DNA from: Chromobacterium amazonense
GTDB taxonomy: Bacteria; Pseudomonadota; Gammaproteobacteria; Burkholderiales; Chromobacteriaceae
Assembly: GCF_001855565.1 (NCBI RefSeq)
Contig: NZ_MKCR01000002.1
Coordinates: 124,001 to 188,000 of the forward strand
Length of the DNA stretch: 64,000 nt
Direction of reading: 5' to 3'
The position numbers and the translations under genes are program-made. Under the pieces are notes generated by a model. That model searched no databases. It was given only the letters and a program-made list of their open reading frames with translations, and was not told the origin of the DNA. Positions 1 through 64,000 of the stretch are shown in pieces. Position 1 is the stretch's first letter. Each line of letters opens with the position of its first letter.

Positions 1-487
1 GAAGAGCAAGATGCGATTGTGGAAGTTCTTAGCACCCTAGACGACCGCATCACCCTCCTGCGCGAAACCAACGCCACCCTGGAAGCCATCGCCCAAGCCT
101 TGTTCAAGTCCTGGTTTGTCGATTTCGACCCCGTGCGCACCAAAATGGAAGGCCGCGCCCCGGAAGGCATGGACGAAGCCACGGCGGCGCTGTTTCCGGA
201 TGGGTTTGAGGAGTCAGAGCTGGGCTTGGTGCCAAGGGGATGGAGTTCGCAAAGCGTATATGATGTCTCCAAGGTTATTTATGGTGCCCCCTTTGCTTCG
301 AAACGATTCAATACCGAGCAGGTTGGTAGCCCTTTAATACGAATCAGGGACTTAAAGGATGAAAATCCTGGAGTGTTCACTGATGAAGTCCACCCTAAAG
401 GGTATATGACACAGCCAGGTGACATAGTCGTAGGCATGGATGGAGAATTCAGAGCATATATTTGGGGAGGTAAGCCAGCTTGGTTAA
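1..487 (+). pseudogene. hsdS: Type I restriction specificity subunit HsdS, 5' side of an IS-interrupted gene
   Basis: The reading frame is open from base 1, so the gene begins left of the window. Residues resembling the conserved central region of HsdS are seen (QDAIVEVLSTLDDRI, then LEAIAQALFKSWFVDFDPVR), followed by the start of a second target recognition domain. HsdS gives a type I restriction-modification complex its DNA sequence specificity. The frame is broken at base 487 by the IS5-group element at 488-1649. Joining base 487 to base 1654, with one copy of the TTAA target kept, restores an in-frame sequence reading WLNQRVCVFQPLPG, which is typical HsdS. The gene is therefore an insertional pseudogene. 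Its first recognition domain and the hsdM gene are outside the window. Confidence 0.9.
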
Positions 488-1649
488 GGAAGGTCTGAAC
501 AAGTCTCCAATCTTCCCGTAAACTGACTCCCCCTCAGTCAGATCCAGGACGCCAGCATGCGACAGCAGATGACCTTCACCGATCTCGAACTCGCCGCTAA
601 GAAGAAGCGCACCCGCCGCGAAATCTTTCTGACAGAGATGGATCAGGTCATGCCTTGGGCGCAGCTCGAAGCCGTCATCGATCCAGTGTATCCCAAGCCT
701 GGCAACGGTCGCCGCCCCTACCCGTTGTCCGCCATGCTGCGCGTCTACTGCCTGCAGCACTGGTACAGCCTGTCCGATCCCGCCATGGAAGAAAGCCTGT
801 ACGAGATCGCCTCCATGCGCCAGTTCGCCGGCCTCTCCCTGGACGCCGTCCCGGACGAAACCACCCTGCTGAACTTCCGCCATCTGCTGGAAAAGCACCA
901 GCTGACCCACGCTCTGTTTACCGCCATCCACCAGCATCTCTGCGACAAAGGGCTGATGTTGAAGCAAGGCACCATCGTCGATGCCACCCTGATCCACGCG
1001 CCCAGCTCCACCAAAAACGCTCAGGGCGAGCGCGATCCGGACATGCATCAAACCAAGAAGGGCAATCAGTGGTACTTCGGCATGAAGGCCCATATCGGCG
1101 TCGACGCCCAGTCCGGCTTGGTGCATCACGTGGCCGGCACCCCCGCCAATGTGGCGGATGTCACGATGGTCGATCAGTTGTTGCACGGCGAGGAAATCGA
1201 TGTGTTTGGCGACGCCGGCTTTGCTGGCGTGCACAAGCGAGCCGAACACCAATCGCGAGCGGTGCGTTGGTGGATTGCGATGAGGCCCGGCCAGCGCAAA
1301 GCGCTGACCGATTCAGCCGACGACCGGCAGATCCAGCTGGGCGAAATGGTCAAAGCCAAGATTCGGGCCAAAGTGGAGCATCCGTTTCGGGTCATCAAGC
1401 AGCAGTTTGGCTACCTGAAAACACGCTACCGCGGTTTGAAGAAGAACACCGCGCAACTGATGACGCTGTTTGGGCTGGCCAACATCTGGCTGGCGCGAAA
1501 GGCCTTGCTGGCGGCGAGTTAAAAGGCCGTATGACCGGAAGCACCCGGTCATCCTCATGGCGGGCGATCTGGAATTGGTGGGTGAAATGCAACCGAAGCC
1601 CCGCGAGAAATTGCATTTCTGTTTGCGTGGCAGGTTGTTCAGACCTTCC
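488..1649 (+). mobile_element. IS5-group insertion sequence, copy 1 (inside hsdS)
   Basis: A complete 1162-bp element. It is bounded by perfect 15-bp inverted repeats, GGAAGGTCTGAACAA at 488-502 and its complement at 1635-1649. The flanks carry a TTAA target duplication (484-487 and 1650-1653), which fits the YTAR target of the IS5 subgroup. It contains one transposase gene and, after its stop, an imperfect inverted repeat at 1529-1554. The second copy at 26049-27210 has the same length; the only difference I could find is base 1530 (T here, G at 27091), so the two copies appear to have spread recently. Confidence 0.95.
557..1522 (+). CDS. IS5-group transposase, copy 1
   Basis: A DDE transposase of 321 residues, close to the usual IS5 length. 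The order is that of E. coli IS5 transposase: an N-terminal region with KKKRTRREIFL and GNGRRPYPL, then catalytic Asp in TIVDATLI, a second Asp in FGDAGFAG, and the third acidic residue in the Y-R-E-K signature (KVEHPFRVIKQQFGYLK). Start ATG 557 lies 69 bases inside the left end. Nothing in the frame is broken, so the enzyme should be active. The protein appears identical to that of copy 2. Confidence 0.95.
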   Translation: MRQQMTFTDLELAAKKKRTRREIFLTEMDQVMPWAQLEAVIDPVYPKPGNGRRPYPLSAMLRVYCLQHWYSLSDPAMEESLYEIASMRQFAGLSLDAVPDETTLLNFRHLLEKHQLTHALFTAIHQHLCDKGLMLKQGTIVDATLIHAPSSTKNAQGERDPDMHQTKKGNQWYFGMKAHIGVDAQSGLVHHVAGTPANVADVTMVDQLLHGEEIDVFGDAGFAGVHKRAEHQSRAVRWWIAMRPGQRKALTDSADDRQIQLGEMVKAKIRAKVEHPFRVIKQQFGYLKTRYRGLKKNTAQLMTLFGLANIWLARKALLAAS

Positions 1650-1982
1650 TTAAATCAACGAGTATGTGTATTTCAACCATTGCCGGGGATTAGCCACGCG
1701 TTTGTACTTTTCTCGATTCGCCCACTGCTCGCAGCTGTCGAGGCATCCGAGACTGCAACAACAGTTATTCACTTGGGCAAGAATGATATTGACCGATTCC
1801 GTGTATTGCGTCCGGCCAATGAGGTGTTGAATGCATTCAACGATGTAGTCAGACCACTCTATTTGCAGATAGTCCAAGGAAAGCAGATGGCTGCAAATCT
1901 AGCTGCTCTCCGCGACACCCTCCTCCCCCGCCTAATTTCCGGCCAACTGCGCCTGCCCGAAGCGGAAGCGCTCATAGCCTGA
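1650..1982 (+). pseudogene. hsdS: HsdS, 3' side of the IS-interrupted gene
   Basis: This is the second part of the hsdS gene cut by the IS. It encodes the rest of the second target recognition domain (NQRVCVFQPLPGISHAFV) and the C-terminal conserved helix, which ends with LRDTLLPRLISGQLRLPEAE, a common HsdS ending. It has no start codon or ribosome binding site of its own. An open frame enters it from the IS right end (from about 1470), but that frame would fuse unrelated residues to the domain. It stops 7 bases before hsdR, so the two were one operon. Transcription of hsdR may now depend on promoters in or near the IS. Confidence 0.9.
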
Positions 1983-1989
1983 GAACACC

Positions 1990-4900
1990 ATGACTGAAGA
2001 CCAACTGGAGCAGGAAACCCTAGGCTGGCTGGAAGACGTCGGCTACACCCGCCTGTTCGGCCCCGACCTGGTGCCGGAAGGCGCCGATTGCGAACGGGCC
2101 GACTATCGGCAGGTGCTGTTGCTGGAGCGGCTGCGCGGCGCCATAGCCCGGCTCAACCCGGGCATTCCGCTGGCGGCGCGCGAGGACGCGCTGCGCCAGG
2201 TGCAGGAGCTGGGCATTCCGGCCTTGTTGTCCGCCAACCGCCGTTTCCACCAGCTGCTGGTGGGCGGGGTGCCGGTGGAGGTGCAAAAAGACGGCGAAAC
2301 GCGCGGCGACTTTGTCCGCCTCATCGACTGGGCGAACCCGTCCGCCAACGAATGGCTGGCGGTGAACCAATTCGCCATCAAGGGGCCGCGCCATAGCCGC
2401 CGGCCGGACATCATCCTGTTTGTGAATGGCTTGCCGCTGGCGCTGCTGGAGCTGAAGAACCCGGCGGATGAAAACGCCGATATCTGGAAAGCCTACGAGC
2501 AGATTCAGACCTACAAGGAACAGATACCGGACGTTTTCCAGTACAACGAAATCCTGGTGATTGCCGATGGTTCCGAAGCGCGCATGGGTTCGCTGTCGGC
2601 CAATGCCGAGCGCTATATGCAGTGGCGCACCATCGATGGCGTCACGCTGGACCCGCTGGGCCAATTCAACGAACTGGAAACCCTGGTGCGCGGCGTGCTG
2701 GCGCCGGCCTATTTGCTCGACTATCTGCGCTTCTTCGTGCTGTTTGAGGATGACGGCAAGCTGGTGAAGAAGATTGCCGGCTACCACCAGTTTCACGCGG
2801 TGCGCGCCGCCATTCAGCAGGTGGTGATGTCGTCGCGCCCCGGCGGCAGCCATAAGGGCGGCGTGGTATGGCATACCCAGGGCAGCGGCAAGAGCATCAC
2901 CATGACTTGCTTTGCCGCGCGGGTGATGCAGGACGCCGCGATGGAAAACCCGACCATTGTGGTGATTACCGACCGCAACGACCTGGACGGGCAGCTGTTT
3001 GGCGTGTTCTCGCTGGCGCAGGACCTGCTGCGCGGGCAGCCGGTGCAGGTGGCCACACGCCAGGACTTGCGCGCCAAGCTGGCCAACCGGCCTTCCGGCG
3101 GCATCGTGTTCGCCACCATCCAGAAGTTCATGCCCGGGGAGGATGAAGACAGCTTCCCCATGCTGTCCGACCGCCGCAATATCGTGGTCATCGCCGACGA
3201 GGCGCATCGCACCCAATATGGCTTTGAGGCCAAGCTCAAGACCCTGAAAGCCCCGAAAGCCGCCGCCAATGACGATAAGGTCCAGCGGGCGGCCGAGCCG
3301 CACGCCGTCTATCAGGTGGGTTATGCCCAGCATCTGCGCGACGCCTTGCCCAACGCCACCTTCGTCGCCTTTACCGGCACGCCGGTGTCCAGCGAGGACC
3401 GCGACACCCGGGCGGTGTTTGGCGACTACATCCACGTCTACGACATGCAACAGGCCAAGGAAGACGGCGCCACGGTGGCCATCTACTTCGAGTCCCGCCT
3501 GGCCAAGCTGTCGCTCAAGGCGGACGAGCTGCCGCTGATAGACGAGGAAGTGGACGAGCTGGCTGAGGATGAAGAGGAAAGCCAGCAAGCCAAGTTGAAG
3601 AGCCGCTGGGCGGCCCTGGAAAAGGTGGTGGGCGCGGAGCCGCGCATCGAGGCGGTGGCGGCGGACCTGGTGGCCCACTACGAGGAACGCTGCAAGGCGC
3701 AAAACGGCAAGGCCATGGTGGTGGCGATGAGCCGCGACATCTGCGTCCACCTCTACAACGAAATCATCAGGCTGCGTCCGGACTGGCATGATGCCGACCC
3801 CGAGAAAGGCGCCATCAAGATTGTGATGACCGGCTCGGCCAGCGACAAAGCGCTGCTGCGGCCGCATATCTACAACCATCAAACCAAGAAACGCCTGGAA
3901 AAACGCTTCAAAGACCCCGCCGACCCTTTGCGCCTGGTCATCGTGCGCGACATGTGGCTCACCGGCTTCGACGCGCCTTGCGTGCATACCCTGTACGTGG
4001 ACAAGCCGATGAAGGGCCACAACCTGATGCAGGCCATCGCGCGGGTCAACCGGGTGTTCAAGGACAAGCAAGGCGGCCTGGTGGTGGACTATATCGGCAT
4101 CGCCAACGAGCTGAAATCGGCGCTCAAGGAATACACCGCCAGCAATGGCCGCGGCAAGCCGACCGTGGATGCCGCCGAAGCCTATGCCATTTTGGCGGAG
4201 AAGCTCGACATCCTGCAGAGCATGCTGCATGGCTACGACTATGGCGACTTCCTGACGGCGGGCCACAAATGCCTGGCCGGTGCAGCCAACCATATTCTGG
4301 GGCTGGAGGATGGCAAGAAGCGCTTCGCCGATGCCGCGCTGGCGATGAGCAAGGCCTTCACGCTGTGCTGCACGCTGGACGAAGCCAAGGCGGTGCGCGA
4401 AGAAGTGGCGTTCATGCAGGCGGTCAAGGTCATTCTGACCAAGCGCGATATCAGCCAGCAAAAGCGCACCGATGAAGAGCGGGAGCTGGCTATCCGCCAA
4501 ATCATCGGCTCGGCGGTGGTGTCCGACGAAGTGGTGGATGTGTTCGAAGCCGTTGGACTCGATAAACCCAATATCGGCATACTGGATGAAGCTTTCCTGG
4601 CGGAAGTGCGCAATCTGCCTGAGCGCAACCTGGCGGTGGAGCTGCTGGAGCGCCTGCTGGAAGGCGAGGTGAAAAGCCGCTTCTCCGGCAATGTGGTGCA
4701 GGAGAAGAAGTTCTCCGAAATGCTGGCCAATGTGGTGAAGCGCTACCAAAACCGCTCCATTGAAACGGCTCAGGTCATCGAGGAACTCATCGAGATGGCC
4801 AAGAAGTTTCATGAAGCGGCCAACCGCAGCGAAGCATTGGGCCTCACTGAAGATGAAATCCGCTTTTACGACGCGCTGGCCAACAACGAGTCCGCGGTGC

Positions 4901-5124
4901 GCGAGCTGACGGACGAGACGCTGAAGAAGATTGCCCATGAGCTGACTGACAATCTGCGAAAAAACCTCACCGTGGACTGGTCGGCGCGCGAAAGCGTCCG
5001 CGCCAAGCTGAGGCTGATGGTGAAGCGGATTCTGCGCAAGTACAAATATCCGCCAGACCAGCAAGACGGCGCCGTGGAGCTGGTGCTGCAGCAGGCGCAA
5101 GCCCTGGGGGAAGCGTGGATTTGA
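1990..5124 (+). CDS. hsdR: Type I restriction enzyme, endonuclease/translocase subunit HsdR
   Basis: A full-length 1044-residue motor and nuclease subunit. It cleaves DNA after ATP-driven translocation when bound to the HsdM-HsdS complex. The N-terminal PD-ExK nuclease shows [11 protein letters not shown] and LALLELK (near residues 136-156). The helicase part shows Walker A HTQGSGKS (near 294), the DEAH box (near 402) and FTGTPVS. The C-terminal third is the helical HsdM-binding region. No frameshift or stop is seen. Because hsdS just upstream is disrupted by an IS, HsdR probably has no specificity partner from this locus. The SD before ATG 1990 is weak (GAGAA), consistent with coupling to hsdS in the original operon. 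Confidence 0.95.
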
Positions 5125-5163
5125 TGCAGGCTGTTGTGAAAATAATGTCAAAAAAGGATTGCC

Positions 5164-6159
5164 ATGGGCTCAACCTGGCTCGTGCGCGCCGATAGCGGCG
5201 GCCGTCTTGCTCCGGAATTCAAATCCAGGGCCATCGTCGCCATTGGCTGGATTGAAGCGGGGAATACCTTGGACCTCGTCACGCGCGAAGACTTTTCGCA
5301 GCGTATGGCAGAGGCTTATCCGGAGGATTCAAAGCCCAAATAGCGCAGCGCCGCGGGGCAGGTGTTCCGGTTTGTGCGCGAAGTGCAAGTCGGCGACCAA
5401 GTGGTTACCTACGACAGTGCCCGCCGTCTTTATCTGGTTGGCAGGATTGTCAGCGCCGCACGGTATGACACCACCCTGTTTGAGGGGGAGTTTCCGACCT
5501 ACCGCCAGATTGAGTGGCTGCACGAGGTGGCGCGGGATGACTTGACGGTCAAGGCCAAGAACTCGCTGGGTTCGACATTGACCCTCTTCAAGGTCTCGGC
5601 AGAAATCTACCGTGAGTTTGAAGCCCTGATGGGCGGCGGGCAGCCACAACAAGCGAGCGAGGAAGACGAGGGGCTTGAGGAAGAGGACCTCCTGCAGGAT
5701 TTGCAAGCAAGGTCCCTCGAGTTCATCAAAGACCGGGTGAGCAAACTCGATTGGGAGCAGATGCAGGACCTGACGGCAGGGTTGCTGCGTGCTATGGGGT
5801 ATAAAACCCGCGTGTCGCCCTCGGGGCCCGACCGCGGTAAGGATATTGTTGCTTCGCCGGATGGCTTCGGTTTTGAACAGCCGCGCATCATCGTCGAGGT
5901 GAAGCATCGCCGCGGCCAAATGGGGACACAGGAAGTGCGTGGCTTTCTGGCCGTCATCCGGCACCCTGGCGACAAGGGTTTGTACGTCAGCACTGGCGGG
6001 TTCTCGCGTGAGGCCTATTACGAGGCCGAACGCGCAAATAACCCCATCACCTTGATGGACCTGGATGACCTTGTCGAGGCCATCCTCGAACACTATGAGG
6101 CGATGGACCTAGAAACGCGCGTACTGTTGCCGCTGAAACGGGTTTACTGGCCGGCCTGA
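5164..6159 (+). pseudogene. Mrr-like restriction endonuclease with in-frame amber codon
   Basis: Reading from ATG 5164 (AGG ribosome site about 7 bases upstream) gives an N-terminal domain starting MGSTWLVRADSGG, with IAIGW-like and YPEDSKP motifs, then TAG at 5341-5343 (codon 60). The same frame continues without a break (RSAAGQVFRFVREVQVGDQVVTY) to 6159. The C-terminal Mrr catalytic domain has GPDRGKDIVASP and IIVEVKHR (PD-ExK) followed by a GFLAVIR segment. Family members start with exactly such an N-terminal domain, so the stop is a point nonsense mutation. The open frame from GTG 5362 would make only the C-terminal 265 residues. Mrr-type enzymes cut modified DNA. Readthrough or restart cannot be excluded. 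Confidence 0.85.
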
Positions 6160-6161
6160 CT

Positions 6162-6565
6162 CTAGCCGGCAAGGATTAAACGCTCCCCGTGGTTGACCTT
6201 CTGCAGGTAATACAGATGCGGCAGCTCGCCCGGGTAGCCGAGCCTGCATGCCTCCTGGCAAAGCGCCCAGGATTGCGTCCTGACACCATGAAACCCTGGC
6301 TGCCGGGCAATGCGCTCTAGCGTGTCCGCCAGGGCTGCGTAGTGGCGTTGCTGGGCTTGTGAGGTCAACAAGGCGTATAGCTCGGCCATCTCTTGCTTGG
6401 TGCGCCGCCAGGTCCAGGCTGTCCGTCCTCGAGCTGGCTGCCAACAGCGCCGCGCGGAAGGTGATGGGCTGGGCGGGGGACGCCTCTTCTTCCGCATCCA
6501 TCATGTCGCCCAGGGTGGGCGTGCGGATTTCGATTTCCTTTAACTGTCAGCTTGGCTGTCTCCAC
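6162..6565 (-). pseudogene. Frameshifted remnant, possibly phage tail-assembly related
   Basis: Three minus-strand frames each show protein-like sequence in turn. The first is VETAKLTVK (about 6565-6540), the second KEIEIRTPTLGDMMDAEEEASP through FRAALLAASS (about 6535-6400), and the third TKQEMAELYALLTSQAQQ to the stop at 6162. The middle part resembles tail-assembly proteins of Mu-like prophages by my recollection only. The switch of frames suggests at least two frameshifts in an old gene. The segment converges on the Mrr-like gene, leaving two bases between stops. It may be the scar of an integrated element next to the tRNA-Thr gene. The family call is weak. Confidence 0.35.
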
Positions 6566-6685
6566 CCGCGGCTTGAGAGCAGCAATGCCGAGGGGATTTT
6601 GCGTAGCCGTAGAGCGAGCGGTAGGATTGAGACTATGAAAAGCGAACTACTGGCCGGGGGAAGTTTTGGATTTGCGGAAAAACAA

Positions 6686-6713
6686 ACGGGCCTTGCATCG
6701 CTACAAGGCCCGT
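6686..6713 (-). terminator. Terminator of tRNA-Thr
   Basis: A 10-bp perfect stem (ACGGGCCTTG with its complement) and an 8-base loop lie just past the CCA end of the tRNA. On the minus strand it is followed by TTTGTTTTT, the form of an intrinsic terminator. Confidence 0.85.
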
Positions 6714-6719
6714 GGAATA

Positions 6720-6795
6720 TGGTGCCGGCGGCAGGAATCGAACTCGCGACCCCCTGATTACAAGTCAGGTGCTCTACCAACTGAGCTACACCGGC
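6720..6795 (-). tRNA. tRNA-Thr (anticodon TGT)
   Basis: A 76-base cloverleaf on the minus strand. The acceptor stem GCCGGTG pairs at the 3' end before an encoded CCA (6720-6722). The D-arm is AGCTCAGTTGGTAGAGC, the anticodon loop is CTTGTAA (TGT), and the T-arm contains GTTCGATTC. The 3' end faces the restriction island at 1-6.5 kb, which is the side where integrases commonly insert elements. Confidence 0.97.
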
Positions 6796-6807
6796 GAAGA
6801 GATGGGA

Positions 6808-6836
6808 ATTATGCCTGTCCGTTTATTGGCTGACAA
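6808..6836 (-). promoter_or_regulatory. Sigma-70 promoter of tRNA-Thr
   Basis: On the minus strand TTGTCA (6831-6836), a 17-base spacer and CATAAT (6808-6813) precede the tRNA 5' end by 12 bases. Confidence 0.75.
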
Positions 6837-6841
6837 GAGGT

Positions 6842-7273
6842 TTAATGTTTTTTCTTGTGCTTTTGATGAGGATGGGTAGTTAACTTTTTGTTTTTATGCG
6901 CTTTGTGTTTATGCGCCTTGGACGGCCTATGAGCGTGTTTTTTTGCTTGGCGGGCCTTGGGCGCTTTGGCGGCGGAGTGGGCTGGCTTGGCCTTGGCGCG
7001 ATGTTTCTTGGCTTCGTGCGTTTTCGCCGCATGTTTTTTGCCATGGGCCTTGCCAGATTTGGCATGCGTGCCTTTGGCTTTCGGCGCGCGCGTGGCTTTA
7101 GGGGCGCTGTGGGACGGCGCAGCCTTGGCGCGCGGCTGATGCAGCGGCTTGGCTGCAGGCGCCGGCTGGAAATCGCCAGGCAGCGGCTGATCTTCTGGTT
7201 CGGCGTGGCTTAGCGGGCTAGCAACAGCCAGGCCGATGGCGATGAACGTACTGATGAGCTTGATCAGATTCAT
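6842..7273 (-). CDS. Secreted Lys/Ala/His-rich low-complexity protein
   Basis: A 143-residue protein of unknown function. Residues 1-24 form a clear signal peptide (MNLIKLISTFIAIGLAVASPLSHA, cut after SHA). The mature part begins acidic (EPEDQPLPGDFQPAP), then becomes a very basic stretch of alternating Lys, Ala and His with short repeats such as AKK.H and KAHKHKAHK to the end. It has no Cys and no fold that I recognise. Such composition is seen in acid-shock-like periplasmic proteins and in histone H1-like tails, but no homology is claimed. A periplasmic or secreted role in binding polyanions, or metal through His, is only a guess. It stands alone, with its own extended -10 promoter. Confidence 0.75.
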   Translation of the reverse strand: MNLIKLISTFIAIGLAVASPLSHAEPEDQPLPGDFQPAPAAKPLHQPRAKAAPSHSAPKATRAPKAKGTHAKSGKAHGKKHAAKTHEAKKHRAKAKPAHSAAKAPKARQAKKHAHRPSKAHKHKAHKNKKLTTHPHQKHKKKH

Positions 7274-7579
7274 GTTTTTATCGGATTTTGTTGGTCATGG
7301 CTGACGAACTGGATCGCAGCGGTATCAGCCTATATTAGCATGAGTGCGGCGGGGGGCCAGGAGTCGGCCCCCTGAGGAGACTGCGGCTGGGATCGGCGTG
7401 GCGCATCTCATCGTGCCGCGCTTGCGTTACAGGCCAGGGGCCGTGGCGGCCTCGTATGGCATGATGTTGCGATCATGCGCAAGGGCCGGCAAGCCAAACA
7501 GGCTGGCCGTCCATTGGACAACCAGCCTGTTTTGGCTTTGCGCGGCGAACACAACCGCGCAGAGTATCTGAGCCGAGAC
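7274..7579. other. Intergenic region between the Lys/His-rich gene and the adenosyltransferase gene
   Basis: This 306-base gap holds the promoter of the Lys/His-rich gene at its left end and a long inverted repeat at 7491-7506 / 7522-7538. The repeat is AAGCCAAACAGGCTGG with its complement, one extra base in the right arm, and a 15-base loop. The repeat lies just downstream of the adenosyltransferase stop and may end that operon, though the following T-run is short. Nothing else is evident. Confidence 0.5.
7332..7340 (-). promoter_or_regulatory. Extended -10 promoter of the Lys/His-rich gene
   Basis: On the minus strand TGCTAATAT (TGn plus TAATAT) is seen, with no good -35. It predicts a leader of about 50 bases before ATG 7273. 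Confidence 0.45.
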
Positions 7580-8131
7580 TCAGCGCTCCCTCCCCGGCTT
7601 CCACAACACATCCGGCACCCCGCCCTCGCGATTCAGATAGCGGGCCAGCACGAACAGGAAATCCGACAGGCGGTTCAAGTAGCGACGCAGGGGCTGGGAC
7701 AAGACTTCCTCCCGCGCCAACGCCACGATGCTGCGCTCGGCGCGTCGGCAGATGGCGCGCGCCTGGTGGGCCAGCGCCGCCGTGCGCAAGCCGCCGGGAA
7801 GGATGAACTCCTTGAGCGGACCCAGCTCTTCATTCATGAAAGCCACCAAGCCTTCCAGGGCCTGCACATGGCTGTCGGCAAGCGCGCTATAGCCCGGCAC
7901 GGCCAGCTCCGATCCCAGATCGAACAGATCGTGCTGGATTTCAGCCAGCCATTGCGCCATCGGCTGCGGCGGCTGATCGGCCAGCAACACGCCAATCACC
8001 GAGTTCAGCTCGTCCACGTCGCCCAATGCCTGAATCCGAGGGCTGTCCTTGGCCACGCGGCTGCCATCGCCGAGTCCGGTGGAGCCATCGTCGCCGGTGC
8101 GGGTGACGATATCCGACAATCGGTCGCTCAT
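7580..8131 (-). CDS. Cob(I)alamin adenosyltransferase, PduO/MMAB type
   Basis: An enzyme of 183 residues that transfers the adenosyl group of ATP to cob(I)alamin to make coenzyme B12. The N-terminal signature TRTGDDGSTGLGDGSR (residues 10-25) is the ATP-binding loop of the PduO family. It is followed by ALGDVDELNSVIGVLLA, and near the C-terminus by RRAERSIVAL and LNRLSDFLFVLARYLN, all standard for the trimeric helical bundle. It is cytosolic. Its ATG overlaps the stop of the acidic-protein gene by four bases (ATGA), so it is the last gene of the pepA-holC run and is translationally coupled. It probably serves B12 salvage, since no synthesis genes are nearby. Confidence 0.92.
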   Translation of the reverse strand: MSDRLSDIVTRTGDDGSTGLGDGSRVAKDSPRIQALGDVDELNSVIGVLLADQPPQPMAQWLAEIQHDLFDLGSELAVPGYSALADSHVQALEGLVAFMNEELGPLKEFILPGGLRTAALAHQARAICRRAERSIVALAREEVLSQPLRRYLNRLSDFLFVLARYLNREGGVPDVLWKPGRER

Positions 8132-10701
8132 GGCTGCTCCTCATCCTTGCCTGCGCTGCCGGCATGGTGCAGCGCCTCGCGCAGGCTTTCTTTCAGCGCG
8201 TCGCTGAATAGCATTTCGTAATCCTCTTTCAGTTGATGCATCATGCCGGACAGCATCTGCTTGGCCTGCACTTCGATGGCGTCCTGCAGCCACAGCGACA
8301 GCTCCACCTTCATCCTCGGCAGCATCTGCTCGTATAGCGACTCGAACAAGGCTTGTTCGTCCAAGGGCGGCGGCAGCGGCCGGCCAGCGGCCGCCGCAGA
8401 GGCCATGGCGGCGACGCTTACCACAGATACCGGCGACGCGGCGGCATCCGCCACCGATGCCTCGCCACTGCCCCCCGCGTGCTCTTGTCCTCGCTCCAGC
8501 AAGCCGGACAAGGCGGGCATGTCTTCGTCCTCCAGCGGCGCAGGCTGCGGGACGCCCTCATACAGCATGCTGACTGCGGCAGCATCCAAATCCCGGGTAA
8601 CTTCGGTTTCCGGTTGCGGCCCGGCAAATGCAGCCAGCTCGCTGGCCATGGATGCGGTCAAAGCCGGCTCCGGCATGGCGACGGTTGCTTCAGCATCGAT
8701 GGACTCGATTCGAGCCTCGGGCTCTGCCGCAAACTCGCTATCCATCGCATCGGCCGGCGCCAGCTCCGGCACAGGCTCATACAAAGTCTGAATCGATGCT
8801 GTGGACGCGACATCCTCCTGCGCCAAGTCGATCACCGGTTCAGACTCTAAAACCGCTTGGTCTATGGCCAGCTCCGGCAGCGCCTGCTTCTCGACAAAAT
8901 CGACATCGCTCAGCGCTGCACTCTCCGGCTCGATTGCCGCCGGCGCCTCACTCGCAAGCTCCGGCAATGGCGCCTGCTCGACCAATGGCGCAAGCGATGC
9001 GGCCGCAGCGGCTTCTTCGGCAAGCGCCACGCCCTCCTCGCCCAAGCCCTCCATCGCATCAGCTGGCAACGCTTCCGTAGCCGGCTGCGCACTCGCTGGC
9101 GTCTCCGACAATGCGGGCGCCTCGTCGGCCGGAGCCGCCTCGACAATAGCCGCCTGAGGCGTAGGCAAGTCGTCCTCGTCCTGCGCCACTTCGGTCACCA
9201 CCGGCAGTTCGGGCAAGGCGACGGCATCGTAAGCCAGCGCTTCAGACGCGGCTTCGCCAGCCGCCATGGGCGGCTCGGCCTCGGCGGCCTGGGCGTCCGT
9301 AGACGCTTCTGCCGCGCTCGGCAACTCCGGCAGCCCCATGGCTTCGTCAAGCCGCTCACCCAGAGCGGACTCGCCATCCTGATCGACCGGACTCGCCTCG
9401 GATGCGGCGTCTGCAACTGCCAAAGGTTCGGGGATGGACGGCTCAATCAGGGACGCTTCAAGCTCAGGCAAGGCCACTGCTACTGAAGCGTCCATCTCCG
9501 GCCCCTCGGACGGAATGGACTGCGCCGGCTCGATATCCTCACCCACTGCTTCGAGCGCATCCCGCTCATTCGCCAACCCCGCCTCGGCTTCTGGCGCTTC
9601 ATGCGAGTCCGCGACGACTGCGTTTTCGTCGGCCGGCAAGTCCGCCTGCGCAGCCAGTTGCGCCCGCTCTTCCGCCAAGACTCGCTCCGCCTCCTGCAGC
9701 ACATCCTGCAGCGATGGCGCCTCAGGAGGCGTCTCGCTTGCGGGCTGGCCTTCGGGCTTGGGCAAATCGTTCAGCCATTCCAGCCCGGTTTCCGGCGCCG
9801 GCTCGCGGCCGATGCCGCCGCCCAGCACGCCGCTGGGCAAGCTGTCCAAGGAGATCGAAACAAAAGGCTGGGCCGCATCATCCTGCGGCGCGTCCGGTTC
9901 CGCCGGGCTTGCCAGCGAAGCCTGCGCCGCCTCGGCCTGCCGCTCCGGCACGGGTTCGGCAGGAAGCGCCTCTTGAAGCTCCGCCACGCCGGATTCATCT
10001 GCAGGCAATTGCTCAGCGGCAACGGCCACGTCGCCCCAGCTCAAATCCTCGCTAGCGGCGCTTTGATCGGCAGGCGCAAGCTCTGGCACGGGTTCGGCCG
10101 CTAGCGTCTCTTGAAGCTCCGCTACGCCGGATTCATCCGCAGGCAGTTGCGCAGCGGCGGCGGCCACGTCGTCCCAGCTCAAATCCTCGCTAGCGAGGCT
10201 TTGATCGGCAGGCGCAAGCTCTGGCGGCGCGACGTCGTCTTGCGCAACGGGAGGCAAGTCCGGCAAAGAGTCCGGCTGCAGATCCGCCGCCTCGACAAAA
10301 GCCTCCGGCCCTGGCGTGGGCGCGGCAGGCTCTCGCGGCTCCAGCACAAAGTCGAGCGCGGTGTGTTCATCGAGCGAGGTGGATGCGTCGGTCAGCTCCA
10401 ACGAGGGCAAGGAGCTGAAGTCGAGGACGGGAGAAGCCGGCTCCGCAGCCAGCTCTTCACCGGCCAGCAAATCCTCAAGCGTCAGCTCGGGAATTTCCAG
10501 CGCCGCGCCGCCCGCCCCCGGCGACTCCTCTGTCAACTCATGCTCCAGCAGGTCCAACTCAGAGGAAAAATCGAACTCGGGCACGTCGATGCCAGCCTCT
10601 TCGGCCAGCGTCGGCACGGCCTGCTCGTCCACCACCTCGGTCAGTACCGGCAGATTCAAGCCGGACCAGTCGGGTTCATTGGCTTTCGGCGACTCAGTCA
10701 T
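8128..10701 (-). CDS. Large acidic Ala/Glu/Pro-rich protein with internal tandem repeat
   Basis: A protein of 857 residues of unknown function, starting at ATG 10701 (MTESPKANEPD), which overlaps the holC stop. Most of it is low-complexity and strongly acidic, rich in Ala, Glu, Pro and Asp, with recurring ELAPAD, ALPELP and AEPVPE units and no membrane segment or signal peptide. Residues about 160-251 are two copies of a 46-residue unit (138-bp direct repeat, 9949-10086 and 10087-10224). The last 85 residues differ: a helical, well-ordered segment (EQALFESLYEQMLPRMKVELSLWLQDAIEVQAKQM) that is probably the conserved functional part. Its place between holC and an adenosyltransferase gene, with overlapping ends, suggests co-expression with a DNA polymerase III subunit. 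No function is assigned. Confidence 0.8.
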   Translation of the reverse strand: MTESPKANEPDWSGLNLPVLTEVVDEQAVPTLAEEAGIDVPEFDFSSELDLLEHELTEESPGAGGAALEIPELTLEDLLAGEELAAEPASPVLDFSSLPSLELTDASTSLDEHTALDFVLEPREPAAPTPGPEAFVEAADLQPDSLPDLPPVAQDDVAPPELAPADQSLASEDLSWDDVAAAAAQLPADESGVAELQETLAAEPVPELAPADQSAASEDLSWGDVAVAAEQLPADESGVAELQEALPAEPVPERQAEAAQASLASPAEPDAPQDDAAQPFVSISLDSLPSGVLGGGIGREPAPETGLEWLNDLPKPEGQPASETPPEAPSLQDVLQEAERVLAEERAQLAAQADLPADENAVVADSHEAPEAEAGLANERDALEAVGEDIEPAQSIPSEGPEMDASVAVALPELEASLIEPSIPEPLAVADAASEASPVDQDGESALGERLDEAMGLPELPSAAEASTDAQAAEAEPPMAAGEAASEALAYDAVALPELPVVTEVAQDEDDLPTPQAAIVEAAPADEAPALSETPASAQPATEALPADAMEGLGEEGVALAEEAAAAASLAPLVEQAPLPELASEAPAAIEPESAALSDVDFVEKQALPELAIDQAVLESEPVIDLAQEDVASTASIQTLYEPVPELAPADAMDSEFAAEPEARIESIDAEATVAMPEPALTASMASELAAFAGPQPETEVTRDLDAAAVSMLYEGVPQPAPLEDEDMPALSGLLERGQEHAGGSGEASVADAAASPVSVVSVAAMASAAAAGRPLPPPLDEQALFESLYEQMLPRMKVELSLWLQDAIEVQAKQMLSGMMHQLKEDYEMLFSDALKESLREALHHAGSAGKDEEQP
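9949..10224 (-). repeat. Two tandem 138-bp repeats inside the acidic protein gene
   Basis: Units 9949-10086 and 10087-10224 are aligned codon for codon and encode two near-identical 46-residue blocks containing PADQS, ASEDLSW, QLPADESGVAELQE and AEPVP. The unit is a multiple of three, so copy number can change without a frameshift. Confidence 0.85.
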
Positions 10702-11126
10702 GTCTGCGTTTGACTCATGTCGTGATGTTCGATTTCGCAACCTCGCTCTCGGTAGGCGCGGAAACGCTCGCGGGCAGTTGCCAGCGAGGCCGGATCGCGC
10801 CCCACGATTTCAAGAATGCGCGTAAACCGCTCGAATGCATAGGGCAGATTCGGTCCCAGATTCAACAAAACCGGGTGCGCCAGATCGTCCGGCAGCGTAG
10901 CGGCCAGCCACACCGGCGTCTCGGCCGCTTCCGCCGCCTCAAGCCTGCAATGCGGCACGAAGCGGGTATCGCCAAAACTCCATAACCGGTTGCTGAACAC
11001 ATCGAGGCTGCGCTCGCTGTCCAGCCAGATCAGCAACCGTTCCTTCTTGCGCTGCACCGTGTCCGCCAACCGGCAGGCAAACTCCTGCGGGTCGGCGACA
11101 TTGGTGTAAAAATCAATCTTGCTCAT
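10698..11126 (-). CDS. holC: DNA polymerase III chi subunit
   Basis: Chi links the clamp loader of the replicative polymerase to single-strand binding protein. The 142-residue protein starts at ATG 11126 (MSKIDFYTNVADPQEFACRLADTVQRKK). It shows the usual LIWLDSERSLDVFSNRLWSF and FVPHC segments, and then DLAHPVLLNLG. The length is typical. Its start overlaps the pepA stop by 14 bases and its end overlaps the start of the acidic-protein gene, so these genes form one operon. The pepA-holC order is common in Proteobacteria and supports the call. Confidence 0.95.
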   Translation of the reverse strand: MSKIDFYTNVADPQEFACRLADTVQRKKERLLIWLDSERSLDVFSNRLWSFGDTRFVPHCRLEAAEAAETPVWLAATLPDDLAHPVLLNLGPNLPYAFERFTRILEIVGRDPASLATARERFRAYRERGCEIEHHDMSQTQT

Positions 11127-12678
11127 CTTCCGCCACTTCGGGTGCCTCGCGACGCGGACGGCCGCGGCGCACCACGTTGCCCAGCGCGATGTCGGCGCGA
11201 TCCTGCAGGAATTGCACCAAGAGCGGCACCGGACGCGCGGTGGCGCCCTTGTCCTTGCCGCCCTTCCAGGCGGTGCCGGCGATGTCCAGGTGCGCCCAGT
11301 CGTAAGCCTTGGCATAGCGCGACAGGAAGCAGGCCGCGGTGATGCTGCCGCCCGGACGGCCGCCGATATTGGCCATGTCGGCGAACGGGCTCTTCAGCAG
11401 CTCTTGATATTCGTCCCACAGCGGCATATGCCAGGCGCGGTCCGCCACTTCCTCGCCCGCGGCCAGCAGTTCGCGCGCCAGGCTGTCCTGGTTGCTGTAC
11501 AGGCCGGTGGCGATGTGGCCCAGCGCGATGACGCAGGCGCCGGTCAGCGTGGCCACATCGATGACCGTGGCCGGGTTGAAGCGCTCGGCATAGGTCAGCG
11601 CGTCGCACAGGATCAGGCGGCCTTCGGCATCGGTGTTCAGGATTTCAATGGTCTGGCCGGACATGGAGGTGACGATGTCGCCCGGCTTGTTGGCGTTGCC
11701 ATTGGGCATGTTTTCGCAGGCCGGCACGATGGCGATGACGTTCAGCGGCAGGTTCATTTCCACCGCGGCGCGGAAAGCGCCCAGCACGGTGGCGGCGCCG
11801 CACATGTCGTACTTCATCTCGTCCATGCCCTCGCCCGGCTTCAGAGAGATGCCGCCGGAGTCGAAGGTGATGCCCTTGCCCACCAGCACGATGGGCTTGT
11901 CGTTCTTGTCCTTGGCGCCGTTGTGCTTGAGCACGATCAGACGGGCCTCTTCCACGCTGCCCTTGGCCACAGACAGGAAGGAATGCATGCCGAGTTCGGC
12001 GATCTCGCTGGGGCCGAGGATTTCCGCGGCCGCGCCGAAGGTTTCGGCGACTTTGCGCGCTTCTTCGGCCAGATAGTTCGGGGTGCAGACATTGCCAGGC
12101 AAATTGCCCAGGTCTTTGGCCAGCTTCATGCCGTTGCCGATGGCCAGGCCGCGCTGCAGGCCCTTCTCGCCGTCGGCCAGATCGCTGCGGCGCGGCACGG
12201 CCAGCGTCAGCTTGCGCGGCTCGCGCACGGACTCATCCTGCTTGCTCTTGAAGCGGTCGAAGCGGTACAGCGCGTCCAGCGTCACCACGGCGGCCTGTTC
12301 GATCATCCACTCAACGTCATGCTTCTTGACTGTCAGTTCGGACAGATAGCTCACCGCCTCGCCGGCGGCGGTCTGGGTCAGGGCCTTGATCGAAGCGCGA
12401 ACGGCCTCGCGGTATTCCTTGGCGCGGAAGTCGCGCTCCTTGCCCAGGCCGACCAGCATCACGCGGTCGCACAGGGTATGCGGCACCGAATGCAGCACCA
12501 GCGTGCTGCCCAGCTTGCCCTCCATATCGCCATGGCGAAGCACGTCGCTGATGAAGCCGTTGGAGATGCGATCAAGCAAATCCGCGGCGAAAGTCAGTTT
12601 GCGGGATTCGTAAACGCCGACGATCACGCACGCGACGCGCTGCTTCTCCGGGCTGCCGCTTTTTATGTTAAATTCCAT
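11113..12678 (-). CDS. pepA: Leucyl aminopeptidase PepA (M17 family)
   Basis: A cytosolic hexameric metallo-aminopeptidase of 521 residues that releases N-terminal residues from peptides; homologues also bind DNA at recombination and promoter sites. The two-metal catalytic signatures are present: GKGITFDSGGISLKP, DEMKYDMCGAA and the family hallmark NTDAEGRL, followed by ATLTGA. The length matches the family (about 500). ATG 12678 has a GGAG site five bases upstream. The gene is divergent from lptF, an arrangement common in Beta- and Gammaproteobacteria, and leads the operon pepA-holC-acidic protein-adenosyltransferase. Confidence 0.97.
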   Translation of the reverse strand: MEFNIKSGSPEKQRVACVIVGVYESRKLTFAADLLDRISNGFISDVLRHGDMEGKLGSTLVLHSVPHTLCDRVMLVGLGKERDFRAKEYREAVRASIKALTQTAAGEAVSYLSELTVKKHDVEWMIEQAAVVTLDALYRFDRFKSKQDESVREPRKLTLAVPRRSDLADGEKGLQRGLAIGNGMKLAKDLGNLPGNVCTPNYLAEEARKVAETFGAAAEILGPSEIAELGMHSFLSVAKGSVEEARLIVLKHNGAKDKNDKPIVLVGKGITFDSGGISLKPGEGMDEMKYDMCGAATVLGAFRAAVEMNLPLNVIAIVPACENMPNGNANKPGDIVTSMSGQTIEILNTDAEGRLILCDALTYAERFNPATVIDVATLTGACVIALGHIATGLYSNQDSLARELLAAGEEVADRAWHMPLWDEYQELLKSPFADMANIGGRPGGSITAACFLSRYAKAYDWAHLDIAGTAWKGGKDKGATARPVPLLVQFLQDRADIALGNVVRRGRPRREAPEVAEDEQD

Positions 12679-12871
12679 AGGTACTCCGCTGTAGAACGAG
12701 TGTCGTTGCCCACCTCATGACGGCCGTCTAAGCTCGGGGAAGACGGACGGCTAGGCCGCCATTGAACGCAGGATTGTTGTTTGGTCCGATTTTGCCGGAA
12801 ATGGCGCCTCAGGATTGTCTCATTGAATTATCACAATGCTTTTCATAAAAAGTCAAAAAGGCACTGAATAA

Positions 12872-13972
12872 ATGGTTTTTCAAAAAAGCCTGACACGCGA
12901 GTTGACTTTCACCGCCCTGGGCGTCTTCGTCGTGTTGTTGGCCATTATCGTATCGACCCAGGCCATCAACATGCTGGGCCGCGCCGCCGAAGGCCAGATC
13001 GCCAATGAGGCGATCACGGCGCTGATCGGTTTCTGGACACTGGGATTTTTTCCAGTATTGATGATTTTGACGGTTTTCGTCAGTGTTCTGGTGGTGCTCA
13101 CCCGCACTTGGCGCGACCACGAAATGGTAGTGTGGCTGTCCGCGGGCCTGTCGCTGCGCGACTGGATCTGGCCCATCATGCGCTTTACCTTGCCGCTGGC
13201 CATTCTGGTAGCCGGCGTCACGCTCTTCGTCGGGCCATGGGCCGACCAGCGCAGCCAGGACTACGCGGAAATCATTAAACGGCGCGAGGAAGTCTCCGCC
13301 ATCGCGCCGGGCGTCTTCAAGGAATCCTCTTCCGCCACCAAGGTTTACTTCATCGAAAATTACACTGGCCAAAATAGCGCGGCCTCGAATATTTTCATGC
13401 AGGACATGACCGACTGCAAAGTCAGCACCGTTTTCGCCAAGCACGGCTACATCACCACCAAGAAAGACGGCGAACGGGTGCTGGTGCTGGAAGACGGCAC
13501 GCGCTACGTCGGCGACCCGGGCAAGGCAGATTATCAGGTCGGCACCTTCAAGCGTTATACGGCCAGCATAGGCGAAAGCCAGATGGCCACCGGCCCGGCC
13601 GGCAACCGCCAGTCCATTCCCACCCGGCAGCTGCTGGGCAGCAGCAACCCGGAATACAAGGCGGAACTGGCGTGGCGGCTTTCCATGCCCATCAGCTGCG
13701 TCCTGCTGGCGCTGCTGGCGCTGCCGCTGTCCTACTACAACCCGCGCAGCGGCCACACTTACAATCTGCTGTTTGCCTTGCTGACATTCTTCGTTTACCA
13801 GAACGGCCTCACCGTGGCCCGGAACTGGATCGCGCAGGGCAAAACCGGCGTCTGGTCCATCGCGCTGGTCCATGCCCTGCTGCTATTGCTGGCGCTGGCG
13901 CTGCTCAGGCATCGCAACCGCCCCCAGCTTCCGTTCGGCCAATCTCTGGCCCAGATGTTCGGCAAAAACTGA
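12872..13972 (+). CDS. lptF: LPS export ABC transporter permease LptF
   Basis: An inner-membrane subunit of the LptB2FG transporter, which extracts lipopolysaccharide and passes it to LptC. The 366-residue protein has the family layout: two membrane helices at the N-terminus (about 12-35 and 50-75), a third near 100-120, a periplasmic beta-jellyroll domain (about 130-260), and three C-terminal helices (SMPISCVLLALLALPLSYY and following). The coupling region after helix two carries RDHEMVVWLSAGLS. It is followed by lptG after 13 bases. The organism therefore makes LPS, and the gene is expected to be essential. Confidence 0.96.
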   Translation: MVFQKSLTRELTFTALGVFVVLLAIIVSTQAINMLGRAAEGQIANEAITALIGFWTLGFFPVLMILTVFVSVLVVLTRTWRDHEMVVWLSAGLSLRDWIWPIMRFTLPLAILVAGVTLFVGPWADQRSQDYAEIIKRREEVSAIAPGVFKESSSATKVYFIENYTGQNSAASNIFMQDMTDCKVSTVFAKHGYITTKKDGERVLVLEDGTRYVGDPGKADYQVGTFKRYTASIGESQMATGPAGNRQSIPTRQLLGSSNPEYKAELAWRLSMPISCVLLALLALPLSYYNPRSGHTYNLLFALLTFFVYQNGLTVARNWIAQGKTGVWSIALVHALLLLLALALLRHRNRPQLPFGQSLAQMFGKN

Positions 13973-13985
13973 CACGTACACATCG

Positions 13986-15062
13986 ATGAAACTGATCCAC
14001 CGCTACATCATCAGCACGCTGACCCAGTCCACGCTGTTCACTCTGCTGGCGCTGCTTGGCCTGTACGGCTTTTTCGACCTGCTGGGCGAGGTGCCGATGC
14101 TCGGCACCGGCAATTACAACGCCGGCGCGATGGCCACCTATGTGGCGCTGCTGGCCCCTGGCCACGCCTATGAGCTGATGCCGCTGGCCGTCTTGATAGG
14201 CGGCATGGTGGCCATGACCCAGCTGGCCAGCTCCAGCGAATACACGGTGATCCGCACCTCCGGCGTCACGCTGAAACAGATCGCCGCCACGCTGCTGAAA
14301 TTTGGCCTGGGTTTCGCCGTGCTGACCATCGTGCTGGGCGAATTCGTCGCCCCTTGGTCGATGCAGGAAGCCGAGCGCGGCAAACTCACCGCCACCCACT
14401 CCATCATCGCGCGCGAATTCCGCTCCGGCACCTGGGTGAAAGACAACCAAAATTTCATCAATGTGCGCGAAATGCTGCCGGACAACACCCTGCTAGGGGT
14501 GCGCATCTATACCTACGATCAGGACTTCAAGCTGGTGCGCACCCAATTGGCCGAGCGCGGCACCTTCTCCAAGCAGGACCACGTCTGGCAACTGGAAAAC
14601 GTCAAGGAAACCGTGCTCTCCAGCGACCACACTGCCAGCGCCTTCTACCCCACGCTGCGCTGGAAGTCGATTGTCGAGCCGGCCATTCTGTCGGTGCTGC
14701 TGGTGGTGCCGGAACAGATGTCGGCGCTGAACCTGCTGACTTATATCGAGCACCTGAAGAAGAACAAGCAGCAGACCCAGCGCTATGAGATCGCGCTGTG
14801 GAGCAAACTGTTCTACCCGCTGGCCTGCATTTCGATGGCCCTAGTGGCGCTGGCTTTCACGCCGCAACAGCGACGCCACGGGCAACTCGGCATCAAGCTG
14901 TTCGCCGGCATTTGCCTGGGTGTAAGCTTCCACTTCGTGAACCGCCTGTTCGGCCACCTGGGCCTGCTGTACGACTGGAACGCCATCCTGTCGGCCACCC
15001 TGCCCACGCTGATCTTCTTCCTGGGCGGCATTGCCATCATCACGAAACAGGAAAGGCGCTGA
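13986..15062 (+). CDS. lptG: LPS export ABC transporter permease LptG
   Basis: The partner of LptF in the LPS extraction complex. The start is taken at ATG 13986 (MKLIHRYIISTLTQSTLFTLLALL), which gives 358 residues, the family norm; a longer open frame upstream reads into lptF out of frame and is not used. It has six membrane helices around a periplasmic domain; the loop after helix two reads SSSEYTVIRTSGVTLKQI, the ATPase-coupling site. The C-terminal part has LFYPLACISMALVALAF. It ends one base before glnD, so glnD probably belongs to the same transcript. Confidence 0.95.
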   Translation: MKLIHRYIISTLTQSTLFTLLALLGLYGFFDLLGEVPMLGTGNYNAGAMATYVALLAPGHAYELMPLAVLIGGMVAMTQLASSSEYTVIRTSGVTLKQIAATLLKFGLGFAVLTIVLGEFVAPWSMQEAERGKLTATHSIIAREFRSGTWVKDNQNFINVREMLPDNTLLGVRIYTYDQDFKLVRTQLAERGTFSKQDHVWQLENVKETVLSSDHTASAFYPTLRWKSIVEPAILSVLLVVPEQMSALNLLTYIEHLKKNKQQTQRYEIALWSKLFYPLACISMALVALAFTPQQRRHGQLGIKLFAGICLGVSFHFVNRLFGHLGLLYDWNAILSATLPTLIFFLGGIAIITKQERR

Positions 15063-15063
15063 C

Positions 15064-17634
15064 ATGACGCTTGCGGCCACTCCTCTGCAACACTGGCGGC
15101 AGACGCTGGCCGACAAGCGACAACAACTGGCCGAGCGCTACCGCGAAACGCGCGACGCTCAAACCTATCTGCGCCGCTACTGCCAGGCGGTGGATGAAGC
15201 CCTGCAAACCTTGTGGCGCGAGCAAGGCCTGGACGGCGAGGCCAGCCTGGCGGCGGTCGGCGGCTATGGCCGCGGCCAGCTGTTTCCCGGCTCCGACATC
15301 GACATCCTGATCCTGCTGCCGGACCCGACGCCGGCCGACGTCAACGACAACGTCACCCGCTTCATCGGCCTGATGTGGGACATCGGCCTGGAGATCGGCC
15401 ACAGCGTGCGCACAGAGGCGGAATGCCTGCGCGAGGCGCAGTCGGACATCACCATCGAGACCAATCTACTGGAAAACCGCCTGGTGGCCGGGCCGGTCAC
15501 GCCGTGGCTGCAGCTGATCCAAAAGCTGGAAGCCCAACGCGACCCGCTGGCTTTCTTTGAAGGCAAAACGCGCGAGCAGCAGCAGCGCCACACCCGGCAC
15601 TTCGGCGTCAGCAACAATCTCGAGCCCAATCTGAAGGAAAGTCCCGGCGGGCTGCGCGATCTGCACACCATCTTGTGGATCAGCAAGGCGGCCGGCCTGG
15701 GCGACAACTGGGACGCGCTGGTGCGGCGCGGCATCCTGACCCTGGCCGAAGCGCGGCTGATCAAGCACAGCGAGGAACAGCTGCAGAAGCTGCGCATCGA
15801 CCTGCACCTCTTGGCCCGCCGCCGCGAGGACAGGCTGATCTTCGATCTGCAACAGCAGATGGCCCAAGCCTGGAACCTCGCCGACACCCCGGCCAAGCGC
15901 GCCAGCGAGCAGCTGATGCAGCTGTACTTCCGCGCCGCCAAAACCGTGAACCAGCTCAACGGCATTCTGCTGCCCAATCTGCGCGGCCGCATCTACTGCC
16001 AGGTGCCGCGCGTCACCCAGCACATCAACGAATACTTCCACGCCGTCAACGGCATGCTGGGCATCCGCGAAGTCAATGTCTTCGACAAGCATCCGCACGC
16101 CATTCTGGAAGCGTTTCTGACGCTGCAGCGCCACCCGGAGCTGTCCGGCTTCGCGCCGCGCATGCTGCGCGCGCTGTGGCACGCCCGCAGCCAGATCAAC
16201 GAGCGCTTCCGCCAGGATGCGCGCAACCGCGCCACCTTCCTGCAGATCTTCCGCGAACCGTCCGGCCTCACCCGCACCCTGCGGCGGATGAACCTGTATG
16301 GCATTCTGGGGCAATACTTGCCCAACTTCGGCCAGATCGTCGGCCAGATGCAGCACGACCTGTTCCACGTCTACACTGTGGACGAGCACATCCTGATGGT
16401 GGTGCGCAATCTGCGCCGCTTCGCCATCAGCGCCTACAACCACGAATACCCGTTCCTGTCGCGGCTGATCAACGACTTCGAACGGCCGGAAGCGCTGTAT
16501 CTGGCCGGCCTGTTCCACGACATCGCCAAAGGCCGCGGCGGCGACCACTCGCAACTGGGCATGGCCGACGCCGAAGCCTTCTGCCGCAGCCACGGCTTGC
16601 TGGAAGAAGATTGCGCGCTGATCGTCTGGCTGGTGCAACACCACCTGACCATGTCCAGCATCGCGCAGAAGCAAGACATCTACGACCCGGAAACCGTCGG
16701 CCGCTTCGCCGAACTGGTGCAGACGCCGCGCCGCCTCGCCGCCCTGTACCTGCTGACAGTGGCCGACATCCGCGGCACCAGCCCCAAGGTATGGAACACC
16801 TGGAAGGCCAAGCTGCTGGAAGACCTGTACCACGCCACGCTGCGCGTGCTGTCGCGCGGCGGCGAAACCGACATCGCCTCGGAGCTCGAAGCCCGCAAGA
16901 ACCAGGCCCGGGCGCTGCTCCGGCTGCACGCCATCCCGGACGGCGTGGAAGCCGGCCTGTGGGCGCAGCTGGACACCGTCTACTTTCTGCGCCACGAAGC
17001 CAAGGAAATCGCCTGGCACGCCCGCGTATTGAACCGCCAGCTCACGCCCGACGCGCCGCAGGTCAAGGCGCGGCTGGCCGACGACCATGACGGCATCCAG
17101 GTGCTGGTCTACTCGCCGGACCGGCCGGAACTGTTCGCCCGCGCCTGCGCCTTCTTCGGGCGCACCAATTACAGCATCGCCGACGCCAAGGTCTATACCA
17201 CGCGCCACGGTTATGCGCTGGACACCTTCCATGTCTTCGTGCCGGAACATCATGATGGCGACTACCGGGACATGATCAACTTCATCGAGTTCGAGCTGGC
17301 CGCCACGCTGGCGCAGGACAAGCCGCTGCAGTTGCCGCCGCAAGGCCGCATCAACCGCCATCTGAAGCATTTCCCGATCACGCCGCAGGTATCCATCCGC
17401 CCGGACGACAAGGACAATTACTTCATCCTGTCCATCGTGGCCGGCGACCGCCCCGGCCTGCTGGCCCGCATCGCCAAGGTGCTGGCCGATTATCGCCTCA
17501 ACGTGCAGTCGGCCAAGATCATGACGCTGGGCAGCCGCGCCGAGGACTCCTTCCTGATTTCCGGCCCGGGGCTCAAAGACGACAAGACCGCGCTGGCGCT
17601 GGAAGCGGAGTTGATCGCAGCGCTTCGCATCTGA
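15064..17634 (+). CDS. glnD: PII uridylyltransferase / uridylyl-removing enzyme GlnD
   Basis: The glutamine sensor that adds UMP to PII proteins when nitrogen is short and removes it when glutamine is plentiful. The start is ATG 15064 (MTLAATPLQ), two bases after the lptG stop codon begins its last codon window, giving 856 residues. Domains in order are a nucleotidyltransferase (GGYGRGQLFPGSDIDILIL, about residue 67), an HD hydrolase (LFHDIAKGRGGDHSQLG, about 480), and two ACT domains (about 680 and 790, the second reading VAGDRPGLLARIAKVL), which bind glutamine. All key residues are present. Linkage to lptF-lptG rather than to map or dapD is somewhat unusual and would place nitrogen sensing on an envelope operon. 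Confidence 0.97.
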   Translation: MTLAATPLQHWRQTLADKRQQLAERYRETRDAQTYLRRYCQAVDEALQTLWREQGLDGEASLAAVGGYGRGQLFPGSDIDILILLPDPTPADVNDNVTRFIGLMWDIGLEIGHSVRTEAECLREAQSDITIETNLLENRLVAGPVTPWLQLIQKLEAQRDPLAFFEGKTREQQQRHTRHFGVSNNLEPNLKESPGGLRDLHTILWISKAAGLGDNWDALVRRGILTLAEARLIKHSEEQLQKLRIDLHLLARRREDRLIFDLQQQMAQAWNLADTPAKRASEQLMQLYFRAAKTVNQLNGILLPNLRGRIYCQVPRVTQHINEYFHAVNGMLGIREVNVFDKHPHAILEAFLTLQRHPELSGFAPRMLRALWHARSQINERFRQDARNRATFLQIFREPSGLTRTLRRMNLYGILGQYLPNFGQIVGQMQHDLFHVYTVDEHILMVVRNLRRFAISAYNHEYPFLSRLINDFERPEALYLAGLFHDIAKGRGGDHSQLGMADAEAFCRSHGLLEEDCALIVWLVQHHLTMSSIAQKQDIYDPETVGRFAELVQTPRRLAALYLLTVADIRGTSPKVWNTWKAKLLEDLYHATLRVLSRGGETDIASELEARKNQARALLRLHAIPDGVEAGLWAQLDTVYFLRHEAKEIAWHARVLNRQLTPDAPQVKARLADDHDGIQVLVYSPDRPELFARACAFFGRTNYSIADAKVYTTRHGYALDTFHVFVPEHHDGDYRDMINFIEFELAATLAQDKPLQLPPQGRINRHLKHFPITPQVSIRPDDKDNYFILSIVAGDRPGLLARIAKVLADYRLNVQSAKIMTLGSRAEDSFLISGPGLKDDKTALALEAELIAALRI

Positions 17635-17699
17635 ACAATCTAGTTTGAATATCCGGCTCGCTTTGTTACCATTGCATTGCACAATGCAAGGAGCATGAA

Positions 17700-18266
17700 G
17701 TGAGCGCCATCCTGCTGGACATACCCGATCAAATCGAAAGCCGCCGCCTGATTCTGCGCAGCCCGATGCCTGGCGATGGCCCCGCCGTCCACGCCGGCGT
17801 CGTGGCCACGCTGGAACAGTTGCGCGCCTGGCCTGCCTCCATGCCCTGGGCGCAGGAGGCGCCTTCGGCGGAGGCTTCGGAAACATTCTGCCGCCAAGGC
17901 CGCGTGGACTATCTGGCTCGCAAAAACTTGCCCTTGCTGCTGTTTTTGAAAGACGGCGGCCACTTCATCGGCGCATCCGGCCTGCACGGCATCCACTGGA
18001 AGCACAAACAAGCAGAAATCGGTTATTGGTGCCATCGGGCATGGCAAGGCCAAGGCCTGATCAGCGAAGCGGTGAAAGCCGTGGCCGATTTCGCCATGAC
18101 TCAACTGCAATTCCGCCGCCTGACCTGCCTGCCCGATACCTTGAACCTGGACAGCCGCCGCGTGGCGGAGCGCGCCGGTTTCCAGCTGGAAGGCATACTG
18201 CGCAACGAGCGCATCGCCCCTGACGGCAGCATGCGCGATACCGCCCTATATGCCCTGACCAACTAA
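17700..18266 (+). CDS. GNAT-family N-acetyltransferase, RimJ/RimL-like
   Basis: A protein of 188 residues with the RimJ/RimL layout: IESRRLILRSPMPGDG at the N-terminus, the GHFIGASGLHGI strand, the acetyl-CoA loop (EIGYWCHRAWQGQGLISEAV), and the closing RVAERAGFQLEGILRNERI. It would transfer acetyl from acetyl-CoA to an amine, perhaps a ribosomal protein N-terminus, but the substrate cannot be read from sequence. GTG 17700 is chosen because AAGGAG lies seven bases upstream and no in-frame ATG precedes it. It stands after glnD with a 65-base gap and before a hydrolase gene in the same direction. Confidence 0.9.
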   Translation: MSAILLDIPDQIESRRLILRSPMPGDGPAVHAGVVATLEQLRAWPASMPWAQEAPSAEASETFCRQGRVDYLARKNLPLLLFLKDGGHFIGASGLHGIHWKHKQAEIGYWCHRAWQGQGLISEAVKAVADFAMTQLQFRRLTCLPDTLNLDSRRVAERAGFQLEGILRNERIAPDGSMRDTALYALTN

Positions 18267-18279
18267 GCACTGAAGTTTG

Positions 18280-19062
18280 ATGATGAAATCGCACCGACTC
18301 ACCCAACCCGCCGCTCATCTGCGCTATCACGATATTCCCGGGCACGGAGCGCCGCTCGTCATGCTGCACGGCATAGGCTGCGCCTCCTCCTTCGACTATC
18401 CGCGCCTGCTGGCCGAACCCGGCCTGGCCGGCCGCCGCGCTTTGCTGGTCGATCTGCTGGGCCATGGTTTCAGCGACAAGCCTGAAAATTTCAGCTACAC
18501 CCCGCGCGCCCAGGCGCAAGCGCTGGCGCAATGGATCGAACATCTGGACTTGCGCGGCGTTGACCTGTTCGGCCACAGCATGGGCGGCAGCGTCGCCATC
18601 GAACTGGCTGCACTGATGCCGGATCGCATCGGCCATCTGATTTTGGCCGAACCGAATCTGGACAGCGGCGGCGGCGCTTACAGCCGCGCGATAGCGGCCT
18701 GGAGCGAGGCCGACTACGTCGCGCGCGGCCACAAGGAAAGCATTCAGGCCTTTCGTGCGGACAACCCCAACTTGGCCGGCAGCATGGCCGTCGCCTCGCC
18801 GCTCGCGGTGCACCGCGCGGCGAAAGGACTGATCCAAGGCAGCCCGGTCAGCTGGCGCGAACAATTGCTGGCATTGCCCATGCCGCGTTACGTGATTTTC
18901 GGCGAGCGCTCGCTGCCAGACCCGGATACCGAATGGCTGCCGCAGCATGGCATTGCCATCCGCATCGTCTCCGACGCCGGCCACTCGATGGCCTGGGACA
19001 ATCCGTCAGGGCTTGCCACCGCCATTCATGCCGCTCTGGAATTCAACGCATGCCATCCCTGA
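18280..19062 (+). CDS. Alpha/beta-hydrolase
   Basis: A hydrolase of about 260 residues. The oxyanion-hole motif MLHGIGCASS, the nucleophile elbow GHSMGGS (Ser) and the late His in DAGHSMAWDNP form the expected alpha/beta-hydrolase machinery; the acid residue is probably in the FGERSLPDPD segment. There is no signal peptide. The substrate is unknown. Two adjacent ATG codons (18280, 18283) are possible starts with only a weak ribosome site. The 3' end overlaps the next acetyltransferase gene by 13 bases, indicating an operon of acetyltransferase, hydrolase and acetyltransferase. Confidence 0.9.
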   Translation: MMKSHRLTQPAAHLRYHDIPGHGAPLVMLHGIGCASSFDYPRLLAEPGLAGRRALLVDLLGHGFSDKPENFSYTPRAQAQALAQWIEHLDLRGVDLFGHSMGGSVAIELAALMPDRIGHLILAEPNLDSGGGAYSRAIAAWSEADYVARGHKESIQAFRADNPNLAGSMAVASPLAVHRAAKGLIQGSPVSWREQLLALPMPRYVIFGERSLPDPDTEWLPQHGIAIRIVSDAGHSMAWDNPSGLATAIHAALEFNACHP

Positions 19063-19595
19063 CGCTATCTGGAGATACCCACCGCCTGCGCATCGAGCCC
19101 TTGGCGGAAGCGCATGCCGATGAACTGTTCCGGTCGTTTCAGCATCCGGAGCTGTACCGCTTCATCCCGGAACGCCCTCACCGCTCGTTGGAATCGATGC
19201 GCGCCGAATACCGCGAATTCGCCGGCGGCGCGCCGGCCGACAGCGGGGAAATCTGGCTGAACTGGGCGATGCGCCTGAAGGCTGACGGTACCGCCATTGG
19301 CACCTTGCAAGCCACCCGCTTTGCAGACGGCAGCCAGTGGTTGGGTTATAAACTGGCGCCCAGCCACTGGGGGCAAGGCCTGGCCAGCGAGGCTGTCTCC
19401 TGGCTGATTCGCAAGCTGGAAAACTGGCTGCCATATGGCCCCTTGCTGGCAGCTGTCGATAGCCGACACCCAGCCTCGCAGCAAGTGCTGCGAAAAAATG
19501 GCTTCGTCAAACTACGGGAGGAGGCGGCAGAACTGCATGGCGAGGCCTCGACCGACTGGATTTACATTTACCGATCAAAACATTCCATTCTTTGA
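19050..19595 (+). CDS. GNAT-family N-acetyltransferase
   Basis: A protein of 181 residues starting at ATG 19050 (MPSLTLSGDTHRLRIEPL). It has RIEPLAEAHADELFRSFQHP, the pyrophosphate loop SHWGQGLASEAVSWL and the ending SQQVLRKNGFVKL, all typical of ribosomal-protein-type GNAT enzymes. The N-terminus overlaps the hydrolase gene in another frame. It is distinct from the enzyme at 17700 (low similarity by eye), so the pair is probably not a recent duplication. The substrate is unknown. Confidence 0.88.
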   Translation: MPSLTLSGDTHRLRIEPLAEAHADELFRSFQHPELYRFIPERPHRSLESMRAEYREFAGGAPADSGEIWLNWAMRLKADGTAIGTLQATRFADGSQWLGYKLAPSHWGQGLASEAVSWLIRKLENWLPYGPLLAAVDSRHPASQQVLRKNGFVKLREEAAELHGEASTDWIYIYRSKHSIL

Positions 19596-19644
19596 CCATC
19601 TGCTCGACTGCCGTTATGCTGGCCTTCTGATTACGTTAACGTAA
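19592..19644 (+). promoter_or_regulatory. Promoter and LiuR-like operator of the MaoC gene
   Basis: TTGACC (19592-19597), a 16-base spacer and TTATGC (19614-19619) are followed by a perfect 14-bp palindrome TTACGTTAACGTAA (19631-19644), just past the expected transcription start. The palindrome resembles sites of MerR-type LiuR regulators of branched-chain and fatty acid breakdown; its position suits repression. Confidence 0.55.
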
Positions 19645-19652
19645 GTTCGATC

Positions 19653-20135
19653 ATGCTCTACTTCGAAGACCTGCAGCTCGGCCAGCGTTTTTTCAGCGCC
19701 AGCCATACCCTGAGCGAGGACGAAATCATCGCCTTCGCCCGCCAGTTCGACCCGCAACCGTTCCACACCGATCCGGCGGCGGCGAAACAAACCATCTTCA
19801 ACGGCCTGGCCGCCAGCGGGTGGCACACCAGCAGCCTGACGATGCGGCTGGTGGCGGAATCTGAGTTAGGCCGCGCCGCTAACGGGCTGATCGGCATGCA
19901 GATCGACAAGATGCGCTGGCCGCAGCCCACGCGTCCCGGCGATACCTTGCAAGTGGAAGTGGAAGTGCTGGACAAACGCCGCTCAAACAGCCAGCCCGGC
20001 TTCGGCGTGGCGAAGGTCAAATGGACCACGCGCAACCAGGACGACGCCATCGCCATGCAGCTGGAGTGCGCCATCTGGCTGCAATGCCGCAGCATGCTTA
20101 CGCAAGACCAGCCAGCGCTGCTCAACGCCGGCTGA
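19653..20135 (+). CDS. MaoC-family (R)-enoyl-CoA hydratase-like protein
   Basis: A single hotdog-fold protein of 160 residues. MaoC proteins hydrate enoyl-CoA thioesters. The signature FARQFDPQPFHTDPAAAKQTIFNGLAASG holds the catalytic Asp and His of the hydratase 2 motif (D-x4-H, here DPQPFH). RWPQPTRPGDTLQVEVEVL follows, as usual. It is cytosolic. It is preceded by a promoter with a LiuR-like palindrome, which suggests a role in acyl-CoA breakdown. No other beta-oxidation genes are adjacent. It converges on guaC, with a hairpin terminator between. Confidence 0.92.
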   Translation: MLYFEDLQLGQRFFSASHTLSEDEIIAFARQFDPQPFHTDPAAAKQTIFNGLAASGWHTSSLTMRLVAESELGRAANGLIGMQIDKMRWPQPTRPGDTLQVEVEVLDKRRSNSQPGFGVAKVKWTTRNQDDAIAMQLECAIWLQCRSMLTQDQPALLNAG

Positions 20136-20145
20136 TAGCAAACAA

Positions 20146-20176
20146 GAAAACGGCCGCGGGCAAACGCCAGCGGCCG
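20146..20176 (-). terminator. Terminator after guaC
   Basis: The stem CGGCCGC (20151-20157) pairs with GCGGCCG (20170-20176); on the minus strand it is followed by TTTTCTTGTTT. It fits an intrinsic terminator of guaC. Confidence 0.65.
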
Positions 20177-20200
20177 ACTCTCGCTTCAGGCGCTAGCCCA

Positions 20201-21151
20201 TCAGCGGTAAACCTGGATCATCTCCACTTCGCGCAGCGCGGACAGCGTGCTGCCGCCGGCGTAGCTGACGGAGGACTGCAGGTCTTCCTGCAGCTCGCGC
20301 AGCAGCTTGGGGATGCTGCCCTTGTACTCGACCAGAATCTTCTTGCCTTCCACGTTGACATAGGCGCCCTTGTTGAACTGCGAGGCGCTGCCGAAGTATT
20401 CCTTGTAGTGCTTGCCGCCGATTTCGACGATGTCGCCAGCCGACTCGTCGTAACCGGCAAACAGCGAACCGGCCATGATCATGGTGGCGCCGCACACCAG
20501 CGCCTTGGCGATGTCGCCATGCTCGACGATGCCGCCGTCGGCGATCACCGGCACCGTCACCGCGGACACGCAGTCGCGCACGGTGGACACCATCGGACGA
20601 TGGAAGCCGGTCTTGTTCTTGGTGATGCAGACGCGGCCGCCGGCAATGCCGGCCTTGATCGCGTCGCAACCCCAGCTTTCCAGATCGCGCGCCGCTTCGG
20701 CGGTGGCCACATTGCCGCCGATCAGGAAGGTATTGGGGAAATGCTGCTTGATGTGCTTGATCATGCGCTCGGCCTTGACGCACCAGGCGTTGGCGACGTC
20801 CAGCGTCATGTATTCGGGTTGCAGGCCGGCTGCTTGCAGCGCCTCCAGTTGCTCGATGGTGTCTTCGTTGACGCCCACGCTGATCGAGGCGAACAGGCCC
20901 TTGGCTTGCATGTCGCGGGTAAAAGCCACCGCATCGACATTGAAGCGGTGCATGGTGTAGAACCAGCCCTGGCGGGCGAAGAACTCGCAGGTCTCGGCCG
21001 ATACCACGGACTTCATATTGGACGGGTAAACCGGCATGACAAAACGGCGCGGGCCGAATTGCACGGAGGTGTCGCACGCCTTGCGGCTGTCCACCACGGT
21101 TTTCTTCGGTACCAGGTATACGTCGCCGTAATTGAGTTCGGTCTTGATCAT
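20201..21151 (-). CDS. guaC: GMP reductase
   Basis: An NADPH-dependent enzyme of 316 residues that converts GMP to IMP and ammonia, returning guanine nucleotides to the purine pool. It has the IMPDH/GMPR barrel: an opening NYGDVYLVPKK, PVYPSNMKSVV, the glycine-rich LIGGNVATAEAARDLESWGCDAIKAG, and the catalytic Cys in GGRVCITKNKTGF. PVIADGGIVEHGDIAKAL and AGSLFAGYDES are also present. The Cys loop and overall length match the shorter, Gram-positive-like GuaC type rather than the 347-residue E. coli form. There is no CBS domain, so it is not GuaB. GGGAG lies eight bases before ATG. The leader carries an attenuator-like structure (separate entry). Confidence 0.93.
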   Translation of the reverse strand: MIKTELNYGDVYLVPKKTVVDSRKACDTSVQFGPRRFVMPVYPSNMKSVVSAETCEFFARQGWFYTMHRFNVDAVAFTRDMQAKGLFASISVGVNEDTIEQLEALQAAGLQPEYMTLDVANAWCVKAERMIKHIKQHFPNTFLIGGNVATAEAARDLESWGCDAIKAGIAGGRVCITKNKTGFHRPMVSTVRDCVSAVTVPVIADGGIVEHGDIAKALVCGATMIMAGSLFAGYDESAGDIVEIGGKHYKEYFGSASQFNKGAYVNVEGKKILVEYKGSIPKLLRELQEDLQSSVSYAGGSTLSALREVEMIQVYR

Positions 21152-21184
21152 GCGTGTGCTCCCAAAGCTTGAATGAGGTGAACG

Positions 21185-21269
21185 AAAAAAACAGGGGCCC
21201 CAAACAATGACGGGAGCCGTATAGGCTCCCGATTGCGCGTTCCCCTGCGACGCCTTGGTTGGGCTCGCA
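21185..21269 (-). promoter_or_regulatory. Structured leader with terminator 33 bases upstream of guaC
   Basis: In transcript order (minus strand) a first hairpin (21269-21246) pairs TGCGAGCC with GGCGTCGCA, one G bulged. An outer stem then pairs CAGGGG (21247-21242) with CCCCTG (21197-21192) and encloses a perfect 8-bp hairpin (CGGGAGCC, 21231-21211). Seven T residues (21191-21185) follow. The first hairpin and the outer stem share two bases, so they compete. Only 33 bases separate the T-run from the guaC ATG, which leaves no room for another promoter. This is the layout of a transcription attenuator or riboswitch. It could also simply end the parA transcript. No known riboswitch class was recognised. 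Confidence 0.55.
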
Positions 21270-21335
21270 CGCAGTTACGAATACAAGCTACGCCGATTTT
21301 TTCTCCACGTCAAGAGTTATCAGGCAGAATGATTG

Positions 21336-21983
21336 CTACTTGTCGCACCAGGCCTGCGGATCTTCGCCCAACCAGCGCAAAATCGGCTGCCACGCCTCGC
21401 GGTCGCGCTCCGTGCGCGAAGGCGGCAGATCGAACAAGGACATCCCGGCCGACGCGGCCTGGACATACAGCTGGGTGTCGCGCAGCCAGGTCAGCACCGG
21501 CACTTCGTGGCGGGCCAGAAATTGCTCCAGCTCGCGCGCCGAGCGGGTGCGCGGGTCCACACGCATGCCCACCACCGCCATGAAGGCCTTGTTCTTGCGG
21601 ATGGTCTTCTCTTCCAGCATCTGCTCGAAAAAGTCCTCGCTGGCCCACATGTCGAACGGCGACGGCTGGATGGGCACGATCACATGCCCCACCTGGGACA
21701 GCAAGGCGCTGAGCTTCTTGCCGCGCAGGCCGGCCGCGCTGTCCAGCACCACCACTTCCGTGCCCTTGGGCGGCCGTTTGGGCTCGTTGGGCAGCACTTC
21801 CCAACCGGCAATCGCCGGCAGCGCCGCATGGCGTTGCGACAGCCAGTGCAAGGAGGTCTGCTGGCGATCCACGTCACCCAACATCACCTTCTTGCCACCG
21901 GCTGCAAAGTAGCCCGCCAGATTGGTGGCCAACGTGGACTTGCCGCTGCCGCCCTTGGGATTCGCTATCAATACCGACCGCAC
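21336..21983 (-). CDS. Orphan ParA/MinD-family ATPase
   Basis: A protein of 215 residues with the deviant Walker A of ParA proteins (KGGSGKST, residues 10-17), the Walker A-prime segment GDVDRQQTSLHW and Walker B VVVLDSAAGLRG. Such ATPases position DNA or protein cargoes by ATP-dependent dimerisation. There is no ParB partner, no N-terminal helix-turn-helix and no parS-like repeat nearby, so this is an orphan, perhaps placing a protein complex rather than a chromosome. GTG 21983 is chosen because GGAGG lies five bases upstream. It is divergent from the HAD gene. Confidence 0.88.
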   Translation of the reverse strand: MRSVLIANPKGGSGKSTLATNLAGYFAAGGKKVMLGDVDRQQTSLHWLSQRHAALPAIAGWEVLPNEPKRPPKGTEVVVLDSAAGLRGKKLSALLSQVGHVIVPIQPSPFDMWASEDFFEQMLEEKTIRKNKAFMAVVGMRVDPRTRSARELEQFLARHEVPVLTWLRDTQLYVQAASAGMSLFDLPPSRTERDREAWQPILRWLGEDPQAWCDK

Positions 21984-22127
21984 ATCATCCTCCCTTTCCG
22001 CTGCATCCAGCCACTATACCAGAGCCATGGCGAGCCGCGCCGCCCCATGACAAAAACAGCTGCTCGACAGCCCGCCGCCGCCGCCGCACAATCACGCCAG
22101 ACCAACCCAAGCCCTAAAGGAGTCGCA

Positions 22128-22787
22128 ATGCCCCGCAGTTTCGATGCCCTGCTGTTCGACATGGACGGATTGATGCTGGATACCGAACGGCTATCCAACG
22201 AGACCTGGCGCCGGGCCGGCGCAGAATTGGGCATAGAGATTCAGGACGAAATGCTGCACGCGATGGTGGGGATGTCATTCCAGAACTGCATCCGCTTTGT
22301 CGAGGACTATCTGGGCGACGCCGAGGCCGCCGACCGCCTGCAGAAGGGGTCGGACCGCCATTATCAGCACATCCTGCGGCATGAGGAGATTCCGCTGAAG
22401 ACCGGCATTCTGGAACTGCTGCGCTGGGTCCGGGAACAAGGCATTCCTCGCGCGGTGGCTACCTCGACGCGGCGCCATATCGCCGACATCAAACTGCAGC
22501 GCAGCGGTTTGGGCGAGTTTTTCGACGTCACCGTGGCCGGCGACGAAGTGGCCCGCACCAAGCCGGCCCCGGACGTCTATCACGACGCCGCCGCCCGATT
22601 GGGCGTGGCCGCGCGACGCTGCCTGGTGCTGGAGGACTCCCGGATGGGGCTGCAGGCCGGCGTGGCCGCCGGCGCGCGGGTGATCCTGGTGCCGGACCTG
22701 CTGTCGCCCAGCGACGACGACCGCGCCGCCGCGCTGGCGGTATGCGGCGACCTGCACCAGGCGCTGGAGCTGATCCGCGCGCTGTAA
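22128..22787 (+). CDS. HAD-superfamily hydrolase, beta-phosphoglucomutase/phosphatase type
   Basis: A hydrolase of 219 residues. The nucleophile loop LLFDMDGLMLDTE (residues 7-19) has both aspartates; motif II is VATSTRR, motif III is the Lys of ARTKPAPDVY, and motif IV is CLVLEDSRMGLQAGVAAG. The helical cap lies between motifs I and II, the subclass of beta-phosphoglucomutase and sugar-phosphate phosphatases (E. coli YcjU/YniC type). The exact substrate is unknown. ATG 22128 follows AAAGGAG. Its stop is five bases from the convergent DHH gene, with no terminator between them. Confidence 0.92.
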   Translation: MPRSFDALLFDMDGLMLDTERLSNETWRRAGAELGIEIQDEMLHAMVGMSFQNCIRFVEDYLGDAEAADRLQKGSDRHYQHILRHEEIPLKTGILELLRWVREQGIPRAVATSTRRHIADIKLQRSGLGEFFDVTVAGDEVARTKPAPDVYHDAAARLGVAARRCLVLEDSRMGLQAGVAAGARVILVPDLLSPSDDDRAAALAVCGDLHQALELIRAL

Positions 22788-22792
22788 GCCCC

Positions 22793-23725
22793 TCAGCCCA
22801 AGCCGCGGATGCGGGCCACCAGTTCGTCCAGCACGTCGTCGGCCCTGTCGTGCGGCACCTGGCAGGTGCCGGCCGCCTCGTGCCCGCCGCCTCCGTACTG
22901 CAGCATCAGCGCGCCGATATTGCTGTGCGAGCTGCGGTTGACGATGGATTTGCCGACGGCAAACACGGTGTTCTGCTTGTTCAGGCCCCACATCACATGG
23001 ATGGAGACATTGCAGTCCGGAAACAGCGCGTACACCATGAAGCGGTTGGTCGGATGGATGATTTCCTCGTTCTGCAGGTTCAGCACCACCACATTGCCGT
23101 GCACCCTGGCGCAGCGCAGAATCTGCGCCTTGGCTTCGGTCTCGTGCTCGCGGTACAAGGCTACCCGCTCCTGCACGTCAGGCAGGCTGAGAATTTCGTC
23201 TATCGTATGGTTTCGGCAATAGCCGATCAGGTCCATCATCAGCTGGAAATTGCCCACCCGAAACTCGCGGAAACGCCCCAGTCCGGTGCGCGCGTCCATC
23301 AGGTAGTTCAGCAGCACCCAGCCTTTGGGGTTGAGAATTTCCTCGATGCTGAATTGGGCGGAGTCGGCCTTGTCCACCGCCGCCATCATTTCCTCGCTGA
23401 TGCCGGGAAAGGTCTGCTTGCCGCCGTAGTGGTTGTACACCACCCGGGCGGCAGACGGCGCGCGCGGGTCGATCACGTAGTTGTCGGCATCGGTGGCGTT
23501 GCGCAGCGTCTCCGACAAGTGGTGGTCGAACACCAGGTGCGCCTTGGCCACGTAAGGCAGGTTGGTGGTGATGTCGTCGCCGGTGATCTCTACCTTGCCG
23601 TCCTGCATGTCCTTGGGGTGGGCGAACTGCACCTCCTTGATCAAGCCCAGCTCATTGAGCAGCACGGCGCACACCAAGCCGTCGAAATCGCTGCGCGTCA
23701 CCAGCCGATACTGTTTCTGCGTCAT
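22793..23725 (-). CDS. DHH/DHHA1-family phosphoesterase
   Basis: A cytosolic protein of about 310 residues of the family that includes exopolyphosphatases, RecJ and nano-RNases. The N-terminal SDFDGLVCA and the DHH motif in LVFDHHLSETL supply metal ligands. The C-terminal DHHA1 domain ends with the substrate-binding loop YGGGGHEAAGT. The length and order suit an oligoribonuclease or cyclic-dinucleotide-type phosphodiesterase as well as exopolyphosphatase, so the substrate is left open. ATG 23725 is preferred (MTQKQYRLV) because GGGAGG lies eight bases upstream; an ATG eight codons earlier (23749) is possible. It follows yigZ by 30 bases on the same strand. Confidence 0.85.
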   Translation of the reverse strand: MTQKQYRLVTRSDFDGLVCAVLLNELGLIKEVQFAHPKDMQDGKVEITGDDITTNLPYVAKAHLVFDHHLSETLRNATDADNYVIDPRAPSAARVVYNHYGGKQTFPGISEEMMAAVDKADSAQFSIEEILNPKGWVLLNYLMDARTGLGRFREFRVGNFQLMMDLIGYCRNHTIDEILSLPDVQERVALYREHETEAKAQILRCARVHGNVVVLNLQNEEIIHPTNRFMVYALFPDCNVSIHVMWGLNKQNTVFAVGKSIVNRSSHSNIGALMLQYGGGGHEAAGTCQVPHDRADDVLDELVARIRGLG

Positions 23726-23755
23726 CTTGCCTGCCTCCCGTTTACCCATCCGCCG

Positions 23756-24343
23756 TCAATCGTCCGGCTTCGCCTCCAGCGCGCCGGCCATGCCGTCCGC
23801 CAATCCCGCCAGCGTCGCGTCCAGCCCGGCCTCCGGCAATGCCACCGTCAGCCAGACCCGTTCGGCGTAGCGCTGTTCCAGCACCGTCGCGCCGGCGTCA
23901 TGGCACAGGCGGCGCAGCCTGGCTTCGCCGGAAAAATCCACCGCCAGCCGCACGCGGCGCATCCGCACCACCGGCAGCAAGCTGGCTTCGGCCAACGCGG
24001 CGTTGACAGCTTGAGTGTAGGCTCTGACCAAGCCGCCCGCACCCAGCTTGATGCCGCCGAAATAGCGCACCACCACCGCCAGCACATTGGCGATTTCACG
24101 ATGCTGCAATACGTTATACATCGGTTTGGCCGCGGTGCCGGAAGGTTCGCCATCGTCGTCCAGCATGGAATCGCCGGCGCACAGCAGCACCGCGCAGTAA
24201 TGGCGGGCATCGGGCCAGCGCTGGCGGATGTCGCGCAGTGCCGCTTCCGCCTCCGTCCGGCTGGACACGGGCTGCACGATGCCGATGAAGCGGCTCTTGC
24301 GGATTTCCACCTCGGCGCTGGCCATGGCTTCCAGTTGGAACAT
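23756..24343 (-). CDS. yigZ: YigZ/IMPACT-family protein
   Basis: A protein of 195 residues with the two-domain layout of the conserved YigZ family. The N-terminal UPF0029/IMPACT domain shows KSRFIGIVQPVSS, the family core DDDGEPSGTAAKPM, and VVVRYFGGIKLGAGGLVRAY. The C-terminal part is the small ferredoxin-like DUF1949 domain. The eukaryotic relative IMPACT restrains the kinase GCN2; the bacterial role is not established. Upstream and divergent is a 42-residue membrane protein. Confidence 0.93.
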   Translation of the reverse strand: MFQLEAMASAEVEIRKSRFIGIVQPVSSRTEAEAALRDIRQRWPDARHYCAVLLCAGDSMLDDDGEPSGTAAKPMYNVLQHREIANVLAVVVRYFGGIKLGAGGLVRAYTQAVNAALAEASLLPVVRMRRVRLAVDFSGEARLRRLCHDAGATVLEQRYAERVWLTVALPEAGLDATLAGLADGMAGALEAKPDD

Positions 24344-24448
24344 TTATCGCACCCAGCAGTCTGAATAGGGCGGGCATTGTAACGCCGTGGCCGCGGAGCG
24401 CCCAATTACGGTCTAGACTGAAAGCGGGAAATCTCATGGAGAAGCGCC

Positions 24449-24577
24449 ATGAAAACCTTGCTGCTGTCCTCCGCGCTGGTAGTGGCCGGCCTTTGGCTGT
24501 TCATCCAGAAGTTCTGGCTGCAAAGCGAAGACGCCATCCACCTGTCGCACTATCTGCCGGATCGCGATCACGTCTGA
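24449..24577 (+). CDS. Small single-span membrane protein (42 residues)
   Basis: ATG 24449 has GGAGAAG seven to eight bases upstream. It encodes MKTLLLSSALVVAGLWLFIQ followed by KFWLQSEDAIHLSHYLPDRDHV. The first 20 residues are one hydrophobic helix with a single Lys near the start; the tail is polar and His-rich. No family is recognised. It lies in the gap between yigZ (divergent) and nfeD (same strand, 94 bases on) and has a good ribosome site, which argues for a real small protein. Single-genome evidence only. Confidence 0.55.
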   Translation: MKTLLLSSALVVAGLWLFIQKFWLQSEDAIHLSHYLPDRDHV

Positions 24578-24614
24578 ATCCCCGCAAGCTGACAAAAGCT
24601 GATGATTCAGCTCG

Positions 24615-24643
24615 TTGTCATTTTCAGTGAATGGCCCGACAAT
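24615..24643 (+). promoter_or_regulatory. Sigma-70 promoter of nfeD-qmcA
   Basis: TTGTCA (24615-24620), a 17-base spacer and GACAAT (24638-24643) lie 28 bases before the nfeD start. Confidence 0.6.
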
Positions 24644-24671
24644 GAAGCCGTGGCCATCTGGCGGGAAACCC

Positions 24672-25097
24672 ATGTCGCAAGCCCTCACTTTCTGGCTGGT
24701 CGGCGCGCTGGTCGCGCTGATCGCCGAATTCATGTCCGGAACTTTCTATCTGCTGATGGTCTCTTTGGCCATGGCCTGCGGCGGCCTCGCAGCCTGGCTG
24801 GGCGCGCCGGAACTTTGGCAATGGCTGCTCGCCAGCGTCAGCGGCGTCGCAGGCGTGCTGCTGGTGCGCCAGCGACGCCGCCGGATCGCCGCACCGTCGC
24901 TCCCCCAGGATGATCCGGACTGGGGGCGGCAGGTGGAAATCCTCACCCTGACGTCGCCTGGCCGCGCCCGCATCCATTACCGCGGCGCGGAGTGGGATGC
25001 CGAGCTGCTGGATCCGGCGCTGCATGCCGGCGCCACCGGCTACATCGCCGGCCGCCAAGGCAATCTGTTCAAAATCGCGTCCACACAACCCGAATAA
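24672..25097 (+). CDS. NfeD-family membrane protein
   Basis: A short NfeD protein of 141 residues starting at ATG 24672 (MSQALTFWLVGALVALIAEF). Two or three hydrophobic segments cover residues about 5-75. A soluble C-terminal domain of the OB-fold NfeD type follows (GRARIHYRGAEWDAELLDP to GNLFKIAS). NfeD proteins are paired with SPFH/stomatin proteins in bacterial membranes, and here the SPFH gene follows after nine bases, so the two probably form one complex affecting membrane organisation or protease access. Confidence 0.9.
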   Translation: MSQALTFWLVGALVALIAEFMSGTFYLLMVSLAMACGGLAAWLGAPELWQWLLASVSGVAGVLLVRQRRRRIAAPSLPQDDPDWGRQVEILTLTSPGRARIHYRGAEWDAELLDPALHAGATGYIAGRQGNLFKIASTQPE

Positions 25098-25106
25098 GAG
25101 TCCACC

Positions 25107-26048
25107 ATGGAAATCGCCCTGATCCTGTTCCTGGCCGTTGTCGTCTTCATTTTCAAATCGCTGGCCATCGTGCCGCAGCAGCATGCCTTCATCGTCGAAC
25201 GCCTGGGCCGCTATCACGCCACCCTGACGCCGGGCCTCAACATCATCACCCCGTTCATCGACCGCATCGCCTACAAGCACAGCCTGAAGGAAGTCCCGCT
25301 GGATGTGCCCAGCCAGATCTGCATCACCCGCGACAACACCCAGTTGAAAGTGGACGGCATCCTCTACTTCCAGGTGACGGACGCCAAGCTGGCCTCCTAC
25401 GGCACCAGCAACTACATCGTCGCCATCACTCAGCTGTCGCAGACCACGCTGCGCTCGGTCATCGGCAAGCTGGAGCTGGACAAGACCTTTGAAGAGCGCG
25501 ACGACATCAACCGCACCGTGGTGGCTTCGCTGGACGAGGCCGCGATCAACTGGGGCGTCAAGGTGCTGCGCTATGAAATCAAGGACTTGGTGCCGCCGCA
25601 GGACATCCTGCACGCCATGCAGGCGCAGATCACCGCCGAACGCGAAAAGCGCGCCCGCATCGCCCAATCGGAGGGCGTGAAGGTGGAGCAGATCAACCTG
25701 GCCACCGGCGCGCGCGAGGCCGCCATCCAGAAGTCCCAGGGCGAAATGCAAGCCACCATCAACAACTCCGAGGGCAACAAGCAGGCGGCGATCAACCAGG
25801 CCATGGGCGAAGCCGAGGCGCTGCGCCTGGTGGCCGACGCCACCGCCGACGCGATCAACCGCATCGCCGGCGCCATCCGCACCGACGGCGGCCTGGAGGC
25901 CGTCAACTTGAAAGTAGCCGAGCAATACATCGCCGCCTTCGGCAAGTTGGCCAAGGAAAACAATACCATCATCATGCCCAGCAACGTCGCCGACGTCGGC
26001 GGACTGGTGGCCAGCGCGCTCAGCGTCGTCAAACAAACTAACCGTTAA
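25107..26048 (+). CDS. qmcA: SPFH/Band 7 membrane protein QmcA-like
   Basis: A stomatin-type protein of 313 residues. There is one N-terminal membrane anchor (EIALILFLAVVVFIFKSLAI), then the Band 7 domain (QQHAFIVERLGRYHATLTPGLN, TRDNTQLKVDGILYFQV, LDEAAINWGVKVLRYEIKD), then a long coiled coil rich in Ala, Glu and Gln, and a C-terminal hydrophobic patch. It is known as QmcA/YbbK in E. coli and is thought to organise membrane domains with NfeD. The stop codon TAA is itself part of the TTAA target of the second IS5 copy, so the element sits directly against the coding end without altering the protein. Confidence 0.93.
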   Translation: MEIALILFLAVVVFIFKSLAIVPQQHAFIVERLGRYHATLTPGLNIITPFIDRIAYKHSLKEVPLDVPSQICITRDNTQLKVDGILYFQVTDAKLASYGTSNYIVAITQLSQTTLRSVIGKLELDKTFEERDDINRTVVASLDEAAINWGVKVLRYEIKDLVPPQDILHAMQAQITAEREKRARIAQSEGVKVEQINLATGAREAAIQKSQGEMQATINNSEGNKQAAINQAMGEAEALRLVADATADAINRIAGAIRTDGGLEAVNLKVAEQYIAAFGKLAKENNTIIMPSNVADVGGLVASALSVVKQTNR

Positions 26049-26117
26049 GGAAGGTCTGAACAAGTCTCCAATCTTCCCGTAAACTGACTCCCCCTCAGTC
26101 AGATCCAGGACGCCAGC

Positions 26118-27083
26118 ATGCGACAGCAGATGACCTTCACCGATCTCGAACTCGCCGCTAAGAAGAAGCGCACCCGCCGCGAAATCTTTCTGACAGAGAT
26201 GGATCAGGTCATGCCTTGGGCGCAGCTCGAAGCCGTCATCGATCCAGTGTATCCCAAGCCTGGCAACGGTCGCCGCCCCTACCCGTTGTCCGCCATGCTG
26301 CGCGTCTACTGCCTGCAGCACTGGTACAGCCTGTCCGATCCCGCCATGGAAGAAAGCCTGTACGAGATCGCCTCCATGCGCCAGTTCGCCGGCCTCTCCC
26401 TGGACGCCGTCCCGGACGAAACCACCCTGCTGAACTTCCGCCATCTGCTGGAAAAGCACCAGCTGACCCACGCTCTGTTTACCGCCATCCACCAGCATCT
26501 CTGCGACAAAGGGCTGATGTTGAAGCAAGGCACCATCGTCGATGCCACCCTGATCCACGCGCCCAGCTCCACCAAAAACGCTCAGGGCGAGCGCGATCCG
26601 GACATGCATCAAACCAAGAAGGGCAATCAGTGGTACTTCGGCATGAAGGCCCATATCGGCGTCGACGCCCAGTCCGGCTTGGTGCATCACGTGGCCGGCA
26701 CCCCCGCCAATGTGGCGGATGTCACGATGGTCGATCAGTTGTTGCACGGCGAGGAAATCGATGTGTTTGGCGACGCCGGCTTTGCTGGCGTGCACAAGCG
26801 AGCCGAACACCAATCGCGAGCGGTGCGTTGGTGGATTGCGATGAGGCCCGGCCAGCGCAAAGCGCTGACCGATTCAGCCGACGACCGGCAGATCCAGCTG
26901 GGCGAAATGGTCAAAGCCAAGATTCGGGCCAAAGTGGAGCATCCGTTTCGGGTCATCAAGCAGCAGTTTGGCTACCTGAAAACACGCTACCGCGGTTTGA
27001 AGAAGAACACCGCGCAACTGATGACGCTGTTTGGGCTGGCCAACATCTGGCTGGCGCGAAAGGCCTTGCTGGCGGCGAGTTAA
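26118..27083 (+). CDS. IS5-group transposase, copy 2
   Basis: A 321-residue DDE transposase that appears identical to copy 1, with the same catalytic Asp, Asp and Glu positions (VDATLI, GDAGFAG, VEHPFRVIKQ). The frame is intact, so this copy can also supply active enzyme to both elements. Its stop is followed by a perfect 10-bp hairpin. Confidence 0.95.
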   Translation: MRQQMTFTDLELAAKKKRTRREIFLTEMDQVMPWAQLEAVIDPVYPKPGNGRRPYPLSAMLRVYCLQHWYSLSDPAMEESLYEIASMRQFAGLSLDAVPDETTLLNFRHLLEKHQLTHALFTAIHQHLCDKGLMLKQGTIVDATLIHAPSSTKNAQGERDPDMHQTKKGNQWYFGMKAHIGVDAQSGLVHHVAGTPANVADVTMVDQLLHGEEIDVFGDAGFAGVHKRAEHQSRAVRWWIAMRPGQRKALTDSADDRQIQLGEMVKAKIRAKVEHPFRVIKQQFGYLKTRYRGLKKNTAQLMTLFGLANIWLARKALLAAS

Positions 27084-27089
27084 AAGGCC

Positions 27090-27115
27090 GGATGACCGGA
27101 AGCACCCGGTCATCC
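27090..27115 (+). terminator. Hairpin after the IS transposase gene
   Basis: GGATGACCGG and its exact complement are separated by AAGCAC, seven bases after the stop. There is no T-run, so it may stabilise the mRNA end or block outside transcription rather than terminate alone. In copy 1 the second stem base is T and the pair is lost. Confidence 0.45.
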
Positions 27116-27240
27116 TCATGGCGGGCGATCTGGAATTGGTGGGTGAAATGCAACCGAAGCCCCGCGAGAAATTGCATTTCTGTTTGCGTGGCAGGTTGTT
27201 CAGACCTTCCTTAACTCAGGAAAACTGGCGCTGGCGCGGC

Positions 27241-27269
27241 TTGAATATGCCGGCGTCAGCCCGCATAAT
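27241..27269 (+). promoter_or_regulatory. Sigma-70 promoter of yciB, predicting a leaderless mRNA
   Basis: TTGAAT (27241-27246), a 17-base spacer and CATAAT (27264-27269). The start codon is at 27277, only seven bases after the -10 box, so the transcript would begin at or within two bases of the ATG. No ribosome site is present. Confidence 0.6.
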
Positions 27270-27276
27270 CACCCGC

Positions 27277-27810
27277 ATGAAATTTTTTACCGATCTCCTC
27301 CCCGTCCTGCTGTTCTTCGGCGCCTACTGGCTGACCCGCGACATGTTCGTCGCCACCGGCGTGGCCATCGCCGCCACCGTCGTCATGGTGGCCTGGGCCT
27401 GGTACAAACACCGCAAGGTGGACACCATGCAGTGGATCAGCCTGGGACTGATCGTGGTGCTGGGCGGCGCCACGCTGCTGTTGCACGACAAGCACTTCAT
27501 CATGTGGAAGCCCACCGTCTTGTACTGGGTGATGGGCGGCGGCCTGCTGATCAGCGATTTCGCCGGCAAGAACGGCCTGCGCCTGATGATGGGCCAGCAG
27601 ATCAGCATGCCGGACCCGGTGTGGCGCAAGCTCACCTGGGCCTGGTGCGGCTTCTTCGGCTTCATGGGCGCGCTGAACCTGTTCGTCGCTTACCATTTCA
27701 GCGAGGACGTCTGGGTCAACTTCAAGCTGTTCGGCGGCATGGGGCTGATGCTGCTGTTCGTGATCGCCCAGAGCCTGTTCCTGGCCAAGTACATCGAGGA
27801 AAAGAAATAA
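27277..27810 (+). CDS. yciB: Inner membrane septation protein YciB (IspZ)
   Basis: A polytopic protein of 177 residues with about five membrane helices. It starts [18 protein letters not shown], the family opening, and has [11 protein letters not shown] and WGFF-like segments and a final KYIEEKK tail. YciB helps intracellular septation and envelope integrity and interacts with elongation and division proteins in enterobacteria. It is followed by yciI with a TAATG overlap and then bolA, so the three form one operon. The start codon lacks a ribosome site, in keeping with the leaderless promoter reading. Confidence 0.93.
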
Positions 27811-28112
27811 TGCTGTACGCCATCGTCGCCCAAGACGCCCCCGGCACGCTGGACAAGCGCCTCGCCGCCCGCCCTGGCCATCTGGCCCGGCTGCAGACGC
27901 TGCAGGACGCCGGCCGTCTGACCCTGGCCGGCCCGTTCCCGGCCATCGACAGCATCGATCCCGGTCCGGCCGGCTTTTCCGGCAGCCTGATCGTCGCCGA
28001 ATTCCCGTCGTTGGCCGAGGCGCAAGCCTGGGCCGACGCTGACCCCTACCGCGCCGCCGGCGTCTACGCCCGCGTCGAGGTCAAGCCCTTCCGCCAGGTG
28101 TTCCCGGCATGA
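27810..28112 (+). CDS. yciI: YciI-family protein
   Basis: A 100-residue member of the YCII family. It begins [28 protein letters not shown] and contains [13 protein letters not shown] and [17 protein letters not shown], the family pattern with conserved His and Asp residues in the active pocket ([13 protein letters not shown]). The fold is ferredoxin-like and the biochemical role is uncertain. The start overlaps the yciB stop by one base and the end overlaps bolA by four, so the genes are translationally coupled. Confidence 0.93.
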
Positions 28113-28375
28113 GCGACACCGTGCAACTGCTGGAAACGGCGCTGCAGGCGCTTGCGCCGGAGCATCTGGACATCCAGGACGACAGCGCCCTGCACGCCGG
28201 CCACGCCGGCGCCAAAGGCGGTGGCGGCCACTACACGTTGACGATAGTCAGCGCCCGCTTTGCAGGCCTGGGCCGCGTGCAACGCCACCGGCTGATCTAC
28301 CAAACCCTGGGCGAACTAATGACCAGCCGCGTGCATGCGCTGGCCATCCGCGCGCTCACTCCAGAAGAACTCTGA
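28109..28375 (+). CDS. bolA: BolA-family protein
   Basis: A small protein of 88 residues. BolA proteins bind monothiol glutaredoxins and [2Fe-2S] clusters and can act as DNA-binding morphogenes. The core [15 protein letters not shown], then [29 protein letters not shown] with the helix-turn region, and [13 protein letters not shown] at the end match the family. It overlaps yciI (ATGA) and is 20 bases upstream of the first parvulin gene, with which it may be co-transcribed. Confidence 0.93.
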
Positions 28376-28395
28376 ATTTCTACCAAAGGGCTAAC

Positions 28396-29184
28396 ATGAA
28401 GCACTCCCGTATCGCCGCGCTGCTGCTGGCAGCCTCGATCAGTCTGCCGGCCGCCGCCGAATCGATCGCCGTGGTCAACGGCGTTTCCATCGACAAATCC
28501 GAACTGGACGCGGCCGTCGCCAATGTGGTGCAAAGCAACGGCGGCCGGGTGCAGGACTCCCCGGAACTGCGCGAACAGCTGAAGAATTCGCTGATCAGCC
28601 GCCAAGTCATCCTGCAGGAAGCCAACCGCCGCGGCCTGGACAAACAGCCGGAATTCGTCAAACGCCTGGACGAAGCTCGTTCCGAGCTACTGCGCGACGC
28701 GCTGTTCGCCGACATCGCCAACAAGGCCAGCATCAGCGATGCCGACATCAAGGCCCGCTACGATCAGGAAGTCGCCAAGTACGCCGGCACCAAGGAACTG
28801 CACGCCTACCAGATCACCCTGTCCAGCCAGGCCGACGCCCAAAAGCTGATCGCCCAACTGAAGAAGGGCGGCAAGTTCGAAGAGCTGGCCAAGACCCGCT
28901 CGATCGACCCCAACGCCAAGCAAACCGGCGGCGACATGGGCTGGGGCAATCTATCCCGCATGGAGCCCAAGCTGGCCGAAGCGCTGAAGGCCATCCCCAA
29001 GGGCCAGGTCAGCGCCCAGCCGTTCCAGTCGCAGCTGGGTTGGCATGTGTTCAAGGTCGCCGATATCCGCGACGCGCAAGTGCCGTCGCTGGATCAAGTC
29101 AAGCCTCAGCTCGCCCGCCAGCTGCAGGAAGAAGCCATTGCCAAGGCCGTGGAAGACCTGCGCGCCAAGAGCAAAATCCAATAA
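28396..29184 (+). CDS. Periplasmic parvulin-type peptidyl-prolyl isomerase (1)
   Basis: A protein of 262 residues with signal peptide MKHSRIAALLLAASISLPAAA, cleaved after AAA. The N-terminal SurA/PrsA-like chaperone part (VNGVSIDKSELDAAVANVV, SRQVILQEANRRGLD) precedes one rotamase domain (about 135-235), which has lost some typical residues: the usual HILV is replaced by AYQITLSSQADA. It still has DMGWGNLSRM and LGWHVFKVAD. It probably folds outer-membrane or periplasmic proteins, perhaps more as chaperone than isomerase. It is followed after 32 bases by a paralogue. Confidence 0.9.
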   Translation: MKHSRIAALLLAASISLPAAAESIAVVNGVSIDKSELDAAVANVVQSNGGRVQDSPELREQLKNSLISRQVILQEANRRGLDKQPEFVKRLDEARSELLRDALFADIANKASISDADIKARYDQEVAKYAGTKELHAYQITLSSQADAQKLIAQLKKGGKFEELAKTRSIDPNAKQTGGDMGWGNLSRMEPKLAEALKAIPKGQVSAQPFQSQLGWHVFKVADIRDAQVPSLDQVKPQLARQLQEEAIAKAVEDLRAKSKIQ

Positions 29185-29216
29185 CACCCCCGATACCGAA
29201 TCAGGAATCAAACAGA

Positions 29217-29999
29217 ATGCGTAAAATCCTGCTGCACACCGCCCTCGTCGCCGCTTTCGCCGGCAGCGCCATCGCCGTAGCCGGCCCGACCGTCAACGGC
29301 CAGCAGATCTCCGACGTCCGCATCGACGCCGTGGCCAAGATGATGGAAGCGCAGGGCCAGAATGTCACCCCGCAAGCTCGCGACCAGATCAAGGACCAAT
29401 TGGTCACTGCAGAAGTGCTGCGCCAGGAGGCCGTGAAAAAGGGCCTGGACAAGTCTGCGGAATTCGCGGCCGAACTGGCCAATATGCAGGCGATGGCGCT
29501 GGCCAACCGTCTGATCAAGGACTTTGAGAAGGCCAACCCGGTCAGCGACGCCGATCTGAAGGCCGAATACGACAAGCTGGTGGCTTCGGTTCCGGAAACC
29601 AAGCAGTACCACGCGCGCCACATCCTGGTGAAGACCGAAGCGGAAGCCAAGGCGGTGATCGACGCGCTGAAGAAGGGCAAGTCCTTCGACAAGCTGGCCA
29701 AGGAAAAGTCCATGGACCCGGGCAGCAAGGCCAATGGCGGCGATCTGGGCTGGCAGGAAGCCGGCACCTTCGTCGCGCCGTTCTCGGAAGCGATGAGCAA
29801 GCTGGCCAAGGGCGAAGTGACCGCCTCCCCGGTGAAAACCGAGTACGGCTGGCACGTGATCAAGCTGGACGACATGCGCACCCAGCGCAACGTGCCGTCG
29901 CTGGATGACATCCGTCCGCAGCTGACCCAGCGCGTGATGGGCGCCCGCATCGAGAAATACGTTGCCGATCTGAAGGCCAAGGCCCAAGTTCAGCAATAA
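29217..29999 (+). CDS. Periplasmic parvulin-type peptidyl-prolyl isomerase (2)
   Basis: 260 residues; signal peptide MRKILLHTALVAAFAGSAIAVA. The layout matches the previous gene, but the rotamase domain is canonical (YHARHILVKTEAEAKAVIDALKKG, GGDLGWQEAGTFVAPFSEAM, YGWHVIKLDD). Proteins of this type (PpiC/PrsA-like) assist folding in the periplasm. Similarity to gene (1) along the whole length shows a tandem duplication in which this copy kept the standard isomerase pocket. A strong terminator follows at 30018. Confidence 0.93.
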   Translation: MRKILLHTALVAAFAGSAIAVAGPTVNGQQISDVRIDAVAKMMEAQGQNVTPQARDQIKDQLVTAEVLRQEAVKKGLDKSAEFAAELANMQAMALANRLIKDFEKANPVSDADLKAEYDKLVASVPETKQYHARHILVKTEAEAKAVIDALKKGKSFDKLAKEKSMDPGSKANGGDLGWQEAGTFVAPFSEAMSKLAKGEVTASPVKTEYGWHVIKLDDMRTQRNVPSLDDIRPQLTQRVMGARIEKYVADLKAKAQVQQ

Positions 30000-30017
30000 T
30001 CCGCGCCATGCTTCAAC

Positions 30018-30049
30018 AACGGGGACGGCTTGCCGTCCCCGTTTCGTTT
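30018..30049 (+). terminator. Terminator after parvulin gene (2)
   Basis: An 11-bp perfect stem AACGGGGACGG with its complement, a CTTG loop and TTTCGTTT after it. Confidence 0.85.
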
Positions 30050-30057
30050 AAGCGGAC

Positions 30058-30086
30058 TTGACAGCCCGCGCCGTCCCGCTTACCTT
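30058..30086 (+). promoter_or_regulatory. Promoter of parvulin gene (3)
   Basis: Consensus TTGACA (30058-30063), a 17-base spacer and TACCTT (30081-30086) directly follow the terminator, so this gene is a separate unit with a leader of about 100 bases. Confidence 0.5.
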
Positions 30087-30191
30087 GCCGGCACATCGTC
30101 GCGCAGGCCCGCCCTGCCCTTGTCACCGGCTGCCGCAGGCAGCCTCATCCGGAAATGCCGCCTCGATGGCTGCTCCGCACAGGAAATTCTC

Positions 30192-30917
30192 ATGACCATT
30201 ACCGTCAACGGCGTTGAAATCAGCGAAGAGATGATTGCGTCCCAACTGGACCACTATGCCGACACGCCCAGCCCGCGCGACACCGCGATCCAGCAACTGA
30301 TCCTGCACGCCCTGCTGGTGCAGCAGGCCAAGAGCGAGGGCCTGGACGTCTCCGACGAGCAGCAAGCCATCCAATCGCTGCTGGACAGCAAGCTGCAAGT
30401 GCCGGCCATCGACGAAGCCAGCTGCCGCGAATTCTACGAACAGTACCCGGAACGCTTCAGCGCCGGCGACAGCGCCGTGGCCAACCACATTCTGCTGCCC
30501 AAGGGCGAAGGCCTGGAAGCCGGCCTGATCAAGGCCAAGGCTGAAGGCATTCTGGCCGAAGTCCAGGCCAATCCGTCGCGCTTCGCCGCGCTGGCGCAAG
30601 AGCATTCCACCTGCCCGTCCGGCAAGCAGGGCGGCAGCCTGGGCCAGTTCGGCCGTGGCCAGATGGTGCCGGAATTCGAACAAGCGGTATTCAGCACCGC
30701 CGCCGGCGAAATCACCCCCAACCTGGTGGAAACACAGTTCGGCTACCACATCATCCAGGTAGAGCAACGCGTGGAAGGCGGCAAGATCGGCTTCGACGAG
30801 ATCAAGGAACGCCTGCAGCATTACCTGACTGACCTGGCGGTCAATCAGGCCATGCACGAATACCTGAACGGCCTGGTGTCGGCCGCTCAGATCAGCGGTT
30901 ACCAGATGAACGCCTAA
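30192..30917 (+). CDS. Cytoplasmic-type parvulin peptidyl-prolyl isomerase (3), NifM-like
   Basis: 241 residues, starting at ATG 30192 (MTITVNGVEISEEMIASQLDHY) with AGGAAA upstream and no signal peptide. A helical N-terminal part is followed by a rotamase domain (about 110-215) with NHILLPKGEG, STCPSGKQGGSLGQFGRGQMVPEFEQAVF and FGYHIIQVEQ. Such soluble parvulins include NifM and PpiD-like relatives. It probably acts in the cytoplasm, unlike its two neighbours, unless exported by another route. Its terminator lies inside the end of the convergent chitinase gene. Confidence 0.9.
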   Translation: MTITVNGVEISEEMIASQLDHYADTPSPRDTAIQQLILHALLVQQAKSEGLDVSDEQQAIQSLLDSKLQVPAIDEASCREFYEQYPERFSAGDSAVANHILLPKGEGLEAGLIKAKAEGILAEVQANPSRFAALAQEHSTCPSGKQGGSLGQFGRGQMVPEFEQAVFSTAAGEITPNLVETQFGYHIIQVEQRVEGGKIGFDEIKERLQHYLTDLAVNQAMHEYLNGLVSAAQISGYQMNA

Positions 30918-30934
30918 GCGGCCATCCTGCCAAC

Positions 30935-32254
30935 CTATCGGGCCGCCGGTTTCTTGCCGGCGGCCTTTTTCATGGCGGCCGCCGCCGGCAGCTGACGCAG
31001 GCTGGCCGCCACCGGCTTGGAGAAGCTGTAGCCGTCGTGCCGGTCCCAGTTGATCGACCACGTCATCACGCCGCGGAAGGTGGGGTAGGCTTGCGCCGGC
31101 AACACCGCGCCGCAGCCTTGCAAGGCGGTGAGGCAGCTCAGCGCCTTGGCCACGGCGTCCGTTGTGACAAAGCCGGAATTGGCCGAACTGCGGCCGGAGG
31201 GCACGCCAAAGGCCACCTGATCCGGCCGCAAACCCTTGAAGCTGCCGGACGCGCCGTTGGCGATGGGGAAGCCTTCGATCAGCATCTTGCTGCCGCCCAC
31301 CAGCATGTCCACCGAGCCCTCGGCCAGCGCGCCGTTGGAATACGGCGTGTATAAGCCGCCGTTGTTGTAATACTGGACATGAATCACCGACAGGTCGTCG
31401 CGCAAGCCGTCGATGATGGGCAGATAGGCGCCCCAGTTGCCGCCGTAGGCGACGAAGCCGCCCTGCACGTACGGATGCTCCGGCGCCATGGACAGGTAGA
31501 AGCTCGGCCCCACCTTGGCCTTGAGTTGCTTGACCGCGCTGACCAGATTGCTGGCTACCGGCGCGCCCACTACGATGCCGCTGCCGCTCTCCAGATCCAG
31601 GTCTATGCCGTCGAAGCCGTACTGGGTGAGGATGCTGTACAGACTGTTGACGAAGTTCTGCACCTGCGTGGCGTTGTTCAGCGTCACCGAGCCATTCTGC
31701 CCGCCCAGCGACAGCACCACCTTCTTGCCCTTGGCCTGCAAGGCCTTGATGTCCTGAATGAACTGGGACTGGCTGCCCGCGCCCGGGTCCAGCGTGAAGC
31801 TGACATTGCCGTTGCCGGCATCGTCGGCGAAGGCCACCACGATCACATCCCAGTCGGCGCTAACCTGGGACAGCGGGAAGGCCGGGCCGCTGGGATTGGC
31901 GAAATCATGCCAGTAGCCCACCAGAGCATGCTTGGCGAAAGGCACGGTATTGCCCGGCGGCGGGCTGGGCGGGGTCGGCGGATTCGGCGGCGTCGGCGGA
32001 GTGGGATCGCCGCCGGAACAGCTGCCGCCCGCAGCCCACAGCGTGGGCGAGGCCGCCGGATTCCAATTGGCGCCGACATAGGCCGTATGCGTCACCAACG
32101 CCGTGTAATTGGCATTGCCATAGCTGACGACATCGCCCACCTTGTAAGTCGCGCCCTCTGCCCAGGCGGTACACGCCGCCAAGGCGCTCTGTCCCCAGGC
32201 CAGCAGCAGCGCGAGCGCGGCCGCGCGCAGAGACATGCCGAATTGTTTGTGCAT
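30935..32254 (-). CDS. Secreted GH18 chitinase with chitin-binding domain
   Basis: A protein of about 439 residues that cleaves chitin. ATG 32254 (MHKQFGMSLRAAALALLLAW) is preferred because GAGGAG lies seven bases upstream; another ATG two codons earlier is closer than usual. The signal peptide ends at ALA. Next is a carbohydrate-binding module of the CBM5/12 type (CTAWAEGATYKVGDVVSYGNANYTA, then NWNPAASPTLW), a Pro/Thr linker, and a GH18 barrel from about residue 105. The catalytic DGIDLDLE (near 215-222) has all three acidic residues. SLGGQNGS and MTWSINWD are the other barrel motifs. It is likely exported by a type II system to degrade environmental chitin. The C-terminal tail AAAMKKAAGKKPAAR is basic and unusual. 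Confidence 0.95.
   Translation of the reverse strand: MHKQFGMSLRAAALALLLAWGQSALAACTAWAEGATYKVGDVVSYGNANYTALVTHTAYVGANWNPAASPTLWAAGGSCSGGDPTPPTPPNPPTPPSPPPGNTVPFAKHALVGYWHDFANPSGPAFPLSQVSADWDVIVVAFADDAGNGNVSFTLDPGAGSQSQFIQDIKALQAKGKKVVLSLGGQNGSVTLNNATQVQNFVNSLYSILTQYGFDGIDLDLESGSGIVVGAPVASNLVSAVKQLKAKVGPSFYLSMAPEHPYVQGGFVAYGGNWGAYLPIIDGLRDDLSVIHVQYYNNGGLYTPYSNGALAEGSVDMLVGGSKMLIEGFPIANGASGSFKGLRPDQVAFGVPSGRSSANSGFVTTDAVAKALSCLTALQGCGAVLPAQAYPTFRGVMTWSINWDRHDGYSFSKPVAASLRQLPAAAAMKKAAGKKPAAR
30941..30970 (+). terminator. Terminator of parvulin gene (3), inside the chitinase 3' end
   Basis: A 9-bp GGCCGCCGG stem, a 7-base loop, its complement and then TTTTT. It overlaps the last codons of the convergent chitinase gene, so the same bases encode its basic Ala/Lys tail. 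Confidence 0.85.
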
Positions 32255-32281
32255 CTCCATGCTCCTCGTCTTGACTGAACC

Positions 32282-32302
32282 AATTGGTATTTAATTGGTA
32301 TT
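32282..32302. promoter_or_regulatory. Paired TGGTATT boxes upstream of the chitinase gene
   Basis: TGGTATT occurs at 32285-32291 and 32296-32302, exactly 11 bases apart, within AATTGGTATTT repeated twice; the left repeat also completes the palindrome ACCAATTGGT. The motif resembles sites of GntR/HutC-type regulators of N-acetylglucosamine genes (NagQ boxes of Xanthomonas by my recollection). It lies 30-50 bases before the start codon, suitable for repression. Confidence 0.5.
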
Positions 32303-32374
32303 TCAGACTATGCCATGCCATCGAGAATGCAAGGTGAAAATCCATTTCGTATATTTATCAAAGCAAACAGACGC

Positions 32375-32405
32375 AAAAAAAACCGCGCCCTTTCGGGACG
32401 CGGTT
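32375..32405 (-). terminator. Terminator after the DsbA-family gene
   Basis: On the minus strand the stem AACCGCG plus CCC closes over a GAAA loop with one unpaired base, followed by eight T residues (32382-32375). It is a strong intrinsic terminator. Confidence 0.9.
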
Positions 32406-32421
32406 TCGGCTGCGCCGCATT

Positions 32422-33105
32422 TTATCGACAGCTGTCCGGCGTGCAGAATAGCGCGTCGTCTCCTGTCTCCGCCGGCTTGGGCAGGCGCTTGGCCAGATCG
32501 GCGGCCAGTTGCTGGGGCTTGCCGAACCAGCTGGACAGCTCCAGCCGCTCTAGTTGGCCATCCTGCTCCAGCATCACGGACGGGAAGCCCCGCAAGCCCA
32601 GCCTGGCCATCATTTGCCGGGTCTGCGCGATATGGCTTGCCGCCTCCGTCCGCGCCGCGCGCCAGGCCTGGGCGAAAGCCGCCGCGTCGGCCCCCTGCTC
32701 CGCCACCAGCTGCGCCAGCACCTCGAACTCGGCGATGCGTCGCCCCTCCTGATAGTGGGCGCGCTGGATGCGGGCCAGCATGGCGAGCGGCTCCAAACCC
32801 AGCTTGCCAGCCGCCAGGATGGCGGCGATGGGCGGGTCCGACGCCAAAGGCGCGCCGATATCGCGCAGCAGGCCTTCGAAATAAGCCTCGCCGAAAGGCT
32901 GGCCGCTCATCTGGGCGATGCGCGCGTCGTGCGGCATCACATAGCCGCGCCACTCCGGCGTGATGGTGCGGCCTTCCGCTTCGTCCAGCATGCCGCCGGC
33001 ATGCATGATCAATTCCAATCCCGGCACGGCGGCCGCCGCCTTCAGCAAGGGAGAAGCGCCGTAGCACCAGCCGCACAGCGGATCGTAGAAATAATGCAGT
33101 TTCAT
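32422..33105 (-). CDS. DsbA-family thioredoxin-fold protein
   Basis: 227 residues from ATG 33105 (MKLHYFYDPLCGWCYGASPLLKAA). The redox motif CGWC sits at residues 11-14, right at the start of the fold. A helical insertion and the cis-Pro loop (LRGFPSVMLEQDGQL) follow, the layout of the DsbA/FrnE/HCCA-isomerase group. There is no signal peptide, so it is cytoplasmic and may be a disulfide reductase/isomerase or a glutathione-dependent isomerase relative. A GTG four codons upstream (33117) is a less likely start and would overlap the preceding gene. It lies directly after the MBL-fold gene and is probably co-transcribed. Confidence 0.85.
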   Translation of the reverse strand: MKLHYFYDPLCGWCYGASPLLKAAAAVPGLELIMHAGGMLDEAEGRTITPEWRGYVMPHDARIAQMSGQPFGEAYFEGLLRDIGAPLASDPPIAAILAAGKLGLEPLAMLARIQRAHYQEGRRIAEFEVLAQLVAEQGADAAAFAQAWRAARTEAASHIAQTRQMMARLGLRGFPSVMLEQDGQLERLELSSWFGKPQQLAADLAKRLPKPAETGDDALFCTPDSCR

Positions 33106-33110
33106 GCTTG

Positions 33111-33971
33111 TTACCACTTCATCTCGCCCTTGCGCACCTTGGCGCCCAGCTCCAGCGTCGACACTTCGGCGGCTTGCGGATAAGCCTGCTTCATCGCCTC
33201 GATCAGCTCGCCGCTGTTGGCGGTGACGGCATTCTTGGCCTCAAAGGTTTTCAGGTAATCGCGGGTGTAGCGGATGGCGGACACGTCCATCTTGTCGCCG
33301 GCGATCATATGGCCCGGCACCACCACCTCCGGCTTCAGCGCTTCCATGTCGTCCAGCTGCTTGTACCAACCCTTGCGCTCGGCGTCGTTCTGAGTATCGG
33401 CCGTCCAGACGTGCATGCCGGAGTAGACGCCGACATTGCCGACGATGGCGCGGATGGACGGAATCCATACATAGCCGCGATGCGCCATCACGCCCTGGGT
33501 GTCGCGCAGTTCCAGCGCCTTGCCTTCCAGCATGATCTTGTCGGCCTTGATCTCGGTCGGCAGCAGCGGATTCGCCTGCGGCGCGTTGGCGCCCATCTTC
33601 GGGCCCCAGAACGCCACCTTGCCCTTCACATTGCCCTTGATGTGGGCCAGCACTTCCGGCGCGGCCACCAGTTCGGCCTTGGGGAAGATCTGCTTCAGCA
33701 CCGAGGCGCCGAAGTAGTAGTCCGGATCGGCTTGGCTGATGTAAATGGTTTTCAGATTCTTGCCGCTGTCCAGCACCTTGGCGGCGATGCGGTAGGCGTC
33801 GGCGCGGGTGAAGCCAGTGTCGATCAGCACGGCGTCCTTGTCGCCGGTCACCAGCACGGAGGAAACATTGAAGCTGTTGCCGTCGGCATTGTAGACCGAC
33901 AGCTTGAGGTCGCCCGCATGGGCGAAACCGGCGGCGGCGAGAGCGGCGGCGATCAGGGTTTGACGGATCAT
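33111..33971 (-). CDS. Exported metallo-beta-lactamase-fold protein with altered metal site
   Basis: 286 residues from ATG 33971 with signal peptide MIRQTLIAAALAAAGFAHA. The MBL fold is clear (VLVTGDKDAVLIDTGFTRADAYRI, then IYISQADPDYYFGASVLKQIFP, then VVVPGHMIAGDK). The usual HxHxDH zinc motif is replaced by SQADPDYYFG (79-88), so two or more His ligands are absent. Sequences with DPDYYFG are, as I recall, a real subgroup of unknown function. It may act without zinc or on a different metal. It is divergent from a LysR regulator and followed by a DsbA-family gene. Confidence 0.85.
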   Translation of the reverse strand: MIRQTLIAAALAAAGFAHAGDLKLSVYNADGNSFNVSSVLVTGDKDAVLIDTGFTRADAYRIAAKVLDSGKNLKTIYISQADPDYYFGASVLKQIFPKAELVAAPEVLAHIKGNVKGKVAFWGPKMGANAPQANPLLPTEIKADKIMLEGKALELRDTQGVMAHRGYVWIPSIRAIVGNVGVYSGMHVWTADTQNDAERKGWYKQLDDMEALKPEVVVPGHMIAGDKMDVSAIRYTRDYLKTFEAKNAVTANSGELIEAMKQAYPQAAEVSTLELGAKVRKGEMKW

Positions 33972-34114
33972 GGTGAGACTCCTTAAGTCTGGTGCCGGCG
34001 CCCGCCGGCGGGGTTGCACTGCGAATCAGTGAAGATGCGCACACTATAAGCTTAGTAATCGCACCAATAAATCGCTTAAAATGCACATTATTGTTTCAAA
34101 AAACGAGCATATAA

Positions 34115-35026
34115 ATGGACAGGCTGACCGCGATGCAAGTATTCGCCGAAGTCGCCCAGCTGGGCAGCTTCACCGCCGCCGGCGACAAACTGGACATGTC
34201 CCGCCCCATGGTCACCCGTTATGTCGACGAGCTGGAACAGTGGCTGGGCGTTCGCTTGTTGCAACGCTCCACCCGCAAAGTCACCTTGACCGACGCCGGC
34301 CTGGCCTGCCTGGCGCGCTGCCAGCAGATGCTGGAACTGGCGGCCGAAGTGCGGGCCGACGCCAGCCAGCGCGACGGCCAGGTGCGCGGCGTGTTGCGGG
34401 TGGCGGCCAGCACCTCGTTTGGCCTGGCGGTGCTGGGCGGCTTGATGGCCGAATTCAGCGAGCGCCACCCGCAGCTGCGCATCGACCTGCAACTGGGCGA
34501 CCGCGCCGTCAATCTGATTGAAGAAAGAATAGACCTAGCCATCCGCATCACCAATGAGCCCGATCCCGGGCTGGTGGGACGGCGGTTATGCGACTGCCGC
34601 TCGCTGGCGGTGGCCTCGCCCGCTTATCTGGCCCGCCACGGCGTGCCCGGGCATCCGATGGATCTGGAAAACCACCGCTGCCTCAGTTACAGCAACTTCG
34701 GCCGCAGCGAATGGCGCTTCCGCCAGGGAGAAGAAGAACAGCGGGTCAGAGTCAGCGGCGCCATCAGCGCCAACGAGGCCAGCGCCCTGCTGTGCGCGGC
34801 GGCCGCGGGCGGCGGCATCGCCCTGCAACCCAGCTATCTGGCCGCGCCCTACGTGCGCCGCGGCGAACTGGTGGCGCTGCTGCCGGACTGGCAGCCGCAG
34901 CTGATGGGGATTCACGCGCTGTATCCGTCGCGCCGCCTGCTGCCGCTGGCGCTGCGCAGCTTGCTGGATTTTTTGGTGGAAAGACTCGGTGGTCCGCTGC
35001 CGCCGTGGGACCGCGCCGCCGCTTAA
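34115..35026 (+). CDS. LysR-family transcriptional regulator
   Basis: A 303-residue regulator. The N-terminal winged helix (MDRLTAMQVFAEVAQLGSFTAAGDKLDMSRPMVTRYVDELEQWLG) is the LysR helix-turn-helix. It is followed by a type-2 periplasmic-binding-like effector domain (RIDLQLGDRAVNLIEERIDLAIRIT, PGHPMDLENHRCLSYSNFG). The GDRxVNLIEEGxDLAIR pattern is that of the CrgA/AaeR-like group. LysR proteins usually control the divergent neighbour, here the MBL-fold and DsbA-like pair; the intergenic stretch holds TAAGCTTA and a TAAGC...GCTTA repeat that could be its site. Confidence 0.93.
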   Translation: MDRLTAMQVFAEVAQLGSFTAAGDKLDMSRPMVTRYVDELEQWLGVRLLQRSTRKVTLTDAGLACLARCQQMLELAAEVRADASQRDGQVRGVLRVAASTSFGLAVLGGLMAEFSERHPQLRIDLQLGDRAVNLIEERIDLAIRITNEPDPGLVGRRLCDCRSLAVASPAYLARHGVPGHPMDLENHRCLSYSNFGRSEWRFRQGEEEQRVRVSGAISANEASALLCAAAAGGGIALQPSYLAAPYVRRGELVALLPDWQPQLMGIHALYPSRRLLPLALRSLLDFLVERLGGPLPPWDRAAA

Positions 35027-35191
35027 GCATCGCCGCCGCTTATGCCTTATCAGCATGAAGAAGTGCATTTTCGAGCCAAATGGCTATTGGCAATTGCCGG
35101 TTGCCGCAAGATCGCCTAAGCTCAGCTACATCCGATATGCCGGCCGCCCGCCGGCAGTGACGCAACCTGTTAATGAAGTGGAATCAGATCG

Positions 35192-35971
35192 ATGTGCCAG
35201 CTGCTGGGCATGAATTGCAATATCCCGACCGACATCCTGTTCTCGTTCGAGGGCTTCCATCGCCGCGGCGGCCTGACCGACCACCATGCCGATGGCTGGG
35301 GCATCGCCTTTTTCGAACAAAAGGGTTGCCGCGTTTTCCTGGATGACAAACCCTCGGTCGAATCGCCGGTAGCCGAACTGGTGCGCCGCTACCCGATCAA
35401 GTCCGAGAACGTCATCGCCCACATCCGCAAGGCCACCCAGGGCAAGGTCAACCTGGCCAACACCCACCCGTTCATGCGCGAGATGTGGGGCCAGTACTGG
35501 ATCTTCGCCCACAACGGCAATCTGGAAGACTTCCAGCCGGAAACCGGCGAATATTACCGCCCGGTGGGCACCACCGACTCCGAGCGCGCCTTCTGCCACC
35601 TGATGGAGCGCCTGCGCGCCAAGTGGTCGCAGCCGCCCGAGCTGGAAACGCTGTTCCAGGAAGTCGCCGCGCTGGCGGCGGAGATCTGCAGCAAGGGCGT
35701 GTTCAATTTCATGCTGAGCAATGGCGAAGTGTTGTTCGCCCATTGCTCCACCCATCTGCACTACATCATCCGCCGCGCGCCGTTCAACACCGCCCACCTG
35801 GTGGACAACGACGTCAGCGTCGATTTCGCCACCGTCACCACGCCGCGCGACCAGGTGGCGATGATCGCCACTCAGCCGCTGACCGACAACGAGCACTGGA
35901 CCGCGTTGTCGCCGGGCGAACTGATACTGTTCCGCGACGGCGCGCCGCTGCTGACGCACAAGACGGACTGA
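35192..35971 (+). CDS. Class II glutamine amidotransferase, YafJ-like
   Basis: 259 residues. The N-terminal nucleophile Cys2 (MCQLLGMNCNIPTDILFSFEGF), DHHADGWGIAFF, the substrate loop IAHIRKATQGKVNLANTHPF and the FAHNGNLED loop form a complete Ntn-type glutaminase domain. No synthase domain is fused, as in E. coli YafJ. The acceptor of the ammonia is unknown. The ATG is decided by the requirement for Cys at position 2 after Met removal. It stands before the cNMP/CBS gene on the same strand with a 57-base gap. Confidence 0.92.
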   Translation: MCQLLGMNCNIPTDILFSFEGFHRRGGLTDHHADGWGIAFFEQKGCRVFLDDKPSVESPVAELVRRYPIKSENVIAHIRKATQGKVNLANTHPFMREMWGQYWIFAHNGNLEDFQPETGEYYRPVGTTDSERAFCHLMERLRAKWSQPPELETLFQEVAALAAEICSKGVFNFMLSNGEVLFAHCSTHLHYIIRRAPFNTAHLVDNDVSVDFATVTTPRDQVAMIATQPLTDNEHWTALSPGELILFRDGAPLLTHKTD

Positions 35972-36028
35972 CATCCAGGCGGCGATTGGCGGTATGCTGA
36001 AGGCAAGCCCTCCACGACCGGATCCGCC

Positions 36029-37834
36029 ATGAGCCGCTTCGACTTCAGCCAGCCGCCGTTCGACACGCTCGGTCCCGCCGAGCGCGACGCGCTGGAAGCC
36101 CGCGCCGACATCGTCTACTTTCCCGACGACGCGCTGGTCATCGGCCCCGGCCAGGCCATAGACGCGCTGTACATGGTGATCAAAGGCAAGGTGTGCGAGC
36201 TGGCCGGAGAGGAAGTGGTTTCGCGCTACCATCCGCGCGACAGCTTCGACACCCGCGCGCTGATCGCCGGCCAAACGCCGCACCGCTTCGTAGTGGAGGA
36301 AGAGGCATTGCTGCTGGCGCTGCCGCGCGCCGAGCTGCTGGCCCTGACCGAAAGCCATCCGCGCTTCGGCGCCTATTTCTACGCCAGCGTCTCGCAAAAG
36401 CTGGGCATGCTGGCGCAGCGCGCCGGCACCCGCGAACTGCAAACGCTGCTGACCGCCACCGTGCGCGACGCCGGCTGCCGCCAGCCGGTATTTGTCGACG
36501 CCGCCGACAGCATCCGGGACGTAGCTGCCGCCATGAAGGCGCAGCGCAGCAAATCCGTGCTGGTGCGCGATGGCGAGCGGCTGGGCATCTTCACCACCAC
36601 GGATTTCCGCGACGTGATCCTGGACGGCGTGGACAGCGCCGAACCGATAGGCCGCCACTGCGGCTACCAATTGCTGACCATAGACATCGACGATTTCCTG
36701 TTCAACGCCCTGCTGTTGATGACGCAGCGCAATCTGCGCCGGCTGGTGGTGACGGAACACGGCCGGCCGGTCGGCATCCTGGCGCAGGTCGACGTGCTGT
36801 CCTACTTCTCCAACCACTCCCATTTGATCGCGCAACGGCTGGAGCGCGCCAGCAGCCTGGATGAGCTTGCCGATATCGCCAGCCAGATCGACCGGCTGAT
36901 CGGCATCCTGTCCGGCCACGGCGTGCGGCCGCTGCAACTTGGTCGGCTGGTGCAGGCGCTGAACGCGCGGCTGTTCGCCCGCGCCTGGCGGATGATCGCG
37001 CCGGCCGAAGTGGCGGACAACAGCTGCCTGATCGTGCTCGGCTCGGAAGGCCGCGGCGAGCAAATCCTCAAGACCGATCAGGACAACGCGCTGCTATTGC
37101 GCGACGGCGTTCCCCCTGAAAGCGCGGCGGAATATTGCGGCGCCTTCTCTGCCGCCCTCGCCCGCTTTGGCTACCCGCCCTGCCCAGGCGGCGTCATGGT
37201 CAGCCACCCCGAATGGCGATTGACCCGCGCCGCCATGCGCGACCGCATACACGGCTGGCTGGCCCAGCCTAGCGGCGAGGGCATGATGCAGCTGGCCATC
37301 TTCTGCGACGCCGAAGCGGTATGCGGCGACGCCTCCTTGCTGGCCGACTACCGCGGCTACCTGCGCGAACGCTTGCAGGACGACGCCGGCTTCTACGCCC
37401 GCTTCGCCCGCGCCATCGATCAGTTCGACACGCCGCTGGGGCCGTTCGCCCGGCTGCGCACCCGCGAACGCGATGGCCGCGACACGCTGGATTTGAAAAA
37501 AGGCGGCATTTTCCCGCTGGTGCATGGCTTGCGCGCGCTGGCGCTGGAATACGGCATCGACGAAACCGGAAGCCACGCCCGCGCGCAGGCGCTCGCCGCC
37601 GCCGGGCGGCTGGAATCCTCTTTGGCCAACGACATCGTGGAGGCGCTGGGCGTGTTGTCGCAATTGCGGCTGGACCAGGGGCTGCGGCGCATCGAGGCGG
37701 GCCAGCCTGCAGACAACTGGATCGAGCCGGAACGGCTATCGTCGCTGGAAAGAGACCTGCTGAAGGAGGCGCTGGCCGTCGTCAAGCGCTTCAAGGCGCA
37801 ACTGCGCCACCACTATCGCCTGGGCAGCCTGTAA
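36029..37834 (+). CDS. cNMP-binding/CBS/DUF294 nucleotidyltransferase-like regulator
   Basis: A four-part cytosolic protein of 601 residues. Residues 10-125 are a cyclic-nucleotide-binding fold (ALVIGPGQAIDALYMVIKGKV). Residues about 150-265 are a CBS pair (VFVDAADSIRDVAAAMKAQRSKSVLV and LLLMTQRNLRRLVVTEHGRPVGILAQVD), expected to bind adenine nucleotides. Residues about 300-440 are a DUF294 nucleotidyltransferase-like domain with IVLGSEGRGEQILKTDQDNALLL (the GSxxR and DxD-like motif). The remaining part is the DUF294 C-terminal domain. It overlaps the following exonuclease gene by TAATG, a pairing that recurs near acetate permease genes in other Proteobacteria. It probably senses nucleotide signals; the target is unknown. 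Confidence 0.92.
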   Translation: MSRFDFSQPPFDTLGPAERDALEARADIVYFPDDALVIGPGQAIDALYMVIKGKVCELAGEEVVSRYHPRDSFDTRALIAGQTPHRFVVEEEALLLALPRAELLALTESHPRFGAYFYASVSQKLGMLAQRAGTRELQTLLTATVRDAGCRQPVFVDAADSIRDVAAAMKAQRSKSVLVRDGERLGIFTTTDFRDVILDGVDSAEPIGRHCGYQLLTIDIDDFLFNALLLMTQRNLRRLVVTEHGRPVGILAQVDVLSYFSNHSHLIAQRLERASSLDELADIASQIDRLIGILSGHGVRPLQLGRLVQALNARLFARAWRMIAPAEVADNSCLIVLGSEGRGEQILKTDQDNALLLRDGVPPESAAEYCGAFSAALARFGYPPCPGGVMVSHPEWRLTRAAMRDRIHGWLAQPSGEGMMQLAIFCDAEAVCGDASLLADYRGYLRERLQDDAGFYARFARAIDQFDTPLGPFARLRTRERDGRDTLDLKKGGIFPLVHGLRALALEYGIDETGSHARAQALAAAGRLESSLANDIVEALGVLSQLRLDQGLRRIEAGQPADNWIEPERLSSLERDLLKEALAVVKRFKAQLRHHYRLGSL

Positions 37835-38442
37835 TGCTGCGCCAATGGCACCGCCGCTGGCTGCTTGCCCGGTTGCGCGATCCGGCCTGGCGCCATGTAT
37901 TCGACGAACACCCGGAGGAGCTGGTCAGCCTCGATTGCGAAACCACCAGCCTAGACGTCAAGAAGGCCGAGCTGCTGTCGATAGGCGCCGTCAAGCTGCG
38001 CGGCAACCGCATCCTCAGCAGCGAATCGCTGTACCTGCTGGTCAAACCGCAAACCCTGCCGCAAGGCGACAATATCGCCATCCACGGCTTGCGCCGGCGC
38101 GATCTGGACGAAGGCATGGAACCGGCGCAGGCCGTGCGGCAGCTGCTGGATTTCATCGGCGGCCGGCCATTGCTCGGCTACTACCTGGAATACGACGTGG
38201 CGGTGTTGAACAAATACGTGAAGCCGCTGCTCGGCATTGCCCTGCCGCAACGGCAGATCGAGGTTTCCGCCCGCTACTACGACTACAAGTTCAAGCAAAA
38301 CCCCGGCGCCTATATCGACCTCAGGCTGGCCGAGCTGTACCGCGACCTCGCCATCCCCGCCCCGCCGCGGCACGACGCGCTGAACGACGCGCTGGGCGTG
38401 GCCATGCTGTACCAGGCGCTGCGCCAGCGCGGATTCGGTTAA
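37834..38442 (+). CDS. DnaQ-family 3'-5' exonuclease
   Basis: 202 residues from ATG 37834. The DEDDh exonuclease motifs are all visible: ExoI VSLDCETTSLD (Asp, Glu), ExoII LLGYYLEYDVAVLNK (Asp), and ExoIII RHDALNDALGVAML (His, Asp). It resembles the epsilon subunit of DNA polymerase III but lacks the C-terminal tail for binding alpha, and it is not beside rnhA, so it is an auxiliary nuclease. Translation is coupled to the DUF294 protein by a one-base stop-start overlap, suggesting that the two act together. Confidence 0.93.
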   Translation: MLRQWHRRWLLARLRDPAWRHVFDEHPEELVSLDCETTSLDVKKAELLSIGAVKLRGNRILSSESLYLLVKPQTLPQGDNIAIHGLRRRDLDEGMEPAQAVRQLLDFIGGRPLLGYYLEYDVAVLNKYVKPLLGIALPQRQIEVSARYYDYKFKQNPGAYIDLRLAELYRDLAIPAPPRHDALNDALGVAMLYQALRQRGFG

Positions 38443-38556
38443 GCGCCGTTGCCGCCTTGGATCAGGTTCTGTGCGAGCTTGGGTTGCAGGCGCCAAACCC
38501 CACTCAGGCGCATGACAAAATATTTGTAAACATTTGCCTCTCCTCTTAGCTCATTT

Positions 38557-38573
38557 CTGGCACGCGCCTTGCT
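38557..38573 (+). promoter_or_regulatory. Sigma-54 promoter
   Basis: CTGGCACGCGCCTTGCT matches YTGGCACG-N4-TTGCW at every fixed position, with GG and GC ten bases apart. Transcription would start near 38584 and give a leader of about 165 bases to ATG 38750. Confidence 0.85.
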
Positions 38574-38584
38574 GACACTCATAG

Positions 38585-38670
38585 CGGCAAGCCATTGTTC
38601 CGGCAAGAAAAATCGGCAAATAGACGCTTTGATACCGGCATGGCGGCAAGCGACAGCGGCAAAGCGGCAA
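38585..38670 (+). repeat. Six CGGCAA hexamers in the leader
   Basis: CGGCAA occurs at 38585, 38601, 38614, 38644, 38657 and 38665, all on the transcribed strand and all downstream of the predicted start. Several are preceded by G or A and followed by G or A. Repeated short motifs in a leader suggest binding by a protein or small RNA, but no known factor with this motif is claimed. Confidence 0.6.
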
Positions 38671-38749
38671 AAATTGCAGCCCTGCCGCCCAGGACAGCAG
38701 CTGATCCGTGAAGCGCTGCCCGGCATCCACGTTTTCAAGGAGAGGCAAT

Positions 38750-39409
38750 ATGTCTATCAGCAGCAACACCAGCACGTACTGGCAGCAACTGCAATCGCTG
38801 CATCAGCAGCGGCGCCAGGATTTCAGCAGCCTGACGCAATCGGTTCAGCAAGGCGACATCGCCGGCGCGCAACAAGCGCTGGCCGCACTGCAGCAGCTGA
38901 ACGGTTCCAACAACACCGACAATGGCAACCAGGATTTCGGCGCGGTGCTGAACAATGCCATCAGCGCGGCATCCTCCACGTCCGCCACCGGCGCCAGCGC
39001 CACGGCAACCGACCCGTTCGCCGCGCTGAACAACAGCCAGACCAGCGGCGGCACCGGCAATTCCGTCTCCTCCTTGCTGAAAACCCTGGGCCAGGATCTG
39101 CAATCCGGCAACCTGAGCCAGGCGCAGCAGGCTTTCCAGCAACTGCAGCAAGGCCTGCAACAGGCCAACGGGGCGCAAGCCAGCGAAGGCGGCCATCGCC
39201 ACCATCATCATCACCATGACAGCGGCGGCGAGCAAAACAACGGTTTGGCCAACCTATTGAACGGCGGCAATAACAAGCAAAGCGCGGCGACGGACAGCAG
39301 CGCCAGCAGCAACGCCATCAACCAGCAAGCCCAGGCCGCGCTCAGCCTGTACCAGGCCAGCGCCGGCAACAATGACATCTCCAGCCTGCTGATGTCGCTA
39401 TCGGTGTAA
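38750..39409 (+). CDS. Gln/Ser/Asn-rich low-complexity protein with His tract
   Basis: 219 residues from ATG 38750, with an excellent AAGGAGAGG site five bases upstream. There is no signal peptide or membrane segment. It contains two related helical units (LTQSVQQGDIAGAQQALAAL near residue 26 and LGQDLQSGNLSQAQQAFQQL near 115), a Ser/Thr/Asn linker, a run of six His near residue 145, and a Gln/Ala-rich end. I recognise no family function. Expression from a consensus sigma-54 promoter and a long leader suggests tight, condition-dependent control (nitrogen, motility or envelope stress). The His tract may bind metal. A strong terminator follows. Confidence 0.8.
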   Translation: MSISSNTSTYWQQLQSLHQQRRQDFSSLTQSVQQGDIAGAQQALAALQQLNGSNNTDNGNQDFGAVLNNAISAASSTSATGASATATDPFAALNNSQTSGGTGNSVSSLLKTLGQDLQSGNLSQAQQAFQQLQQGLQQANGAQASEGGHRHHHHHHDSGGEQNNGLANLLNGGNNKQSAATDSSASSNAINQQAQAALSLYQASAGNNDISSLLMSLSV

Positions 39410-39428
39410 AGCTTCCCGGCTTCAAGAC

Positions 39429-39456
39429 AAAGGCCTTCCACGCGGAAGGCCTTTTT
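39429..39456 (+). terminator. Terminator of the Gln-rich gene
   Basis: An 11-bp stem AAAGGCCTTCC with its complement, an ACGC loop and a T-run. It lies between convergent genes. Confidence 0.9.
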
Positions 39457-39480
39457 AATTTGCCGGACATAGGCAGAACC

Positions 39481-40377
39481 TCAAGCGCGCTGGCCGTCCA
39501 TTTTGGCACGGCTGGCGCAGCCATCAAACCAGGGCCGCAGGCTGGCATCGAACGCTGCCGCCAGCGTCTGCGCCTGCTGGTAAGCCAGCTCGCCCTCGTC
39601 GCGGCGTCCCAGGCCAAAGCATGCCCGGGCGCGTTCGAGCAATAGAAAGGCGCGGTCCACGTCTTCCTCGCCGTTGTCGGCGATCAACGCCAGGCCGGCA
39701 TCGGCCGATTGCAGGCCATCGCGCCACTGCGCGAATCGATTCGCCGTCAGAGCCAGCAGGTACTCGGCCCGCTCATGATGGACCCAGCTCCCCGCCCGCC
39801 CCCATAGCCGCCGCGCGCACTGCGCGGCCCGCCACACAATGCGCGGGCTTGAGGAGTCGGCATCCAGGTCTTCCCGCTCCAGCAGCCCGGAAACGATATT
39901 GTTGGCCAGCGAAGCCAGCGCGGCGTCGTTGGCGCTGGCCGCGATAGGCTCCAGCTCCTGCAGCAACTCATCCAATGCCGGCAGCAAGCCGGACAGCGGG
40001 CCATGCTGTTGCAAACCCTGCAACACGCCCAGCCGCGCCAGCAGCCGCATCATCCCGGCGTCCATTCCCGCGGCCTGCCATTGCCGCTCCAGCCGCCAGG
40101 CCGCCAAAGCGTCGCCGGACAAAGTTGCGGCAACCAGGCTATGGCGCAGCAGGATGGGGCCGGCGTCTGACAGGGGCAAACGGCGCAATAGCGTCCAGGC
40201 TGCGCGCCAGTCGCCCTTTTGCTCGCCCAGCAAGTGATTGATCAGCCAGGCCAAGCGCGGATGGTCGGCCGGCGGCAGCGCAGGAGAATCGATCAATCCG
40301 GGCAATTGCGCGATCACCTCATCCGGACTGTCGTCGTGGATTTGAATCAGCTGTTGCAGCGTGGAGGCGGCGGTCAT
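39481..40377 (-). CDS. TPR-like helical-repeat protein
   Basis: 298 residues from ATG 40377 (MTAASTLQQLIQIHDDSPDEVIAQLPGL). It is all-helical, rich in Leu and Ala, with repeated units of about 34 residues such as LLERARACFGLGRRDEGELAYQQAQTL near the end, the consensus spacing of a tetratricopeptide repeat. It has no signal peptide or catalytic motif. Such proteins are usually adaptors. Oddly, a terminator hairpin ends one base before the start codon and its stem covers the only possible ribosome site (AGAAAGG), so expression must depend on readthrough or structural change. It lies after the sigma/anti-sigma pair on the same strand. Confidence 0.7.
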   Translation of the reverse strand: MTAASTLQQLIQIHDDSPDEVIAQLPGLIDSPALPPADHPRLAWLINHLLGEQKGDWRAAWTLLRRLPLSDAGPILLRHSLVAATLSGDALAAWRLERQWQAAGMDAGMMRLLARLGVLQGLQQHGPLSGLLPALDELLQELEPIAASANDAALASLANNIVSGLLEREDLDADSSSPRIVWRAAQCARRLWGRAGSWVHHERAEYLLALTANRFAQWRDGLQSADAGLALIADNGEEDVDRAFLLLERARACFGLGRRDEGELAYQQAQTLAAAFDASLRPWFDGCASRAKMDGQRA

Positions 40378-40378
40378 G

Positions 40379-40404
40379 AAAAAGGCCTTTCTCAAAGAAA
40401 GGCC
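40379..40404 (-). terminator. Terminator abutting the TPR-like start codon
   Basis: On the minus strand GGCCTTTCT pairs perfectly with AGAAAGGCC across a TTG loop, followed by TTTTT (40383-40379), one base, then the ATG at 40377. It closes the radA-sigma-anti-sigma transcript and covers the ribosome site of the next gene. Confidence 0.8.
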
Positions 40405-40439
40405 CAGTTTCCACAACGCCACCCGACATGTCAAAGGCA

Positions 40440-40637
40440 TCAGCCGTTGGGCATGCTGTCTTCTCCATCGCCAGCCCGGCGCGCCGCCCGGCGCATCAGC
40501 TGCAACTGCTGCGAGAATTGGCGGCAATTGCCGCATAGCAGCAGGTGCATCCTCAATTTCAGATGTTCGGTGGCGCCCAGGGGCCGATCCAGGCCGGCCG
40601 AAATCAGCCGGCTGGCTTCGCGGCAACTCAACTTCAT
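40440..40637 (-). CDS. Small zinc-finger anti-sigma factor (ZAS type)
   Basis: 65 residues from ATG 40637 (MKLSCREASRLISAGLDRPL). The HLLLCGNC segment (His-x3-Cys-x2-Cys) is the zinc-binding anti-sigma motif. There is no membrane segment, so it is a soluble, probably redox-sensitive, anti-sigma factor that holds the ECF sigma encoded just upstream. The genes overlap by four bases (ATGA). The organisation is like the RpoE-MseR pair of Neisseria, by comparison from memory. Confidence 0.85.
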   Translation of the reverse strand: MKLSCREASRLISAGLDRPLGATEHLKLRMHLLLCGNCRQFSQQLQLMRRAARRAGDGEDSMPNG

Positions 40638-41194
40638 CGCTCGTCCTCCCGGCTCCAGCGTATTGAAAAACATTCGCGCAGACTCATCCGCGCCCGGTAC
40701 AGCAGTACTGAACAGTTTGTCGCGCTGATGTCCAGATTGTTACAGATGTCGGCGATTTCCATCCCCATCACTTCGCGCATGACAAATACCATGGCGGTGC
40801 GGCGCGGCATCACTTGGGAACACTCTTCGAACACCTGCCAGAACTGGCGCGAGATCAGCTGGCTCTCCGGCCCGCTCCAGGCCTTGACCGGCTCGCGCCA
40901 ATGACCGTCCCGCGCGAACAGGCCGTCGAAATCGCTGTCGTCCGCTTCGTCCTCCAGCGACTCGAACAGCTTCTCCTTCCCCTTGCGGCGCATCGCGTCT
41001 ATCAATTTGAAGCGCAGAATGGAAGTCAGCCAGGTGCGCAGGGTGGATTTGCCGGAAAAGCTGGCCTGCGACTCCAGCGCCGCCAGCAGCGTTTCCTGCA
41101 CCGCCTCCTCCGCCGCGTCGCGTTCGCGCAATTGCGCCAGCGCGTAGCGCAACAAATACGGCCGTTCCCGCTCGATCAGCTGCGCGTCTATCAT
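40634..41194 (-). CDS. ECF-type RNA polymerase sigma factor
   Basis: 186 residues from ATG 41194 (MIDAQLIERERPYLLRYALAQL). Region 2 is RERDAAEEAVQETLLAALESQASFSGKSTLRTWLTSILRFKLIDAMRR, with the usual -10 recognition features. Region 4 is FVMREVMGMEIADICNNLDISATNCSVLLYRARMSLRECF, with a helix-turn-helix that reads the -35. The linker between is acidic. It is paired with a zinc anti-sigma, suggesting a response to oxidative stress or metal. It starts two bases after the radA stop, so it may share a transcript with radA. Confidence 0.93.
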   Translation of the reverse strand: MIDAQLIERERPYLLRYALAQLRERDAAEEAVQETLLAALESQASFSGKSTLRTWLTSILRFKLIDAMRRKGKEKLFESLEDEADDSDFDGLFARDGHWREPVKAWSGPESQLISRQFWQVFEECSQVMPRRTAMVFVMREVMGMEIADICNNLDISATNCSVLLYRARMSLRECFSIRWSREDER

Positions 41195-41196
41195 GC

Positions 41197-42558
41197 TCAC
41201 TCCCTGCAGAATTCCACCGCCTGGTCCAGCCGGTCCACCGCCAGCACTTTCAGGCCTTCGATTTCTTGCCGCGGCTTGTTGGCGCTGGGCACGATGGCGC
41301 GGGTGAAGCCGAGCTTGGCGGCTTCTTTCAGCCGCTCCTGGCCGCGCGTCACCGGACGCACCTCGCCGGCCAGTCCCACCTCGCCGAACACCACCAGCTT
41401 TTCCGGCAGCGCCTTGTTGCGCAAGGACGAAACCATGGCCAGGATGATGGCCAGGTCGGCCGCTGGCTCGTTGATCTTGACGCCGCCCACCGCATTCAGG
41501 AACACGTCCTGGTCGAAGCAAGCCACGCCGCCATGGCGGTGCAACACCGCCAGCAGCATCGCCAGCCGGTTCTGCTCCAGGCCGACAGTGAGACGCTTGG
41601 GCTGGAAGCCATGGCAGTCGTCCACCAGCGCCTGGATTTCCACCAGCAAGGGCCGCGTGCCCTCCTGCGTCACCAGCACGCAGGAACCAGCGACGTCGTC
41701 GCGATACGAGGAAAGGAAGATGGCCGACGGATTGGACACGCCCTTCAGGCCGCGGTCGGTCATCGCGAACACGCCCAGCTCGTTGACCGCGCCGAAGCGG
41801 TTCTTGATCGCGCGTATCATGCGGTAGCTGGAATGGGAGTCGCCTTCGAAATACAGCACGGTGTCCACCATATGCTCCAGCACGCGCGGACCGGCCAGCG
41901 AGCCTTCCTTGGTGACATGGCCCACCAGCAGCACCGTGATGCCGCTCTGCTTGGCCATGCGCGTCAGCTGCGCCGCGCACTCCCGCACCTGCGACACCGA
42001 ACCCGGCGCCGACGTCACCTGCTCGGTGTACAGCGTCTGGATGGAATCGATCACCACCACGTCGGGCAGTTCGCGCTTCAGCGTGGCCAGGATGTTTTCG
42101 ATGCAGATCTCGGCCAGCAGATTGACGCTGCTGGTATCCAGCGCTAGCCGCGAGGCGCGCAAGGCGATCTGCTGCGCCGATTCCTCGCCCGACACATACA
42201 ACACCTTGCGGTTGCGGCCGATCTGCGACAAGGCCTGCAGCAGCAGCGTGGATTTGCCGATGCCGGGGTCGCCGCCGATCAGCACCACCGCGCCGCGCAC
42301 GATGCCGCCGCCCAGCACGCGGTCCAGCTCGTCGATGCCGGAAGGATCGCGCGGGGTTTCCTCGGTCTGCACTTCGGACAGCTTCTGCACCTGGGTGACA
42401 TTGGCCGCCCAGGACTGGAAGCGCGGACCGGCTGCAGCAGGGGCGGCGACCGATTCCACCAGCGTGTTCCAGGCGTTGCAGTGCGGGCATTGGCCCTGCC
42501 ATTTGGGCGCTTGCCCGCCGCACTCGGTGCAGCTGAATACGGTTTTGCTCTTGGCCAT
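41197..42558 (-). CDS. radA: DNA repair protein RadA
   Basis: 453 residues from ATG 42558 (MAKSKTVFSCTECGGQAPKWQG). RadA is a RecA-like helicase that promotes branch migration during recombination. Domains are an N-terminal C4 zinc finger (CTEC and CPHC), Walker A GGDPGIGKST (about residue 100), Walker B VVIDSIQTLY, the RadA-specific KNRFGAVNELGVF motif, and a C-terminal Lon-like domain (LAIILAMVSSLRNKALPEK, FGEVGLAGEVRPV). The length is typical. An upstream extension of the frame (to 42621) lacks the conserved start and is not used. Confidence 0.97.
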   Translation of the reverse strand: MAKSKTVFSCTECGGQAPKWQGQCPHCNAWNTLVESVAAPAAAGPRFQSWAANVTQVQKLSEVQTEETPRDPSGIDELDRVLGGGIVRGAVVLIGGDPGIGKSTLLLQALSQIGRNRKVLYVSGEESAQQIALRASRLALDTSSVNLLAEICIENILATLKRELPDVVVIDSIQTLYTEQVTSAPGSVSQVRECAAQLTRMAKQSGITVLLVGHVTKEGSLAGPRVLEHMVDTVLYFEGDSHSSYRMIRAIKNRFGAVNELGVFAMTDRGLKGVSNPSAIFLSSYRDDVAGSCVLVTQEGTRPLLVEIQALVDDCHGFQPKRLTVGLEQNRLAMLLAVLHRHGGVACFDQDVFLNAVGGVKINEPAADLAIILAMVSSLRNKALPEKLVVFGEVGLAGEVRPVTRGQERLKEAAKLGFTRAIVPSANKPRQEIEGLKVLAVDRLDQAVEFCRE

Positions 42559-42631
42559 TCGGGACAATTCAATGGAAATCAAAGGCGGAAGGATAACAGG
42601 AGCCGGCCAGCCATGCCGCAAAAGCGGACGA

Positions 42632-43174
42632 TCAATTGGCTGGATGCTTGGCGTCGGACTTGTTGAGCTCGTTGATGATGTTCAGCAGGCGCTTCTGATC
42701 GGCCTCGCTCTTGCCGTTGGACTGCTTGGGCTTGGCCGGCGAGTCGGGATGCTGCATCGCAGCCAACACGGCTGCGACTTGCGGATCATTCTTGGCCGCC
42801 TGATCGGCCTCTTCGCTGGTTAAGGGATGCGGGCCGGCGTCGCTGGACTTGCCGGCTAGCGCGGCCGGCTTGTTGACGGCGGCGGCTGGCGCGCCCGCCA
42901 TGGCGCCGCTGGCGGCGACCGGCTTCTCCGGCGGCGGCGCCATCGTCTCCAGCTTGTTCTTGGCCATGTATTCGTTCATCTCGCGCCAGCCGGCATAAAT
43001 GGATGCCTTGTCGGCCTCGGGGTTGCGGATATAGCACTCCTCGAGCGAGCGGCCGGTCTGGCGGCAGGCGGCGCCCACGGCCTTGTCCGAGTCGCGGGTC
43101 AGGCCGGTCACGCTGTTCACCCAATTGCATCCGCCAAGGGCCAACATGGTCGTCAGCAGCAGCAAAATTCTCAT
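42632..43174 (-). CDS. Putative lipoprotein
   Basis: 180 residues. ATG 43174 (MRILLLLTTMLALGGCNW) is preferred because GGGGG lies seven bases upstream; another ATG two codons earlier has no spacing. The lipobox LGGC puts the lipidated Cys at residue 16, with Asn at +2, which suggests outer-membrane sorting. The mature protein has a Cys-containing helical part (AACRQTGRSLEECYIRNPEADKASIYAGWREMNEYMA), then an Ala/Pro-rich linker and a charged Lys-rich C-terminus. No family is recognised. It lies between radA and the SDR gene on the same strand. Confidence 0.8.
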   Translation of the reverse strand: MRILLLLTTMLALGGCNWVNSVTGLTRDSDKAVGAACRQTGRSLEECYIRNPEADKASIYAGWREMNEYMAKNKLETMAPPPEKPVAASGAMAGAPAAAVNKPAALAGKSSDAGPHPLTSEEADQAAKNDPQVAAVLAAMQHPDSPAKPKQSNGKSEADQKRLLNIINELNKSDAKHPAN

Positions 43175-43200
43175 GCTCATCCCCCGTTTTCGCTAATGCG

Positions 43201-43962
43201 TCAGCCGCGCGGCTGACGCAGATCCAGTTCCAGCACTTCGCCGCTGCGTCCACGGCTGTCTGCGCTCATCCAGTACAGCAGATGCGGCATCAGGTCGGCC
43301 AGATCGCCGCGCTCGCGCTTGTCTTCGCCCGGATGCGTCCGGTTGCGCTGCGGCGAGTTGACCGGGCCCGGCAGCAGCAGATTGACCCGCAAATTGGGAT
43401 GCATGTCCCATTCGCTGGCGGCCACCGTGGTCAGATAAACCTGGCCGGCATTGGAAGCGCCGAAGCCGCCCCAGTAGGCCGCGGGATGCAGCGCGTGATG
43501 CTCGCCGACGAACAGCACCGACGCATCCGGCGCATCCTTCAACAGCGGCAGGCAGGCGCGGGTCAGCGCGAAGCGGGCCACGGTATTGATGCGGTATTGG
43601 TTCATCCATTCTTCTATGGTCTGGTTGCTCAGTGGCGACAACGCGTAAAAATGCGAGGCGCAATGCAGAATCCCGTCCAGGCGGCCGAACTCCCGATGTA
43701 TGGTCAGCGCCAGATTATTGAATTCGTTCTCGCCGGCATTCAGCAGATCCAGCGGCACCGCGGCCGGCTCCGGCGCGCCGCTCGCCACCACTTCATCGTA
43801 GACTCTCTCCAGGCCCTTGACGCTGCGAGATAACAACACCACCGTCGCCCCATGGCGGGCGAAGGCCAGCGCCGCCTCGCGGCCTATGCCTTGCGAGGCG
43901 CCGGTAACCAGGATGACGCGCCCGGCCAGGGCGTCTGCAGCAAATTCCGTTTTCATTGTCAT
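43201..43962 (-). CDS. Short-chain dehydrogenase-like protein with altered catalytic residues
   Basis: 253 residues from ATG 43962, which overlaps the hpnE stop by four bases. The cofactor loop TGASQGIG (20-27), the LLSRS strand end, and RINTVARFALTRACLPLLK show a YciK-type SDR fold. At the active site, where YxxxK is expected, the sequence reads WGGFGASNAGQ, so Tyr is Phe (167) and Lys is Asn (171); the catalytic Ser is also not in place (VGEHHALHP). It may bind a dinucleotide without normal oxidoreductase chemistry. Coupling to hpnC-hpnD-hpnE suggests a link with squalene or isoprenoid metabolism, but this is inference. Confidence 0.85.
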   Translation of the reverse strand: MTMKTEFAADALAGRVILVTGASQGIGREAALAFARHGATVVLLSRSVKGLERVYDEVVASGAPEPAAVPLDLLNAGENEFNNLALTIHREFGRLDGILHCASHFYALSPLSNQTIEEWMNQYRINTVARFALTRACLPLLKDAPDASVLFVGEHHALHPAAYWGGFGASNAGQVYLTTVAASEWDMHPNLRVNLLLPGPVNSPQRNRTHPGEDKRERGDLADLMPHLLYWMSADSRGRSGEVLELDLRQPRG

Positions 43963-45230
43963 TGTTCTACCTGTAAATCCCGCTTCACGGCGGCGGCCGC
44001 GGCTACGCCGCTGCGCGCCGCGCCCTCCAGTGTCGCCGGGTAATCGGGATGCACCCAATCTCCGGCCAGATAAACTCCCGGCCACGCAGTGCGAGCATCC
44101 GGCCTCATCAGGCCGATCTCGCTGGCAAACGTGGCCCGCTTTTCCACAATCACTTGGCTTTGGCAAGGCTCGCCCAGCCAGGGCGCCAAGCGGCGCGCAT
44201 CGGCCGCCACCGCGTGGACCAGTTCTTCGGCCGGCGGCAGGGCGGCGGGCGCGCTGATCACAGCGGCCAGCCAACCAGCCTCGCCGCACAGCGCCTCGCG
44301 ATCGAACAGCCAGTCCGCCGTGCCGCCGCTGACGCCCATCATCGGCGCCGGCAAGCGCGGCGAGCGGTCGAAGCGCATATACACCGTGGCGATGGGGCAA
44401 TAACGGTAGGCGGCTACCGACTCCCGCAATGCCGGCTCGGCCAGCAAATCCTTGGCATGATATGGCGCCACGGCGACGATCACGGCATCATACTCCGTAC
44501 CGTCCACCTGCGGCCTGCCATCCTTGATTTCCACCGACGCCACGCGCTCGCCTCTCCGCAGCGCCGCACCGCGCTCGCCCAGCCAGCGCCAGGCGGGATC
44601 GGGAAACAGCGAGGACAGATCAAGCGCCGGCAGCAAGAGATCGCTGGCCTCGCGCGCGGCGCCCAGGCTGTCGCGCAAGACGGCGGCCAACACCCGCATC
44701 GATGCCCGCGGCAGCGGCGTATTCAGCGCCGACGCCACCAAGGGCTGCCAGAAGTCGCGGCGCAAGGCCGCGCTTTGCCCCTGCGCCGCCAACCAGGCTT
44801 CCACGCTCAAATCGCGCTCTAAGCGGTATCCCGAGCGCCGCAATCCATCCAGCGCGCGCGCCAGTTTCCACTTGTCCGTCCAGGACACGCCGCGCGCCAG
44901 CAGCAGCCCAGCCGCCACATGCAGGGGCGCCGGCAGGTGCGGGCAGCGCAGACGCAAGCCGCCATCGCGCAGCCACTGCATGGGCAGCCGCCGCAAAGCG
45001 CTTTCCGAGCTGACGCCTACAGTCCGCATCAGGCGCAAGCATTCTGCATAAGCGCCCAGCAGAATGTGCTGACCATTGTCAAACCTGGCGCCATCTTTGC
45101 CGGCGCACCGCGCCCGCCCGCCAGGGTCGCGCCCGGCCTCGTACACGGCGAGGTCCGCCCAGCCGGCCAGTTCCACCGCCGCGGCGAGGCCGGCCCAGCC
45201 GGCGCCCACCACCGCCACTCTCGGTTTCAC
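43959..45230 (-). CDS. hpnE: Hydroxysqualene dehydroxylase HpnE
   Basis: A 423-residue FAD-dependent protein of the phytoene-desaturase-like family that reduces hydroxysqualene to squalene, the last of three steps from farnesyl diphosphate. The N-terminal dinucleotide motif VAVVGAGWAGLAAAVELAG and YEAGRDPGGRARC are clear, as are GQHILLGAY and the C-terminal FAD motif YLAGDWVHPDYPATLEGAARSG. GTG 45230 (VKPRVAVVGAGWAG) is used because it overlaps the hpnD stop by four bases (GTGA). The open frame extends further up in hpnD sequence and is not used. Confidence 0.93.
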   Translation of the reverse strand: MKPRVAVVGAGWAGLAAAVELAGWADLAVYEAGRDPGGRARCAGKDGARFDNGQHILLGAYAECLRLMRTVGVSSESALRRLPMQWLRDGGLRLRCPHLPAPLHVAAGLLLARGVSWTDKWKLARALDGLRRSGYRLERDLSVEAWLAAQGQSAALRRDFWQPLVASALNTPLPRASMRVLAAVLRDSLGAAREASDLLLPALDLSSLFPDPAWRWLGERGAALRRGERVASVEIKDGRPQVDGTEYDAVIVAVAPYHAKDLLAEPALRESVAAYRYCPIATVYMRFDRSPRLPAPMMGVSGGTADWLFDREALCGEAGWLAAVISAPAALPPAEELVHAVAADARRLAPWLGEPCQSQVIVEKRATFASEIGLMRPDARTAWPGVYLAGDWVHPDYPATLEGAARSGVAAAAAVKRDLQVEQ

Positions 45231-46072
45231 GGCTGGTAGCCGAAGGTCCAGGTTTTCCACGCCAGCCACAGCTTGCGGCCGGTTCCCAGCGATAGGCGCT
45301 GGTTCAGCACTTTGGCAGGGCCATCCTGCCGGATTTCCTCCAGCGTGGCGCGGTAGATCGCCGCCATCAGCAGGCCGGGCCGCTGCGACTTGCGGTCTTC
45401 CGCCGGCAGCAAATCCCAGGCCTTGCGGTATTGCTCCTGCGCCCGTTCGATCTGGAAGGCCATCAGCGCCTGGAACGCCTCGCTCTCCTCGTAATGCAGA
45501 ATGTCCATCGCCGGGCAATTGAAACGCTGCAGCTCGTCCATCGGCAGATAGATGCGGTCGCGCCGGGCGTCCTCGCCCACGTCGCGGATGATGTTGGTCA
45601 GCTGGAAAGCCACGCCCAGTTCATGAGCGTATTCCAGCGTGCGTTCGTCGCGGTAGCCGAAGATGCGGGCGGCCAGCTGCCCCACCACGCCGGCCACGCG
45701 GTGGCAATACAGCAGCAGGTCCTGGTAGCGCTGATAGCGCACCATGTGCAGGTCCATCTCCATGCCGTCCATGATCTCTTCCAGCTGCGACTGCGGCAGC
45801 TGGAAGGCCTTCAAATGCGGCTGCAGCGCGCGCATCACCGGATGGTCCACCTGGCCCAGATACGCCCGGCCCACCTCGCCGCGCCACCAGGCCAGCTTGG
45901 CCTTGGCCACGTTCAGGTCCTGGCACTCGTCCACCGCGTCGTCCACCTCGCGGCAGAAGGCGTACAGCGCGGTGATGGCGCGCCGCCGCTCCTCCGGCAG
46001 AAAACGGAAGCTGTAATAGAAACTGGAGCCGCTGGACGCGGCCTTGTCCTCGCAATACTGATCGGGCGTCAC
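45227..46072 (-). CDS. hpnD: Presqualene diphosphate synthase HpnD
   Basis: 281 residues from GTG 46072 (VTPDQYCEDKAASSGSSFYYSF). It condenses two farnesyl diphosphates to presqualene diphosphate. Two Mg-binding Asp-rich motifs are seen: DDAVDE (near 47) and NIIRDVGEDARRDRIYLP (near 170). The SSGSSFYYSFRFLP opening and RAAITALYAFCR-like region are the squalene/phytoene synthase signature. The GTG has GGAGAGG just upstream and sits 64 bases past the hpnC stop. hpnE follows with overlap. Confidence 0.93.
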   Translation of the reverse strand: MTPDQYCEDKAASSGSSFYYSFRFLPEERRRAITALYAFCREVDDAVDECQDLNVAKAKLAWWRGEVGRAYLGQVDHPVMRALQPHLKAFQLPQSQLEEIMDGMEMDLHMVRYQRYQDLLLYCHRVAGVVGQLAARIFGYRDERTLEYAHELGVAFQLTNIIRDVGEDARRDRIYLPMDELQRFNCPAMDILHYEESEAFQALMAFQIERAQEQYRKAWDLLPAEDRKSQRPGLLMAAIYRATLEEIRQDGPAKVLNQRLSLGTGRKLWLAWKTWTFGYQP

Positions 46073-46136
46073 GCGCCTCTCCCAAAACTGTCGCCGGACT
46101 TTGCCGGCGGGATTCCGTAGTGTGCGTCGCGCCGGC

Positions 46137-46949
46137 TCATTTGCCCCGGCACGCACGCCATATCATGTATGCCCAATCGCGGCTGTTCAGCTTGGGCCGC
46201 TGGCGGAACACGTCGCCTTCGCTGGCATGCAGCTTTTGTAGGATGCGCTCGCCGCCCATCACGATCAGCCGCAACTCCAGCCCCAGCCTGCCGCGCAGCG
46301 TCCGCCCCAGCGGCGCGCCCGCCTGCAGCATCTTGCGCGCCCGCTCCACCTGGTAAAGCATCAGCGCGCGCCATTTGGCGTCGCAAAGTCCTTCCGCGAT
46401 CTGCGCCTCCGTCACGCCAAAGCGCGAGAGATCCTCCTGCGGCAGATAGACCCGGTTCTTTTGCCAATCCACCGCCACATCCTGCCAAAAATTGATCAGC
46501 TGCAGCGCGGTGCAAATGCCGTCGGACTGCGCCAGGCTGCGGGGATCGGTTTCCCCGTACAGCGCCAGCAGCAACCTGCCCACCGGGTTGGCGGAACGGC
46601 GGCAGTAGTCGACCAGCTCGCCGAAGCTCTGATAGCGCGCCTTGCCTACATCTTGCCGGAAAGCCGACAGCAGGTCGCGGAACGGTTGCAGCGGCAAGGC
46701 ATGCTCAGCGATGGCCACCGCCAGCGGCGCCATCAGCGCGATCCGCGGCGGCTCGCCGACGGCGATGCGGTCCAGATCGGCTTCCAGCCTGTCCAGCTCG
46801 GCCAGCCGCGCCGCCGCCGCGGCGTCGCCCTCGTCGGCCACGTCGTCGGCGTAGCGGGCGAAATGGTAGATGGCGTGCACCGCGCGCCGCATCTTGCGCG
46901 GCAACAGGATGGACCCCACCGGGAAATTTTCATAATGGCCAACCGACAT
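46137..46949 (-). CDS. hpnC: Squalene synthase-like HpnC (hydroxysqualene synthase)
   Basis: 270 residues. It converts presqualene diphosphate to hydroxysqualene. It opens with GHYENFPVGSILLPRKMRRAVHAIYHFARYADDVADE, the first Asp-rich motif, and has the second motif as LINFWQDVAVDWQKNRVYLPQEDL. The FPVGS and YHFARYADD features are typical of HpnC and separate it from HpnD. It is the first gene of the hpnC-hpnD-hpnE-SDR run. No hopene cyclase gene is in the window, so the end product (squalene or hopanoid) cannot be told. Confidence 0.93.
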   Translation of the reverse strand: MSVGHYENFPVGSILLPRKMRRAVHAIYHFARYADDVADEGDAAAAARLAELDRLEADLDRIAVGEPPRIALMAPLAVAIAEHALPLQPFRDLLSAFRQDVGKARYQSFGELVDYCRRSANPVGRLLLALYGETDPRSLAQSDGICTALQLINFWQDVAVDWQKNRVYLPQEDLSRFGVTEAQIAEGLCDAKWRALMLYQVERARKMLQAGAPLGRTLRGRLGLELRLIVMGGERILQKLHASEGDVFRQRPKLNSRDWAYMIWRACRGK

Positions 46950-47095
46950 AGCCGCCTCTCAAACCGATTCCGGCTGCGGATTATAACCGAGCCTGCGTGA
47001 CAGCGTCCCGCGCGCTGACAATGCCATGTTCAATCCCGCCGGAACATGCCAAATCGACTTGCGCCGGCATTTTCCACTTTTGTGACGACAGGGTA

Positions 47096-47124
47096 TTTAC
47101 AAGCCGCCCGGAGACGCATACAAT
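47096..47124 (+). promoter_or_regulatory. Promoter of the first tRNA-Ala
   Basis: TTTACA (47096-47101), a 17-base spacer and TACAAT (47119-47124) lie 31 bases before the tRNA. Confidence 0.75.
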
Positions 47125-47155
47125 GCGCAGCACTGTGAACGCAGCGACATCCGAC

Positions 47156-47231
<76 letters not shown>

Positions 47232-47250
47232 ATCGACTGCTTCACCGAAC

Positions 47251-47279
47251 AAAAAAGCCTGCGCAAGCAGGCTTTTTTT
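47251..47279 (+). terminator. Terminator after tRNA-Ala copy 1
   Basis: AAAAAAGCCTGC pairs with GCAGGCTTTTTT over a GCAA tetraloop, with a run of seven T. Confidence 0.92.
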
Positions 47280-47322
47280 GCATTCCGCCGCAGGGAAACC
47301 GCCTTGCGGCGGCTCCCCGCCC

Positions 47323-48090
47323 TCAGATCTGCACCAGATCCCTGGCCCCGGCGGTCAGCGTGGATACATACTCGGCCGTGCGCGGCTCGCGCGGCGCGCC
47401 GAATATCTGCGATGCGCTGCCCGCCTCGACGATGCGGCCATGCTCCAAGAACACGACATCGCGCGCCACGCTGGCGGCCAGGCGCAGATCATGCGTCGCC
47501 ATCAGCATGGTGACGCCCTCGGCCGCCAGCTGGCGCAGCACCGCCACCACCTCGGCCGCCAGCTCGGGATCCAGCGCCGACGTCGGCTCATCGCACAACA
47601 ACAGCTGCGGCGACGGCGCCAGGGCGCGGGCGATGGCCACCCGCTGCTGCTGCCCGCCGGATAGCGTGGACGGCCAGGCGTCGGCCTTATGCGCCATGCC
47701 CACCTTGTCCAACAGCTCGCGCGCGCGCCGCTCCGCCTGCTGGCGCGGCCAGCGCTGCACGGTCAGCAGACCCTCCATCACATTTTGCAGCGCCGTCTGA
47801 TGCGGAAACAGCTGAAAGCTCTGGAACACCATGCCGGTCGCCCGCCGCATCCGCAACACCGCCTCGCGCGACAGCTTGCGCCCCGGCGCGAAACTCAAGG
47901 CATCGCCGGCCAACTCCAGGCTGCCGGCATCCGGCACCTCCAAAAGATTGACGCAGCGCAGCAGCGTGCTCTTGCCGCTGCCGGACGGGCCGATCAGCGC
48001 GGTGACGCCACCCTCGGGCAAGGTCAGGCTCACCCCGTCCAGCACCCGGTGGCCATCGAAGGATTTGACGATATCGTTCAGCTTGATCAT
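47323..48090 (-). CDS. Polar amino acid ABC transporter ATPase, cystine type
   Basis: 255 residues, the ATP-hydrolysing subunit of a polar amino acid importer. Walker A GPSGSGKST (34-42), the Q-loop VFQSFQLFPHQTA, signature LSGGQQQR, Walker B LLLCDEPTSALD and the His switch ATHD are all intact. It resembles YecC/TcyN and GlnQ. Its start overlaps the permease stop by four bases. Together with the next two genes it makes a complete uptake system; because the binding protein resembles the E. coli cystine protein FliY, cystine is the likely cargo. Confidence 0.93.
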   Translation of the reverse strand: MIKLNDIVKSFDGHRVLDGVSLTLPEGGVTALIGPSGSGKSTLLRCVNLLEVPDAGSLELAGDALSFAPGRKLSREAVLRMRRATGMVFQSFQLFPHQTALQNVMEGLLTVQRWPRQQAERRARELLDKVGMAHKADAWPSTLSGGQQQRVAIARALAPSPQLLLCDEPTSALDPELAAEVVAVLRQLAAEGVTMLMATHDLRLAASVARDVVFLEHGRIVEAGSASQIFGAPREPRTAEYVSTLTAGARDLVQI

Positions 48091-48767
48091 GCCGCCGCTC
48101 CCACGGGCGCCACATGGCGGTCAAAACGTTTTTCCAGACGCTCCTGCAGCCAGGTCAACACCGTGCTCAGCATCAGGTACAAAAAAGCAGCCTCAAGATA
48201 AAGCACCAGCGGCTCGTAAGTGGTGGCGGCAATCCGCTGCGCCGCCTGGAACATCTCCGGCACCGTCAGCACAGCCGCCAGCGAGGTATCCTTTACCAGA
48301 GAGATGAAGGAGTTGGCCAGCGGCGGCACCGCCACCCGGCTCGCCTGCGGCAGGATGGTGCGCCGCATCGCCTGCGACCAGCTCATGCCCAGAGAATACG
48401 CCGCCTCCCACTGCGCCTTCGGCACCGAGGCGATGGCCGCGCGTATCACTTCCGAAGTATACGCGCCGACGCTGAGCACGAAGCCAAGCAGCGCGGCAGG
48501 AAACGGATCGAACACGATGCCGATGCGGGGCAAGCCGTAGAAGATCACGAACAGCTGCACCAAGAGCGGCGTGCCGCGCACCAGCCAGGAGTAAGCGCGC
48601 ACCAACAGCACCAAGGGGCGCGGCCCGAACAGCCGGATCAAGGCCACCACCAGGCCCAGGGCCAAGCCGCCGACAAAAGACAGCAAGGTCAACGGCACGG
48701 TGAAGACCAGCCCGGCATAAACAAGCGACGGCAGCGAATCCGCCATCAACTGCAACCACGAAGGCAT
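48087..48767 (-). CDS. Polar amino acid ABC transporter permease, cystine type
   Basis: 226 residues with about five membrane helices; HisM/GlnP-type permease fold. The EAA loop EAAYSLGMSWSQAMRRTILPQA contacts the ATPase. The periplasmic start MPSWLQLMADSLPSLVYAGLVFTVPLTLLSF and the RGTPLLVQLFVIFYGLP segment match the YecS/TcyL group. It sits 13 bases after the binding-protein gene and overlaps the ATPase gene; probably a homodimer in the membrane. Confidence 0.93.
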   Translation of the reverse strand: MPSWLQLMADSLPSLVYAGLVFTVPLTLLSFVGGLALGLVVALIRLFGPRPLVLLVRAYSWLVRGTPLLVQLFVIFYGLPRIGIVFDPFPAALLGFVLSVGAYTSEVIRAAIASVPKAQWEAAYSLGMSWSQAMRRTILPQASRVAVPPLANSFISLVKDTSLAAVLTVPEMFQAAQRIAATTYEPLVLYLEAAFLYLMLSTVLTWLQERLEKRFDRHVAPVGAAA

Positions 48768-48780
48768 CGCTCCTCCTCAA

Positions 48781-49545
48781 TCAGCGCGACACGTCGGCGC
48801 CGAAGTATTTTTGCGAAATCTTCTGATACGTGCCATCCGCCTTGATCGAAGCCAGCGCCTTGTCGATGGCCGCCTTCAGTTCCGGATTGCCCTTGCGCAG
48901 CAGCACGGCGGAAGCTTCGCCATTGGCCTCGGTGGCGGCCACCTTCAGGCGGGACTTGGGCTGCTTCTTCTTGAAATCAAGGAAGGACAGGCTGTCGTTG
49001 ATGGTGGTTTCCACCCGGCCGGACTCCAGCAGCGCCACCGATTCATTGAAACCCTGAGTCGGCACCACCTCCGCGCCGTAGCGCTGCGCCAGCTTGCCGA
49101 AATTGCTGGTCAGGGTGTTGGCGGACTTGCGGCCCTTCAAATCTTCAAAGCGCTTGATGTCGCGATTGTCGTCGCGCACGATCAACACCGCCTTGGACAC
49201 GATGTACGGCTCGGAGAAATCGTATTTGGCCTTGCGCGCATCGGTGACGGCCACCTCGTTGATCACCACGTCGTAGCGCTTGACGTCGAGGCCGGCGATC
49301 AAGCCATCCCACTTGCCCTCGACGAACTGCGGCTTGACGCCCAGACGCTTGGCGATGGCCTGGCCGATTTCGACATCAAAACCGGTCAGCTCGCCGGAAG
49401 CATTGTGATAAGTAAACGGGGCGTACGTGCCTTCGGTGCCTATCTTCAACACGCCAGCCTTGCGGATATCCGCCAGATCGTCAGCGTGCGCGACAGCAGC
49501 CGCCAGGGACAGGCCAAGAATCAGTGCGGTATTCAGTTTTTTCAT
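48781..49545 (-). CDS. Amino acid ABC transporter substrate-binding protein, cystine-like
   Basis: 254 residues from ATG 49545 (MKKLNTALILGLSLAAAVAHA, signal peptide). The type-3 solute-binding fold shows LKIGTEGTYAPFTYHNASGELTGFDVEIGQAIAKRLG, KWDGLIAGLDVKRYDVVINEV and KYDFSEPYIVSKAVL. These track E. coli FliY (TcyJ), the cystine-binding protein, segment by segment. It acts in the periplasm and delivers substrate to the permease. The upstream region is very AT-rich compared with the rest of the window and should hold the promoter. Confidence 0.92.
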   Translation of the reverse strand: MKKLNTALILGLSLAAAVAHADDLADIRKAGVLKIGTEGTYAPFTYHNASGELTGFDVEIGQAIAKRLGVKPQFVEGKWDGLIAGLDVKRYDVVINEVAVTDARKAKYDFSEPYIVSKAVLIVRDDNRDIKRFEDLKGRKSANTLTSNFGKLAQRYGAEVVPTQGFNESVALLESGRVETTINDSLSFLDFKKKQPKSRLKVAATEANGEASAVLLRKGNPELKAAIDKALASIKADGTYQKISQKYFGADVSR

Positions 49546-49852
49546 TGTCGAATCTCCATCGTTGCTCAGTGTCTTCCGGCAGCACGGGCCGGCCATGGCG
49601 ATACCTTAACAGCGACAATGTTAGAATACTAAGTAATATTATTTTAGTTTTATATTCTTTATTGAAATATAAATACCCAAAATGCCTTCCCGTGTCGCGC
49701 TTCGCACCTGATTCGCCAGTCAAAATGGGTAATTTCTGCATATTTTCGAAATATTTCCACAAAACGCTTGCACGCCAAAATTGCTCCGGGTATAGTTCGC
49801 CTCCTGTCGAGACCCAACGGTCAAAAGCGAAAGCGAAATCGACAGATTATGT
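49546..49852. other. AT-rich divergent promoter region (ABC transporter / tRNA cluster)
   Basis: A 307-base gap whose left half (49610-49680) is strongly AT-rich, unlike its surroundings. It should carry the minus-strand promoter of the cystine transporter, though no clean -35/-10 pair stands out. The right part has the plus-strand tRNA promoter at 49768-49796. No gene is evident. Confidence 0.6.
49768..49796 (+). promoter_or_regulatory. Promoter of the tRNA Ala-Glu-Ala cluster
   Basis: TTGCAC (49768-49773), a 17-base spacer and TATAGT (49791-49796), followed by a GC-rich start region (TCGCCTCC), the kind of discriminator expected for stable RNA promoters under stringent control. Confidence 0.75.
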
Positions 49853-49928
<76 letters not shown>

Positions 49929-49948
49929 CAATACAATTTAGGACGTAC

Positions 49949-50024
49949 GTCCCCATCGTCTAGAGGCCTAGGACACCGCCCTTTCACGGCGATAACCGGG
50001 GTTCGAATCCCCGTGGGGACGCCA
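49949..50024 (+). tRNA. tRNA-Glu (anticodon TTC)
   Basis: A 76-base cloverleaf: acceptor GTCCCCA with TGGGGAC, anticodon arm CCGCC-CTTTCAC-GGCGG (TTC), T-arm GTTCGAATC, and encoded GCCA end. It lies 20 bases after tRNA-Ala copy 2. Confidence 0.97.
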
Positions 50025-50033
50025 GCGAATACT

Positions 50034-50109
<76 letters not shown>

Positions 50110-50112
50110 GTT

Positions 50113-50144
50113 AAAAAGCCGAAATCTTGAGATTTCGGCTTTTT
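50113..50144 (+). terminator. Terminator of the tRNA cluster
   Basis: AAAAAGCCGAAATC pairs with GATTTCGGCTTTTT over a TTGA loop. It is near-symmetric, so it may also close the minus-strand flgJ transcript. Confidence 0.92.
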
Positions 50145-50218
50145 CCTTTATTATTTTCCCAAAAAATTCAAAACAAAAATCGGCTCGCTTTGACGCCGAT
50201 TTCGCCCGCCGTTCCGCA

Positions 50219-50923
50219 TCAGCGCGGCATTCGCCGCAGCTGAGCAACCAGGCCGGCCAGCTTGCCGGCGTAGCCCGGATCGCTGGCATAGCCGCCGCTC
50301 GCCAAAGCCTTGGCAAACGCCTGCGCATCGCCGCCAACGCCCAAAGCCGCCCGATAGCGAGGATTGCTCGCCAACAAGCTGGCGTAGTCGTCAAAAGCGG
50401 CTTGGTAATTGGGATAAGCGCGGAACGACTCCACCCGGGATTGCTTTTGTCCGCCGACGAACTCCGTGGTCAGCGCCGCCGCGACGCCGCCGCGCCAGCG
50501 CGAGTCGGCCTTGATGCCAAACAGATTATGGCTATTGCCGCCATTCGCCAAGGTCAACGGCTTGCGCCCCCAGCCCGACTCCAGCGCCGCCTGCGCCAGC
50601 ACGATGTCCGGCGCGACGCCGAGCTTGGCCGCAGCCGCCTGCGCATAGGGCCTCATTTCATCGAGAAAAGCCTGCCTCTCAGGCGAAGCCGCAGCCGCCA
50701 GCTCCGCAGACTGCAATTGCTGTTTCAAACGCCAGGCTTCGGGCGTCAATTGCGCAGCCGCACCCGGCTCGCCATTGGCGATGAAACGTTCCACCTCGCG
50801 GCGCAAACCCGAAAACTGCTCGGCGAATCCGGCGCCGCCGCCGGGCAAGTCCAGCGGCAAGGCGACAGACTCCCGCAAAGGGGAGTCAAAACCGGCCACT
50901 CTCTCACTGCGCTGCGTAAACAT
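50219..50923 (-). CDS. flgJ: Flagellar-type peptidoglycan hydrolase FlgJ-like
   Basis: 234 residues from ATG 50923 (MFTQRSERVAGFDSPLRESVAL). The N-terminal 80 residues form a short helical part. The C-terminal glucosaminidase domain (about 90-232) has the catalytic Glu in VLAQAALESGWGRKPL, the NSHNLFGIKA motif, and YPNYQAAFDDYASLL. In flagellar systems FlgJ opens the cell wall for the rod. It follows flgM and flgN, as in lateral flagellar regions, and overlaps flgN by 20 bases. A rod-scaffold N-domain is not evident, so this may be only the hydrolase half. Confidence 0.85.
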   Translation of the reverse strand: MFTQRSERVAGFDSPLRESVALPLDLPGGGAGFAEQFSGLRREVERFIANGEPGAAAQLTPEAWRLKQQLQSAELAAAASPERQAFLDEMRPYAQAAAAKLGVAPDIVLAQAALESGWGRKPLTLANGGNSHNLFGIKADSRWRGGVAAALTTEFVGGQKQSRVESFRAYPNYQAAFDDYASLLASNPRYRAALGVGGDAQAFAKALASGGYASDPGYAGKLAGLVAQLRRMPR

Positions 50924-51329
50924 CGGACTCCCCCTCCAACACCCGCCGCAACAAGGCTTGCCGCTGCTGCAACAATTGGCCATTGCGCAGATTGCGCTCG
51001 CGACACGCGGCCGCCAGCTCGCACAGCCGCCGCCAACGCGCCGCGCCCTGCTCGCGCAGATTTGGCGGCAAGGCATCCAAGAGCGCGCTCATCGACAATT
51101 CAGCGCCGACGGGCAGCAAATCCCGCACCCACGCCTGGCGGGCGTGGCGGCTACGCTCCAACCGGTCGCACAGCTCGGAAATCCGGCAGGCGCACGCCTC
51201 CAAGCCTGCCGCATCATGGGCCAGCGCGGCCTGAAACTGCGCCTCCAGACTCTCCAACAGCAGCGGATAGTCGGCCAGATCGGCCGCTATGGTCATGAAC
51301 AACTCGCGATAAACCTGCTTTCTATCCAT
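50904..51329 (-). CDS. flgN: Flagellar export chaperone FlgN-like
   Basis: 141 residues from ATG 51329 (MDRKQVYRELFMTIAADLADYPLLLESLEAQF), all helical. FlgN proteins hold the hook-filament junction proteins FlgK and FlgL before export. Homology is weak for this class; the call rests on the helical pattern, length and position right after flgM. The start overlaps the flgM stop by one base (TGATG). Confidence 0.75.
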   Translation of the reverse strand: MDRKQVYRELFMTIAADLADYPLLLESLEAQFQAALAHDAAGLEACACRISELCDRLERSRHARQAWVRDLLPVGAELSMSALLDALPPNLREQGAARWRRLCELAAACRERNLRNGQLLQQRQALLRRVLEGESDVYAAQ

Positions 51330-51589
51330 CAACGTCCGCCGTGATATCGCTCGATCAGCCCGGCCAAGCGCTGCGGATCGAAGCGCACCTCGCCGCGCGC
51401 CAGCGCGGCGCGCACCGCGTCCACCTTGGCCTGGTCGATTTCCGGCATGGCGCGCAGATTGGCGGCCAGCGAGGCGGACGAATCCTGCGCCGCCGGCGCG
51501 CGCGGCACGGCTTCCGCCGCCGGACGGTTTTCGGTCTTGAGGTTTGCGGCCTGTTCGCCGCGCCAGGAGGAATGAAGTGAGATCTGCAT
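51329..51589 (-). CDS. flgM: Anti-sigma-28 factor FlgM
   Basis: 86 residues. The C-terminal half, DQAKVDAVRAALARGEVRFDPQRLAGLIERYHG, is the FlgM sigma-binding motif; the N-terminus is disordered (Ala/Ser/Pro/Glu-rich). FlgM holds sigma-28 until the hook is complete and is then exported through it. The sigma-28 partner is probably the fliA gene at 54483-55178. Its upstream region holds two stacked palindromes. Confidence 0.9.
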   Translation of the reverse strand: MQISLHSSWRGEQAANLKTENRPAAEAVPRAPAAQDSSASLAANLRAMPEIDQAKVDAVRAALARGEVRFDPQRLAGLIERYHGGR

Positions 51590-51604
51590 CAGAATGCCTG
51601 CTGT

Positions 51605-51624
51605 CCGTATACGGTACGATACCG
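51605..51624. promoter_or_regulatory. Overlapping palindromes upstream of flgM
   Basis: CCGTATACGG (51605-51614) is a perfect palindrome. Sharing its last bases, CGGTA-CGA-TACCG (51612-51624) is a second inverted repeat. They lie 16-35 bases before the flgM start and could be an operator; the binding protein is unknown. Confidence 0.4.
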
Positions 51625-51666
51625 ATACAAGGCGACGCCAGCGCGCCGAACTTAAGCCGGGAGGGC

Positions 51667-51699
51667 AAAAAGGCCGGCCGCCTGACTGGCGGCGCGGCC
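51667..51699 (-). terminator. Terminator after the Crp/Fnr gene
   Basis: A GC-rich minus-strand hairpin (GGCCG, CCGCC, loop, GGCGG, CGGCC) is followed by five T residues (51671-51667), eight bases past the stop. Confidence 0.75.
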
Positions 51700-51707
51700 G
51701 CGCCGGG

Positions 51708-52394
51708 TCAGAAGTTTTCCGGCAGCATCTTCAACACCACGATGCGGCGGTTCTCCATTCGGATATAGTGGCCATAGATCAGCTCCTTCAGGATGCGCGC
51801 CACCATCTCGCGCGAGGAGCCGATCTGATCGGCGATTTCCTGCTGCGTCAGTTGCTTGCGCAGAATCAGCATGCCGTCCTGCTCCACCAGCATCTGATTG
51901 ATCAGGATGCGCACGCGGCCATACACATCGAGCAAGGCCAGATTGCGCGCCAACATGGTCATGTGGCGCACCAGGGAAACGAGGTAGCGCATGATGCTGC
52001 CGCGCACGATGTGGCAGCCAGGCAGGCCATCCTCGCTGTCGAACAACCGGCACAGCATGCCGCGGGAGAATCGCAGCAGCATGCTGTCCTCGTCGGCCAC
52101 CGCGCTGCTGTTGCGGATGCCGCCGTCGACGAAGGACTCCATGCCCAGCATGTCGCCCGGCATGCTGATCCGCAACACATACTTTTTACCGTTCGGCTCC
52201 GCCACATAAGCCTGCATGCAGCCGGCGAACAGCAGGTAAACCTCGTCGGAAGCATCGCCCTCCGAATACAGCTCCTCCCCCTTGGCCAGGCGGATCGTCT
52301 CGCCCTCCTCCAGGACCCTATCCAGCTGCTCTTCGGCCAAATGGCCAAACAGCGGCGTCTGCCGCAACATCTGTATTGCTTGTTCTTGTTTCAT
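51708..52394 (-). CDS. Crp/Fnr-family transcriptional regulator
   Basis: 228 residues from ATG 52394 (MKQEQAIQMLRQTPLFGHLAEEQLDRVL); a GTG ten codons earlier (52424) is possible. The N-terminal cNMP-binding-like barrel has KGEELYSEGDASDEVYLLFAGCMQAYV and PGDMLGMESFVDGG. The long helix and C-terminal winged helix (RKQLTQQEIADQIGSSREMVARILKELIYGHYI) form the DNA reader. Fnr iron-sulfur Cys residues are not in the expected N-terminal positions, so it is neither a classical Fnr nor clearly a cAMP binder. It lies between motB and flgM inside the lateral flagellar region and may control it. Confidence 0.9.
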   Translation of the reverse strand: MKQEQAIQMLRQTPLFGHLAEEQLDRVLEEGETIRLAKGEELYSEGDASDEVYLLFAGCMQAYVAEPNGKKYVLRISMPGDMLGMESFVDGGIRNSSAVADEDSMLLRFSRGMLCRLFDSEDGLPGCHIVRGSIMRYLVSLVRHMTMLARNLALLDVYGRVRILINQMLVEQDGMLILRKQLTQQEIADQIGSSREMVARILKELIYGHYIRMENRRIVVLKMLPENF

Positions 52395-52550
52395 CTCGGT
52401 AACACGTCCCCGACTCACTGACATCCATCGCTGAATGTCAAAGTCATTGATTGACCTTTTATATTATTGAATATGATTCGCGAGTCGTTATTCTTATCAA
52501 CTATTGGGATATTGTAAATAATTTGATTAAAATTTATGTGAAATTCTCAC

Positions 52551-52581
52551 AAAAAAAAATCCTTGCAACAAAAGGATTTTT
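52551..52581 (-). terminator. Terminator after motB (bidirectional)
   Basis: On the minus strand AAAAATCCTT pairs with AAGGATTTTT across a 7-base loop, followed by further T residues. It closes the fliD-to-motB transcript and separates it from the Crp/Fnr gene. Confidence 0.88.
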
Positions 52582-52606
52582 CTGAACATACAATATTAAC
52601 AAAAAA

Positions 52607-53596
52607 TTAACGCATCCCGACGGTATCCCGTTTGAGATTGCTCAAGTCTAATGCGCTGGGCAGCGCGGACGCCACGCCCGGGATGCCGGCCGTGTCTTTT
52701 GCCTCCGCGCCGAACATCGACACCACCGCCTGCGCCTGCCCGGAAGTCAGAATCAGCAGCTCGATGCGGCGATTCGCCGCCGCCAGCGGATGCGCGCTGT
52801 CCAACGGCGCGCGATCGGCCATGCCGACCACTTGCAGCACAGACTCGCCGACCAGCCCGCCCTGCAGCATGTGCATGCGCGCCGCCATGGCCCGGTTGCT
52901 GGACAAGGACCAGTTGGACAGGGCGTTGAAGCCGCCTGCGCTGTGGTATTGCGCCGCGTCGGTATGTCCCACCAGCAAGAGGCGGTTGTCTATCTCGCCC
53001 AGCATGGCGCCGATCTGCTGCAGCAAGGATCGGAAACGCGGCTCCACAATCGCGCTGCCGCGCTCGAACATGCCCTGCTTATCGGTGTCATGCAGCGTCA
53101 CGCGCAGCCCATACGGCGTGATCACCGTCTGAAGATTGCTCTCCAGCCCCGCCTTGCGGCTCATCTCGGACAACTCCGCCGCCAGCTTGCGCAGATCGGC
53201 CTCACTGTCGTAGCTGCGTCGCTCGCGCTCCGGCTCATCATTCACCGCCCGCTTGTCGCCGTCGCGAACCATGGACTTGCTGGCCGCCTGGCTGCCGTTA
53301 TGGCCGGGAATCGGATCACGCGGAATCAACGTGCCGGGCGGATTGCCCATATGGTCTATCTGCCGGCCGTTGCCCTGCAGCAGCGGGCTGCCGCCGGAAG
53401 TGGTGAGCAGTTGCTGCAGATTTTCCTGATCGCGCGCGGCCAGCACCCACAGCACCAGGAACAGACACATCAGCGCCAGCACGAAGTCGGCGAACGCCAC
53501 CTTCCAGGCGCCGCCGTGCGCGTCTTCGGCGTGGCGGCGCGCCACGCGCTTGATCACCGCGCCGTCCTGGCCATCCTTGCTCTTCAAGCCCGCCAT
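52607..53596 (-). CDS. motB: Flagellar motor stator protein MotB (lateral, LafU-like)
   Basis: 329 residues. One membrane helix near residues 30-55 (GAWKVAFADFVLALMCLFLVLWVLAA) carries the proton-binding Asp in FADF. The C-terminal OmpA-like domain binds peptidoglycan (LLLVGHTDAAQYHSAGGFNALSNWSLSSNRAMAARMHM). It follows motA by three bases. Being the last gene of a laf-type order, it is probably the proton-driven stator of the second flagellum. Confidence 0.94.
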   Translation of the reverse strand: MAGLKSKDGQDGAVIKRVARRHAEDAHGGAWKVAFADFVLALMCLFLVLWVLAARDQENLQQLLTTSGGSPLLQGNGRQIDHMGNPPGTLIPRDPIPGHNGSQAASKSMVRDGDKRAVNDEPERERRSYDSEADLRKLAAELSEMSRKAGLESNLQTVITPYGLRVTLHDTDKQGMFERGSAIVEPRFRSLLQQIGAMLGEIDNRLLLVGHTDAAQYHSAGGFNALSNWSLSSNRAMAARMHMLQGGLVGESVLQVVGMADRAPLDSAHPLAAANRRIELLILTSGQAQAVVSMFGAEAKDTAGIPGVASALPSALDLSNLKRDTVGMR

Positions 53597-53599
53597 GGT

Positions 53600-54466
53600 T
53601 TAAGCCAGCCCTTCCAGCGTATTGATCCAGGTTTCCAGCTGCGAGAAGCTGGGCTTGGTGTTCAACTGCACCAGGCGGCGGCCGGCGTCGATCGCCAGCA
53701 AGGGCGGCTTGCCGGAGGCGTGGGTGGTCAGCACCACTTTCACCGATTCGAAATTCGACAGTTCTTCCTTGACCAGTTGCCCCATCACATTGGACAACGG
53801 GTCCAGCACGCCATAACAAAAGAAAATACCGATGAAGGTGCCCACCATCGCCGCGGCGACGCTGGCGGCGATCTCGCCGGCGCTGGCACCCTGTGCCACG
53901 GTATTCATCGCCATCACGATGCCCAGCACCGCGGCCAGGATGCCGAATCCCGGCATCGCCTCCGCGATCTTGTGCAGCGACTTCGATGGCTGGTTCAACT
54001 GCTCGTGGATGGCGTCCAGCTCTTGGTCCAGCACGCCCTCCAGCTCGTGAGCGTTGATCTTGCCCATCGCCATCAGCCGGAAGTTGTCGACGATGAAGGC
54101 CAGCAGCTTGGGGCTTTCCAGTACCAGCGGATAGCGGTTGAACAAGGCGCTCTGCCGCGGCGCTTCCACATGCTGATCCAGCGCCTTCAAGCCGCGGCTG
54201 GCGGTGATCAACAGTTCGTACATCAACAGCAGCTGCTGGCGCTGGAATTCCGCGCCCTGTTTTTTGCGCATCACCACCCGCCTGATCTGGCCGCCCATTT
54301 CCTTCAGCACATGCGGCGGGTTGCCCAGCACCACCGCCCCCAGCGCCGCGCCGCAGATGATCAACAGCTCGGTGGGCTGCCAGATGATGGACAACGCGCC
54401 GCCGTGCAGCATGAAGCCGCCGAATACGCAAACCAGCACGATCAGAATGCCAAACAATTGCTGCAT
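53600..54466 (-). CDS. motA: Flagellar motor stator protein MotA (lateral, LafT-like)
   Basis: 288 residues with four membrane helices (two at residues 1-50, two at about 170-220). The cytoplasmic loop holds the charged segment that contacts FliG (NRYPLVLESPKLLAFIVDNFRLM region). AMPGFGILAAVLGIVMAMNTV and AAAMVGTFIGIFFCYGVLDPL are the conserved third and fourth helices. It is translated with motB as a stator unit. It follows fliA by 16 bases. Confidence 0.95.
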   Translation of the reverse strand: MQQLFGILIVLVCVFGGFMLHGGALSIIWQPTELLIICGAALGAVVLGNPPHVLKEMGGQIRRVVMRKKQGAEFQRQQLLLMYELLITASRGLKALDQHVEAPRQSALFNRYPLVLESPKLLAFIVDNFRLMAMGKINAHELEGVLDQELDAIHEQLNQPSKSLHKIAEAMPGFGILAAVLGIVMAMNTVAQGASAGEIAASVAAAMVGTFIGIFFCYGVLDPLSNVMGQLVKEELSNFESVKVVLTTHASGKPPLLAIDAGRRLVQLNTKPSFSQLETWINTLEGLA

Positions 54467-54482
54467 GGGGTATTTCCTTGCT

Positions 54483-55178
54483 TCAGGCGGCCATCAGGCA
54501 GGCCTGCATCTTTTTCAGGGCGCTCTTGTTGATCTGGCAGATGCGGGCCTCGGTCAGCTCCAGCACCGCCGCGATCTCCTTGAGACTCAGTTCAAACTCG
54601 TAATACAGCTGGATCACCTGCTGCTCGCGCTCGTTCAGCGCGGTCAGCGCGCGCGCCAGCTCGCTTTGCCGCTCCAGCTTGGCCTCGGGCGAGCCCTCGC
54701 CCGCCAGCTCCACGCCTGCGGCCACCATCTCGTCGAAGCTGGCCATCGCCTCCGCGTTTTCCGCCAGCAGCGCGTCGCGGTAGGCCTCGGCGTCCAGACC
54801 CAGCAGCGACATCGCCTCGGCTTCGGACGGCTCCCGCCTGAGCTTGCGCCTCAGCTCGCGCAAGCCGTCGCGCACCCGGTGCGCCTCCTGACGCACCGCG
54901 CGCGGACGCCAATCCAGCCGCCGCAGCTCGTCCAGAATGGCGCCGCGAATGCGCAGCATGGCAAAGCCGGCGAAGCGCTCGTCCGGTTCGCCGCCGTAGC
55001 GGCGCAGACAATCCAGCAAGGCCATCAGGCCGATTTGCTCCATGTCTTCGCGGTCGAACACGCCGCCGGCCTGGCTGGAGAGCTGGCGCGCGGCGCGCTT
55101 GACCAGCGGCGCATAGACGGCCAGATGGCGCGCCTCGTCTGCGGCTTGGGGCGGCTGCTCGTAGCGCTCGGCGTACAT
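54483..55178 (-). CDS. fliA: Flagellar sigma factor sigma-28 (FliA/LafS-like)
   Basis: 231 residues. Region 2 (YAPLVKRAARQLSSQAGGVFDREDMEQIGLMALLDCLRRY), region 3 and region 4 (LNEREQQVIQLYYEFELSLKEIAAVLELTEARICQINKSALKKM) match sigma-28. It directs late flagellar genes (filament, stator). Its location upstream of motA-motB and downstream of fliL is that of lafS in lateral flagellar clusters, so it probably serves this second system; FlgM at 51329 would be its antagonist. Confidence 0.93.
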   Translation of the reverse strand: MYAERYEQPPQAADEARHLAVYAPLVKRAARQLSSQAGGVFDREDMEQIGLMALLDCLRRYGGEPDERFAGFAMLRIRGAILDELRRLDWRPRAVRQEAHRVRDGLRELRRKLRREPSEAEAMSLLGLDAEAYRDALLAENAEAMASFDEMVAAGVELAGEGSPEAKLERQSELARALTALNEREQQVIQLYYEFELSLKEIAAVLELTEARICQINKSALKKMQACLMAA

Positions 55179-55183
55179 GGCGC

Positions 55184-55621
55184 TTACTCGATGATCAGCT
55201 TGCTGACCATGACCTCGCTGAATGGCAGCTCCATCCGCTCGCGGGCGAAGGCAGCGCGATAGGCCTTGTCCAACAGGCGCTGATAGTCGTCTATGCCCAA
55301 GGCGTTGGCGCGCTCGCGGCTCAGTTGCGACAAGGCGCGCACCGCGACGCTCTTCAACAGCGGCAGTTGCTCCTTCACCTTGGCCTCGTCTTCCGGCGTG
55401 CTGCGAAACACCAAGTCCACCGCCATGAAGCGCGTATCGCCGCCGGCTTCGCTCTTCAGCATCACGATGTTCTTGTCCAGCGTGATGAAACGGTAATCGA
55501 CCGGCTTGGGTTTGGCCGGCTCGTCATGCGCGGCCAGCTGGTAATACCACCAGCCCCCTGCGCCCACGCCCGCCACCGCAATGGCCACCAGGGCGGCCAC
55601 GATCAGGGTCCTGCTATTCAT
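55184..55621 (-). CDS. fliL: Flagellar basal body-associated protein FliL
   Basis: 145 residues. There is one N-terminal membrane anchor (TLIVAALVAIAVAGVGAGGWWYY), then a periplasmic domain (RFITLDKNIVMLKSE to FAVDLVFRS-like region) and the C-terminal LPFSEVMVSKLIIE, as in FliL. The protein sits beside the stator and supports torque. It is five bases from fliA and 22 from fliK. Confidence 0.9.
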   Translation of the reverse strand: MNSRTLIVAALVAIAVAGVGAGGWWYYQLAAHDEPAKPKPVDYRFITLDKNIVMLKSEAGGDTRFMAVDLVFRSTPEDEAKVKEQLPLLKSVAVRALSQLSRERANALGIDDYQRLLDKAYRAAFARERMELPFSEVMVSKLIIE

Positions 55622-55643
55622 CTATCGCTATCCTCTCGCTGTC

Positions 55644-56663
55644 TCAGCCCTGATCCAGTTGGAATCCGCCGGCCGCCTGCCAGCCCTGCTCGCTCAAGGC
55701 CCGACCCGGCTGCTGCTGAGCCTGCTGCTCCCGCCCCTGGCGGCCGCCCTGGCCGTGGCCGGACGGCATGCCTTCCCGCACCTCCACCGCCACCTGGGTG
55801 TACTGGCGGCCGCCCAGGTCCTGGCGCAGCGCCTCGCCTATGCCTTGCAGCTGGCGCACCACCTCGCCGTGCGACGCGGTGAGCTCCACCGTCAGCGCGC
55901 CCGCCTGGTGGCGCAAGGAGATTTCCAGCGTGCCCAGCGACGGCGGGTCCAGCCGCAGCGTCGCCCGATCCATGTTCTGCGCGGGCATGGCCGGCAAACG
56001 CTCGCCCAAGGCGGCCTGCAGCTTGCCGCTCCAGCTTTCCGGCTGGGACGGCGGCAAGGCCAGGCTGAAGCTCTCCGCCGGCTTGCCGGCTTCGGCCGCA
56101 TGGATCGGCGGCAAGACCGCGGCCAAGCCGTCCAGCCGCGGCGCGGCCTCCCGCGGCAGCGCCATCTCCGGCAACGGCGCCTGCCAGGCCTTGTCTGCCG
56201 GCTTGGCCGCGGCATCCAGCGCTGGAGCCAGGCGTTCGCCGACATCCACAGCCGACTCGGCAGCGGCTGGCGGCGGCGCCTGCCGCGACATCAGCGCCTG
56301 CCAGGTCTGCGGCAGCAGCGCCGGACTCAGCGCCGCGGCATCCGCCGGTTTTCCCGCCTGCGCTTTCCCGTCCGCGCCGTCTCCCGCCGCAGCGTTCTGA
56401 TCGACGGCGGCCGGCGCGACCGGCAAATCCTGGCGGACGACAGCCGCCAGCGGCGCCGCATCGCGCGCCGCCGGAGCCGACTCCGGCTCATCTTCAGGCG
56501 GCGGCTGCCGCGCGCCGGCATCGGACATCGCGTCGGCGAAGCCGATTGCCGGATCGGCATCCATCCACGCCAGGCCGTCCATCGCCTGGCCGACAGCCGC
56601 GTCGCCGCTCCCCGCCGGCGCGGAGGAAGCGGGAGCGGATTGCGGCGGTGCCACTCTGCTCAT
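55644..56663 (-). CDS. fliK: Flagellar hook-length control protein FliK
   Basis: 339 residues from ATG 56663, overlapping the fliT stop by four bases. The long N-terminal part is Ala/Pro/Asp-rich and disordered, as in the ruler part of FliK. The C-terminal switch domain is conserved: ATLRLDPPSLGTLEISLRHQ, TVELTASHGEVVRQLQGIGEALRQDL, and a Gln/Gly-rich tail. It controls the change from hook to filament export. Confidence 0.9.
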   Translation of the reverse strand: MSRVAPPQSAPASSAPAGSGDAAVGQAMDGLAWMDADPAIGFADAMSDAGARQPPPEDEPESAPAARDAAPLAAVVRQDLPVAPAAVDQNAAAGDGADGKAQAGKPADAAALSPALLPQTWQALMSRQAPPPAAAESAVDVGERLAPALDAAAKPADKAWQAPLPEMALPREAAPRLDGLAAVLPPIHAAEAGKPAESFSLALPPSQPESWSGKLQAALGERLPAMPAQNMDRATLRLDPPSLGTLEISLRHQAGALTVELTASHGEVVRQLQGIGEALRQDLGGRQYTQVAVEVREGMPSGHGQGGRQGREQQAQQQPGRALSEQGWQAAGGFQLDQG

Positions 56664-56947
56664 GCTTGTTCCCATTCACTGAATTGCGCGTAGGCCAGCC
56701 GGCCTTCGCGCTGCTGTCCGATCGCGGACATCTTCTCGCCCAGCGCGTCCAGCTCGGCGCCGCTCGCGGCCAGCGCGGCGCGGTAGGCGGAGGCCAGCGC
56801 CGCCCTATCGTCGGCATCTAGGCCATGGCCCGGCTCGGACAACAACCGACGCAGGCGTTCGTCCAAAACCGTCAGCGCGTCCCAGTCACGTCGGTCAACC
56901 GCTTCGGCGATGGCCTGGCGCCAGCGCTGCACATCAGGCCGCGTCAT
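56660..56947 (-). CDS. fliT: FliT-like flagellar chaperone (LafX position)
   Basis: 95 residues, helical, Ala- and Arg-rich (ERLRRLLSEPGHGLDADDRAALASAYRAAL). It matches FliT-like proteins mostly by size, helical pattern and position between fliS and fliK, where lafX lies in lateral clusters. FliT binds the filament cap protein FliD before export. Its start overlaps fliS by 14 bases. Direct sequence similarity is not strong. Confidence 0.65.
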   Translation of the reverse strand: MTRPDVQRWRQAIAEAVDRRDWDALTVLDERLRRLLSEPGHGLDADDRAALASAYRAALAASGAELDALGEKMSAIGQQREGRLAYAQFSEWEQA

Positions 56948-57326
56948 GCTGGTCCCGCACGCCTATCCAGCCGCCCTTCAATGTAGCCAGCAGCTGCTCC
57001 GCCTCGTCCAACGCGGCGATGTCCAGCTCCACGCTGGCCTGGTACAGGCGATGCGCGCAGTAGTCGTACAAGCGGGCCAGATTGGCCACCACCTCGCCGC
57101 CGGATTCGAAATCCAGCGCGCTGGACAGACCATTCAGGATGTTGATGCATTTGCTGATGCTCTCGCCCTTCTGCTCGTAGCGGCGCTGTTGCAGATGGCC
57201 GCGCGCGCGCGCGATCTCCTCCAGCAGGCCGTCGAACAGCACCAGCACCAGTTCCACCTGGCTGGCGGCGTGGGTCTGCGACTCCAGATTCACCGCGTGG
57301 TAGCTGCGGTAGGCTTCGTAATCCAC
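56934..57326 (-). CDS. fliS: Flagellin export chaperone FliS
   Basis: 130 residues. MDYEAYRSYHAVNLESQTHAASQVELVLVLFDGLLEEIARARG and the ESISKCINILNGLSSALDFESGGEVVANLARLYDYC region are the FliS four-helix bundle, which binds the end of flagellin. The segment after residue 100 completes the bundle. It follows fliD by 23 bases. Confidence 0.93.
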   Translation of the reverse strand: MDYEAYRSYHAVNLESQTHAASQVELVLVLFDGLLEEIARARGHLQQRRYEQKGESISKCINILNGLSSALDFESGGEVVANLARLYDYCAHRLYQASVELDIAALDEAEQLLATLKGGWIGVRDQHDAA

Positions 57327-57349
57327 GATCTCGATCCCGTCTTTTCAAA

Positions 57350-58699
57350 TCAGTTGAAATTGAGCATGCCCAGCGTCTGCTTCATCTGGTCCTGCATGTT
57401 CTGCAATTGGGTGAACTGGGCCAGATAGCGCTGGTACAACTGTTGGTATTGCTGCTGCAGCGCGTCCTGGCGGCGGGCCAGGTCTTTCTGCTCGCGGTCG
57501 CCGCTGTCGCGCCGCTGTTTGATCAGGCCGTTGCTGTAGTTCAGCCACTTGTCCAGATAGTCGCTGCTCTGCTTCAGCGCGCCGCCCTGCCCCGTAGGGT
57601 TGAAATAGCGATCCAGCGCGTCCGGCGCAGCCTTCAGCGCGTCGCCCAGCTTCTTGCTGTCCAGCGTCAGCGTGCCGTCGCGGCTGGCGCTGATGCCCAG
57701 CTGGCCCAGGGTGATGCCGTCGTAGGACTGGCGCAGGATGGCGTTGAGCTGGCCCTTCAACGCGCGCACGCTGGAGTCGTCGGCAAAGGCCGCGCCCGGC
57801 TTGCCGTTGGAGCCCGGCTGCGACAGATCGGCTATCGCCTTGTAGATCTTGTTGTACGCATCGACGAAGGACTGCACATTGGCCGTGGTGTCGCTGTCGC
57901 TGCGGCTGATGGCCAGTTGCAGCGGCGGATCGCCGTCCTTGCTCAGCTTGTTGACGGTGAAGCTGAAGCCCTCGATGTTGTCGAAAGTGTTCGAACCCTG
58001 CTGCAGACGCACGCCGGCCGTCTTGCCGCCCAGCCAGGCCACCGCGTCCTGGGCCTTGCTCATCTCCTTGGGCGCAGACAGGCCGGCTTTCAGCCCCGCA
58101 TCGGTTACTTGGCTCAGGTCCAGCGAAATCGCGTTCTTTTCGCCACTCTTGCCGGCGGACAGCACCAGCTGGCTGCTGCCGTTGCTGTTCAGCACCATGG
58201 CGTTGACCTTGCCGGCATTGCCGTCGGCCCGGTTGATCGCCAGCGCCAGCTCGCTCGGAGAAAGCTTGCCATCGTTATCGCGGTCGGAACCGTCCAGCGC
58301 CACGTCGAAGCTCTCGCCGCCGGCCAGCTTGACGGTGAACTTGTCGCCGGCCTTGGCCGTGGCGCCGGCCAGATCGCCCATCAGCAGTTGCTGAGCGCTG
58401 GCCAGTTGCTCGACAAACACGCTGTAATTGCCGGCTTGGGCATTGCCCTTGGCGCTGACCGTGGCCGCGCCGTCCGGCGTGGCGCTGGCGCTCATGGCCA
58501 TCAGACTCTTCTTGCCGCTGAGCGTAGTGAGGCTGCTCTTGTAATCCTGCAGCGCCTTCTGCAGCTGGTTCAGCGCGTCGCCGCGCGCCTTGGAAGCCTT
58601 GTTCTGGCTGTCCAGCGCGTTCTGCAAATTGCCCAGGCTGTTCTTGGCCAGATTGTCCGCCCAGGTGCTGGGCGGCATCGCGTTGAAGTCAATCGCCAT
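57350..58699 (-). CDS. fliD: Flagellar filament cap protein FliD
   Basis: 449 residues. FliD caps the filament and folds flagellin at the tip. The N-terminal DNLAKNSLGNLQNALDSQNKASKARGDAL region and the C-terminal coiled coil (RRDSGDREQKDLARRQDALQQQYQQLYQRYLAQFTQLQNM) frame a variable middle with a DRDNDGKLS segment like a Ca-binding loop. The shorter length (E. coli FliD is 468) is normal for lateral versions. A stem-loop (58723-58740, CAATGGT/ACCATTG) lies 24 bases upstream in the leader. Confidence 0.93.
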   Translation of the reverse strand: MAIDFNAMPPSTWADNLAKNSLGNLQNALDSQNKASKARGDALNQLQKALQDYKSSLTTLSGKKSLMAMSASATPDGAATVSAKGNAQAGNYSVFVEQLASAQQLLMGDLAGATAKAGDKFTVKLAGGESFDVALDGSDRDNDGKLSPSELALAINRADGNAGKVNAMVLNSNGSSQLVLSAGKSGEKNAISLDLSQVTDAGLKAGLSAPKEMSKAQDAVAWLGGKTAGVRLQQGSNTFDNIEGFSFTVNKLSKDGDPPLQLAISRSDSDTTANVQSFVDAYNKIYKAIADLSQPGSNGKPGAAFADDSSVRALKGQLNAILRQSYDGITLGQLGISASRDGTLTLDSKKLGDALKAAPDALDRYFNPTGQGGALKQSSDYLDKWLNYSNGLIKQRRDSGDREQKDLARRQDALQQQYQQLYQRYLAQFTQLQNMQDQMKQTLGMLNFN

Positions 58700-58783
58700 C
58701 GCTATCCCTTTCGTCCGCTAATCAATGGTCTGCACCATTGAAGTGGCGACCGTCGCGGACCCAGACTGAAATGCCGTGAATAT

Positions 58784-59221
58784 TCACCATGCGCCGCGCC
58801 CTCTCAGCCAGGCCTGGCCAGCGGTTTCATCCGTTCGTTTCTGTTCGGCGCGCTGCATTTGAAGCCGCCAATCCAGCGCAAGCGCTTCGCGCAATCGCCG
58901 CGCCTGCTCCTCGCGCCGGCGCGCCGCCTCCAACCGCCCGCGGCTGACTTCGGCATCGGCTTCCGCCAGCCGCAAATCCTGCTGTTGCGTCTGCTTCAAC
59001 CCGGCCAGATGGCTTTTGTAGCCGGCGCAGTTCATCGCCAGCGCCGGGTGGCCGGCGGCGGCCGTGGCGCCGCTGGCGGCATTCAATTGCTCCAGGCGTT
59101 CGATATTGCGGCGATAGCGTTCCTGCAGCCGGCGCTTGGCGGCCAGCTCGGTTTCCAGCTTGTCGCCGTCGCGACAGCGCAGCGTCAGCAACAGGTCCAA
59201 TTGGCGGATGGGCGGATTCAT
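58784..59221 (-). CDS. fliJ: Flagellar export protein FliJ
   Basis: 145 residues, almost entirely coiled coil (RDGDKLETELAAKRRLQERYRRNIERLEQL and RLEAARRREEQARRLREAL). FliJ couples the FliI ATPase to the export gate. The start overlaps the fliI stop by four bases. The family call is by helical pattern, size and the invariable position after fliI. Confidence 0.85.
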   Translation of the reverse strand: MNPPIRQLDLLLTLRCRDGDKLETELAAKRRLQERYRRNIERLEQLNAASGATAAAGHPALAMNCAGYKSHLAGLKQTQQQDLRLAEADAEVSRGRLEAARRREEQARRLREALALDWRLQMQRAEQKRTDETAGQAWLRGRGAW

Positions 59222-60531
59222 GCGCGGGCAAGCTCCTGCAGTTGATGGCGCGTCTCGGCAAACAGCGCGGCGTCATCCGCGCTTTGACGCAGCAGCGCCT
59301 CGATGCGCGGCTGCAGCCGCAGCGCGCGGTCGGTGGCCGGATCTGCGCCGGGCACGTAAGCGCCCAGCGGCAGCAAGCCGCGCACTTCTTGGTAGCGGCT
59401 CCAGGCCGCGCGCAAGTCGCGCGCGGCGGCGGCGTGTTCTTCATCGACCAGCTGGCTCATGCAGCGGCTGACCGAACGCGAAATATCGATCGCGGGATAG
59501 TGGCCGCGCTCGGCAAGCTCGCGGCTCAGCACGATGTGGCCGTCCAGAATCGCCCGCGCGGTGTCCACCACCGGGTCCTGCTGGTCGTCGCCCTCGGCCA
59601 GAACGGTGTAGATGGCGCTCATGCTGCCCGCGCCGCCTTCGCCGTTGCCGGCGCTCTCGGCCAGGCCGGGCAGCAGGCCGAACACCGATGGCGGATAGCC
59701 GCGCGTGGCCGGCGGCTCGCCCAGCGCCAGCGCCACTTCGCGCTGGGCCATGGCGTAACGCGTCAGCGAATCCACCAGCAGCAGCACATTGCGGCCGCAA
59801 TCGCGGAAATGAGCGGCGATGGCGTGGCACAGCTCGGTGGCCTTCAGCCGCATCAAGGGGGACTCATCGGCCGGGGCCACCACCAGCACCGCCTTGGCCA
59901 TCCCTGCCGGCCCCAAGGCGTGCTCGACGAACTCGCGCACCTCCCGGCCGCGCTCGCCGATCAAACCGACAACGACGACATCGGCCTCTGTATGGCGGGT
60001 AATCATGCCCAACAGCACGCTCTTGCCGACGCCGGAGCCGGCGAACAAGCCGACGCGCTGGCCGCGTCCTATGGTCAGCAAACCGTTGATGGCGCGCACG
60101 CCGACGTCCAGCGGCCTATCCACCGGCTTTTTCTTCAAGGGATTGATCGGGGGCGGATGGGCGGCCAGCGGCGCGTCGCCGGCCAGGCGGCCCTTGTCGT
60201 CCAGCGGTTCGCCCAAGCCGTTGACGATGCGGCCGAGCCAACCGTTGCCAATCATCAGGCCGCTATTGTCCGGGGCTGGCAAGACGCGCGCGCCGGTGGC
60301 CAACCCTACCGGCTTCTTGAACGGCATCAGGAAAGACACTTCGCGGCGGAAGCCCACCACCTGCGCCTGCAGCCAGCCGCCGCCGGCGGTTTCCACCAGG
60401 CAGCGCTGGCCGGTATGCAGCGGGCAGCCCACGCTCTCCAGCAGCAGGCCATTCACCCCCACCAGCTTGCCGCTGACGGTGGCGACCGGCGTTTCCGGCA
60501 CGGAAAGCTGGCTCAGCGCCTGGCGCAGCAT
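59218..60531 (-). CDS. fliI: Flagellum-specific export ATPase FliI
   Basis: 437 residues, F1-type ATPase fold. Walker A GLFAGSGVGKSVLLG (near 165), Walker B NVLLLVDSLTRYAMAQREVALALGEPPATRGYPPSVF, and the FLMPFKKPVGLATGARV N-terminal domain are clear. It powers early loading of export substrates. It follows fliH by three bases and overlaps fliJ by four. Confidence 0.96.
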   Translation of the reverse strand: MLRQALSQLSVPETPVATVSGKLVGVNGLLLESVGCPLHTGQRCLVETAGGGWLQAQVVGFRREVSFLMPFKKPVGLATGARVLPAPDNSGLMIGNGWLGRIVNGLGEPLDDKGRLAGDAPLAAHPPPINPLKKKPVDRPLDVGVRAINGLLTIGRGQRVGLFAGSGVGKSVLLGMITRHTEADVVVVGLIGERGREVREFVEHALGPAGMAKAVLVVAPADESPLMRLKATELCHAIAAHFRDCGRNVLLLVDSLTRYAMAQREVALALGEPPATRGYPPSVFGLLPGLAESAGNGEGGAGSMSAIYTVLAEGDDQQDPVVDTARAILDGHIVLSRELAERGHYPAIDISRSVSRCMSQLVDEEHAAAARDLRAAWSRYQEVRGLLPLGAYVPGADPATDRALRLQPRIEALLRQSADDAALFAETRHQLQELARA

Positions 60532-60534
60532 CGT

Positions 60535-61206
60535 TTAGCCCTCTTCCGCCATGAGCTGCTCGCGCAGGCTGCCCACGCAATGCTCCAGCCGCTGCTGGCA
60601 GCCGGCGTCGGCCTCGAATTCGACGCCGCGCACCCGGCATTCGCCCGGCGCCAGCGAGGCGTCGGCGCTCAGCTGCCATTGCGCGGCGCGCTCCGGCGCC
60701 AGCTCGCGGATGCGCTGGCACTCTTCCGGATTGAGCAGCACCTCCACCTCGCCCGGGCTATGCGCGCCCTGCGGCAAGGCGGCCAAGGTCTCTTCCACCA
60801 GGTCCAGAATCTGCACCGGCTTCAGCGCCAATTCGCAGCGGATCACCTGGCGCGCCACCTTGGCCACCAGATCGACGACTTCGTCGCGTTGCGCGGCCTG
60901 GTAATCGCGGCACAGCTTGCGCAATTGTTCGATGGCAGCCTCCAGCGGCGCCGCCAGTTGATCCAAGCCGGCCAGGGTTTCGGCGCGCGCGGCGGCGACG
61001 CCTTCGGCGCGGCCCTGCTCGAGGCCTGCCTGATAGCCGGCGTCGCGCCCGGCGGCCTCGCCGCTGTCAAAACCTTCGCGGTAGCCGGCATCCATGCCCT
61101 GGCGGAAACCGTCCGCGGCGGAGGCCTGCACCTCGGCCGCGGCGGCCGGCGCCAGCGGCGCGCCGTCTATCAGCGGCGGAAAGCGGAACGGTCTCCAGGC
61201 CTTCAC
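60535..61206 (-). CDS. fliH: Flagellar export regulator FliH
   Basis: 223 residues. A GxxxG-type repeat stretch (GFRQGMDAGYREGFDSGEAAG, then GYQAGLEQGRAEG, residues about 34-70) is typical of FliH and T3SS HrpE-like proteins. The C-terminal half (VVDLVAKVARQVIRCEL, VEVLLNPEECQRI) forms the peripheral-stalk-like domain that holds FliI. The start overlaps the fliG stop by four bases. Confidence 0.92.
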   Translation of the reverse strand: MKAWRPFRFPPLIDGAPLAPAAAAEVQASAADGFRQGMDAGYREGFDSGEAAGRDAGYQAGLEQGRAEGVAAARAETLAGLDQLAAPLEAAIEQLRKLCRDYQAAQRDEVVDLVAKVARQVIRCELALKPVQILDLVEETLAALPQGAHSPGEVEVLLNPEECQRIRELAPERAAQWQLSADASLAPGECRVRGVEFEADAGCQQRLEHCVGSLREQLMAEEG

Positions 61207-62261
61207 TCGACCACTTCCTCAGGGAACAGCTGCAGGTCGATCTCGCCGGCGTCGGCCAACTGCCGCACCTGGGCCATGATCTCGCGGCGCGCTTCCTCGA
61301 CCCGGCTCTTGGGCACCGGGCCCGAGCGGCGCATCGTCGCTTCGAAGTTCTGCGCCTGGCGGCGCGGCATGGTCTGGATGATGGCGTCGCGCACGGCAGG
61401 CTCGGCGCCTTTCAGCGCGATGGCCCACTGTTCCAGCGCAATGTCCTCGCAGATGCGCATCAGCACTTCTTCGGTCTGGCGCGACAAGATGAAGAAGTCG
61501 TACATCCTCGCCTCGATCTCGTCGACGATGTCCGGATCGTGCGCGCGCAGCAGCTCCATCATCCGGCTGCGGTCGCCCGGCAGGCGGTTGATGATGTCGG
61601 CGGTCTGCTGCATGCCCTCCACCGCCGTGCTCTGGGTGTGCAGGCTCTCCAGGCAGCGATCGACCAGCTCTTCCAGCTCGTGCAGCAGTTCGCGGTCCAC
61701 ATCCTTCAGCCTGGCCACATTGACCAGCACGCTGTCGCGGCTGGCGGCCGGCAAAGCGTCCACCACCTGGCCGGCCAAGGCCGGCGGCAGAAAGGCCAGG
61801 AACACCGCCTGCATCCGCACGTGCTCCACGGCGATGCGGTCGGCTAGCCATTGCGGCGACACCCATTGCAGCCGCGCCATCTTGGGACGGATGGCGTCGC
61901 CATAGATGGTGTCCAGCACGCTGCCGGCGATGTCGCCGCCCAGCGCCAGCTCCAGCGAGCGCTTGAGGAAGCTGCGGCTGGCGCCGTGCACTCCGCTCTG
62001 CTCGCGGTATTCATCAAAGAAGCGCTGCATGGTGGTTTTCACCGCGTCCACCTTGATGCCGCTCATGCCGGACATGGCCTGCGTCACCTGCAGCAGCTCC
62101 TCGCGGCTGAGGCAGCGCAACACGGCCGCGGCCGGCTCCTCGCCCATGCACAAGAGCAGCACGGCGGCCTGCTCGATGGCGCTCATCTGGCCATGGCCGG
62201 CAGGCGGTTGCGGGGGAACGTAAGCCGGGGATTCCGGCGGCGGATTATTGTTTGCGTCCAT
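61203..62261 (-). CDS. fliG: Flagellar motor switch protein FliG
   Basis: 352 residues. SAIEQAAVLLLCMGEEPAAAVLRCLSREELLQV is the N-terminal FliF-binding domain. The middle and C-terminal ARM-like domains follow, with the charged torque helix near VRDAIIQTMPRRQAQNFEATM. The N-terminal 25 residues are Pro-rich and may be an extension. It overlaps the fliF end by 17 bases. Confidence 0.95.
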   Translation of the reverse strand: MDANNNPPPESPAYVPPQPPAGHGQMSAIEQAAVLLLCMGEEPAAAVLRCLSREELLQVTQAMSGMSGIKVDAVKTTMQRFFDEYREQSGVHGASRSFLKRSLELALGGDIAGSVLDTIYGDAIRPKMARLQWVSPQWLADRIAVEHVRMQAVFLAFLPPALAGQVVDALPAASRDSVLVNVARLKDVDRELLHELEELVDRCLESLHTQSTAVEGMQQTADIINRLPGDRSRMMELLRAHDPDIVDEIEARMYDFFILSRQTEEVLMRICEDIALEQWAIALKGAEPAVRDAIIQTMPRRQAQNFEATMRRSGPVPKSRVEEARREIMAQVRQLADAGEIDLQLFPEEVVE

Positions 62262-63918
62262 TGTTCTGCACCCATTGCTTGACCACTTCCGCGACGCGCT
62301 CCGGCTCCTTGGCCGCCAGCCCCTTCAGGTGCTCCACCATCACATCCACCGGCGAACCGGCCGGCGGCAGATCGTAATTTTCCAAGAGCGGCACCACCGC
62401 GCTGTCGCCCGGCGCGGCGGCCAGCGCGGCCTGGCGCTGGGCCGCGGCCTCGCGCAGCGGACGGTTATCCAGCAGCGGGTCTTCCGGCGTCACGTCCAGT
62501 TCGTCCGGCGTATAGTCGCGGAGTTTGTGTTCGGCCAATTGGCGGGCCATCTTCAGCAGCGGCCGCGCCAGCAGCAAATAGGCCAACAGCAGCGCTACGG
62601 CATAGGCCGTCCAGCGCGCGCCTTCGTACCAGGTTTCCGGCTGCTGCCAGATCGGCTCCTCCTGCGGCGCGGCGGCGAAGTGAAGCGTGGACACCGCCAG
62701 CGCATCGCCGCGCTCGGCGTTGATGCCCAAGCCGTTGCGCAGCAGCTTGTCGATATTGGCCAGGTCGGCAGGCTGCCAACCCTTGCCGCCCGGCGCCGCG
62801 GCCTGGTTCAGCGCCACCGCAACGCTGAGGCGGCGCAGGGTGCCGCGCGCTTTCTTGATATTGGTGATGTTGCGGTCGTAGGCGTACTGGCGGGTGACGG
62901 CATTCTTGCTGTTGCCGGCTTTCTCGCTGGCCGCGCCGGACGACTCGGTATTGACCGGACGGTTGCTCAGGGAGCCGGGCACGCCCAACGCGGCGCGCTC
63001 GGTGCTGGTTTCCTCGCGCGAGGCCTCGTTGGTGACCTTGGGCGCTTCCCCGTATTTTTCGCGTGTTTCCTCGACGCGGTCGTTGTCCACGTCGGCCGTC
63101 ACGCTGACCTTGAAATTGTCGGCGCCCAAGACCGGCGTCAACAGGTCGCGCACATTCTGCAAGGCCTCCTGGCGGAAGCGCTTGGCTGCCTCGTTGTCGG
63201 TCGCCGCCAGATTGCCGTCGGCAAGATCGATGCGCCCGGACAGCAGCGCGCCGGCCTGATCCACCAGCGTCACCTGCGACGGCTCCAGCGTGGATACGCT
63301 GCCCGCCACCAGCTTGACCACGGCGGCGATCTGCTCATTCGACAACTGCTGGCCCGGCTTCAGCGTCACCACCACCGAGGCGGAGCCCTTCTCGCTGCCG
63401 GCAGTGACGAAAGAAGTGCTGCGCGGCAGCGAAAGATGCACGCGCGCGGCGCGCACCGGGTCCAAGGCCATGATGCTCTGCGCCAGCTCGCCTTCCAGGC
63501 CGCGGCGGAAGCGCACGTCCTGCACGAACTGGCTGACGCCCAAGGGGTCATTCTTGTCCAACAGCTCCAGCCCGGCCGGCAACTGCGCCACCACCCCCTT
63601 GGCCGCCAGCTGCATGCGCGCGCGGGCAAGGTCGGCATCCGGCACCAGCACCTGGCCGGTTTGCGGATGGATGCGGTACGGGATCTTGTCGGCATCGAGG
63701 GCCGCCATCATGTCGGCGCTGTTGACTTTCTCCTGGGCGCCGAACACCGGCTTGTAGCTGGCGTCGTCGCGCCACAACCACAAGGTGGCCGCCACGCTGA
63801 CGCCTATGGCCAACAGCACGATGGGCAGCAGCGTGCGCCAGGCGTTGTCCGGCAGCAGACGGCGGCCGGCCATTCTTTGTTGTACTGCGGCAAAGCCGCT
63901 GCGCAGTTGTTTGACCAC
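62245..63918 (-). CDS. fliF: Flagellar MS-ring protein FliF
   Basis: 557 residues. Two membrane helices flank a large periplasmic part: TLLPIVLLAIGVSVAATLWLW (28-48) and GARWTAYAVALLLAYLLLARPLL (about 440-462). Ring-building motifs include YKPVFGAQEKVNSADMMAALDADKIPYRI and ARVHLSLPRSTSFV. The cytoplasmic end (GLAAKEPERVAEVVKQW) binds FliG. The start is 11 bases from the fliE stop. Confidence 0.95.
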   Translation of the reverse strand: MVKQLRSGFAAVQQRMAGRRLLPDNAWRTLLPIVLLAIGVSVAATLWLWRDDASYKPVFGAQEKVNSADMMAALDADKIPYRIHPQTGQVLVPDADLARARMQLAAKGVVAQLPAGLELLDKNDPLGVSQFVQDVRFRRGLEGELAQSIMALDPVRAARVHLSLPRSTSFVTAGSEKGSASVVVTLKPGQQLSNEQIAAVVKLVAGSVSTLEPSQVTLVDQAGALLSGRIDLADGNLAATDNEAAKRFRQEALQNVRDLLTPVLGADNFKVSVTADVDNDRVEETREKYGEAPKVTNEASREETSTERAALGVPGSLSNRPVNTESSGAASEKAGNSKNAVTRQYAYDRNITNIKKARGTLRRLSVAVALNQAAAPGGKGWQPADLANIDKLLRNGLGINAERGDALAVSTLHFAAAPQEEPIWQQPETWYEGARWTAYAVALLLAYLLLARPLLKMARQLAEHKLRDYTPDELDVTPEDPLLDNRPLREAAAQRQAALAAAPGDSAVVPLLENYDLPPAGSPVDVMVEHLKGLAAKEPERVAEVVKQWVQNNGRKQ

Positions 63919-63929
63919 TTGCCCGCCCC

Positions 63930-64000
63930 TTACAGCTGCATCTTGATCAGCTCGTCCACCGCGCCGACCACTTTGTTACGCACCTGCATCAGCATGGAGA
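63930..64000 (-). CDS. fliE: Flagellar hook-basal body protein FliE (partial)
   Basis: Only the last 23 codons are in the window. They read SMLMQVRNKVVGAVDELIKMQL and then stop at 63930, a near-consensus FliE end. FliE joins the MS ring to the rod. The gene continues beyond the right edge and is the first of the fliE-F-G-H-I-J run seen here. Confidence 0.9.
   Translation of the reverse strand, partial: SMLMQVRNKVVGAVDELIKMQL

Follow-up and report, generated by a model that had tools for sequence, protein, structure and literature searches.

The DNA between positions 38518 and 39454 of the analyzed window (the whole stretch of 64 000 nucleotides of the Chromobacterium amazonense genome considered here) is, judging from its sequence, a one-gene transcription unit, and it likely belongs to the flagellar regulon controlled by sigma-54 (class III), as a lone gene with a downstream enhancer. 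The CGGCAA hexamers repeated in its leader are best read as half-sites of a palindrome, CGGCAA-N3-TTGCCG, which is also found next to the sigma-54 promoter that drives the flagellar rod operon flgB. The first-pass annotation of this region had concluded that the unit could not be matched to a known system; because the palindrome is common to the unit and flgB, such a match can be made.

The unit, with all its features on the forward strand, is located between a gene for an RNase_T-type exonuclease (37834-38442) on one side and an open frame on the opposite strand on the other side, and consists of a promoter, a leader, one gene and a terminator-like hairpin, which agrees with the single-gene unit that had been proposed. 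The open reading frame (38750-39409) encodes a 219-aa, Cys-free, Gln/Ser/Asn-rich protein of an orphan family, with the start codon ATG at 38750, AAGGAGAGG immediately 5' of it, and a Shine-Dalgarno sequence AAGGAG at 38737-38742, the ribosome site noticed earlier, in which GGAGA is invariant in the alignment of 15 of the 17 orthologous leaders. A 233-aa, GTG-initiated ORF was rejected as a separate candidate: it is the same frame prolonged in the 5' direction, and the prolongation is, by eye, stopped or out of frame in three loci (L003, L006 and L010); in the leaders of the same three loci, again by eye, a translated leader peptide initiated at a GTG in the possible stem-loop described below is likewise stopped or out of frame. 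The strong terminator reported in the first pass stands to the extent that a hairpin of 11 pairs with a T run is present at 39429-39454, but the scan for terminator-type hairpins yields three sites in total, no more than the 3.6 obtained in shuffled sequences.

The sigma-54 (-24/-12) promoter CTGGCACGCGCCTTGCT at 38557-38573 is an exact match to the full consensus, as originally stated, and the only one within the window that fits YTGGCACG-N4-TTGC with no mismatches. Across the genome, TGGCACG-N4-TTGCW is found at 5 places exactly and at 36 places with one mismatch, compared with 25 for the reversed control pattern, and the promoter in question is one of the five exact matches. All 17 orthologous loci contain CTGGCA[CT]-N5-TTGC, with its first base 193-224 bases ahead of the start codon; this conservation bears out, at the sequence level, the suggested sigma-54 control, and transcription would start near 38584. 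Directly 5' of the promoter, at 38518-38536, the alignment reveals an AT-rich block, AATATTTGTAAACATTT, that is confined to one group of orthologs (L001-L012). The second group (L013-L017), with 44-46% protein identity to the 219-aa protein, lacks this block and differs in its upstream sequence.

The leader carries six copies of CGGCAA on the sense strand, at 38585-38590, 38601-38606, 38614-38619, 38644-38649, 38657-38662 and 38665, the last one being part of the main palindrome. The claim of six identical sense-strand hexamers is thus correct, and the number is far from what base composition would produce: none of 4000 dinucleotide shuffles of the leader reach six copies of CGGCAA, and none of 2000 yield any hexamer six times. 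CGGCAA itself is not rare in this genome, with 139 copies in the window compared with 81 expected, and of the 20 triple clusters found genome-wide, four are overlapping pieces of this leader; the feature that stands out is the six-fold non-coding array. The first-pass annotation had made its case dependent on the conservation of the hexamers in orthologous leaders, and every one of the 17 leaders has between two and six sense-strand copies (6, 6, 3, 4, 4, 3, 5, 4, 5, 2, 2, 5, 3, 2, 2, 2 and 2), and in 12 of them, which we picked as representatives, the total is 44 compared with 2.5 expected. The same array in leaders elsewhere had been suggested as a subject of search. Of the remaining 40 sigma-54-like places in the genome, nine were read by eye, and none of these nine has such an array; one of them, C5:51367, precedes a fliK-like gene.

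The abundance of CGGCAA in the genome could be taken to indicate that base composition alone accounts for the hexamers and that their position behind a sigma-54 promoter is a coincidence. This explanation is hardly credible given that, when 4000 shuffles were made of each of nine leaders out of the 17, none reached the observed count in L001, L004, L007, L009 and L012, and only 4, 9, 37 and 81 of the 4000 did so in L013, L003, L016 and L010, respectively, and that a position-specific palindrome is present in all 17 leaders. Counted from the first base of the promoter, this 15-bp palindrome is at +96 to +109, in 7 exact copies and 10 with a single mismatch. The copy in the present leader, CGGCAA-AAA-TTGCAG at 38665-38679, matches CGGCAA-N3-TTGCCG in 11 of 12 positions, contains the sixth hexamer and belongs with the one-mismatch copies. 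Across the 15 aligned leaders, GCGGCA...TTGC is kept without exception, and the palindrome is retained in both ortholog groups despite about 45% protein identity and different upstream sequences. All 17 leaders also have a half-site 21-22 bp ahead of the palindrome (14 exact and 3 with 5 of 6 bases); in the leader analyzed here, this is the fourth hexamer, located 21 bp ahead. Such spacing equals two helical turns, as one would expect for two activator dimers bound side by side. The second ortholog group has a further CGGCAA at +22.

The first-pass annotation read the hexamers as leader motifs, and they could indeed form an RNA element, that is, a transcript leader bound by a protein or a small RNA, or a source of a small RNA released from the 5'-UTR, as with CsrA or Hfq sponges. 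The hexamers are sense-biased, with six copies against none on the other strand in this leader and 0-3 antisense copies across the 17 leaders, and there are other conserved blocks in the leader. The block CAAGCCATTGTT (CAAGYCNTTGTT) at the predicted transcript start (38588-38599) consists of mostly invariant columns in the alignment of 15 of the 17 leaders and is nearly invariant in both ortholog groups; TCCGTG is invariant in these 15 leaders, in the loop of a possible stem-loop (38697-38719) 5' of the ribosome site; and single-sequence folds of several orthologs predict a second hairpin over the Shine-Dalgarno sequence. However, 6 of the 15 aligned rows break the stem that was placed by hand for the possible stem-loop, none of the 15 pairs predicted by RNAalifold for the leader alignment show compensatory change on both sides, and the search of Rfam with 10 of the 17 loci gives no credible match, the lone one, with an E-value of 0.43, falling far short of its gathering score and mapping within the L004 gene. 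Furthermore, in members of the family outside Chromobacterium (L085, L092 and L093) and at flgB, the palindrome is upstream of the promoter and hence off the transcript, which argues for a DNA site over an RNA motif. An RNA element is therefore quite unlikely; the array is real but is not best interpreted as an RNA motif, and the reading of the hexamers as activator half-sites is followed from here on.

In these homologous genes of other genera, an exact palindrome precedes a sigma-54-like promoter: relative to the start codon, the palindrome of L092 and L093 is at -201 and the promoter at -96 and -95, respectively, and in L085, the two are at -240 and -151. Because L092 and L093 come from one genus, the independent cases outside Chromobacterium number two. 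Of the 15 further family loci that were read, the promoter and the palindrome occur together in these three; L087 offers a sigma-54-like site but no palindrome, and the other 11 lack both.

The palindrome recurs at flagellar genes. In all five Chromobacterium genomes searched out of the 19 (G000, G004, G010, G011 and G014), an exact copy begins 87-99 bp 5' of the sigma-54-like promoter of flgB, and in another genus, an exact copy is likewise upstream of the sigma-54-like promoter of flgB in both genomes searched (G818 and G858), where a second copy with one mismatch is present at a distance of 45 bp. The four FlgB proteins tested (G000, G014, G818 and G858) attain the NCBIfam equivalog cut-off, whereas flgB of G004, G010 and G011 was named by eye from likeness; in total, eight FlgB, FlgC and FliE proteins were tested and attained the respective cut-offs. 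Taken together, eight genomes (the above seven and G374) contain 22 exact palindromes, compared with 7 for the reversed control. Seven of these are at flgB, four at members of the family (in G014, G374, G818 and G858), one at C5:7791, three within genes that were named by eye, two of them fliK-like and one flgE-like, and seven are at no gene that we could tie to flagella.

When one mismatch is allowed, the excess in the C. amazonense genome itself is only mild, with 40 places compared with 24 for the reversed control. In the same genome, 3 of the 41 sigma-54-like sites have a palindrome (one mismatch at most) within 200 bp, amounting to four pairs compared with 0.16 expected, and these three are the gene at 38750, flgB and flrC-fliE, the last with two palindromes 21 bp apart. 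With the gene at 38750 left out, the co-occurrence has P of about 0.01. The rule is not universal among class III promoters because the sigma-54 sites of fliK and flgJ have no palindrome with one mismatch or fewer from -220 to +280. Two further places merit mention. The two one-mismatch palindromes 21 bp apart, together with the sigma-54-like site, are within the 3'-terminal part of the activator gene (L118:7128-7302, G000:C5); this is perhaps the promoter region of fliE, although the sigma-54-like site, being in coding sequence, may be there by chance. The palindrome at C5:7791 is located inside a 208-aa gene (L117:7685-8359, G000:C5), 106 bp 3' of a weaker sigma-54-like site, a layout that is the same as that of the gene at 38750; the 208-aa protein has no match in Pfam or NCBIfam.

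A candidate activator is encoded directly 5' of fliE-fliF; it is 458 aa long and combines a receiver domain, a sigma-54 interaction domain and an HTH of the Fis type (HTH_8). Among its best 25 of 90 matches, no NCBIfam equivalog cut-off is reached, so that the designation FlrC/FleR-like is based on the domains and the neighbors. Full-length counterparts, well above the paralogs, are present in 10 of the 13 other genomes searched (78-86% in three Chromobacterium and 53-63% in G816, G865, G979, G818, G858, G323 and G374); in G759, the match (48%) is partial and is followed by a flhA-like frame, and in G939 and G1016 the matches are at the paralog level only. A FliE-like ORF follows the counterpart in each of the 10 genomes, and in the two of these where FliE was tested, it was confirmed. 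The gene preceding the activator (L118:5466-7571, G000:C5) is CheB-like, below the curated cut-off, and no FlrB/FleS kinase is found at that position. In four of the genomes with the activator (G816, G865, G979 and G323), the family member has no palindrome. Conversely, the gene of the 219-aa family is missing from G010 and G011, in which both the activator and the palindrome at flgB are present, which implies that the gene is accessory rather than a core part of the flagellum.

The palindrome might instead be bound by another sigma-54 activator, for example a FleQ/FlrA-like master regulator or a non-flagellar protein of the NtrC family. Related genomes hold several more sigma-54 activators (matches of about 36-50% identity), and binding downstream of the promoter is possible for other activators, FleQ among them. 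This alternative is nevertheless unlikely because the gene next to fliE encodes a FlrC/FleR-type activator and because the palindrome recurs at flgB which, according to a published study, needs sigma-54 together with FlrBC in Vibrio cholerae or FleSR in Pseudomonas aeruginosa (PMC7064773).

The mechanism that we favor thus involves the FlrC/FleR-like protein. The sigma-54 RNA polymerase would sit at 38557-38573, and the activator, encoded just before fliE, would bind the palindrome at 38665-38679, centered near +88, and would also take the weaker half-sites 21 bp and further 5' of it. All these putative activator sites are 3' of the predicted transcription start, and the activator would work there as at an enhancer. 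Given that the activator and the palindrome appear to be common to the gene and flgB, we infer that its expression would coincide with that of flgB, at the rod-hook stage.

A protein search finds the gene of the 219-aa protein in 17 of 61 genomes, namely in 17 of the 19 Chromobacterium and in none of the 42 outside the genus; a profile search again gives 17 of 19, and a protein search of named genomes returns nine loci, all in Chromobacterium, the nearest one in C. sinusclupearum, with 96% in the best segment. The composition is unusual, with Q, S, N, A, T and G jointly making up 65-74% of the residues across the orthologs, no Cys in 15 of the 17 (L015 and the frameshifted L012 have one each) and no hydrophobic N-terminus in the 219-aa protein. 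In genome G015, the ortholog (L012/L018) is interrupted close to the His tract, which leaves two separate frames, and is either a pseudogene or the product of a sequencing error. In the five pairs compared, third codon positions change more than the first and second, as they do in a coding gene, and changed codons outnumber silent ones (for example, 66 compared with 44 between L001 and L009), so that the gene evolves fast.

The duplicated helical units and the His tract reported in the first pass are both present, the units on a low-confidence model. Unit 1 spans residues 7-51 (38768-38902) and unit 2 spans residues 106-141 (39065-39172), and the His tract, HRHHHHHH, occupies residues 149-156 (39194-39217); a run of 6-10 His (R allowed) is found in 16 of the 17 orthologs, the frameshifted one being the exception. 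The AlphaFold2 model has helices over both units and the C-terminus, with a mean pLDDT of 44, and at this level the Foldseek result obtained with it (best E-value of 1.4) has no meaning. An internal-repeat search of the protein yields an alignment that is matched by 7 of 1000 shuffles, in a register unlike that of the family alignment; the family alignment is preferred. The 219-aa protein has no Pfam match above the cut-off and none in NCBIfam or PHROGs, and the best family E-values of its relatives (0.0012, 0.003 and 0.0005) belong to mutually inconsistent families, none of them credible. Sequence matches in the PDB (best E-value of 7e-5) were rejected because they align mostly on the His-rich stretch of the profile and were attributed to expression tags and composition.

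The short relatives display the repeat unit clearly, as illustrated by SALQSGNLSQAQSAF and QALQSGNLQAAQQAF. The wider family search employed a profile of short Chromobacterium paralogs (L080-L082) and afterwards a wider profile, and detected relatives in 9 of 379 genomes of the order (own genome included), 2 of 369 of the class and 1 of 398 of the phylum; for L099, the family link is weak (E-value of 9e-7). The proteins of this helical-repeat family, with two to about six units each and often a His tract, are scattered through Proteobacteria. One relative, L090 (G865:C18), has a 543-codon frame with, by eye, about six copies of the unit, and its His tract is central. The three short His-tract paralogs L080, L081 and L082, from three Chromobacterium genomes, share a conserved upstream region of their own (TTAACAA...GTTTGTGACT), with neither a sigma-54 site nor a palindrome, and a tblastn search of plasmids with L082 finds none.

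From its regulation, the product is probably a flagellum-associated accessory protein; that it is exported via the flagellum is a guess from the composition and the lack of a hydrophobic N-terminus. Extended to the family, with its xALQSGNLxxAQxAFxxLQ units, the idea would be that, in several genera, these proteins are produced on the schedule of the rod and hook and are either exported via the flagellum or assembled onto it, with the His tract binding metal or tuning the surface, a scenario that we put forward as tentative and rather doubtful as a whole. The puzzle of a hexamer array gives way to a rule whereby CGGCAA-N3-TTGCCG near a sigma-54 promoter would mark flagellar targets in these bacteria. 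In three genera, this rule would tie an orphan protein family to the flagellar program, and in the present genome it singles out a further candidate target, the 208-aa gene of L117 (L117:7736-8359). If the 219-aa protein is indeed a flagellar part or an export substrate, it would be an undescribed component of a very well-studied machine.

Among the titles and abstracts of the Chromobacterium literature, in the matches listed, none deals with this gene or with a FlrC/FleR protein of the genus. Harpin-like proteins and flagellar export substrates are Cys-poor and Ser/Gln/Gly-rich and have no Sec signal, and the family described here resembles them in composition, with its 65-74% of Q, S, N, A, T and G and the lack of Cys in 15 of 17 orthologs. 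No sequence relation to these proteins was found, and to our knowledge, helical repeat units with a His tract do not occur in these families. In Pseudomonas, the activator gene is next to fliE, and the same is the case for the candidate activator in Chromobacterium; in the latter, however, the gene before the activator is not a FleS/FlrB kinase gene. The resemblance to P. aeruginosa extends to the FleSR-dependent flgB operon, in which flgB is under sigma-54 (PMC7064773). The likeness to the FlrC class III promoters of V. cholerae is one of layout, and the Chromobacterium target differs in being an orphan repeat protein. According to a published review, FlrC sites are typically downstream of the transcription start and are true enhancers (PMC6504787), and both systems appear to combine a sigma-54 promoter, downstream sites of the enhancer type and a response-regulator activator of the flagellar kind.
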